A stretch of 33,488 nucleotides of DNA from positions 1-33,488 of IMG/VR virus record IMGVR_UViG_3300043774_001052. One strand, given 5' to 3'. Position 1 is the stretch's first letter, and every line of letters starts with the position of its first letter. Of this stretch, positions 1-33,488 are shown piece by piece. The notes under the pieces were generated by a model. It searched no databases. It saw only the letters and a program-made list of their open reading frames with translations, and was not told the origin of the DNA. Both the position numbers and the translations under genes were made by a program. Origin of the DNA: a virus.

Positions 1-396
1 TTCTCTAGTAGCTTGCTCTGCTCCTTCAGGACCTTTTGTTTTTAATGGATTTCCAAATCTTAATAATCTAGAAAGCGCTACCATAGCTCTTTCTTTTTCA
101 CCAATTGTCATTAAATAATAATTTTTACCTTGGATAGTCGCTTGATATGCTTTGCCCATAAATTGTAAAAAGAAAAATTGGCCATTATGTAATAAAATTT
201 TAAAAGTAGTTGGTTTTGGTGCTACTACATATATAGCTGTTATGTACTCTCCAAAAGACGGAGTCATTAAATATTCAAGAGTTGTTTTAAGACCTTGATA
301 CTTATTAAGAATAAATGCCATAGGATTTTCTTCAAAAGTTTCATTAAACTCTTGTAATAATATATTTTTTAATATATCTTTATTAACTAAATCCAT
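1..396 (-). CDS. Conserved phage protein of unknown function, 3' part cut off by window edge
   Basis: An open frame begins at the ATG at 394-396 and stays open to base 1, so the first 132 codons are visible and the C-terminus is missing. The start lies 2 bases after the stop of the upstream leftward gene. I do not recognise the family. The N-terminus is helical and contains LQE at residues 14-16, an (I/L)xE sequence like those in its neighbours. The middle has alternating hydrophobic residues (ITAIYVVAP; FKILLHNGQFFFLQF), suggesting a compact beta-rich domain. It is the most downstream visible gene of the leftward block of small genes. Coding is supported by the long open frame and tight spacing. 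The function is unknown. Confidence 0.75.
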   Translation of the reverse strand, partial: MDLVNKDILKNILLQEFNETFEENPMAFILNKYQGLKTTLEYLMTPSFGEYITAIYVVAPKPTTFKILLHNGQFFFLQFMGKAYQATIQGKNYYLMTIGEKERAMVALSRLLRFGNPLKTKGPEGAEQATRE

Positions 397-398
397 AA

Positions 399-1103
399 TT
401 ACTTACTCTTTTTATATTTTTTTATTTCAAATAGATCTTCCATAATATCTGATAAAGACATACTATCTGTGTCTTGATATTCATAGTCATGATAGTTTGT
501 ATTAGCTTGACTTATGAAATTTTGAGCATTTGTAATATGATCTTGAATCCAGGCTGGAATATTTTTTTCTTCTCCACCTATTTTTTGTAATAACTCTTGT
601 GCATTTTTAATAATATCACTAAGACTATTGTCTGCCATAGAAACTTCATGATCTTGAGTATCTTCATTCATCCCTGAAGTAGTTTCTCCAGTATGATCTG
701 CTGGTTTAGGATCTAATATCCATCCATAATCTTCTAGTACATCATAGTTGGCTAAAAGTTTTTTAATTTCAGCTTTACCTGTACTAGATAAGTTTCCATA
801 TTTATCTGCATATCCAATAATAGTATCTTCTAATTGATTATATAGATCACTATCCGTTCCAAAATCATTAGATATTCTATCTAATAGATCATGAATAGCA
901 GGTCCTCCAGGAAAGTTAGGATCATTATGATGCTCTTCTACGCCTGCTTTTTTACCAACTCTAAGTGCTGCAAAATCTCCAGCATCTAATTTATCTACTG
1001 GTGGATCTAATTTAGCTATCTGTTTTTGTTTATCAGTTAAATTAATCTCTTCTGATGTATCTTCTAATAAACGGTGTTTCCAATATGATAAACTACTATT
1101 CAT
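399..1103 (-). CDS. Hypothetical phage protein, acidic and helical, 234 aa
   Basis: A full-length acidic ORF with no domain I can name. The N-terminus reads MNSSLSYWKHRLLED, with an LLE triplet at residues 12-14 resembling a T4-type prohead protease site. The region around residues 65-135 (DLLDRISNDFGTDSDLYNQL onward, ending near DYGWILDP) looks like a small helical domain. A low-complexity acidic linker follows, then a C-terminal helical segment ending in lysines (KKYKKSK). It lies in the leftward block of small genes. Just upstream is a 10-bp tandem repeat (1105-1144) that forms most of its leader. The function is unknown; being a minor virion or internal head protein is only inferred from its neighbours. 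Confidence 0.7.
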   Translation of the reverse strand: MNSSLSYWKHRLLEDTSEEINLTDKQKQIAKLDPPVDKLDAGDFAALRVGKKAGVEEHHNDPNFPGGPAIHDLLDRISNDFGTDSDLYNQLEDTIIGYADKYGNLSSTGKAEIKKLLANYDVLEDYGWILDPKPADHTGETTSGMNEDTQDHEVSMADNSLSDIIKNAQELLQKIGGEEKNIPAWIQDHITNAQNFISQANTNYHDYEYQDTDSMSLSDIMEDLFEIKKYKKSK

Positions 1104-1104
1104 G

Positions 1105-1144
1105 TTTATTTATTTTTATTTATTTTTATTTATTTTTATTTATT
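1105..1144. repeat. Four-copy 10-bp AT tandem repeat between two genes
   Basis: The plus strand repeats a 10-base unit, tatttttatt, about four times without interruption. On the coding (minus) strand this reads as repeated AAATAAATAA. It covers the stop codon and last codons of the upstream gene (which ends at 1126) and nearly all of the leader of the gene starting at 1103. Such arrays change length by slippage, and here that would alter the spacing before the start codon or the last residues (INKNK) of the upstream protein. It contains no copy of the ATATTTAT motif found before other late genes. Confidence 0.8.
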
Positions 1145-1506
1145 TCTTTTGCTGCTTTTACTGCTAAATTATATGCCTTAGAACCTTTTCTTGCTGGTTT
1201 TTCTCCTCTAGCTCTTTGAGCTCTTATATTGTGCCAAAGACCTTTATTTTTTTCTTGTAATTCTTGAGTTTTTGGCTCAAACCAATTTGAACACCATTTT
1301 GTAGGATCTTCTATTTGTTGACCAGCTTCATCAACTAATTGATTTGTGTTCATATAGTCTGCATAATCTTGATTACTACACATGTGCATGTCGCCTTCTT
1401 TATAGTAATACTCACATACAGCACAACTAAATCCAACAGAAGAATACATGTATGGTTTTTGTCTTCCGTTTTGATGCTCTCTTAATAAGTCTATTAATTT
1501 TATCAT
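1126..1506 (-). CDS. Small cysteine-containing phage protein with capsid-targeting-like N-terminus, 126 aa
   Basis: The protein starts MIKLIDLLRE, almost the same as the start of two other proteins in this block, and the peptide ends in LRE, fitting the (I/L)xE consensus of the T4 prohead protease. A compact Cys motif follows (C28, C31, C43, C72, in contexts FSCAVCEY, HMCSNQ and KWCSNW), which could bind a metal or Fe-S cluster. The C-terminus (residues 88-126) is basic and resembles a nucleic-acid-binding tail. The ATG at 1506 overlaps the stop of the upstream leucine-rich-repeat gene by one base. I think I have seen similar proteins in marine T4-like phages, but I cannot name the family. 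Packaging in the head is inferred only from the N-terminus. Confidence 0.8.
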   Translation of the reverse strand: MIKLIDLLREHQNGRQKPYMYSSVGFSCAVCEYYYKEGDMHMCSNQDYADYMNTNQLVDEAGQQIEDPTKWCSNWFEPKTQELQEKNKGLWHNIRAQRARGEKPARKGSKAYNLAVKAAKEINKNK

Positions 1507-1919
1507 TATAAATAAATATCACCTTTTACACCAGGTGCCATTTTTCTTATCAATTGTTGTTTTGTATATTTTTTAGCTAGTGGTGTGTTCATTAAATCAA
1601 GATAGCCTCCTACTTTTAGATCATTGGGTAAAGTTTCTATTTTAGTATAGCTTAAATCAAGATCACCTACTACTTCTAGACCTTTAGGTAAAGTTTTGAT
1701 TGGTGTATAATTTAAATATAGATCTCCTCCTACTTTTAGGCCATTAGGTAAACTTGTGATTGGTTTTTTGTATAAATCTAAAGATCCTTTACTACCGTCT
1801 TTTATGTACTGCTGTAATTTTTTTTGAATACTAATATTATAGTTTTTAGACCTTTCTTCTTTAGAACGTCTAGGAGTAAAAAATTCTTCTTCTTTTAATA
1901 AATCTATTAATTTTATCAT
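1506..1919 (-). CDS. Leucine-rich-repeat phage protein with capsid-targeting-like N-terminus, 137 aa
   Basis: I chose the ATG at 1919. A longer frame reaches 1982, but it would overlap the previous gene by 59 bases, and its extra N-terminus is unrelated to the MIKLIDLLKE peptide shared with neighbouring genes. Residues 1-10 end in LKE, an (I/L)xE protease-like site. After a charged helical stretch (11-43) come three 20-residue repeats at about 54-73, 74-93 and 94-113, of the form ITSLPNGLKVGGDLYLNYTP. These are bacterial-type LRR units that should form a short parallel-beta solenoid, usually a protein-binding surface. The C-terminus (QQLIRKMAPGVKGDIYL) caps it. A binding partner cannot be read from sequence. 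The stop overlaps the next start by one base. Confidence 0.8.
   Translation of the reverse strand: MIKLIDLLKEEEFFTPRRSKEERSKNYNISIQKKLQQYIKDGSKGSLDLYKKPITSLPNGLKVGGDLYLNYTPIKTLPKGLEVVGDLDLSYTKIETLPNDLKVGGYLDLMNTPLAKKYTKQQLIRKMAPGVKGDIYL
1512..1519 (-). promoter_or_regulatory. ATATTTAT motif, candidate late promoter element
   Basis: Read on the minus strand this is ATATTTAT within GGTGATATTTATTTATAATG, five bases from the start at 1506. It matches the octamer found before other late-type genes in this window. The gap is short for a -10 box, so transcripts would be nearly leaderless if it is one. It also lies inside the 3' end of the upstream coding region. Confidence 0.35.
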
Positions 1920-1923
1920 ATTT

Positions 1924-2250
1924 TTACCATTTTCGACAACTCCAATATCTAGCTTTCCAGCGCGGGCCAGGATTAGTATCACAATGATGTCTTGCTCTAA
2001 AACTCTTTCGTCTTTTAGGATTATTCTTTTTTATATGAACTCCTTTTTGCCCAAAATTAACTTTAACAACATTACCTTTAGCATTTTTTACATAAACTTT
2101 GAATTTTTTTGTATCTCCAGCCATTGGTTTACCTAATGGTACTGTTCTACCTTGATATTTAGCTTCTAAAATAGGTTGTTGCCAACACTCTTTTATGTAT
2201 TCAGCTAAACACTGAGGACAAAACTCTCCTGAATTAAATTCGTGTATCAT
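1924..2250 (-). CDS. Conserved basic phage protein of unknown function ending YWSCRKW, 108 aa
   Basis: The C-terminal two thirds (from about residue 46, KKFKVYVKNAKGNVVKVNFG, through the basic RRKSFRARHHCD stretch to YWSCRKW) resembles a family I remember from T4-like phages of marine bacteria, with no assigned function. The N-terminus carries a CPQC pair and a third Cys (KECW), possibly a metal site. ILEA near residue 27 is an exact match to an (I/L)xE/A prohead-protease-like site. The protein is strongly basic, so nucleic-acid contact is plausible. It sits between the LRR gene and the ferritin-like gene with 1-4 base gaps. The family memory is moderately secure; the function is unknown. Confidence 0.85.
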   Translation of the reverse strand: MIHEFNSGEFCPQCLAEYIKECWQQPILEAKYQGRTVPLGKPMAGDTKKFKVYVKNAKGNVVKVNFGQKGVHIKKNNPKRRKSFRARHHCDTNPGPRWKARYWSCRKW

Positions 2251-2251
2251 A

Positions 2252-2623
2252 TTAATGTAAAAATGTAAGTTTATATTTAGTAGATTCTATTAAATCAATA
2301 ATTTCATCAACTTGATTTTGTATATATGAATCTTGTGGTATTTGAGTTCTAATTGTTTCTACAAATTTACATAATCCTTGAAAATATAATAATGGATTTT
2401 GATCTTCTTTTATCATTGAAGTCATTCTATAACCTCTAATAATACCATACCTTCCTTGAACTGATTCAGTTATACTGTCTATTAAATCAATTATACTAGT
2501 ATAATAATCTTCCAATGCTTTATGAGCTGCAAAAGATCCAGCACCTTCAGCTTGAAGATGGTATATATGTGCTTGATTACGACTTTGCATTAAAGTTCCT
2601 ATTAAAGACGCAAATTGTTCCAT
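2252..2623 (-). CDS. Ferritin/Dps-like helical protein (DUF5856-type), 123 aa
   Basis: The sequence has the look of the small ferritin-like family annotated as DUF5856 in phages. It is helical, with His residues in AHIYHLQ (H19, H22), FAAHKALEDYY (H34) and an acidic second helix SIIDLIDSITESVQG. Spacing of His, Asp and Glu across helices is typical of a four-helix bundle binding a di-metal centre or resembling Dps. Enzymatic or DNA-protecting activity has not been demonstrated for this protein, and I infer the similarity from motif recall. It starts at the ATG at 2623, overlapping by one base the stop of the preceding gene. A role as a packaged or cytoplasmic Dps-like protein is possible. Confidence 0.75.
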   Translation of the reverse strand: MEQFASLIGTLMQSRNQAHIYHLQAEGAGSFAAHKALEDYYTSIIDLIDSITESVQGRYGIIRGYRMTSMIKEDQNPLLYFQGLCKFVETIRTQIPQDSYIQNQVDEIIDLIESTKYKLTFLH

Positions 2624-2838
2624 TATTTTTTATTTTTTACTAATTTATTATAATCATTCATAGACAAAGATCTACCAGATTTTGATAATTCTATAGCTTT
2701 TTCAGCTACATTATGTAAATCAATATCTGATTTTGCATCTTCTTTTGCATACTCTAATAATCTAATAAATAAAGGGATATTTAATGTTATTTTATCTGTA
2801 GGATTAATTACCTCTTTTAGTAGATCTATTAGTTTCAT
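2623..2838 (-). CDS. Small conserved helical protein with capsid-targeting-like N-terminus, 71 aa
   Basis: It starts MKLIDLLKEVINP, sharing the MxLIDLLKE peptide with two genes further down the block and ending in an LKE protease-like site. The rest (IPLFIRLLEYAKEDAKSDID and onward through LHNVAEKAIELS, then SLSMNDYNKLV) is a short all-helical domain that I believe is widespread in phages of aquatic bacteria as an uncharacterised protein. Both ends show one-base TAATG-type overlaps with neighbours, which suggests translational coupling. Removal of the first nine residues would leave the intact conserved domain, as expected if the peptide is a separable targeting signal. Confidence 0.8.
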   Translation of the reverse strand: MKLIDLLKEVINPTDKITLNIPLFIRLLEYAKEDAKSDIDLHNVAEKAIELSKSGRSLSMNDYNKLVKNKK

Positions 2839-3464
2839 TATTTCGTTTCTTCTTTTTTATCTAATTCTTTTTTTGACTTCTCAATTCTTTCTAGCTTACC
2901 CATTAAATCATCAATTTGAGATGTTATTTTTGCAATATGATCTCTATGTTGTTTTGCATTTTTAGGATCTTCTTTAGCTAAATTAATATGCTCTTTATGT
3001 TTTTTCTCTAATTGAGTAATTGCTTTTTTAATTTTATCAGATGTTGAAGATTTCTTCTCTTCTAACATGGCTTCTTTATTACAGTAATCTTCATACAATC
3101 CTTTAGCAGCAGAGTTTGCCATTTCCTGGTCTGGATATACTGCATGAATTTGATCATGAGACATTTTATCTGAAGGAATTCCTTGTATTGGATTAAATGG
3201 AGTAACTAAAGAATCTTGAGTACATCCAGAATAAGGAATTTGTACAGCATATAAGTCTGTTATAGCTCCATCAATACCTTCTTTTTTTACTTTTTTAGGA
3301 AGACCTTTATGTTTAGTTGATGCGTAGTCAGTAACATCTCCTTTTTTCATTGATTTTGCCATTTTTTGGGCTTTAGGTGATGCTTCAGAAGGCTTCATAT
3401 CACCAGTTTGTAGTGCATGAACTATTCCCATTAATTTTTGTTGTTGTTTTGAATGCGAAGGCAT
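2838..3464 (-). CDS. DUF3008-type phage protein with C-terminal coiled coil, 208 aa
   Basis: Residues 1-60 (MPSHSKQQQKLMGIVHALQT, then SPKAQKMAKSMKKGDVTDYA and KHKGLPKKV) match the DUF3008 pattern, a short basic module frequent in T4-like phages with no established function. The middle region (about 62-133) contains an isolated segment with Cys residues (SGCTQD, DYCNKE) that I do not recognise. Residues about 135-205 are Lys/Glu/Gln-rich and predicted to form a coiled coil. The start follows a copy of the ATATTTAT motif by 15 bases. The joining of DUF3008 to a long tail is larger than the small stand-alone proteins I recall. Confidence 0.8.
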   Translation of the reverse strand: MPSHSKQQQKLMGIVHALQTGDMKPSEASPKAQKMAKSMKKGDVTDYASTKHKGLPKKVKKEGIDGAITDLYAVQIPYSGCTQDSLVTPFNPIQGIPSDKMSHDQIHAVYPDQEMANSAAKGLYEDYCNKEAMLEEKKSSTSDKIKKAITQLEKKHKEHINLAKEDPKNAKQHRDHIAKITSQIDDLMGKLERIEKSKKELDKKEETK

Positions 3465-3476
3465 ACTATAATGTTT

Positions 3477-4055
3477 TTAATAAATATCTATATTTTTTAG
3501 TTTATCCAAATTAGCCTTTATTTCTTCATACATCTTAGTCTTATCTCCTCCAGACCAACTTTCTATATCTCCTGCTTCTGAAATAAAACTATCTTTATCT
3601 AAAAACCATTGATTTAAAGCCTGCTCAACCTCTTCTAAACTAGCATTTTTATTGGAGTTTATCATTGATTTTTCATATTGATCATAAGAACCATCAGCCT
3701 TCATATTCGTTTCCATAATTACTACGCAATCTAAACATTTTTTATGTATTGAATACATTTTTTTGTTTATTTCAGTAGATTTCATAGGTTTTCCACAACT
3801 AGGACATGTTAACGGCAATAAAAATATCCCTTTAAACTTATCTAATTTAGTAATTGTTTGTTTTATTCCATTTTTAATAGTCCATAATTTTTCATTTTCT
3901 TCCCAAGTATCACCTTCTTTATGATCTATTTGTTTTTTTTCCCAACCTGCTGAAACTTGAGTCCTATCTCCTGATTTACCAGTTATGAGATTTCTCATTC
4001 TTTGTACATCACTTTTTTTAAACTCTTTTTTTAACGTAGACTCTTTTGGTAGCAT
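3477..4055 (-). CDS. Conserved zinc-ribbon phage protein, 192 aa
   Basis: A four-Cys zinc ribbon is visible: CPSC at residues 84-87 and CLDC at 107-110, the latter preceded by HKK. The N-terminal region (KKSDVQRMRNLITGKSGDRT, then WEKKQ and DTWEENEKLWTIKNGIKQ) is a strongly patterned module that I associate with uncharacterised proteins of marine T4-like phages. FISEAGDIESW near residue 157 contains ISE/A, another (I/L)xE/A site. The product probably binds zinc through the ribbon; a nucleic-acid or protein contact is inferred. It is separated from the next gene by five bases, with no sign of truncation. Confidence 0.82.
   Translation of the reverse strand: MLPKESTLKKEFKKSDVQRMRNLITGKSGDRTQVSAGWEKKQIDHKEGDTWEENEKLWTIKNGIKQTITKLDKFKGIFLLPLTCPSCGKPMKSTEINKKMYSIHKKCLDCVVIMETNMKADGSYDQYEKSMINSNKNASLEEVEQALNQWFLDKDSFISEAGDIESWSGGDKTKMYEEIKANLDKLKNIDIY
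3480..3487 (-). promoter_or_regulatory. ATATTTAT motif, candidate late promoter element
   Basis: The minus strand reads TAGATATTTATTAAAAAC and ends 15 bases before the start of the DUF3008-type gene at 3464. It overlaps the last codons of the upstream zinc-ribbon gene. It is the same octamer, in the same orientation relative to the gene, as at six other sites in the window. Confidence 0.4.
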
Positions 4056-4060
4056 ATAAC

Positions 4061-4477
4061 TTATTTTTTATTTTGTAATTCTATTAATAATAGTTGTTTT
4101 ATTATTTGTTTATTTTCGTAAATTTTATTATTTTTTTGACCAAACTCTCTCATTATTATTCCTGATATTGAGTTTGCTTCATTTTCTATATCTGATCCAG
4201 TATTTCCATCATTATCACTTTTAAGTTGACCTAATTCATTCTGTTTATGATGAACTAATTCATGTGATAAAGTTCTTAATATATCCGCTAAATTTCTATT
4301 ATTAATATATACTGTTAACGTCTTATAATATGGATTATACCCACCAAAACTACGATTTTCAGTAACCCACTTTCTGTCTGTTATAAATTCTATATTAGGT
4401 AAATAATCTATTTGTAATTTTTGTTTACAAAAATCAATAAATTCATTTATAATTATTTGTTTTTTATCTTGTTCCAT
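4061..4477 (-). CDS. HExxH zinc metallopeptidase-like protein, 138 aa
   Basis: The zinc-binding signature LSHELVHHKQ gives H72, E73 and H76, and a downstream acidic helix GSDIENEANSISGIIM (E98/E100) is the likely third ligand, so the fold looks gluzincin-like. A beta segment (GYNPYYKTLTVYIN) precedes it, as in small SprT- or M48-like minimal peptidases. At 138 residues it is just the catalytic core, with no signal peptide. Proteins with this arrangement occur in T4-like cyanophages; their substrates are unknown. It is encoded between the large nucleotidyltransferase gene (11-base gap) and the zinc-ribbon gene. Proteolysis of phage or host proteins is inferred. Confidence 0.85.
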   Translation of the reverse strand: MEQDKKQIIINEFIDFCKQKLQIDYLPNIEFITDRKWVTENRSFGGYNPYYKTLTVYINNRNLADILRTLSHELVHHKQNELGQLKSDNDGNTGSDIENEANSISGIIMREFGQKNNKIYENKQIIKQLLLIELQNKK

Positions 4478-4488
4478 ATATTATATTA

Positions 4489-6924
4489 TTATCTTTGAAT
4501 CGCTCTATTTGCGGCAGTGAATCCTGATCTATTAACTAGTTTTATATCTCCTTTAGGATCTGATATTACATAACCCTCACCTCCTGCTAAATCACCTATA
4601 GAGGATTTAACTCCTAAATCTTGAGAATCTAATTGATTTATTAAATCATCTTTTATTGCTATTATACCTTGTACTGTTAAAAATAATTTATCTAATGATT
4701 TTATATTATTATTACAATATTCTATAATATTATTTTTTTTAATTTCAGATAAAGATGATTCTTTTTTTATAAACTCAATAAATTCTCTACTAGTTAATGA
4801 TTTTAAATTATCTACTTTTGAATTTGTAAATTTATATAATAAATCAGGAAGATTTGAAATTTTCATAGATACTAATTTAGATTTGTCTAATAGTGTATCT
4901 ATATCTTTTGCATTGGCTGATATTTGATTTTTAATATTTGATATATTACTAATATTAACTTTAGGAGGATTTTGTATAAATACTGGAGGTACTACAAATA
5001 ATCCAGAATCAGTCTTAAAATTATAGTCTGATATATTTTTAATAGGAATTTCTTGACCTTCTGTAGAAATATATCTATGTAATACCACTCCTACTTTACT
5101 TGCTCCAATTTTTTTTCCCATATCACTATCAGCTAATACTGAATATGTAGTTATATTTGGTTTAAATACATAATGATCATTTTCTATTCCTGGAGTAGAT
5201 TGGTATAATAGATCTCCTTTAAAAAATCCTTTTAAGTTTTTTGGAAAAGAATTTTTAAATATATTAAAAATATTGCCCATACTATTTGCAAAATTAATAT
5301 ATTGTTTAGATATAGGTTTACCAGATTTTTTTCCTCTATTTAAAAACATATTCTTTAATTCTTCACCAGAAGTTGCTTTACCATTATATCCTTTTGCTGT
5401 AAAACCAGATTTATCTGTTAGAATAAATTTACCGTCATCTCCTACACCAAATATTACTGCTGGACTGCCATCCCATTTTACTGACGCTTTATTTGGATCT
5501 TTAACTATAGACAACATAGTTGCTAAAGCTCTTTTTGCACCTTTACTACCTTCCCAATATGTTAAATCTTCTGGGTGTTGTATTCTTGCTTCAGCTTCAT
5601 TTATTAGTTCTTCATTTAATGTTAATCCTTTTTTATCAAAATCAGTTTCTGCTTGCGCTATTAAGTTTTTATAATTGGGTTTATTTTTTATAATATTGAT
5701 TATTGATTCTACATTAGATAAATCTTCCCTAGTAGCATTATCTCCTAATAATATTTTAGCAATTTCATCAGGATTTTTTGTAATAACTTTATTTGTTTGT
5801 CTATCTACTAATCCATTTATATAAGACCACTTTAATCCTAATGCTTTTGCAATAGATGACATTAATAAATGACGATCTACTCCTTTAAATTTAGAATTAT
5901 CAGCACCTCCTTTCATACTAAATTTCATCCAGTCTCTATCTCCAAACATAAAGTCAGATTGTACATAACCATTTTTAGGATCTCCATTAATTGGAGTTTT
6001 TAAATGTACATTAGTACCGATTTTTTTAATATCATTTTTTGAAAAATATTTAGACAATAAAGATACTAGATCATTTTTTGAAATTTCATTTTCATCAACA
6101 GCTAAATCTAAATCTCCACTACTGTCTTTTTTACCAGTAGTTCCTAACATATTATCTACTAAATCTAAATTAGTTATTTTCTCTAAGTATTTTACAGTAG
6201 GTATTACATCTATTTTATTTATTCTTTGAGTAGCTTCTTTACCATCTTCAGTTTTAAAAACATGGCCTCCTTCATTTAATAAATTCTTACTAATACCCTC
6301 TACTAATATTTTTATTATAGATTCATTAATTTTTTTATTTTGTGTAAATTTTTTGTATAATAAATCTTGTAATTTAGGATCTTCAAATCCAAATATATAC
6401 TTAAATAATTTAGAATTTTGTTTTGGATCTTGAGATAAAGCTTTTCTAATTTCTGTTCCACTCATTTCACCATATCCTGGTATTTCTAATGAAACATGTG
6501 GTGCTACAATTAAATAACCATGCTCTGTATATGGAGCTAATGGTTTTTTTGGATCATATACTTGAAAATATGAGTCTTTTCCAGATTTTAATTTTCCTAT
6601 TTTAAATCTAGGATCTTCTTGCATATCTTTAGATCCTACCATAAACACTATTGCTGTTGTATTAGGATCAAATTTAGATGTTATTTCTTCTGCTTTATAT
6701 GGATTTTTAACTTGTATAAATTGATTGCCAATACCATATTTATCTGCAATCATTTTTTTCTCTTTAAAAGAAAGCGGACTTTTTGGTAAATCAACTTTAT
6801 CAGATGTAGCTATAAATGTTTTATCTTTACCAAATTTACTAGCTAACCATTTATAAGCATCAAAATGATGGCGACCCATTGGTTGAAAACGTCCTGGGTA
6901 CACTGCTATCACTGTTTTTATCAT
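4489..6924 (-). CDS. Three-domain nucleotidyltransferase protein (HIGH-type, pol-beta-type, ligase-type; DUF6267-like), 811 aa
   Basis: Three nucleotidyl-transfer signatures occur in series. Residues 1-190 look like an HxGH-class adenylyl/cytidylyltransferase: GRFQPMGRHH (11-20) and MSGTEIRKAL (154-163, the SxTxIR element). Residues about 220-410 carry a pol-beta-type motif: GTTGKKDSSGDLDLAVD (G261, D271, D273) and a third Asp in QSDFMF (D324). Residues about 445-811 resemble the covalent ligase/capping family: KWDG (K483, candidate nucleotidylated lysine), a motif III-like FFKGDLLY (567-574), EGYVIS (783-788) and KLVNRS (795-800). Related DUF6267 proteins occur in marine T4-like phages; their reaction is unknown to me. 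The interdomain linkers contain LVE/G, LNE/G and INE/A, which resemble prohead-protease sites. NAD, RNA or DNA-end metabolism is inferred. It follows an ATATTTAT motif. Confidence 0.88.
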   Translation of the reverse strand: MIKTVIAVYPGRFQPMGRHHFDAYKWLASKFGKDKTFIATSDKVDLPKSPLSFKEKKMIADKYGIGNQFIQVKNPYKAEEITSKFDPNTTAIVFMVGSKDMQEDPRFKIGKLKSGKDSYFQVYDPKKPLAPYTEHGYLIVAPHVSLEIPGYGEMSGTEIRKALSQDPKQNSKLFKYIFGFEDPKLQDLLYKKFTQNKKINESIIKILVEGISKNLLNEGGHVFKTEDGKEATQRINKIDVIPTVKYLEKITNLDLVDNMLGTTGKKDSSGDLDLAVDENEISKNDLVSLLSKYFSKNDIKKIGTNVHLKTPINGDPKNGYVQSDFMFGDRDWMKFSMKGGADNSKFKGVDRHLLMSSIAKALGLKWSYINGLVDRQTNKVITKNPDEIAKILLGDNATREDLSNVESIINIIKNKPNYKNLIAQAETDFDKKGLTLNEELINEAEARIQHPEDLTYWEGSKGAKRALATMLSIVKDPNKASVKWDGSPAVIFGVGDDGKFILTDKSGFTAKGYNGKATSGEELKNMFLNRGKKSGKPISKQYINFANSMGNIFNIFKNSFPKNLKGFFKGDLLYQSTPGIENDHYVFKPNITTYSVLADSDMGKKIGASKVGVVLHRYISTEGQEIPIKNISDYNFKTDSGLFVVPPVFIQNPPKVNISNISNIKNQISANAKDIDTLLDKSKLVSMKISNLPDLLYKFTNSKVDNLKSLTSREFIEFIKKESSLSEIKKNNIIEYCNNNIKSLDKLFLTVQGIIAIKDDLINQLDSQDLGVKSSIGDLAGGEGYVISDPKGDIKLVNRSGFTAANRAIQR

Positions 6925-6943
6925 TTTTGAAAGTTGTTTACTA

Positions 6944-6951
6944 ATAAATAT
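6944..6951 (-). promoter_or_regulatory. ATATTTAT motif, candidate late promoter between SbcDC and the nucleotidyltransferase gene
   Basis: The minus strand reads CATAGATATTTATTAGTAAAC in the 27-base gap and ends 19 bases before the start at 6924. It marks a plausible switch within the leftward cluster. Genes upstream of it are replication genes, and genes downstream are the block with capsid-targeting-like peptides. Confidence 0.45.
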
Positions 6952-9900
6952 CTATGCGGTTTGTTCTATTTTTGACTTTCCATCTATTTTATTCACCTCA
7001 ATATGATGATCTACTATATCTCTCATAGAATCAATATGAGAAATAATCATAATAAATCTAAATTGTGTTTTTAAATAATCAAATAACATAGCCATAGATC
7101 CTAAATTTGATTGATCTAAAGCACCAAAACCTTCATCAATTGCCATAAAATTAGGTCTTGGAAGAGTTGATACATTAATTAATGATGTTCTAATTGCTAA
7201 GCTAGCTATAAACTTTTCCATACCAGAAGTAAGTTCTAATGGCCAATAATTATCTTCATCATATGCTATATAAGCATTGATATTTTTATCATCAGCCTGT
7301 AATATTACTGAAAATTCAACTAATTGAGCTAATATATTATTTATTTCTTCTTCTACTTGCGGTATTGTATTTGCTATTAATTTATGTGGTATACCGTCTC
7401 TATGAACTGCTTGTAAATAGTATTGATAATCATTATATTTACTTTCTAAAACTTGAATTTTTTTAATTAAAGCTTCGTATTTGATTTTATTATTCTCAGC
7501 TAGTTTTTTATTTACTAATAATTCTGATATAGTATCATTTATTTCATTTAATTCTTGAGTATTTTTATCAAGATCTAGTTTAATTACTTTTATTTTATCA
7601 TTAATATCTTTATTTTTTTCAATATCTTGTTGTTGATCAGTATATTTGTTAATTTTAGAATTAACTAATTCAATAAGTGAATCAGATTGTTTTATTTTTG
7701 AATCCAATTTTGATGATTCTAAAGTATATTTTGATGATTCATTAATTAACTTTTGAATATCTTCTTTAATTTTTTTATATTCATTATTTTTAACATTATA
7801 AGAATCTAAATTAATACATTCTTGTCTAAGATTTGAAATTTCAATAGTTAAATCTTCTAATTTTTTTTGTTCTTTTGGAAATTCTTCTTTAATTTCAATT
7901 GCATCTTTTACAAAAATATTATTCATACAAAAAGAACAATTAGGATCATAATTTAAGTCTTTTAATTTACTTAATTTATCTTTCATACTATCAACTTTTA
8001 CAGTTAACGCACTATGAACAACTAAATTACTAGTATATTCTTTTTGCATTTTTTGTAAATTAGCTAATCCAATTTCTATGCTCTCAATATCTAATTCTAC
8101 TAATTTATTAGTTAATTCTAATTTAGAATTTTCTAAATTTATTAATTTAGCTTTAACTTCTGAAGATGATATTAATAATTGATTTTTTGCATCTTCTATT
8201 TTTTTCTTTTGTGCTTCTAAATCAGATATATCTTCTAATACTTCTATTTTATTTAGATTTTTAGTTTCTTCTATAATCTGATTATTTAAATCATTTCTAG
8301 TAGTTTCAATTAATTGTTTAACTTGCTTTGCTTCTTTTAATTTAGAATTTAAATCTTTAATATCAATTTGATTGTTTTTTAAAAGTTCATGATAATCTTC
8401 TTTTTGATATTCTTTTAATAATATTGATATTTCTTTTACTTCATTATTTGCTATATTGTATAAATCTTCAAAAATATTAATATCTAAAAATTGAGCTAAT
8501 AAATCTTTCCTATCTTTTTGATTCATATCAATAAAACCAGTATTATTATTTTGCATTGATAATGCAGTTAATACAAAGTCTTCATAATTACCAACTACAT
8601 TTCTAATATTATTATTCGTATCATTTCTTTCTTTACCATTTAAAGATATTTTATTTGCATCTTCATCGTAATAATAAAAATCTACATTTACTTTTGTATT
8701 ACCATATTTTTGTTTAAAACCAGTTCTTTCTATAGTATATTCTAAGCCATTTAGTTCAAATACTAATTTACAATTAAATGAATCTGATGTACTATTCATA
8801 ACTTGTGCTGCCTTTGAAGTTCTAGAACATTTATCAAAAATACAATATGCAATTGAATCTAATAAAGTTGATTTTCCAGAAGCATTAGGTGCAAAAATAC
8901 CATATGTACCACTCATATTAGAAAAATCAATATAGTTATTTTCTCCATAACTAAACATGTTATTAAACTCAAATGTTTTTGGTACCCATATAGAGTTTCT
9001 AGGAATTTCAGACTTAGGTAAAGAGTTATTAATAGTTTTATTTAACTCACAAATATTTTTTATTACTTTTTCACCTAAATCAAATTTTTCTTTTATAAAT
9101 TCAGCTAATATAGTATTTTGATATTCAATATCTCTTATATCATTAACATTTAATTTTTTATTATTATCTGAACTAGATCCAAAGTCTTTAATTCTTAATA
9201 AAGAAGTTTCTATAATATTATAATCTTGCTTAATATTAGATACAATTCTTTTTATTTCTGATTGGTCTGTATTTTTATATTTTACTCTTAGATATAAATT
9301 TTTAGGTAAATTATCTGGAAGCTTGTTATAATTTCCTGTATCTACTTCTATAGTATAAAAACCAGTATCATTTTTAATTTCAATAAATTCAGATGACTTA
9401 GAATCTAAATCCCAAACATAAATTCCATGCACCAATCCTTCAGCGTGATTTTGTTGTATTAAAGATCCTGGATATCCTATTGTTTTACTTTCATTTAGAT
9501 ATTGTGTTTTATGTATATCTCCTAATAAAACCAAATCAAATCCATTAAAATCTTCAACTTCTACTTCATTTTCAAATAAACTAAATTGAGAATCAGATAA
9601 AGCACTATTAACAGGACCATGATATAATGCAATTTTAAAATAATTTTCATCAATCATATTAGCTGTTATATATGATTCTTTAGTATCAAAAACAGACCAA
9701 TGTGAAAAAATAACTCCTTTATGAATATGTGTTGTGCTTCTTTTAAGATATACTAGGTTATCGTGGTTCAGAGCATTCACAATCGGAGTTAATGCATCGA
9801 GCCTATGATTATTATTCAAATTAGTATCGTGGTTACCAGGTATCAATAAAACAGTTCCTATATCAGCCAAAGCTTTAAATAGATTTTGAACTTCTTCTAT

Positions 9901-10080
9901 TAACTCAGGTGTAATATCTGTTTTTGCATGTACGATATCTCCAGTTAAACATATTAAATCATTTTCAGTTACATTATCTTTTAAATAACTGTATAATGAT
10001 TCAAATACTCTTCTATACTCTTGATGTCTTTTAAAATTTCTAACGTGAATATCGCTAATGTGAAAAATCTTTCTTATCAT
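6952..10080 (-). CDS. 47-46: SbcD-SbcC (gp47-gp46, Mre11-Rad50) fusion, recombination nuclease, 1042 aa
   Basis: One uninterrupted frame joins both subunits of the complex. Residues 1-350 are a calcineurin-like phosphoesterase: SDIH (D10, H12), TGDIVHAK (D48), PGNHDTN (N83, H84), YHGP (H154), LGDIHKTQ (D188, H190). Residues from about 365 are an SMC-type ATPase: Walker A PNASGKST (398-405), long coiled coils with the zinc hook CSFC (C715, C718), signature LTSGMEKF (950-957), Walker B FMAIDEGFGALD (978-989) and H-loop SHID (1014-1017). In T4 these are two genes (47 and 46), whose products process DNA ends for recombination-dependent replication and degrade host DNA. All catalytic residues are present. 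The gene lies three bases from the primase gene, suggesting co-transcription. Confidence 0.95.
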   Translation of the reverse strand: MIRKIFHISDIHVRNFKRHQEYRRVFESLYSYLKDNVTENDLICLTGDIVHAKTDITPELIEEVQNLFKALADIGTVLLIPGNHDTNLNNNHRLDALTPIVNALNHDNLVYLKRSTTHIHKGVIFSHWSVFDTKESYITANMIDENYFKIALYHGPVNSALSDSQFSLFENEVEVEDFNGFDLVLLGDIHKTQYLNESKTIGYPGSLIQQNHAEGLVHGIYVWDLDSKSSEFIEIKNDTGFYTIEVDTGNYNKLPDNLPKNLYLRVKYKNTDQSEIKRIVSNIKQDYNIIETSLLRIKDFGSSSDNNKKLNVNDIRDIEYQNTILAEFIKEKFDLGEKVIKNICELNKTINNSLPKSEIPRNSIWVPKTFEFNNMFSYGENNYIDFSNMSGTYGIFAPNASGKSTLLDSIAYCIFDKCSRTSKAAQVMNSTSDSFNCKLVFELNGLEYTIERTGFKQKYGNTKVNVDFYYYDEDANKISLNGKERNDTNNNIRNVVGNYEDFVLTALSMQNNNTGFIDMNQKDRKDLLAQFLDINIFEDLYNIANNEVKEISILLKEYQKEDYHELLKNNQIDIKDLNSKLKEAKQVKQLIETTRNDLNNQIIEETKNLNKIEVLEDISDLEAQKKKIEDAKNQLLISSSEVKAKLINLENSKLELTNKLVELDIESIEIGLANLQKMQKEYTSNLVVHSALTVKVDSMKDKLSKLKDLNYDPNCSFCMNNIFVKDAIEIKEEFPKEQKKLEDLTIEISNLRQECINLDSYNVKNNEYKKIKEDIQKLINESSKYTLESSKLDSKIKQSDSLIELVNSKINKYTDQQQDIEKNKDINDKIKVIKLDLDKNTQELNEINDTISELLVNKKLAENNKIKYEALIKKIQVLESKYNDYQYYLQAVHRDGIPHKLIANTIPQVEEEINNILAQLVEFSVILQADDKNINAYIAYDEDNYWPLELTSGMEKFIASLAIRTSLINVSTLPRPNFMAIDEGFGALDQSNLGSMAMLFDYLKTQFRFIMIISHIDSMRDIVDHHIEVNKIDGKSKIEQTA

Positions 10081-10082
10081 AA

Positions 10083-11012
10083 TTAATTTACTAATCTTTT
10101 TAAAATAATATCAGCAAATGTAAATGGTTTTGCTGTATGTAATAATTTTGTCATTTTTTCAAAGCCTAATTTAGATGGATCTTTACCTTCTAATTCTATT
10201 AAATAAACCTCTTTTCCTAAATTCAATAATTGTTCTGCATAATTTAAAGATAGTTTAATAACATCATTATCTAATGCTAGATAAACAGTTTTTACTTGAG
10301 TTTGCACAAGTTTCATCATTAATGCATCAGGAATTAATTTACCAAATAATGGAATAGCATTTCTTTTTATTGCAATTGCATCAAGAGCTCCTTCACATAA
10401 AATAATTGGAGTTGACCAATTAATAAAATATTCCATGCCAATTATAGATTTTTTATCTACTGATGGGGCGTCATATTTTAATCCCGGCTCTTTTTCATAT
10501 GATCTACCAACAAAATAATTTAAATCACCAAATTTATTATAAGACGGTATAATAACTCTATTTTTATATTTTCCTGTTTTACAATATCCTATATTATATT
10601 TTACAATATCAGATAAAGTAATGCCTCTTTGTTTTATATACGATATAGCCTGTCTATAATCTAAAGAATTATCATTTTTAGTTAGTGATATAAATTCTTT
10701 AGGTAATATAGCTTTATTAGTATTAACAATTTTGTGTATATTAATATTATCATTTTTAAAATAAGATTTCATTTCTTGAATCTTATCTATATCTACTTGT
10801 AACTTTTTAAATAAAGATACTGGTGTTTTTCCTTTAGTGGGTATTTCACAAGTCCAACAATTATATTGACCAGACTTAATATTAATAATAAGCTTTGGAT
10901 TTTTATGTTTACATACAGGGCAATGGAAAGCATAGTCACTATTTGTTTTAGATCCTTTACCTTTACCAAGAACATGTTCTAATAATCCCAAAACTAATAA
11001 TTCATTTTCCAT
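10083..11012 (-). CDS. 61: DNA primase, T4 gp61/DnaG-like, 309 aa
   Basis: The protein has an N-terminal zinc finger (CPVC at 31-34 and CWTC at 52-55) and a TOPRIM domain with ILCEGALDAI (E207) and YLALDND (D248, D250). KNRVIIPSYN (150-159) is the basic segment before TOPRIM common to DnaG-type primases. The length fits T4 gp61 (about 340 aa) better than bacterial DnaG, and no helicase domain is attached. It would make RNA primers for lagging-strand synthesis with a phage helicase encoded elsewhere. It is the first gene of the leftward unit. Its leader on the minus strand contains TTATATTTACATAATG, which could be a promoter -7 region. Confidence 0.9.
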   Translation of the reverse strand: MENELLVLGLLEHVLGKGKGSKTNSDYAFHCPVCKHKNPKLIINIKSGQYNCWTCEIPTKGKTPVSLFKKLQVDIDKIQEMKSYFKNDNINIHKIVNTNKAILPKEFISLTKNDNSLDYRQAISYIKQRGITLSDIVKYNIGYCKTGKYKNRVIIPSYNKFGDLNYFVGRSYEKEPGLKYDAPSVDKKSIIGMEYFINWSTPIILCEGALDAIAIKRNAIPLFGKLIPDALMMKLVQTQVKTVYLALDNDVIKLSLNYAEQLLNLGKEVYLIELEGKDPSKLGFEKMTKLLHTAKPFTFADIILKRLVN

Positions 11013-11015
11013 TAT

Positions 11016-11023
11016 GTAAATAT
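11016..11023 (-). promoter_or_regulatory. Possible early promoter element for primase (one mismatch to the late octamer)
   Basis: The minus strand reads ATATTTAC just before the primase ATG, within TTGTTATATTTACATAATG. It differs by one base from the ATATTTAT late motif and also resembles the TAnnTTTG Bacteroidetes -7 box (TATATTTA). The distance to the start codon is three bases, so any transcript from it would be essentially leaderless. The assignment is weak. Confidence 0.2.
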
Positions 11024-11097
11024 AACAAAAAAATACGAAAGAAAAAAATAATTTAAAAAAAGTATAAAAAAAATTTTTTTATTTGAAATATTTGTTG

Positions 11098-11105
11098 TAT
11101 ATTTG
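11098..11105 (+). promoter_or_regulatory. Bacteroidetes-type -7 promoter box TATATTTG upstream of the structured RNA
   Basis: TATATTTG matches the Bacteroidetes consensus TAnnTTTG exactly. A transcript starting about seven bases downstream would begin near 11112, just before the first long stem at 11117. A TTG lies upstream in ATTTGAAATATTTGTTG, but the spacing (about 12 bases) is shorter than the usual 17-23 for the -33 box. The -7 match is therefore clear and the -33 box is not. Confidence 0.45.
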
Positions 11106-11111
11106 ATTTTA

Positions 11112-11320
11112 TTAACGCTGATTACTTAGGCTCTATACCATAGCTTGGTTAGATTCCATGAGTGAGATTTTAGACTAAGTAAATAAATCAGCTACCAGGA
11201 GCTAAGACTAAGTATAATGTTTCAGGTATATAAAAATAGTTAATAGTGAAATTTTAAGTGAATATCGGCTAAACCCGACGGTATAAATCCCGCTAGAGCT
11301 CTTAAATATAAACTATTAAT
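11112..11320 (+). ncRNA. Putative structured non-coding RNA in the divergent region
   Basis: Perfect nested stems are visible by eye: GCTGATT (11117-11123) with AATCAGC (11186-11192), ACTTAG (11124-11129) with CTAAGT (11175-11180), and ACCA/TGGT inside. A second domain has AATAGTT (11235-11241) with AACTATT (11311-11317), TTTAAG (11253-11258) with CTTAAA (11301-11306), and a TCGG/CCGA hairpin at 11265-11278. GC content rises here against the AT-rich flanks, as structured RNAs do in AT-rich genomes. A Bacteroidetes -7 box sits just upstream. It does not fold as a tRNA, and the tmRNA, hammerhead and group I intron consensus cores are not found. The ends are estimates and the family is unknown; it could instead be a 5' leader of the rightward operon. 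Confidence 0.5.
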
Positions 11321-11347
11321 AAAAAACAAAGTCAAATAATTATTAAT

Positions 11348-11382
11348 ATATAGAAATACTCTATATTATTATTCTATTTTTT
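11348..11382 (+). terminator. Weak hairpin plus T-rich tract, possible terminator of the RNA
   Basis: ATATAG (11348-11353) pairs with CTATAT (11361-11366) around a seven-base loop, and the following bases are T-rich with a run of T at 11377-11382. The stem is A/T only and weak. It lies between the structured RNA and the first ATG at 11383. Confidence 0.25.
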
Positions 11383-11523
11383 ATGGAAAAAAAAATAACA
11401 GAAAAAGAACTAGATGCTATCTATATATATCTAGAAATGATGATTGCTAATATGAATAAAGAAGAACAAGAATTCTGGACAAAATTAATAACTGAAATAG
11501 ATCCTGAAAATTATGACGATTAA
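11383..11523 (+). CDS. Short acidic ORF, 46 aa, first gene of the rightward unit
   Basis: The ATG at 11383 opens a 46-codon frame starting MEKKITEKELDAIYIYLEMM, and the product is acidic and likely helical. It ends at 11523, overlapping the glutaredoxin-like gene (start 11513) by 11 bases, as expected for translational coupling. The codon use and A-rich leader match the neighbours. It is too short for similarity claims. If not translated, this stretch would be an additional leader for the operon. Confidence 0.6.
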   Translation: MEKKITEKELDAIYIYLEMMIANMNKEEQEFWTKLITEIDPENYDD

Positions 11524-11836
11524 ACTATTAACATTAGAAACTTGCAGTAGGTGTAAAAAATTAAAAGATGCACTTACTAAGGATGATATAAATTTTACTG
11601 AGATTACATGCGAGGATAATCCTAGTAAATGTGATGAATTAGAAATGATTACTAATGCATCAATGTACCCTATGATTATAATAAATAGTCATAAAACATC
11701 AAATACTAATATTATCTTTGAGCCTGATAATTATAAAGATTTAAAACCTCCACATCATTATAGAGATGAAATTTGGTTAAATCCAGTTAACTCTGTAGAT
11801 AGAATGACTGAAATTGTAAAAAGTTTATTATATTAG
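11513..11836 (+). CDS. Glutaredoxin/thioredoxin-fold protein, 107 aa
   Basis: The N-terminus MTIKLLTLETCSRCKKLKDA contains a CxxC redox motif (CSRC) after a first beta strand. YPMIII provides the cis-proline strand (MYPMI) typical of glutaredoxin folds. The length fits the family. T4-like phages carry a glutaredoxin/thioredoxin (nrdC) that supplies electrons to ribonucleotide reductase. This protein could do the same, but no reductase gene is visible in the window. The insert SHKTSNTNIIFEPDNYKDLK is longer than in NrdC, so the substrate may differ. It lies in the unit that also encodes the HD hydrolase and sigma factor. Confidence 0.8.
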   Translation: MTIKLLTLETCSRCKKLKDALTKDDINFTEITCEDNPSKCDELEMITNASMYPMIIINSHKTSNTNIIFEPDNYKDLKPPHHYRDEIWLNPVNSVDRMTEIVKSLLY

Positions 11837-11840
11837 CAAT

Positions 11841-12479
11841 ATGAAAAAATTAACAGCAGAAGAAATTATAGAAAATTTAAGTAAATTTTACTCTTATATT
11901 GAAAAATATATATCAGGAGATAGAAAAGATATGTTATTATCTTTCTATAAAGATATAGAAGAATTATTAGTTGTTGCCCCAGCATCACCTAAATTAGACT
12001 TTCATAATTGTTTCCCAGGCGGATATATTGAACATGTAAATAGAGTAATTGAAGCTTCTTTAATTATAGAAAAGGTCTGGGATAGATTTAATCAAGTTAA
12101 AAATTATACAACTGAAGAATTAGTTTTCTCAGCGATTAATCATGATCTAGGTAAATTAGGAACTATAGATAAACCATTCTATATACCAAATGATTCTCAA
12201 TGGCATATTGAAAAACAAGGTGCATATTATAAATATAATCCTGAATTATCTCATATGAGAATCTCAGATAGAAGCTTATTTGTATTGCAAACAGCAGGAA
12301 TTCCAGTTACCGAAAATGAATATATAGCAATTAAAATTCACGATGGATTATATGAAGAAGGAAATAAACCATATTACATAACATATAGTCCTGAATCAAA
12401 ATTAAAAACAAATTTAGCATATATTTTGCATCAAGCAGATTTTATGGCTAGTAAAATAGAACCACAAATAAATAAATAA
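11841..12479 (+). CDS. HD-domain phosphohydrolase-like protein, 212 aa
   Basis: An HD-type metal site is assembled by GYIEHV (H65), NHDLGK (H101, D102), IHDGLY (H167, D168) and HQADFM (H197, D200). The DLGK and HQAD motifs are typical of HD-domain nucleases and nucleotide phosphohydrolases. The conserved segment PGGYIEHVNRVIEAS also fits. The product is probably a soluble metal-dependent hydrolase of nucleotides or cyclic nucleotides, perhaps adjusting dNTP or signal nucleotide pools during infection; the substrate is not deducible. The gene follows the glutaredoxin-like gene by four bases, so it shares the same transcript. Confidence 0.82.
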   Translation: MKKLTAEEIIENLSKFYSYIEKYISGDRKDMLLSFYKDIEELLVVAPASPKLDFHNCFPGGYIEHVNRVIEASLIIEKVWDRFNQVKNYTTEELVFSAINHDLGKLGTIDKPFYIPNDSQWHIEKQGAYYKYNPELSHMRISDRSLFVLQTAGIPVTENEYIAIKIHDGLYEEGNKPYYITYSPESKLKTNLAYILHQADFMASKIEPQINK

Positions 12480-12480
12480 T

Positions 12481-12747
12481 ATGATAATAGCAATTACTTT
12501 ATGGGGTATTACCATAATAGGTTATATAGTATATAATCTTTTTACAAAAAACAAAAAATTAGAAAATATAGTTTATAAACAACAGTATTTTATTGATGGA
12601 ATAAAAGATTCTATGAAAGAAATAAATAAGGCAGCTGAACAAATTGATTCTAAAATATGGGTGCAATCTGATCCTGAGTTTTTAGTTTTAATGGAAAATG
12701 TTAAAATAATGCAAGAAAGTATTAATCAATTTATATCTGATAAATAA
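12481..12747 (+). CDS. Small membrane-anchored protein, 88 aa
   Basis: Residues 1-21 (ITLWGITIIGYIVYNLF) form one hydrophobic helix, followed by positively charged residues (KNKK), so the protein is likely an inner-membrane protein with a cytoplasmic helical tail. The tail (about 25-88) is amphipathic with a coiled-coil look (IKDSMKEINKAAEQID; NVKIMQESINQFI). I do not recognise the family. It is encoded one base after the HD-hydrolase stop and three bases before the sigma factor gene. A role in host membrane interaction or lysis regulation is possible, but nothing in the sequence fixes it. Confidence 0.7.
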   Translation: MIIAITLWGITIIGYIVYNLFTKNKKLENIVYKQQYFIDGIKDSMKEINKAAEQIDSKIWVQSDPEFLVLMENVKIMQESINQFISDK

Positions 12748-12750
12748 TAT

Positions 12751-13503
12751 ATGATAGAATCTATAGTTGGAGAAGAAGAAGTATTACTTACTAAAAAAGG
12801 TGAGGTACGGAAAAGAAAGCCAAAGGTAAAAAATAATTATTTTACTTCAGAAACAGAAGAAGCTATTTTAAAATATAGAAGTACTAAAAGCTTAGCTGAA
12901 AGAAATAGAATTTATAATCAAGATATTCATTATGGATTTTATAAATTAGTTGAGAATATTATTCACACATTTAAATTTTATTATACAGAAGTTGATAATA
13001 TAGAAGATTTAAAATATGAAGTAATATCTTTTTTATTACAAAAATTAGACTTATATGATCAATCAAAAGGTAAAGCATACTCTTATTTTGGTACTATAAC
13101 AAAAAGATATTTAATAGTTTATAATCAAAAAAATTATAAAAAACTATTAGCAAGAACAGATATTGGAGAGCAAAATGACGATAATGCACTAGTTAATAGT
13201 ATTGTTGTTAAAGAACCTGAACCTGAATTAGATAAGCTTGATGTTGTAGAATTATTTATTAAGAAAGTAGATGATAGCTTATTTGAACTTTTTGATAAAC
13301 CAGATGAATTAAAAGTAGCTGATGCAATATTAGAAATATTTAAAAAGAGAGAAAATATTGATATTTTTAATAAAAAAGCAGTTTTTATATACGTAAAAGA
13401 AATAACTGATACACAATCTAATACAATTACTAAAGTTATTAAGAAGTTAAAAGTTATATATAAAACTATATTAAATGATTATATAGAAAATAATGATTAC
13501 TAA
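12751..13503 (+). CDS. 55: Late-transcription sigma factor, T4 gp55-like, 250 aa
   Basis: The core at residues 30-135 has the gp55/sigma-70 region-2-like pattern: YFTSETEEAI (30-39), NRIYNQDIHYGFYKLVENII (52-71), FLLQKLDLYDQSKGKAYSYF (94-113) and TITKRYLIVYNQKNYKK. In T4, gp55 directs host RNA polymerase to late promoters (TATAAATA) together with gp33 and the gp45 clamp. This protein is longer than T4 gp55 (185 aa), with a C-terminal acidic and helical extension of unknown role. It is the last gene before the tail cluster, and a copy of the ATATTTAT motif overlaps its stop. No gp33 or gp45 gene is visible in the window. Confidence 0.88.
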   Translation: MIESIVGEEEVLLTKKGEVRKRKPKVKNNYFTSETEEAILKYRSTKSLAERNRIYNQDIHYGFYKLVENIIHTFKFYYTEVDNIEDLKYEVISFLLQKLDLYDQSKGKAYSYFGTITKRYLIVYNQKNYKKLLARTDIGEQNDDNALVNSIVVKEPEPELDKLDVVELFIKKVDDSLFELFDKPDELKVADAILEIFKKRENIDIFNKKAVFIYVKEITDTQSNTITKVIKKLKVIYKTILNDYIENNDY

Positions 13504-13511
13504 ATATTTAT
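13504..13511 (+). promoter_or_regulatory. ATATTTAT motif at the start of the tail-gene cluster, candidate late promoter
   Basis: The sequence TAAATATTTATTTAAAAGAG spans the sigma gene stop and ends 10 bases before the next ATG at 13522. It is the first copy on the plus strand and stands exactly at the boundary between regulatory and structural genes. Confidence 0.45.
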
Positions 13512-13521
13512 TTAAAAGAGA

Positions 13522-13884
13522 ATGGATTTAAATACAATTATATTTAAAGATAAAACTTTATCTGATTTAGTTGAAGAAGTATATAGTAAGCATAAAAACC
13601 AAGATAAAACTATTAAAGATGAAATAATAAGACTTTCTGATATGATAGAAACTCCTGGAGACGCTATAGTTGTTGTACCTCTTTTGAAAGGATTTTTAGA
13701 TTCTAGTTTAAAAAATGATGAAGTACTTATGAAACTATTAACAGTATTTCAGAAATCTGCTGAATCTAATAAAAAAGATAATCCTGATGATAATGGAATA
13801 CTTACTGAAAAGGATATAGAACAGTTATTTAGTGAAGTAACATCATTAAAAATACAAGATCCTAAAAACTTACCTAGCGCATAA
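13522..13884 (+). CDS. Conserved phage protein of unknown function at the head of the tail cluster, 120 aa
   Basis: An acidic all-helical protein. The segments FKDKTLSDLVEEVY, KDEIIRLSDMIETPGDAIVV, VPLLKGFLDSSLKNDEVLMK and LLTVFQKSAESN are a pattern I associate with uncharacterised proteins beside baseplate genes in T4-like phages of aquatic bacteria. No catalytic motif is seen. It follows a candidate late promoter, and its stop overlaps the next start by one base, so it is the first gene of the late tail operon. It could be an assembly chaperone; this is a guess from context. Confidence 0.75.
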   Translation: MDLNTIIFKDKTLSDLVEEVYSKHKNQDKTIKDEIIRLSDMIETPGDAIVVVPLLKGFLDSSLKNDEVLMKLLTVFQKSAESNKKDNPDDNGILTEKDIEQLFSEVTSLKIQDPKNLPSA

Positions 13885-14780
13885 TGTCAATACTTGTTGA
13901 AAAATTTAATTCAAACTATGGTAGTACATCTGGCCAATATTTTCAAATTGGTAGAGTTAAATCTATAGTAATGGGACCAAATATACCAGGAACTAATAAA
14001 CCAGATCCTGATTATATAAGTAGTTCTGATATTGGTAAAATTAAATATGAATTATTATATTCTCCTTTAAGTACATCTAAATCAAATGCAGTATCTGAAC
14101 CAGCATATCCTATTTTTAATTTTATAAAAATATTTCCTTTAGTAAATGAGATAGTTCTTATTTTAACTGGTCCTTCTGAAAGATTAAATAATGGCTATAA
14201 TAAACAGCAATTTTTTTATTTTCCTCCGTATTCAATATGGAATCGTCCAAATCATGGTGCATTTCCAAATATGTCAGAATATGCACAACATATAAATAAA
14301 ACTACAAATAAACCAAATTACAGTGGTAATGCAGTAACTGGATCAACATTACCACTAGGATATACATTTGAAGAATCAGATCATAAAAATTTACAACCTT
14401 TTGAAGGAGACGTAGTTTTACAAGGCAGATTTGGTCAATCAGTTAGATTTGGTAGTACTGTACCATCAATGAAAAATAGCAATAATTGGTCTAATTCTGG
14501 AAATAATGGAGATCCCATTACTATTCTAGTAAACAAACAAGGGCGTCAATCTACTGTAAGTCCTTTTGATTCAATTATAGAAAATATTAATATTGATGGT
14601 TCTAGTATATATATGACATCTACACAAGAAATAATTATAAAAGATTTAGACGAATTTCCTTTAAATTCTTTTGATACTCCTATAAATACTACTAATAAGT
14701 TACTTACTAAATTAAGTCTAGCCCCAATAACAAATAATAATATTCCAGCGGCTGATCAAGATAAAAATAGTATAAAATAA
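13884..14780 (+). CDS. Baseplate hub/spike-associated structural protein, 298 aa
   Basis: It starts at the overlapping TAATG and ends in a TAATG that begins the next gene. The N-terminus (FNSNYGSTSGQYFQIGRVKS) and the central PFEGDVVLQGRFGQSVRFGS (about residues 173-192) resemble OB-fold or gp5-like segments. Ser/Asn/Gly-rich loops separate short beta strands. Together with the following beta-helix-like protein it could make up the two parts of the central spike, which in T4 is one protein (gp5: OB, lysozyme and beta-helix parts). I see no lysozyme motif. Confidence is moderate for a virion role and low for the exact function. Confidence 0.6.
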   Translation: MSILVEKFNSNYGSTSGQYFQIGRVKSIVMGPNIPGTNKPDPDYISSSDIGKIKYELLYSPLSTSKSNAVSEPAYPIFNFIKIFPLVNEIVLILTGPSERLNNGYNKQQFFYFPPYSIWNRPNHGAFPNMSEYAQHINKTTNKPNYSGNAVTGSTLPLGYTFEESDHKNLQPFEGDVVLQGRFGQSVRFGSTVPSMKNSNNWSNSGNNGDPITILVNKQGRQSTVSPFDSIIENINIDGSSIYMTSTQEIIIKDLDEFPLNSFDTPINTTNKLLTKLSLAPITNNNIPAADQDKNSIK

Positions 14781-15211
14781 TGTATCAACCTGAATTTCCA
14801 TATAAAAATAATCAAATAATATTATCATCTGATAGAGTAGTATTACATTCTAAATCTGATAGTATTTTTTTATTCGGTAAACAATCTGTATCACTATCAT
14901 CGACAAAAACTATTAATTTAGATTCTAATGACAAAGTATTAATCGATTCTCCAAAAATAGAACTTGGTCGTAAAGCAGAAAAAGATGGAGAACCTGTAAT
15001 ATTAGGAAATACTTTAAATCTTCAATTATTAGAATTAATTAATGGAATTACTGTAGCAGCAACTTTATTAAAACAAGTGTCATCTGAAAATCCAGCAGTA
15101 TCAGCTCAATTTATTCAACAAGCTGCTGATATATTATATAATTCATCTAATACTGCTAAACAATATATAGATACTAAAGCAACATTATCTAAAAATACAT
15201 TTACAAAATAA
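14780..15211 (+). CDS. Beta-helix-like baseplate spike protein, 143 aa
   Basis: Residues 10-78 alternate short beta strands with Ser/Asp turns: QIILSSDRVVLHSKSDSIFL, then SVSLSSTKTINLDSNDKVLI, then SPKIELGRKAEKDGEPVILG. This is the appearance of the triple-stranded beta-helix of gp5/gpV-type membrane-puncturing spikes, or the conserved ILSSDRVV family found beside them. The C-terminal part (79-143) is helical. It is tightly coupled to the previous gene. The spike assignment is by fold appearance and position, not by a diagnostic motif. Confidence 0.6.
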   Translation: MYQPEFPYKNNQIILSSDRVVLHSKSDSIFLFGKQSVSLSSTKTINLDSNDKVLIDSPKIELGRKAEKDGEPVILGNTLNLQLLELINGITVAATLLKQVSSENPAVSAQFIQQAADILYNSSNTAKQYIDTKATLSKNTFTK

Positions 15212-15216
15212 AAATA

Positions 15217-17016
15217 GTGGCAAAATCTGGAGATAATTTAATTAATTTAAGCAGTAGTCAAATAAATATTAATACTGGAAGTTCTAAGGGCTTTGAAAAA
15301 GTTATTAATATTATATCTTCATTTGTAATAAATGTACAAGATAAATTTAATAAAATAGTATACGGTGACGTAAGAAAAAAATATGATGTTAATAAAAAAA
15401 CAGCAAATAAAAAAGATGTCAAATCAGCATTTAGTAACGGACTTTTATATGTATTAGACGAGTTATCAGCTGTTGATTTTTGTAATATAATTAATTATGC
15501 ACTTAATAAAAATAATAGTAATTTAGCTGGTAATTTTTTTAATCCTACAATTGATAAAAATACACTATCTCCTATTGATAGAAAAAAATGGAATTTACAA
15601 AAAATTGCATATGATGTACAAACATATATAGATGATTATAAAAAAAGTTACCAAGATCCAAAAACTAATTTAGGTAAAACTGAATTATTTAAATTAATTA
15701 CTAAAATTAATAATGAATTTGCAAGTGTATTAATAGTAGATGGAGGATTAAATGATTTAGATTTAAATAAAGAATATCCAGAATTATCAATATCCGCAAA
15801 TTTTTTAAAAAATGCATTAGGATTTTTTAATAGATATACTGATGTACGTCAAATACCCAATGAGGATTTACAAAAAATAATTCAATTTGTAGATAAAATT
15901 AGAGGTGTTTGTATAGCAATTCAAGGACTAAAATCTATATCAACTGCAATTAATGTACTATCATCTGCAAATATAGATTCTAATTTAAAAGAACAAATAG
16001 CTAGAATTGAAAAATTAGTACCTATAGATAAAATTGTAGACTTGGTTGTATTTACATTAAATATAGCAAATAATATTAATTCAATTGCAAAGTCAATATT
16101 ATCTTATATTAGCACTGCTAGAGTTTTAATTAGAATTTTAGTAATATTAGTAAAGATATTTAAAATAATTACAACATTTTTAAAAGCTTTACCAATACCA
16201 TCATTATTTTCTACAGTAGGATCTATAGTAGCTATAAGTAGTACAGAATCAAAATTAAATAAGTTTATAGAAAAAACAATTGATAAATTACAACAAATTA
16301 ATTCTGTATTAGTATTAATTACTATACTTGTTACAAACCTCATAATAGTTATAGACCAGATTATTCAAAAATTAACTATTATAAAATTAAATCTTGAAAA
16401 TTGCCAATCTCCAATACTAGGAGATATAAATAAAACTATAACTGATTTATCAAATACTAAAAAAGATTTAGAGTCATTTATAAGTAATTATAATAATAAT
16501 AAAAGTTCAATTGATAATAAATTTGGTATTTATACTATATCTATTGTATCTGAAGAGATCACTGATGATTCTATACAATTAAAAAGAAGATATGGAATTG
16601 CTACAAATTCTAGCGGTTTTATTGTAGCTAATAGCACCCCTACATTTGCATCATTAGATCTTATTATAATAAATGAAGTAAAAGTTCAACTAGTTTCAAA
16701 AGGATTAGTTGATGCTGATTTAAAAACTCTATCCACTCAAGAAATTCAAACTCTTACTGAATCTTTAAATTATTTAGAAACTGGGGATATTAATATACAA
16801 GATATAACTTCAAATCTTGAAGATGTTGATTTTTCTTTAGAAGAAAATTCTCCTGTGAGTGATATAGGATCCTTTGTAGATAATTTATCTGGAGGTAAAA
16901 AATTAAGAAAAAAAATAAGGGCTAAGATGAAAATATCATCTCAAACATTTAAAAATACTTTATCAAATACCAGTACATCTAATAACTATGGAAAAGGATT
17001 TGATTTTAAGGTATAA
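15217..17016 (+). CDS. Large virion/baseplate-associated protein with central hydrophobic region, GTG start, 599 aa
   Basis: The reading frame begins with GTG at 15217 (AATAGTGGCAAAATC), six bases after the previous stop; no ATG exists near the frame's 5' end, so GTG is the likely start. The first 110 residues look helical and basic. The middle (about 255-405) holds several long hydrophobic helices, for example VLIRILVILVKIFKIITTFL, plus a TSIV-like second group, which may be transmembrane or packed helices. The C-terminal part is Thr/Ser/Asp-rich. I do not recognise the family. A structural role in the baseplate or tail is inferred from its position between spike-like genes and gp25. It is too short and misplaced for a classical tape measure. 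Confidence 0.6.
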   Translation: MAKSGDNLINLSSSQININTGSSKGFEKVINIISSFVINVQDKFNKIVYGDVRKKYDVNKKTANKKDVKSAFSNGLLYVLDELSAVDFCNIINYALNKNNSNLAGNFFNPTIDKNTLSPIDRKKWNLQKIAYDVQTYIDDYKKSYQDPKTNLGKTELFKLITKINNEFASVLIVDGGLNDLDLNKEYPELSISANFLKNALGFFNRYTDVRQIPNEDLQKIIQFVDKIRGVCIAIQGLKSISTAINVLSSANIDSNLKEQIARIEKLVPIDKIVDLVVFTLNIANNINSIAKSILSYISTARVLIRILVILVKIFKIITTFLKALPIPSLFSTVGSIVAISSTESKLNKFIEKTIDKLQQINSVLVLITILVTNLIIVIDQIIQKLTIIKLNLENCQSPILGDINKTITDLSNTKKDLESFISNYNNNKSSIDNKFGIYTISIVSEEITDDSIQLKRRYGIATNSSGFIVANSTPTFASLDLIIINEVKVQLVSKGLVDADLKTLSTQEIQTLTESLNYLETGDINIQDITSNLEDVDFSLEENSPVSDIGSFVDNLSGGKKLRKKIRAKMKISSQTFKNTLSNTSTSNNYGKGFDFKV

Positions 17017-17031
17017 AAATTAATAAAAATA

Positions 17032-17039
17032 ATATTTAT
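17032..17039 (+). promoter_or_regulatory. ATATTTAT motif before the 146-aa gene
   Basis: Bases 17031-17043 (AATATTTATAAAA) lie in the 28-base gap ahead of the ATG at 17045, with five bases between motif and start. The short distance is unusual for a promoter but matches the copy at 1512-1519. Confidence 0.35.
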
Positions 17040-17044
17040 AAAAT

Positions 17045-17485
17045 ATGGCAAAAATAGATTTACTAAGAAAATTAATAAGAGAAGAACTTACTTATGTTAT
17101 TAAGCAAGAGTTACCTAAATTATTATCCGAAGTTAATAAACCTGCTATAATAGACCATAAAAAAAACTTACAAGAGTCAATAAAGTCTAAAATTCCAGGT
17201 ACTTTAAATACTTCTAGACCTGCTATTAAAAAATTTACATCAAACAATCCATTATCAGCTTTATTAAATGAGACTGCTACTAGTATGTTAAATGAAGATA
17301 TACACATGACTTCTGATGATGTGCATCCATCATTAGGATTTCAACCTAGAGAAGCTAGTGTTGGTGATGTAAATAGTATGCTAAGTAGTGCTAGAGCTAG
17401 CAGTAATATAGATGCAGTTCAAATAAACGAAGTTCCTGATTTTACAGGACTTATGAATAAACTAAAACAATCTGGTCAAATATAA
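17045..17485 (+). CDS. Hypothetical baseplate-region protein with IRE-ended N-terminus, 146 aa
   Basis: The protein starts MAKIDLLRKLIREELTYV, a variant of the IDLL peptide seen on leftward genes, and contains the (I/L)xE triplet IRE at residues 11-13. The rest is low-complexity and likely extended, with a conserved-looking SNNPLSALLNETATSMLNED segment (about 65-84) and GFQPREASVGDVNSML. Its stop overlaps the gp25 start by one base, so it is expressed with the baseplate genes. The function is not recognised. Whether the N-terminus is a true targeting signal here is doubtful, since it sits among tail genes. Confidence 0.7.
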   Translation: MAKIDLLRKLIREELTYVIKQELPKLLSEVNKPAIIDHKKNLQESIKSKIPGTLNTSRPAIKKFTSNNPLSALLNETATSMLNEDIHMTSDDVHPSLGFQPREASVGDVNSMLSSARASSNIDAVQINEVPDFTGLMNKLKQSGQI

Positions 17486-17898
17486 TGGCATACGGACTTA
17501 AAAAAATATCACCTTTAGATTTAAGACCTTCTACAGCAATTGGAGTTAAAATACCTTTTGATGCAACAGCTGTTTTTTCTTCTGTATATACTACAAAAGA
17601 CCAAATAAAGTATAATATAATTAATTATTTACTATCAGATCCAAGAGAAAGGCCGTTCGTTATTAATTTTGGAGCTGGTTTAAGGGCTAGATTATTTGAA
17701 CAGATAGATCAATATACATTTGATGATATGAAACAATCTATCACCACTCAATTAGAAAATTATTTTCCACAAATAGAAATAATAAATTTAGATATAATTG
17801 GAAATCCCGATTATAATTCAATTAATATAAAATTTAGTTATAGATTATTAAGATCAAATGAAAATGATTCTATTACAGTAACTATACAAAACATATAA
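17485..17898 (+). CDS. 25: Baseplate wedge subunit gp25 (GPW/gp25 lysozyme-like fold), 137 aa
   Basis: The small acidic-core fold of gp25 is recognisable: SDPRERPFVINFGAGLRARL at about 51-70 matches the conserved T-x-P-x-E-R-P-x-x-x-x-x-G motif region, followed by the helix ITTQLENYFPQIEI and strands ending VTIQNI. In T4, gp25 is a wedge component that contacts gp6 and the sheath initiator. Its length is normal. The start overlaps the upstream stop by one base. The gp6 gene follows five bases later, in the order typical of T4-like phages. Confidence 0.92.
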   Translation: MAYGLKKISPLDLRPSTAIGVKIPFDATAVFSSVYTTKDQIKYNIINYLLSDPRERPFVINFGAGLRARLFEQIDQYTFDDMKQSITTQLENYFPQIEIINLDIIGNPDYNSINIKFSYRLLRSNENDSITVTIQNI

Positions 17899-17903
17899 TA
17901 AAG

Positions 17904-19760
17904 ATGGCTAACGAAATTGATATTAAATATTTAAATAAAGACTTTAGTAGTTTTAAGTCTGATCTTATAGACTACGCTAAATCATACTATCCAACAGTTT
18001 ATAATGATTTTACCCAACCATCACCAGGATCTATGTTTATTGATATGGCCTCTTATGTTGGAGATGTACTATCTTTTTATTTAGATAATCAATTACAAGA
18101 GTCATTTTTACAATACGCTAAACAAAAAAATAACTTATATAGTATAGCATACATGCTAGGTTATAGACCTAAAGTAACCTCAGCAGCTGCGGTTGATTTA
18201 GATATATATCAACAAGTTCCTGCAATAAGTGTAGGTTTAGAAACAATTCCTGATTTTACATATGCAATTACTATTGAACAAGGTATGCAAGTAAAATCAA
18301 GTGTTAATCCATCTATTTTATTTTATGTACCTCAAAAAGTTGATTTTAGCACTTCATCATCATTAGATCCTACTACTGTAGAAGTATATACTATTGACGG
18401 TAATAATATTCCAACATCATATATACTTAAAAAAACAGTACAAGCTATTTCTGGGGAAATAAAAACTAAATCATTTACATTTGCTAATCCGCAAAGATTT
18501 ACAAAGGTAACTATAGAAGATACTTCTATTATTACTATATTAGAAGCTTCAGACATAAACGGTAACAAGTGGCATGAAGTTCCATATTTAGCCCAGGATT
18601 ATATACTAAAACCAGTTGAAAATACTGCAGCTAATTACCCTAGTTTATATCAATATTCTAATCAAGTTCCATATATACTTCAAAAAGAAAAAGTATCTAG
18701 AAGATTTGTATCTAGATTTAAAACAAATGGCACTCTAGAAATAGAATTTGGTGCTGGAATTAATTCTATTGCTGATAATTCTATTATACCTAATCCTAAT
18801 GAAGTTAGTGTAGGTTTTACTAATGGAGGATTAAGTACATTACAAACTTCTTTTGATCCTACTAATTTTGTTACAACTCAAACTTATGGATTAGCTCCTA
18901 AATTTGATGTATTAGAGTTTAAATATTTAGTAGGCGGAGGTGCTTCTGCAAATGTATTATCAAATCAATTAACTGAATTAGTAACTTATACTGTATCTGG
19001 TAATACAACATATCAAAATACTATTGCTGTTAATAACCCAAATCCAGCTTCTGGTGGAGGCGATGGAGAAACTACAGAAGAATTAAGATTAAATATAACT
19101 AATGAATATCCAACTCAATTAAGAGCTGTAACTCAACAAGATTATTTAGCTAGAACTTTAAGTATGCCATCTAAATATGGAAAAGTATCTAAAGCATATA
19201 TAACAAAAGACGATACTATATTTAATAAATACACTGATAATAATCCTAGCCAAAGAGACTCTCTATTAGTTAGTTTATATGTGTTAAGTTTAAATAGCAG
19301 TAATCAATTAGATTATCCATCACCTGCTATACTTAAAAATATTCAAAGTTATTTATCTGAATATAGAATGTTAACTGACGCAATTAATTTAAAGCCTGCA
19401 TATATTATAAACATAGGATGTAATTTTGAAATAACTATTAAACCAAATTATACTAGCCAAGATGTAATTGCTAGATGTCTAATAGATTTAAAAAATTATT
19501 TTAATATAGATAATTGGCAAATAAATCAACCTATTATAATAGGAGATTTATATACCTTAATAGATAAAGTTGATGGAGTTCAATCTGTCAAATCAGTTAA
19601 TATAATAAATAAATCAGGAGAAGTTGATGGATATTCAAAATATTCATATGATATTTCTGCAGGTACTTTAAATGGTGTTATATATCCATCATTAGATCCT
19701 TCTATTTTTGAAGTTAAATTTCCAAATACTGATATTCAAGGTAGAGTAACAACAATATAA
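17904..19760 (+). CDS. 6: Baseplate wedge subunit gp6, 618 aa
   Basis: The N-terminus is diagnostic: YLNKDFSSFKSDLIDYAKSY, then QPSPGSMFIDMASYVGDVLS and FYLDNQLQESFLQYA, then the SIAYMLGYRPK element. The middle contains the beta-rich domain, and a TEELRLN helix precedes the conserved LRAVTQQDYLARTLSMPSKY region near residue 400. The C-terminus (YIINIGCNFEITIKPNY, then the VDGVQSVKSV segment) matches the gp6/gpJ-type dimerisation region. In T4, gp6 dimers form the continuous inner ring of the baseplate. Length is close to T4 gp6 (660). Confidence 0.92.
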   Translation: MANEIDIKYLNKDFSSFKSDLIDYAKSYYPTVYNDFTQPSPGSMFIDMASYVGDVLSFYLDNQLQESFLQYAKQKNNLYSIAYMLGYRPKVTSAAAVDLDIYQQVPAISVGLETIPDFTYAITIEQGMQVKSSVNPSILFYVPQKVDFSTSSSLDPTTVEVYTIDGNNIPTSYILKKTVQAISGEIKTKSFTFANPQRFTKVTIEDTSIITILEASDINGNKWHEVPYLAQDYILKPVENTAANYPSLYQYSNQVPYILQKEKVSRRFVSRFKTNGTLEIEFGAGINSIADNSIIPNPNEVSVGFTNGGLSTLQTSFDPTNFVTTQTYGLAPKFDVLEFKYLVGGGASANVLSNQLTELVTYTVSGNTTYQNTIAVNNPNPASGGGDGETTEELRLNITNEYPTQLRAVTQQDYLARTLSMPSKYGKVSKAYITKDDTIFNKYTDNNPSQRDSLLVSLYVLSLNSSNQLDYPSPAILKNIQSYLSEYRMLTDAINLKPAYIINIGCNFEITIKPNYTSQDVIARCLIDLKNYFNIDNWQINQPIIIGDLYTLIDKVDGVQSVKSVNIINKSGEVDGYSKYSYDISAGTLNGVIYPSLDPSIFEVKFPNTDIQGRVTTI

Positions 19761-19770
19761 AAAATAAAAA

Positions 19771-20874
19771 ATGGCCGTATATAAATTATTTGCATCCGCA
19801 GACGCAGCAATATATTCAAAACAACCTTCTATTAATACTGGTTTAGATGAGATTTTAGAAGTTGCAGTATTAAATTCAAATAACCAATCTATAAATTTTG
19901 TAGATCCTGTTCCACAAGAACCTTTATTATCTGATAATTTAAGAAGGTCATTAGTTTATTTTAGTGATAAAGATTTAGATATTATTCAAACTTTAACAAC
20001 AGGATCTTTTACTGCTAATTTAAGACTATATTTAGCTAATGCAGAAAACTTATCAACTACATATAATTTAGAAGTTGGAAGAGTTGCAGAAAGTTGGAAT
20101 ATGGGTACAGGAAAATATTATGATTATCCAAATCCACAAAATGGAGTATGTTGGTATAGCCCAAATGAGTTTATTGGTACATATAATTCATGGGCTAATA
20201 GTACTTATTATTTAACACCTGGTGGAGGAAATTGGACTGGTTCTTTAGTTAGCCAATCATTTAGTTATAAAGATAATAAAGATTTAAATATAAATGTAAC
20301 CCAGATTGTTAATTCATGGTTATCAGGATCAACTAATGCAGGATTTATTGTTAAACATCCTATAGGCGTAGAAAGTAATTCCGGTAGTTATATAGGACTT
20401 AAATTTTTTTCTGTTGATACTCATACTATATACCCTCCTACATTAGATATTAAATGGGATGATAGTATTTATATAACTGGTAGCTTATCTACTATTAATA
20501 ATTCTTTTTCTATTATAACTTTAGCAAATAATCACGATACATTTAAATATGGTACAGATAAATATAAAGTTATAATTAATGCAAGAGATCAATATCCGGT
20601 AAGAACATTTACAACATCATCTTTTTACACTACAAATAAAGCTTTACCTGCTACATCATACTGGTCAATTCAAGATGTTAAAACAGAAGATGTAGTAATA
20701 GATTTTGATACTCAATATACTAAAATAAGTTGTGATGGTACTAATAGTTACTTTAATTTATATATGAATGGTCTAGAACCTGAAAGATATTATAAAATAA
20801 TAATTAAAGTTGTATTAGTAAGTGGTGAATCTTATATAATAGATAATAATCTAATATTTAAAATAGTTAGGTAA
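19771..20874 (+). CDS. DNRLRE-like tail/baseplate protein, 367 aa
   Basis: The first 230 residues have the DNRLRE look: a Ser/Ala-rich start (KLFASADAAIYSKQPSINTG), paired strands such as RSLVYFSD and ANLRLYLAN, and AESWNMGTG followed by WTGSLVSQSFSYKDNKDL and NINVTQIVNSWL, the last close to the D-x-T-x-x-V-x-x-W element. The last 130 residues form a separate Ig-like or beta domain (KYKVIINARDQYPVRTF through YYKIIIKVVLVSG). DNRLRE folds are jelly rolls found on cell surface proteins and in phage tails, where they may bind glycans. It lies between gp6 and the gp7-like gene, so a peripheral baseplate position is likely. Confidence 0.72.
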   Translation: MAVYKLFASADAAIYSKQPSINTGLDEILEVAVLNSNNQSINFVDPVPQEPLLSDNLRRSLVYFSDKDLDIIQTLTTGSFTANLRLYLANAENLSTTYNLEVGRVAESWNMGTGKYYDYPNPQNGVCWYSPNEFIGTYNSWANSTYYLTPGGGNWTGSLVSQSFSYKDNKDLNINVTQIVNSWLSGSTNAGFIVKHPIGVESNSGSYIGLKFFSVDTHTIYPPTLDIKWDDSIYITGSLSTINNSFSIITLANNHDTFKYGTDKYKVIINARDQYPVRTFTTSSFYTTNKALPATSYWSIQDVKTEDVVIDFDTQYTKISCDGTNSYFNLYMNGLEPERYYKIIIKVVLVSGESYIIDNNLIFKIVR

Positions 20875-20876
20875 TC

Positions 20877-21218
20877 ATGAATAAAAATGTAGATTTAGTA
20901 AAACAAATATATGGTTTAAATACTTACTCAAAAGCTGTTAATACCAGTTTTTCTGAATTAATAAAACCTGCTGAAGAATTACCTGTTGAATCTGTTACTG
21001 TAGAGCAGTTTTTTGAGTATTATGATCAATTATTTTTTAATATACCAGTTTCAGGATCTATAAATTCTCATACTTATTTAGTAGAAAGAAGTCAACAATA
21101 TATTGGAGGTTCTGTATTAGATGCAGAAAAACAAGCTTTAATTGAAGAGATAAATTCTCTAAGACAACAACTTTTAGATCTAAACCAAAACTTTACTAGC
21201 GTTAATAATTTATTATAA
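20877..21218 (+). CDS. Hypothetical baseplate-region protein with C-terminal coiled coil, 113 aa
   Basis: The N-terminal half includes VEQFFEYYDQLFFNIP and HTYLVERSQQYIGG, and the C-terminus (EKQALIEEINSLRQQLLDLN) is a short coiled coil. It fits between the DNRLRE-like and gp7-like genes with two-base gaps. No known domain is recognised. The small size and coiled coil suggest an adaptor or assembly factor of the wedge. Its position would also fit a gp53- or gp8-like role, but no sequence support for either was seen. Confidence 0.7.
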   Translation: MNKNVDLVKQIYGLNTYSKAVNTSFSELIKPAEELPVESVTVEQFFEYYDQLFFNIPVSGSINSHTYLVERSQQYIGGSVLDAEKQALIEEINSLRQQLLDLNQNFTSVNNLL

Positions 21219-21220
21219 TA

Positions 21221-24200
21221 ATGGAATTAGTCAATATAAAATACTCAGGAGTTGGTAACACAATTGAAAATTTATCAACCGCAGATCAATCATTAATAAC
21301 ATCTAATTATATAAATAGCCAATTTGGTAATACTGATGATTATTTAGAATTATATATTTATGATGAATATAATCAGTTAGTACTTGTAGATTATGATGCT
21401 ACTGACTATTATCCATATTTATCCTCTAATCCTAAAAATAATACATTTTCTAATATATCATTAAATCCTGAATTAGATTTAAAAAATAGGGGTTTTAATA
21501 GAGGCGTTTTAAATATACAATATAATTTTTATAAGACTTTATTCAATTCAAAACAGAATTTATTATATTGGATTAAAGAAATTTCAATATCTAGAACTGA
21601 AATTAGATTAGCATCCCAGACTATTAGTGATTTAGATATAAAAAATGGTTTTGCACAATATCAAAACTATGTATCAAACAAAAATTATTATCCAATATTT
21701 TATTTAAATTTTGGAAATAATCAAATAGTTGTAGCTAATAATGTTGCATATACTGAGGATGAAGAAGGTAGCTACTTAGTTATTAAGTTATATGATCCTT
21801 TACCTACAGAATTTGATTTAAAATCTCAATTATGGATAATTGATAAAGTTGCAGAATCTGTTAATTTTACAGTTGATATTAAAGTAGAGTCAGATAATTT
21901 AGAAAATTTAAATGAATTAAGAGGTCCTAATTATAATATTACGCTTAATAGTAAAAATGGTCAAACTACTCCATATTATAATTACGATAGTTTATTAACA
22001 AGCCCTGTTACTTCATCATATCAAAAATTATTAAGTTATTATCAAGATAAGTCAGTAGCTATTAATGTTGATTATACTGATTTTAAAAATTTTATACATT
22101 TTTCAAGCGCTACTGAAAGGGTTAATAATTTTGTATATAAATTACAACTCATAGAAACATATAATGCTCAACAAAATAATCAAAACTTAATATCCGGTGG
22201 ATCTCAAAATATTCAATATGCATCATCTTCTATAAACATAGCTCAACAATCTATAAATAATATTATTGAAAAATTTGATCCATACGAATATTTTTTATAT
22301 TTTGACACTTCAGAATATGCATGGCCAAAAAGTACTACTACACAACCATATCAATTATATTCAGTTACCTCCTCAGAAGCTTCTAATTTTTTAGGATCTT
22401 CAGAAATAGTACCTACGTATTCTACTCAATCTATATTATTTTCAGCATCATATTATGATACTACTAATAAAGATTTATTGCGTAATTCAATACCACAGTA
22501 TATATTAGATGATGATAATAATCAACCATATATTACATTTATTGATATGGTTGGGCAACATTTTGATAATATTTGGCTTTATTATAAAGACATATCAAAT
22601 AGATATAATAATACAAATAATCCAGAAACAGGTATTTCTTTAGATGTAGTTGCTGATGCATTAAAAGGTTTTGGAGTTGAATTATATACAAACTCAAATG
22701 TATCTGATAATCTATATTATACTTTATTTGGTATAAATCAAGATGGATCTTTACTACCTCCGACAGGCTCTGAAATAATTAATGAATATGTTACTTCTAG
22801 TATTAGTACATTACCAGCTCAAAATATACAAAAAGAACTATATAAAAGATTATATCATAATTTACCTTATTTATTAAAAACTAAAGGTACTGAAAGAAGT
22901 ATAAAAACATTAATTAGTTGCTTTGGAATTCCTGATGATATTCTAACTGTTAAAGAGTTTGGTGGTACTCCTATTAATTCTATAGATGGGATATATGATT
23001 TAGATTCATCAGATTATAAAATAGCTATTACTACTGGAAGTAGTGGAGTGGTTACTGGTAGTGAAGAATTAGGAACTACATTATTAAGTCCATATACTAG
23101 TATTCAATATTATGAAAATTCAAGTAGATTAAATAATACTAATATAGAAGTTGGATTTTCTCCAGCAGACATAATAAATAATAATATAACTGGATCATTA
23201 GGATATTTTAATATTGATCAATTAATAGGAAATCCTAATGATCAATATTCATCTTCTTATACTAATTTAGTTAGTCAAAGTAATGATTATTTTTCTACTT
23301 ATAATAAACCTAGTAGTATTTGGGAATATATAAGACTGATTAAATTTTATAATAATTCTTTATTTAAAATGATTAAAGACTATGCGCCTGCTAGATCTAA
23401 TGTATCTACTGGTATAATAGTTAAATCTCATATTTTAGAAAGGAATAAATATGCTAGAAATGAGCCTGATACTCAATATGAAAATAATTTATCGCAATCA
23501 ATAGATTCTGCATTTATATCTTCTTCTAATGGAGGTAGTATTACTAAATCAACAAATTGTAATTATTTAATAACAACTCCAATAGGTATTGTACCATATA
23601 CTAGTTCAAATGGAATAGAAAAATATAATGGTGAATTAGGTGGTTTAGAAATTATAGCAACAGATGGAAGTTCATTCAATCAATATGAAATTTCAAATTT
23701 ACTATCTACTGCAAGTAATCAAATAACTTATTCATTAGGTGCTTTATACCAAAATATAACCTCGTCAGTTAAATCAATTTATTTATTAGATTTAGATTAT
23801 AATTCAAATCAAACAAAACCTGTTAATTATGGATTAGTAACAAAATCATTAGATGATTCTCAAGTAAATAATTATGCTGATTATAATAATCCAATGAGTC
23901 CATATGCTCAAGTACAAGATTATAATTATTTTTTACAAAGATCAATAATACCTAGATATATTGGATCTTATGTAGAAAGTGCTAACTATAATGACTATAC
24001 GCAAGGAGATATATCATATGGTAAAAATGCTGCTATTGATAAAATAAAATATCAATACGGATATTTAGTAGATGTTTATTCGTCATCATTTCAATTACCA
24101 GGTAGATCAAACGCTCAAATAAAATATATTATTGATAATAATGAGAATATTTTAAATTTAACTAAAACAAATATTAATATATTTGAAGTACAAAATATAT

Positions 24201-25372
24201 TTAAATCTTCTGATTCTATAGATATATCATTTTTTGATTATGATCCAAGTAATGCCGATTCTCAATATCTAACTAATAATTCAAATGTTGATGTTTATAA
24301 AGGTGGATTTAGATATTCTCCAATATTATATAATCCAAATTCATCATCAATACTTAATTATAGATTAAGTAGTCCAATATTACAAACAAGTAGTGTTTTT
24401 ATACCAGGAGGAGAAGTACTTACTATTGAAGATGGAGTTTTTGCAAAAAATAATTGGGATCGTTTTGTAAGTAAATTTATAACTACTGGTGGTGTTTGGA
24501 ATTATACGATTAATACAGGTTCTCCAAATAGTGGTACACCAAGTAATGCTACAGAAAAATTAAGAGTTATTATAAAAGCTACTAAAAAACCATCTGCGCC
24601 ACCAAATTGGAGTGATCTATCGTTTACAACAGATGTATTAGCAGGTCAACCAGCTTATATTAGCTTATCGTTTGTAGCATCACCTCCAAATTCTAGTGAT
24701 GTTGTATTTAATGAGCCATATATTGATCAAGTTTATAGAGTTACAATTGATCCTGGTACAAATAGTACTAGCCAAAACTATGTTAGATCTATTAATGATA
24801 GCCATAATAATTTAATATTAATAGAACCAAATAGAATTCAATTATCTTTATCACAATCTGTATTTTATAATAATTTAATTCAATCTGAAAATGATACTTT
24901 TTCAAGCGATCCTTATAATTTAGAAAAGGTAGTATTTCCTTTAGAATTACAAAAAGGAGATATGATTAGATTATATAATTATACTAGTAGTTGGGGAAGA
25001 ACTGGTGAATACACAATAAATGAAGTTAATACTAGCTATAATGGATTTGTATCATTTACAGTAGATAGAGATGTTAACTATTCTGATACTAAAGATTTTG
25101 GAGTAGCTATGCAAGACGCATATGAAAATGGACCTAGCCCCACTTATGGATCAGGATCTGTTATTGAAAGTTATGTAATATTAAAATTAATACCAGATGA
25201 AACTAATATTATTTTAGATTTTAATAGTACATCTAATATACAATCTGATGGAATATTATTTCCTAAATATATAGATGAAGCAGTTAAATTAAATTCTGGT
25301 AATATAATAAAATCATTAACACAACAAAATTTATTACCTGGTGGTAATCAAACTAATATTATTTTACAATAA
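21221..25372 (+). CDS. Giant baseplate wedge protein, gp7-like with tail-protein-I-like segment, 1383 aa
   Basis: At about residues 538-580 the sequence YKRLYHNLPYLLKTKGTERS, then IKTLISCFGIPDDILTVKEF, matches the conserved core of P2 gpI-type tail proteins, which T4 gp7 contains in its wedge-forming part. The first 500 residues and the last 600 are beta-rich, Asn/Ser/Tyr-rich and lack recognised domains. A region from about 1090 to 1200 (SAPPNWSDLSFTTDVLAGQP) resembles an Ig-like module. It is longer than T4 gp7 (about 1030). In T4, gp7 links gp6 to gp10 and the baseplate periphery. Order gp25, gp6, ..., gp7-like supports the call. Confidence is good for wedge identity, lower for its outer domains. 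Confidence 0.72.
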   Translation: MELVNIKYSGVGNTIENLSTADQSLITSNYINSQFGNTDDYLELYIYDEYNQLVLVDYDATDYYPYLSSNPKNNTFSNISLNPELDLKNRGFNRGVLNIQYNFYKTLFNSKQNLLYWIKEISISRTEIRLASQTISDLDIKNGFAQYQNYVSNKNYYPIFYLNFGNNQIVVANNVAYTEDEEGSYLVIKLYDPLPTEFDLKSQLWIIDKVAESVNFTVDIKVESDNLENLNELRGPNYNITLNSKNGQTTPYYNYDSLLTSPVTSSYQKLLSYYQDKSVAINVDYTDFKNFIHFSSATERVNNFVYKLQLIETYNAQQNNQNLISGGSQNIQYASSSINIAQQSINNIIEKFDPYEYFLYFDTSEYAWPKSTTTQPYQLYSVTSSEASNFLGSSEIVPTYSTQSILFSASYYDTTNKDLLRNSIPQYILDDDNNQPYITFIDMVGQHFDNIWLYYKDISNRYNNTNNPETGISLDVVADALKGFGVELYTNSNVSDNLYYTLFGINQDGSLLPPTGSEIINEYVTSSISTLPAQNIQKELYKRLYHNLPYLLKTKGTERSIKTLISCFGIPDDILTVKEFGGTPINSIDGIYDLDSSDYKIAITTGSSGVVTGSEELGTTLLSPYTSIQYYENSSRLNNTNIEVGFSPADIINNNITGSLGYFNIDQLIGNPNDQYSSSYTNLVSQSNDYFSTYNKPSSIWEYIRLIKFYNNSLFKMIKDYAPARSNVSTGIIVKSHILERNKYARNEPDTQYENNLSQSIDSAFISSSNGGSITKSTNCNYLITTPIGIVPYTSSNGIEKYNGELGGLEIIATDGSSFNQYEISNLLSTASNQITYSLGALYQNITSSVKSIYLLDLDYNSNQTKPVNYGLVTKSLDDSQVNNYADYNNPMSPYAQVQDYNYFLQRSIIPRYIGSYVESANYNDYTQGDISYGKNAAIDKIKYQYGYLVDVYSSSFQLPGRSNAQIKYIIDNNENILNLTKTNINIFEVQNIFKSSDSIDISFFDYDPSNADSQYLTNNSNVDVYKGGFRYSPILYNPNSSSILNYRLSSPILQTSSVFIPGGEVLTIEDGVFAKNNWDRFVSKFITTGGVWNYTINTGSPNSGTPSNATEKLRVIIKATKKPSAPPNWSDLSFTTDVLAGQPAYISLSFVASPPNSSDVVFNEPYIDQVYRVTIDPGTNSTSQNYVRSINDSHNNLILIEPNRIQLSLSQSVFYNNLIQSENDTFSSDPYNLEKVVFPLELQKGDMIRLYNYTSSWGRTGEYTINEVNTSYNGFVSFTVDRDVNYSDTKDFGVAMQDAYENGPSPTYGSGSVIESYVILKLIPDETNIILDFNSTSNIQSDGILFPKYIDEAVKLNSGNIIKSLTQQNLLPGGNQTNIILQ

Positions 25373-25398
25373 TAAACATTAAAAAATAACAAACTAAT

Positions 25399-25406
25399 AT
25401 ATTTAT
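25399..25406 (+). promoter_or_regulatory. ATATTTAT motif before a tail structural gene, candidate late promoter
   Basis: Bases AATATATTTATTTATAAACA lie in the 52-base gap after the gp7-like gene; the octamer ends 18 bases before the ATG at 25425. The gap contains no other feature and is one of the longer gaps in the tail region. Confidence 0.45.
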
Positions 25407-25424
25407 TTATAAACACTAAAACTT

Positions 25425-26084
25425 ATGTCATATTTAAGCAGTACATCAGTAGTTGTAGATGCTATCCTTACAAAAAAAGGACGTGAATTACTAGCAAGAA
25501 ATGATGGATCATTTCAAATTACTCAATTTTCATTAGCAGATGATGAAATAGATTATACTTTATATAATCCTAATCATCCTTCTGGGTCTGCATTTTATGG
25601 TGAAGCTATTGAAGCTATGCCAATACTACAAGCATATCCTAACGATGCTGAGATTATGAGATACAAATTAATAACTTTACCAAGAGGTACTGCAAAAATA
25701 CCAGTACTTGATCTTGGGTATAGCTCTATTAAAATTAAGCAAGGTGCATCACTATCAATAACTCCACAGACTTTAAATTACTTAAGCGCTACTTCTACAT
25801 TTGAACAATCAGGTTACACTGCTACTATTGGAGACGTTAGAACTTTAAGTTCATTTAATGGAGTAGGTATTAATACAGCAGAAGCTACTAGCTTAAATTC
25901 AACTGTAACTATAGGAACTAATGTAAGTAAAACAGTAATAGGCACATCTATAAATTTAACTGCAACAACTGTTAATACACTATTTGGATCAAATTCATCA
26001 TTGTATACAACATTAGTTGTTGTTGGTAGAGATTCTGGGGCAAGAATTAGTATTCCTGTAACAATCATAAAAGTTAACTCATAA
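25425..26084 (+). CDS. Conserved virion structural protein, 219 aa
   Basis: The N-terminal 100 residues are strongly patterned: SSTSVVVDAILTKKGRELLA, then NDGSFQITQFSLADDEIDYT, then SAFYGEAIEAMPILQAYPND, and LITLPRGTAKIPVLDLG. I associate this pattern with a common structural protein of T4-like phages encoded beside the baseplate. The remaining part (about 110-219) is Thr/Ser/Val-rich and could be an Ig-like or beta-sandwich domain. It starts an independent transcription unit if the motif at 25399 is a promoter. It may occupy the distal baseplate or tail fibre attachment, which is inferred. Confidence 0.7.
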   Translation: MSYLSSTSVVVDAILTKKGRELLARNDGSFQITQFSLADDEIDYTLYNPNHPSGSAFYGEAIEAMPILQAYPNDAEIMRYKLITLPRGTAKIPVLDLGYSSIKIKQGASLSITPQTLNYLSATSTFEQSGYTATIGDVRTLSSFNGVGINTAEATSLNSTVTIGTNVSKTVIGTSINLTATTVNTLFGSNSSLYTTLVVVGRDSGARISIPVTIIKVNS

Positions 26085-26095
26085 TAAATTAAAAT

Positions 26096-27127
26096 ATGTC
26101 ATTTACTAAATTAGATCCAACTGATTTTGTAGTATCATCGGATTCAGTAGTTGCTCCAGCTTGGAGTAACGGCGCTACTATATTATCATCTTTTTATACA
26201 GCATCAGCATCATTAACAGGTAGCTATTATATAGACGTTTATAATGCTCCAATATCAAGCACCACATCATCAGTTCAATTTTCAATTGCTTATGGTAGAT
26301 CTGATGGTTTAGGATCTGCTCCATTAAATTCATTAATTCCTGGATATTCTCCAACAAGAATTACTTTTGGGCAATATAGAAATTTAATTTATGGAGATGC
26401 AGAAAGTGCTGTAAATTTTGGAAGTGGAAATACTTCATCGATCGATTTAATTGCTATTCCAATAGATAGAAATAAATATAAAGAAAGTTTATTCCCTGGT
26501 ACATTTAATTTAAAACTAACATCTGGATCTAATTCTATCATGTTAACAGATAATTCTAATGACATTAGCACTGTAACTTATCTTGATGGCGGTAGAGTTT
26601 ATGATATTATTTCAGGATCTAATGGAACAGCTGTAAATAGTCCACTATTACCAGGAGCTTCTGCAAAAGGGTATACAGCATCTGGTAGTTACGGTTTAAT
26701 GTTACCAGACTTAGGATTAATTATATTAAATCCAAAAGCTTTAGGTGCTACTATAATTAATGGTGGACTTAATGTTTCATTTAATCCTGGGACTACTGTA
26801 GCTGCATCATCTTTTAATCATGAAAAAATATTTCAATTAATTAATGCAGGACAGAGATTCCAATTAAATTCTCAAGAAACTATATCTTCTGATTATGTAT
26901 TTGTAAGAATTAAAAACTCTGAATATAATTATACTACAAACCCATCATTTATTTCTGGATCTGGTACTATGATATATTCTAATTTTATTAATAGTCCACA
27001 AACATTTCCTACTACAGTTGGTTTATATAATAATAATAATGAGTTATTAGCAGTAGCAAAAATGTCAAAACCATTAACAAAAGACTTTACTAAAGAAGCA
27101 TTAATTCGTGTAAAATTAGATTGGTAA
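26096..27127 (+). CDS. Virion structural protein, 343 aa
   Basis: A Ser/Thr/Gly/Asn-rich beta protein. It contains a conserved-looking SYGLMLPDLGLIILNPKALG segment (about 199-218) and a GRSDGLGSAPLNSLIPGYSP block (about 63-82). The C-terminal YNNNNELLAVAKMSKPLTKD region ends in a basic tail (IRVKLDW). I believe related proteins follow the preceding gene family in marine T4-like phages, but have no name for it. It is separated by 11 bases from the previous gene. A role as a fibre or baseplate decoration protein is inferred. Confidence 0.65.
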   Translation: MSFTKLDPTDFVVSSDSVVAPAWSNGATILSSFYTASASLTGSYYIDVYNAPISSTTSSVQFSIAYGRSDGLGSAPLNSLIPGYSPTRITFGQYRNLIYGDAESAVNFGSGNTSSIDLIAIPIDRNKYKESLFPGTFNLKLTSGSNSIMLTDNSNDISTVTYLDGGRVYDIISGSNGTAVNSPLLPGASAKGYTASGSYGLMLPDLGLIILNPKALGATIINGGLNVSFNPGTTVAASSFNHEKIFQLINAGQRFQLNSQETISSDYVFVRIKNSEYNYTTNPSFISGSGTMIYSNFINSPQTFPTTVGLYNNNNELLAVAKMSKPLTKDFTKEALIRVKLDW

Positions 27128-27132
27128 TATAA

Positions 27133-28134
27133 ATGAGTAGATCATCAAATAGTTTAAAATTATCAGATGTTACGACTATTCCAATTAAAGTAAAGTATAC
27201 ATCTTCATATAATTGTACAACAATTAGTAATGTCGGTATATCTATTTATGATGGTGAAAATGGATCTATATCATTAACAGGATCTATTCCAATTGAAACT
27301 ATTAATTATTTATCTACTAGGCATTTATATTATTCTAATTACTTAGAAAGATCGACGCCTTTCTCGGCATCAAACTATGATAATTATTTATATTCGTTAA
27401 ATAATACTGGATCGTATTCTACATCTAGTTATGATAATTATTTACAATCTACTGCTGCAATAGGAACATTTGATGCTGATATAAGAAACTTTCCCACTGA
27501 ATCAAATAATACTATAAGAGTAATTTCTATACCTAGAAGTATATATGGAGAGAATATAAGCAAAAGAAGTTTTTTATTACAAGGTTCGGACTATTATATT
27601 GTAGATGATGGAAATGGAAATTTAGTAGATATATCTATGAGTTCATTTTATAATATTTTTGATTATGATACTCCAGAATTTACTAATTGGTATGTTAATC
27701 CAGAATTAGATTTATACGGTATTCATATTGGAAATATTATATATAGTCAAGGAATTGTAATTATTACAAATACAGAATATCAAAATATACTGCCATTTCC
27801 ACCAAAAGCTATAAATGATACTAGTACTTTTTATCAACAAAATCCACAAAAAACAATATATATTTTAAATAATGATATAGCTGGAACTGGTACTCTTATC
27901 CCATCTAGTGTTCTATTATCAGGTGGTAATAGCAATTTATTTACTGTTAATCCTATAGATGGAAGTGTAACATTAAATATAAATACTCCTGGTACATACA
28001 CTACGTATTATACAGTAAAAACGCAAATACCTGGTGGTTGTTATTTAACTAGTAATAAAGCTACTATAACAGTAAATGTGTTACCACCAATATGTGGATT
28101 TAATGGTGGTGCTGCAGTATATGTAGGACCATAA
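27133..28134 (+). CDS. Tail/adhesin protein with C-terminal cadherin/Ig-like domain, 333 aa
   Basis: The last 100 residues (from PPKAINDTSTFYQQNPQKTI through GSVTLNINTPGTYTTYYTVK to TITVNVLPP) have the strand pattern of bacterial Ig-like/cadherin-like domains, typical of Bacteroidetes surface proteins. The N-terminal part includes YSNYLERSTPFSASNYDNYL repeated as SYDNYLQS, so a short internal repeat is present. RVISIPRSIYGENISKRSFL is another conserved-looking element. The protein is likely part of the tail adhesin assembly and may bind host surface polymers. The function is not directly shown. Confidence 0.6.
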   Translation: MSRSSNSLKLSDVTTIPIKVKYTSSYNCTTISNVGISIYDGENGSISLTGSIPIETINYLSTRHLYYSNYLERSTPFSASNYDNYLYSLNNTGSYSTSSYDNYLQSTAAIGTFDADIRNFPTESNNTIRVISIPRSIYGENISKRSFLLQGSDYYIVDDGNGNLVDISMSSFYNIFDYDTPEFTNWYVNPELDLYGIHIGNIIYSQGIVIITNTEYQNILPFPPKAINDTSTFYQQNPQKTIYILNNDIAGTGTLIPSSVLLSGGNSNLFTVNPIDGSVTLNINTPGTYTTYYTVKTQIPGGCYLTSNKATITVNVLPPICGFNGGAAVYVGP

Positions 28135-28150
28135 AATTATTTTTTAAATT

Positions 28151-29830
28151 ATGAAAGTAAAAGTAAGGATAAATAACTTAGATGTAAATAATGAAATGGG
28201 CAATACATTTAATTTAACAGCTAACATAGGTTCTGTTAATCCTAGTATTGCAACATTAACTAATTTATTATCAAATAATAATGAAGTAACTGTTGATAAT
28301 AATGCTACCATTATATATATTCAACCTGTAGCAGGTGGATTATGTAATGATACATTAATTTTACCAATATCAAATATACCTACAACTACGACTACAAGTA
28401 CTACTACAAGCACTACTACTGAATGTGTTAGTAATACTTGGACTATTACTGCAGCAAATAATTATAATAATGCAATAGACTATTGTAATAATAATCCAAA
28501 CAATATATTATTAGTTTCATATACTACAGAAAATACACTTGCAACAAACGTTGTTTTATATACAGATAAATGTTTAACTAAAGTTTGGACAACATCAAAC
28601 CCTTCTCAACCTATTATTGTTATTGGAGGTATAGCATATTTAGTTAATCCTTCTGATGGTAAAATTATTAGTGCTTACATATGCCCAACAACTACAACTA
28701 CAACTACTAGTACTACAACAAGTACCACTACTATACCAACAGTTGCAATTTCTTTAAGACAAATATCAAATACAGATGGTACTTTCTTCAGCCAGTGCTT
28801 AGGAGGTTCTATAAATGAAGGATGGCTTACTAAATTAGAATTTACAGCATCATATACTAGTACTACTGGACTAAAAACAAAAGTATTTACTGCTGCTGGA
28901 TCTGACATAATATACCCAGTTCTTAATACTAGTGTAACTTTAACATCTAGAATTACTGATATAAATGGAGGTCCTACTTTCTGTGCAAAAACTTATCAAA
29001 CATCAATAAGACAAGACATTATATTACCATTAAAAGCTACAGGAAATTTAATACAAGTAAATGGACAAAACGCAGGCAATACAGCAGCAATATATACATT
29101 CTCAGCAACTACAGATGCCTCATTTACATCTTCGATAGTAGATGTTAGCAATCCTGATTGTAATATTATTGTGGGTACTACTCCAATTCTTAAATGTCTT
29201 TTAGGTGAATTATCATTTACTATTCAAGAAAAAGTATATGATCAATCAATACCAGGAAATTTAAAAAATACAATAAAAATAAGTGGTGCCTCTGAAAATA
29301 ATGGACCATTTACTATTACAGCATATAATAGTACTAATAATCCTACTGTATTATTAACAAATGTATCTAGAACTAGCTTACTTAATGGTGTTAATATATC
29401 ATATAATGAAGCTTCTATAGTTAGATTTGTTGTTAGTGATACTGGTGGTTGTGGAGGAGTTAGAAATATAAATGCTCCTAAAGTACAAACATATACAAAT
29501 ATATTTACTAGTCCTTCTGTTACTTCATGGTGTACTGCTGCAGGAAATAATCCAACTTATGCTACAATGTGTGTATTTATTCCAGATGGAGCAAATCCAA
29601 TAGCTAATGGAACTAGATGGTATAAAGATGAGACTATTACTACTCGCTATATATTTGATATTACCAATGGTAGTGCTGGTTATGGAATATCTGGTAGCAG
29701 TGGGCCATATGAAAAATACCATACTACTGTAGGTTATTTAGTATATAACGATCCTATTACTGGTACACTTATTACAGATACATCTAAAACCACGGCTAGA
29801 GGCGGTTATACATGTCCTCCTAATCCTTAA
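28151..29830 (+). CDS. Multidomain tail adhesin with Thr/Ser linkers, 559 aa
   Basis: Two low-complexity linkers separate globular domains: TTTTTSTTTSTTT (about 77-90; DNA 28381-28422) and TTTTTTTSTTTSTTT (about 179-193; DNA 28688-28735). Between them lies a small domain with Cys (ECVSNTW, DYCNNN, DKCLTK, YICPT), which may hold disulphides. After the second linker come three or four beta domains (about 195-559) with further Cys residues (TFCAKT, GGCGGV, SWCTAA, TMCVF). Thr-rich linkers of this kind are frequent in adhesins of Bacteroidetes phages. The protein is probably an extended fibre or baseplate-tip adhesin. The Cys content is unusually high for a cytoplasmically assembled virion protein. 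Confidence 0.65.
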   Translation: MKVKVRINNLDVNNEMGNTFNLTANIGSVNPSIATLTNLLSNNNEVTVDNNATIIYIQPVAGGLCNDTLILPISNIPTTTTTSTTTSTTTECVSNTWTITAANNYNNAIDYCNNNPNNILLVSYTTENTLATNVVLYTDKCLTKVWTTSNPSQPIIVIGGIAYLVNPSDGKIISAYICPTTTTTTTSTTTSTTTIPTVAISLRQISNTDGTFFSQCLGGSINEGWLTKLEFTASYTSTTGLKTKVFTAAGSDIIYPVLNTSVTLTSRITDINGGPTFCAKTYQTSIRQDIILPLKATGNLIQVNGQNAGNTAAIYTFSATTDASFTSSIVDVSNPDCNIIVGTTPILKCLLGELSFTIQEKVYDQSIPGNLKNTIKISGASENNGPFTITAYNSTNNPTVLLTNVSRTSLLNGVNISYNEASIVRFVVSDTGGCGGVRNINAPKVQTYTNIFTSPSVTSWCTAAGNNPTYATMCVFIPDGANPIANGTRWYKDETITTRYIFDITNGSAGYGISGSSGPYEKYHTTVGYLVYNDPITGTLITDTSKTTARGGYTCPPNP

Positions 29831-29846
29831 ATTTTTTAAATAAATT

Positions 29847-30395
29847 ATGGCATATCCAGCATATCCAAATACATTTTCAAATGTAAAAATAAAATACAGA
29901 GTAAAATTATCTTCAGTTGGGTTTTCAGGCCAACCATATATAATTAAAACTGGAGATGATTCAGAAATATTACAAAGTAATGTAACAAAAGAGCAATTAT
30001 TAGGTGGAATCGATATTATTATTCCATATGGTACAGCTAGTGTTAAAATAATTCCATCAGGTGTTTATTGTACTAATATAATTACTATAACAACGCCGTC
30101 TATAAGTTTATATCCTTTTTGGTATACACCTACAAATTATTTTTGGTCTAAAGATGCAATAGCTAACCTTAATAATACTACAGCTATAGTTAGATGGCAT
30201 ACTAATAATAACCTAAATAGAGGTACAGTAGTCTATGATGATCCTTGGGGAAAAGTACCTGTAAATTATAAAATTGATTCGCAAAGAACTGTTAATGAAA
30301 GGTCTTCTTATTTTGGAGTTTTTGATACTGATAATACTACTAAAAAAGCCATTTTAATAGAAAATAGACTTGGATCTACTTCTATACTACAATAG
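29847..30395 (+). CDS. Small adhesin or baseplate-tip protein of unknown function, 182 aa
   Basis: Beta-rich with the N-terminal pattern AYPAYPNTFSNVKIKYRVKL and SKDAIANLNNTTAIVRWHTN in the middle. It carries no recognised domain. One Cys is present (VYCTNI). It is encoded 16 bases after the Thr-linker adhesin and 87 bases before the large fibre gene, so it is probably another part of the receptor-binding assembly. Codon use and base composition match the neighbours. Confidence 0.6.
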   Translation: MAYPAYPNTFSNVKIKYRVKLSSVGFSGQPYIIKTGDDSEILQSNVTKEQLLGGIDIIIPYGTASVKIIPSGVYCTNIITITTPSISLYPFWYTPTNYFWSKDAIANLNNTTAIVRWHTNNNLNRGTVVYDDPWGKVPVNYKIDSQRTVNERSSYFGVFDTDNTTKKAILIENRLGSTSILQ

Positions 30396-30455
30396 TCAAA
30401 CTTAAATAATTAATAATCTAAATTAATTTTACTTTATATTAAATTTAAAAGACTA

Positions 30456-30463
30456 ATATTTAT
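30456..30463 (+). promoter_or_regulatory. ATATTTAT motif before the large fibre gene, candidate late promoter
   Basis: Bases GACTAATATTTATATAAAAC lie in the 87-base gap; the octamer ends 19 bases before the ATG at 30483. The rest of this gap is AT-rich without a convincing terminator hairpin. Confidence 0.45.
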
Positions 30464-30482
30464 ATAAAACCATTATATTAAT

Positions 30483-33400
30483 ATGAGTTTAATATTAAGA
30501 CTTGTAAAAGGATCTGCATTATCATATTCAGAGTTAGATAGTAATTTTATATATTTAAGTCAGTCTATAGTAGATATTACACAAAATAGTTCGATAACTT
30601 TAGCTGGTACAGATAATTATCTAGCTATGTTTAGTGCTTCATCAACTGCATTAACATCTAGTTTATTAAAACAATCTGGTAATACATTACAAATTACTGG
30701 TAGTTTAAGTATATTTGGAGATATTGTAGCACAACAATTAGTTGTTAATACTGTATCATCATCTGTATCATATAGTTCAGGATCTAATATTTTTGGTAAT
30801 GATTTATCAAATACTCAAATATTAACTGGATCTGTAAAAATTACAGGCAGTCTTGAAGTTTACGGACCTACTAATTTATATGGTACAACATCTATAACAG
30901 GTCCTACTACTATCAATAATTTAACTGGATCTTTACAAGGTACTGCTAGTTGGGCTATGAATGTGGTAAATGATTCATCCGCTATAAGAGCGTTTAGTAG
31001 TAGTTTATATAGTATAAGACCAGCAGCTTTAGTACCAGATATAACTTCTTATGGATCTATATTTTTATTATCTGGTTCTGGGGTAAATTCTACTAATGCT
31101 TATAATGATATTTTTATAGGTAGTTATAGTGGATTTGGTGCAACTAATACAAATAGATGTATATTTTTAGGAACAGATTCAGGATATGGATCTACATCTA
31201 CACAAAATTCTATTTTTATAGGACAATCTACAGGTACATCAGCTACTTCAGCAATTGAAAGTATATTTTTAGGTTTAAATGCTGGATCAAATTCTAATGG
31301 TATTACAAGATCTAATTTTATAGGGTCTAATGTTGGTAGTTCAACTAATGCAAGTTATTCTAATTTTTTCGGTTATGGAACTGGATTTTTAGCTATCAAT
31401 GCAAGTAATTCTAATTTTATAGGATTGTATGCTGGTTATCAAGCAACTAATGCGATATATTCTAATTTTATAGGTAATCAAGCTGGTTATCAAGCAACTA
31501 ATGCGGTATATTCTAATTTTATAGGTACATTTTCTGGATTTGGTTCAATTAATTCTTCATATAGTAATTATATTGGTTATTTTGCAGGAGTTAATTCACC
31601 TACTTTAGGTTCTAATAATATTATTATTGGAACTAATATTACATTACCAGATTCAACTAGTGATGGAATTAATATTGGAGGATTAATATTTGGTACTAAT
31701 GCATATAATATTCTTGTAGGTAATCCATCATCAGGTCCTGCTTTTGGTAAAATAGGTATTAATCAACCTAGTCCTAAATATTCTTTAGATGTATCTGGTA
31801 GCGGTAATTATTCAAACAATCTAATAGTAACTGGATCTATAACTACAAGAAATAGCTTATCAGTATCTGGATCTATATTTGGAAGTGGTAGTATAAATAT
31901 CTCTGGATCTTTGACTGCGTCACTTCAACAAGGCTATGTATGGGTAGGAGGAGTTAATAATATTAGTACTTTAGTATCAACATCTTCTTTTGGTAGTGGT
32001 AATATTCCAACTCCTGTTATTACTAGTTCTTTTAATACTATTTATAGTTTATTTCCTGCTGCTTTAGTACCAACAAATCATGAAGCTGATTCAATATTTT
32101 TAGGTTTAAATTCTGGTCAAGGAGCTTCTGATACATCTAATACCATATTTTTAGGAACTAATTCAGGTATAGGTACTAGCAATGCTTTTACATCAAATTT
32201 TATTGGTAATCAAGCAGGTGCATATGCAAATGCAGCTCTTAATTCAAATTTTATAGGTAGTAATGCCGGGTCTACTGCAGCAAATGCAGCTCACTCAAAC
32301 TTTATAGGATATTTTGCAGGAGATACTGCTACAGATGCAAGCTATTCTAATTTTATAGGAGCGTATGCTGGTCAAGCAGGGGCTCCTAATTCTAATTTTA
32401 TAGGTAACCAAGCAGGTAGATCTTCTACGAATGCAACCTTCTCTAACTTTATTGGTAATCAAGCAGGTATGTATGCTACATATGCTAGTAGTTCTAATTT
32501 TATTGGTAATCAAGCGGGATTTAATGCATCTACTGCAGCATATTCAAATTTATTTGGTTATTTAGCAGGAGCTGCAATTGGAGGAAATTCTATAGGAACT
32601 AATAATATTATTATAGGAACTAATATTACTTTAGAAGAAAATAGACAGGATTCTATTAATTTAGGTGGTATTATATTCGCAACAGGATCTCACTCAGATG
32701 TTAATGGAAATCCATATTCAGGATCTGCTAATGGTAAAATAGGTATTAATATTTCTATTCCTCAATATGAATTAGATATATCTGGTAGTGGCCAATTTAC
32801 AGGTAATTTAATACTAACTGGATCTTTAACTGCATCCCTTCAAGAAGGTTATGTGTGGGTAGGAGGAGTTAATAATATTAGTACTTTAGTATCAACATCT
32901 TCTTTTTCTGGAGGTGGATCAATTTCTACATCTGGTTCAACCTTATACTCTACTAATCCTCTTACTAATGAATTTAATACAACTAATAGTGTATTTTTTG
33001 GAGTTAATGCTGGATCAAACTCTAATAAAGCGTATGAATCAAATTTTATAGGTAATGCCGCCGGGTCTAGTGCAGCTAATGCAAATAATTCTAATTTTAT
33101 AGGTAGTTTAGCCGGAGCATCTGCAACAAGTGCAAGTAATTCTAACTTTTTTGGAATTTTTGCAGGGTGGCAAGCAACTAATGCTAGTAGTTCAAATTTT
33201 ATAGGGTGGCAAGCTGGTAATCTTGCAGCTAATGCAAATAATTCTAATTTTATAGGTAGTGTAGCCGGAGCATCTGCAACAAGTGCATCTGGATCTAATT
33301 TCATTGGATATAGAGCAGGATCAAATGCAACAAGCGCATCTTTTTCTAATTTTATTGGATATAATACAGGCTATTATGCAAATCAAGCAGCATATTCAAT

Positions 33401-33488
33401 ATTAATTGGTTATGGTGTAGGTAGAAGCTCTAATATGGGATCTCATAACGTAGTATTAGGTACAAATGTAAATGTAGGAAATAATGCT
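30483..33488 (+). CDS. Very repetitive tail fibre with YadA-like head repeats, 3' end beyond window
   Basis: The ATG at 30483 opens a frame of 1002 codons with no stop in the window. It begins MSLILRLVKGSALSYSELDS, a fibre-type N-terminus. Three cassettes follow (about 30990-31890, 31900-32830, 32840 to the edge). Each contains many roughly 16-residue repeats of the form NSNFIGNQAGYQATNA, resembling the left-handed beta-roll head repeats of trimeric autotransporters (YadA/Hia type). Each complete cassette closes with NNIIIGTNITL and GKIGIN followed by a YSLDVSGSG/NLIVTGS stalk of the kind seen in phage tail fibres. The protein is likely a homotrimeric fibre contacting the host surface. A 51-bp exact repeat lies between cassettes. 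Confidence 0.88.
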   Translation, partial: MSLILRLVKGSALSYSELDSNFIYLSQSIVDITQNSSITLAGTDNYLAMFSASSTALTSSLLKQSGNTLQITGSLSIFGDIVAQQLVVNTVSSSVSYSSGSNIFGNDLSNTQILTGSVKITGSLEVYGPTNLYGTTSITGPTTINNLTGSLQGTASWAMNVVNDSSAIRAFSSSLYSIRPAALVPDITSYGSIFLLSGSGVNSTNAYNDIFIGSYSGFGATNTNRCIFLGTDSGYGSTSTQNSIFIGQSTGTSATSAIESIFLGLNAGSNSNGITRSNFIGSNVGSSTNASYSNFFGYGTGFLAINASNSNFIGLYAGYQATNAIYSNFIGNQAGYQATNAVYSNFIGTFSGFGSINSSYSNYIGYFAGVNSPTLGSNNIIIGTNITLPDSTSDGINIGGLIFGTNAYNILVGNPSSGPAFGKIGINQPSPKYSLDVSGSGNYSNNLIVTGSITTRNSLSVSGSIFGSGSINISGSLTASLQQGYVWVGGVNNISTLVSTSSFGSGNIPTPVITSSFNTIYSLFPAALVPTNHEADSIFLGLNSGQGASDTSNTIFLGTNSGIGTSNAFTSNFIGNQAGAYANAALNSNFIGSNAGSTAANAAHSNFIGYFAGDTATDASYSNFIGAYAGQAGAPNSNFIGNQAGRSSTNATFSNFIGNQAGMYATYASSSNFIGNQAGFNASTAAYSNLFGYLAGAAIGGNSIGTNNIIIGTNITLEENRQDSINLGGIIFATGSHSDVNGNPYSGSANGKIGINISIPQYELDISGSGQFTGNLILTGSLTASLQEGYVWVGGVNNISTLVSTSSFSGGGSISTSGSTLYSTNPLTNEFNTTNSVFFGVNAGSNSNKAYESNFIGNAAGSSAANANNSNFIGSLAGASATSASNSNFFGIFAGWQATNASSSNFIGWQAGNLAANANNSNFIGSVAGASATSASGSNFIGYRAGSNATSASFSNFIGYNTGYYANQAAYSILIGYGVGRSSNMGSHNVVLGTNVNVGNNA
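31941..31991 (+). repeat. 51-bp exact direct repeat, copy 1 (in fibre gene)
   Basis: Identical base for base to 32856-32906, starting TGGGTAGGAGGAGTTAATAA. Both encode WVGGVNNISTLVSTSSF in the same frame. The copies are 915 bases apart (305 codons), so recombination between them would delete or add one whole cassette and keep the frame. Confidence 0.9.
32856..32906 (+). repeat. 51-bp exact direct repeat, copy 2 (in fibre gene)
   Basis: Second copy of the 51-base repeat; see 31941-31991. The identity is at DNA level, beyond what protein conservation demands, which suggests recent duplication or gene conversion. The flanks diverge within a few bases (CTATGTA against TTATGTG just before the repeat). 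Confidence 0.9.

Follow-up and report, generated by a model that had tools for sequence, protein, structure and literature searches.

A modular N-terminal leader on unrelated proteins of T4-related phages, inferred to be a capsid-targeting propeptide

In phage T4, the capsid-targeting sequence (CTS) comprises 10 residues, the prohead protease gp21 follows the rule L/I-x-E, and residues 8 and 10 are needed for processing (PMC9026906). Each of the three T4 internal proteins has turned out to be injected and to inhibit type IV restriction enzymes (PMC12373910), and T4 Alt is annotated as a capsid-borne ADP-ribosyltransferase that enters the host with the DNA. In the phiKZ-like phages (phiKZ, 201phi2-1 and SPN3US), which have ejection (E) protein propeptides, many head proteins are cut after Glu by a gp21-like protease; the phiKZ cleavage motif is S/A-x-E (PMC9026906), unlike the (L/I)xE of the leader described here. 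The head-associated counter-defence (antirestriction) proteins DarA and Hdf of phage P1 have been discussed with respect to capsid targeting (PMC9024508, PMC12810830); they are not known to carry one short leader common to many cargos, unlike the new system.

The leader reported here resembles the CTS of T4 IPI, IPII, IPIII and Alt in occupying about ten N-terminal residues of otherwise unrelated proteins and in ending in (L/I)xE, and the two systems are also alike in gp21, in the gp23 cut site and in an ADP-ribosyltransferase (by fold) among the cargo. Identity between the T4 CTS MKTYQEFIAE and the new leader MIKLxDLLxE is limited to length and end pattern, and both are too short for a test of homology. 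While the T4 CTS is found on a handful of proteins, the new leader is found on around 100 cargo families; it further differs from the T4 system in having several interchangeable classes, in hosts that are probably aquatic Bacteroidota and in that packaging is inferred. The leader meets every defining feature of the T4 CTS that can be decided from sequence. With considerable confidence, we interpret M(I)KLxD[IL]LxE as an interchangeable N-terminal capsid-targeting propeptide, packaging and cleavage being inferred, since no virion proteomics was found for any phage with tagged proteins.

Leader-bearing genes of the window

The window, i.e. the whole stretch of viral DNA that was analysed, is a source record of 33,488 bases with a G+C content of 26.6%. 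It is a fragment of a T4-related myovirus genome that contains T4-type genes for SbcCD-like gp46/47, primase and relatives of baseplate gp25 and gp6; the window holds no head genes, and the absence of gp21 from this fragment is a point against the propeptide reading. As the original prediction had described, the starts MIKLIDLLRE, MIKLIDLLKE and MKLIDLLKE stand in front of three unrelated remainders: one has four Cys, one has leucine-rich repeats (LRR) and the third is small and helical. All three genes are on the minus strand at the coordinates given there, and they belong to a co-directional block reaching from a nucleotidyltransferase/DUF6267 gene to the left end of the window.

The 126-aa Cys protein (1126..1506, minus strand; start MIKLIDLLREHQNG) has C28, C31, C43 and C72 invariant in the alignment. 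Its leader MIKLIDLLRE (1477..1506, minus strand), with a predicted cut after E10 (L-R-E), is kept in all close homologues, and tblastn against phage isolates returned zero matches for this protein. The CxxC-x11-C-x28-C spacing together with WCSNW recalls high-potential iron-sulphur proteins and is no more than a lead; the AlphaFold model (pLDDT 51) is too poor for use. The 137-aa LRR-like protein (1506..1919, minus strand; start MIKLIDLLKEEEFF) begins with MIKLIDLLKE (1890..1919, minus strand; predicted cut after E10, L-K-E), a 10-mer that is identical on about 30 unrelated proteins. The mechanical ORF opens with a GTG (position 1982), but the alignment of homologues begins with the first residue encoded from the ATG at 1919, and those in six loci (L003, L052, L192, L292, L320, L327) carry class 1 leaders, defined by the pattern M(I)K-L-x-D-[IL]-L-x-E. 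The 71-aa small helical protein (2623..2838, minus strand; start MKLIDLLKEVINP) has the nine-residue leader MKLIDLLKE (2812..2838, minus strand), with a predicted cut after E9.

Further genes of the window encode proteins of the same kind without a class 1 leader of their own. The product of 1924..2250 (minus strand; weak DUF5754) is a cargo-type protein, and its homologues in other phages have the leaders MIKLIDILNE, MIKLLDILHE and MIKLTDILKE, with similarity starting at query residue 27. The 811-aa nucleotidyltransferase and DUF6267 protein (4489..6924, minus strand) is leaderless in the window, and homologues start with MSLGKYLADQLLKEE (L294) or MSLGNWLAENIIKED (L221). A nucleotidyltransferase-like protein of L111 and L121 has the N-terminus MKFIDFLKESKEKH. 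The 234-aa protein of the block (399..1103, minus strand) has a C-terminal domain that stands behind class 1 leaders elsewhere. That domain alone is common to the homologues, and the protein's own N-terminus at 1103 (HRLLED), suggested as a degenerate leader, was not shown to be one. Two other suggested degenerate members, at 396 (NILLQEF) and at 17045 (IDLLRKLIREE), were dropped because conservation among homologues continues past the motif, in the latter case as a longer helical segment; the gene starting at 17045 (17045..17485, plus strand; start MAKIDLLRKLIREEL) encodes a baseplate-module protein and was judged to lie outside the leader set. Tandem TTTATTTATTTTTATT-like units at 1104-1147 separate two genes of the block. 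At about 30500-33488 on the plus strand, an open-ended ORF with many SNFIGxxAG repeats resembles YadA heads and is probably a tail fibre adhesin.

Number, phage specificity and modularity of the leader

Searching relatives for the N-terminal pattern extended the leader far beyond the three proteins of the original prediction: in all loci fetched, it begins at least 309 unique proteins, which form 114 blast clusters. The number of cargo families depends on the cut-off (95-119 clusters under other definitions). Many of the sequences are related and cannot count as independent; values weighted by cluster were used where possible. The open-access literature that was searched (subscription papers were outside its scope) does not describe the leader, and we know of no MIKLxDLLxE leader on P1 DarA or Hdf.

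An exact degenerate scan for ATG-IKLIDLLKE identified 53 viral contigs with about 30 unrelated cargos, and no gene start across bacterial and archaeal genomes totalling 257 Gb, where the lone match was a 27-residue out-of-frame chance ORF reading MIKFIDFFKE. The leader is a phage-specific feature and recurs far more often than chance allows. The related pattern MIKLxDILxE was found in at least 120 contigs of the viral collection, and the 76 loci with matches among those listed contribute at least 96 ORFs in at least 49 cargo families; no upstream in-frame ATG was present for 90 of the 96 ORFs listed, and two or three matches to the pattern occurred in 16 of the 80 loci listed. A control pattern of equal degeneracy, with K and D swapped, matched 14 ORFs, belonging to 5 families, in the entire viral collection. 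Since the swapped pattern matches genuine N-terminal ORFs in gp21-bearing contigs, it may itself be a leader variant and is hence a conservative control. ORFs starting MIDLxKILxE, which the swapped pattern picked up (L344, L346, L347, L349, L356), include all five gp21-bearing control contigs, and MIDLxKILxE may be another variant of the leader.

Could the shared start be a property of the DNA, such as a start region that enhances translation, or a recombination cassette? Codon usage lends this some support: Ile7 is encoded by ATA in 97% of class 1 leaders versus 47% in gene bodies, and Asp6 by GAC in 59% versus 18%. However, 29 of 30 identical MIKLIDLLKE peptides have different 30-mers and third-position identity is 0.606 versus 0.57 expected, so that selection acts on the peptide. 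A cassette was rejected on the ground that synonymous 30-mers differ for identical peptides, and the DNA-level explanation, largely refuted, is hardly tenable.

The leader was also found to be exchangeable. Four recurrent leader classes were distinguished: MIKLxDLLxE, MKKSxLRxLIREE, MxNFDLKKFLVENKLT and FxRMQKLAGIxxE. The last three sit on unrelated proteins in four contigs (G019, G002, G031, G013) and in Flavobacterium phage immuto (L364), nearly all have (I/L)xE nearby, and their cargo families overlap the MIKLxDLLxE set. At least six cargo families carry two or more classes, e.g. the KQVGxLYHFT family with MIKLIDLLKE and MKKSQLKQLIKEEILKALNE, and the CPxxTQNxELNL family with MIKLIDLLKE and MDNFNLRKYLAEGK. 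A related family has the Cys domain of the window preceded by a class 3 leader, and in L051 this domain is fused without leader in a larger protein (homology from residue 18). Similarly, the homologue of the 71-aa protein in L325 lacks the leader and begins at query residue 9, that in L282 has the same domain behind another leader, MDNLTLRYLIREA, and in L228, L045 and L231 the domain lies deep within larger proteins. Homologues with another leader, with none, or fused internally indicate that the peptide is a module and not part of the fold. The original prediction had named a conserved part of the fold as an outcome that would refute it, and the homologues speak otherwise. An ancestral piece of a shared fold would explain why the leader is often conserved inside single cargo families; against it stand the unrelated cargos, the swapping of leaders, the leaderless and fused homologues and the modelled ADP-ribosyltransferase-fold matches, which begin at about residue 10. 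We give this possibility virtually no credence, and it is refuted by the unrelated cargos and by leaders that are swapped, absent or fused.

A blind test was performed in which the first residues of all ORFs of a genome were compared pairwise, pairs related elsewhere were excluded and internal windows served as the null. From T4 (50-150 kb), it recovered the IPII/IPIII capsid-targeting sequence MKTYQEFIAE (twice) and an MKTFKEF relative, and from G002, G013, G019 and G031 the MIKLxDLLxE leader. In these four contigs and immuto it variously returned the MKKSxLRxLIREE, NFDLKKFLVENKLT and FxRMQKLAGI classes, as well as ordinary hydrophobic signal sequences, and pairs were about three to seven times as numerous as in the mean null. 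Taken alone, G001 gave a negative result, as did Mel-JY01 and RM378; HTVC008M was no better than its null. The negative result for G001 is explained by its single leader ORF (strict pattern) and by the lack of intact counterparts of the LRR and small-protein genes of the window.

The motifs ATATTTAT/TATTTATA occur at most 30 nt from the start of 18% of class 1, 35% of class 2-4 and 8.5% of other ORFs, for example upstream of class 1-4 leader genes in L016, L017, L025 and L052. The reverse complement of this upstream element, TATAAATA, is rare. The element may serve this clade as a late promoter or a start element.

Predicted cleavage and linkage to head genes

The claim that the leader ends in (I/L)xE held without being imposed in the scan: with residues 9-10 left free, E10 was present in 59 of 67 genuine starts, residues 9 and 11 being variable, and most of the eight remaining starts have [LIV]xE a few residues on (e.g. 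MIKLKDILLSEN, MIKLKDILINEA). Among 73 ORFs outside the seed patterns, 66 have E10 and 72 have L or I at position 8. Relative entropy is 3.84 bits at residue 10, which was imposed in that set, drops to 0.39 at residue 11 and stays at 0.12-0.29 beyond. Proline is absent from residue 11 in all 252 leaders, the next eleven positions having 6-27; after weighting by cargo cluster, none of 95 has it, where about 5 would be expected on average. E10, the collapse of conservation after it and the absence of Pro at residue 11 are as expected of a protease site after (L/I)xE, although the avoidance of Pro could alternatively reflect a continuing leader helix. Directly behind the predicted cut, isoleucine rather than alanine is most common, which counts against the propeptide reading. 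The leader end, as predicted, falls exactly where a phage head protease should cut, and the leader is therefore very probably a removable address label.

A suitable protease is present in the clade. gp21 (Peptidase_S77, PF03420) was identified in 34 of 93 leader contigs, most of which are fragments, and is present in the 63-kb to 183-kb contigs G001, G002, G013, G019 and G031; among 23 contigs with KLIDLLKE internal to a protein, none contained gp21. Because the two sets of contigs are not matched in size, this contrast is supportive only. When major capsid proteins were aligned, the T4 gp23 site FLTE/A fell on QLVVE, QIVSE/A and QLISE/A with the Glu invariant, and fourteen capsid proteins of the set have the motif QAKQ(L/I)xxE. 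In the absence of a measured cut, the specificity of the clade protease on the major capsid protein is inferred to be [LIV]xE.

The leader might instead stay uncleaved and serve to dock the protein on an assembly partner, e.g. the scaffold, the portal or a late complex outside the capsid. Amphipathic helices often dock without cleavage, and the case for cutting consists of a sequence pattern only; yet the (L/I)xE boundary, the variable residue 9 and the lack of any Pro at residue 11 agree with a protease site, and the capsid protein of the clade shares the cut motif. We regard uncleaved docking as unlikely.

Leader genes are furthermore linked to head genes. In G001 (IMGVR_UViG_3300017917_003968, 63 kb), whose 811-aa protein is 99% identical to that of the window, the block continues directly, on one strand, into the genes for TerL, portal, gp21, a gp22-like scaffold and the major capsid protein. 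In TerL-bearing loci, each of the 45 tagged ORFs shares its strand with TerL. The linkage is not uniform, as tagged genes of G013 and G031 are distant from head genes. This distance, together with the many enzymes among the cargo, would suit a helix that is unconnected with heads and that, during infection, localises proteins or binds a partner inside the cell (membrane, host protein or phage compartment). Such a role is made very doubtful by the linkage to gp21, the gp21-type boundary, the strand and neighbourhood that tie the leader to head genes, and the T4 CTS parallel. The reading as a capsid-targeting signal, put forward by the original prediction for the three proteins, is supported by the modular leader, its (I/L)xE boundary, gp21 in the clade and the gp21 site in the capsid protein.

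As a capsid-targeting propeptide, the amphipathic leader of about ten residues would dock its cargo, late in infection, on the scaffold core of a T4-type prohead. A gp21-type prohead protease would then cut the cargo after (L/I)-x-E, as for the major capsid protein, and the mature cargo, varied small proteins and enzymes, would stay in the head. The cargo would probably enter the host with the DNA and act on host metabolism or defence, like T4 IPI-III and Alt. None of these steps has been measured: packaging and cleavage are strongly inferred, docking and injection inferred, and injection of the cargo, which leans on the analogy with T4, we consider somewhat more likely than not. In a broader proposal, which could equally well hold or fail, at least four interchangeable leader classes together direct enzymes and counter-defence proteins, a large cargo that changes quickly, to the head, and different leaders may bind different scaffold proteins and so set copy number or place.

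Cargo proteins and probable host

Pfam matches on the cargo, some of which fall below the curated cut-off, include zeta-toxin/AAA kinases, NUDIX (from residue 15), RNase T-like exonuclease, M23 peptidase combined with phage lysozyme, cell-wall hydrolase, alpha/beta hydrolase and LigT/Acb1-like phosphoesterase. The KQVGxLYHFT family was modelled (pLDDT 74) with an ADP-ribosyltransferase fold at residues 10-181, the leader being excluded from the matched region as a low-confidence helix. Foldseek matched the model to yeast tRNA 2'-phosphotransferase (E 7e-4), and VIA gave Z 9.5 to tRNA 2'-phosphotransferase (Tpt1) and 8.0 to DarT. On this model, the family belongs to the ADP-ribosyltransferase superfamily by fold; activity has not been shown. 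If the leader is the counterpart of the T4 CTS, its N-terminal pattern selects from environmental phages hundreds of candidate injected effectors, which fall into around 100 protein families, among them the ADP-ribosyltransferase fold, zeta-toxin-like kinases, NUDIX proteins, nucleases, hydrolases and the LigT/Acb1-like phosphoesterase, and it would provide a ready packaging label for Bacteroidota phages.

Comparison of capsid proteins places Flavobacterium phage immuto (55%) and Microcystis phage Mel-JY01 (50%) nearest among isolates. Immuto retains the gene order (primase, nucleotidyltransferase, small genes, TerL, portal, gp21, major capsid protein), and it has proteins that start with MRLLELLRE, MISIYNILKE and MIKLIDLLTE. 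From the nearest isolates and the gene order and leaders of immuto, we infer that the host of the window phage is probably an aquatic member of the Bacteroidota. The gene at 112261-112575 of NC_055915, annotated as tRNA(Ile2) agmatinyltransferase, encodes a 104-aa protein with the leader MRLLELLRE from an otherwise uncharacterised family, and the annotation is probably wrong.
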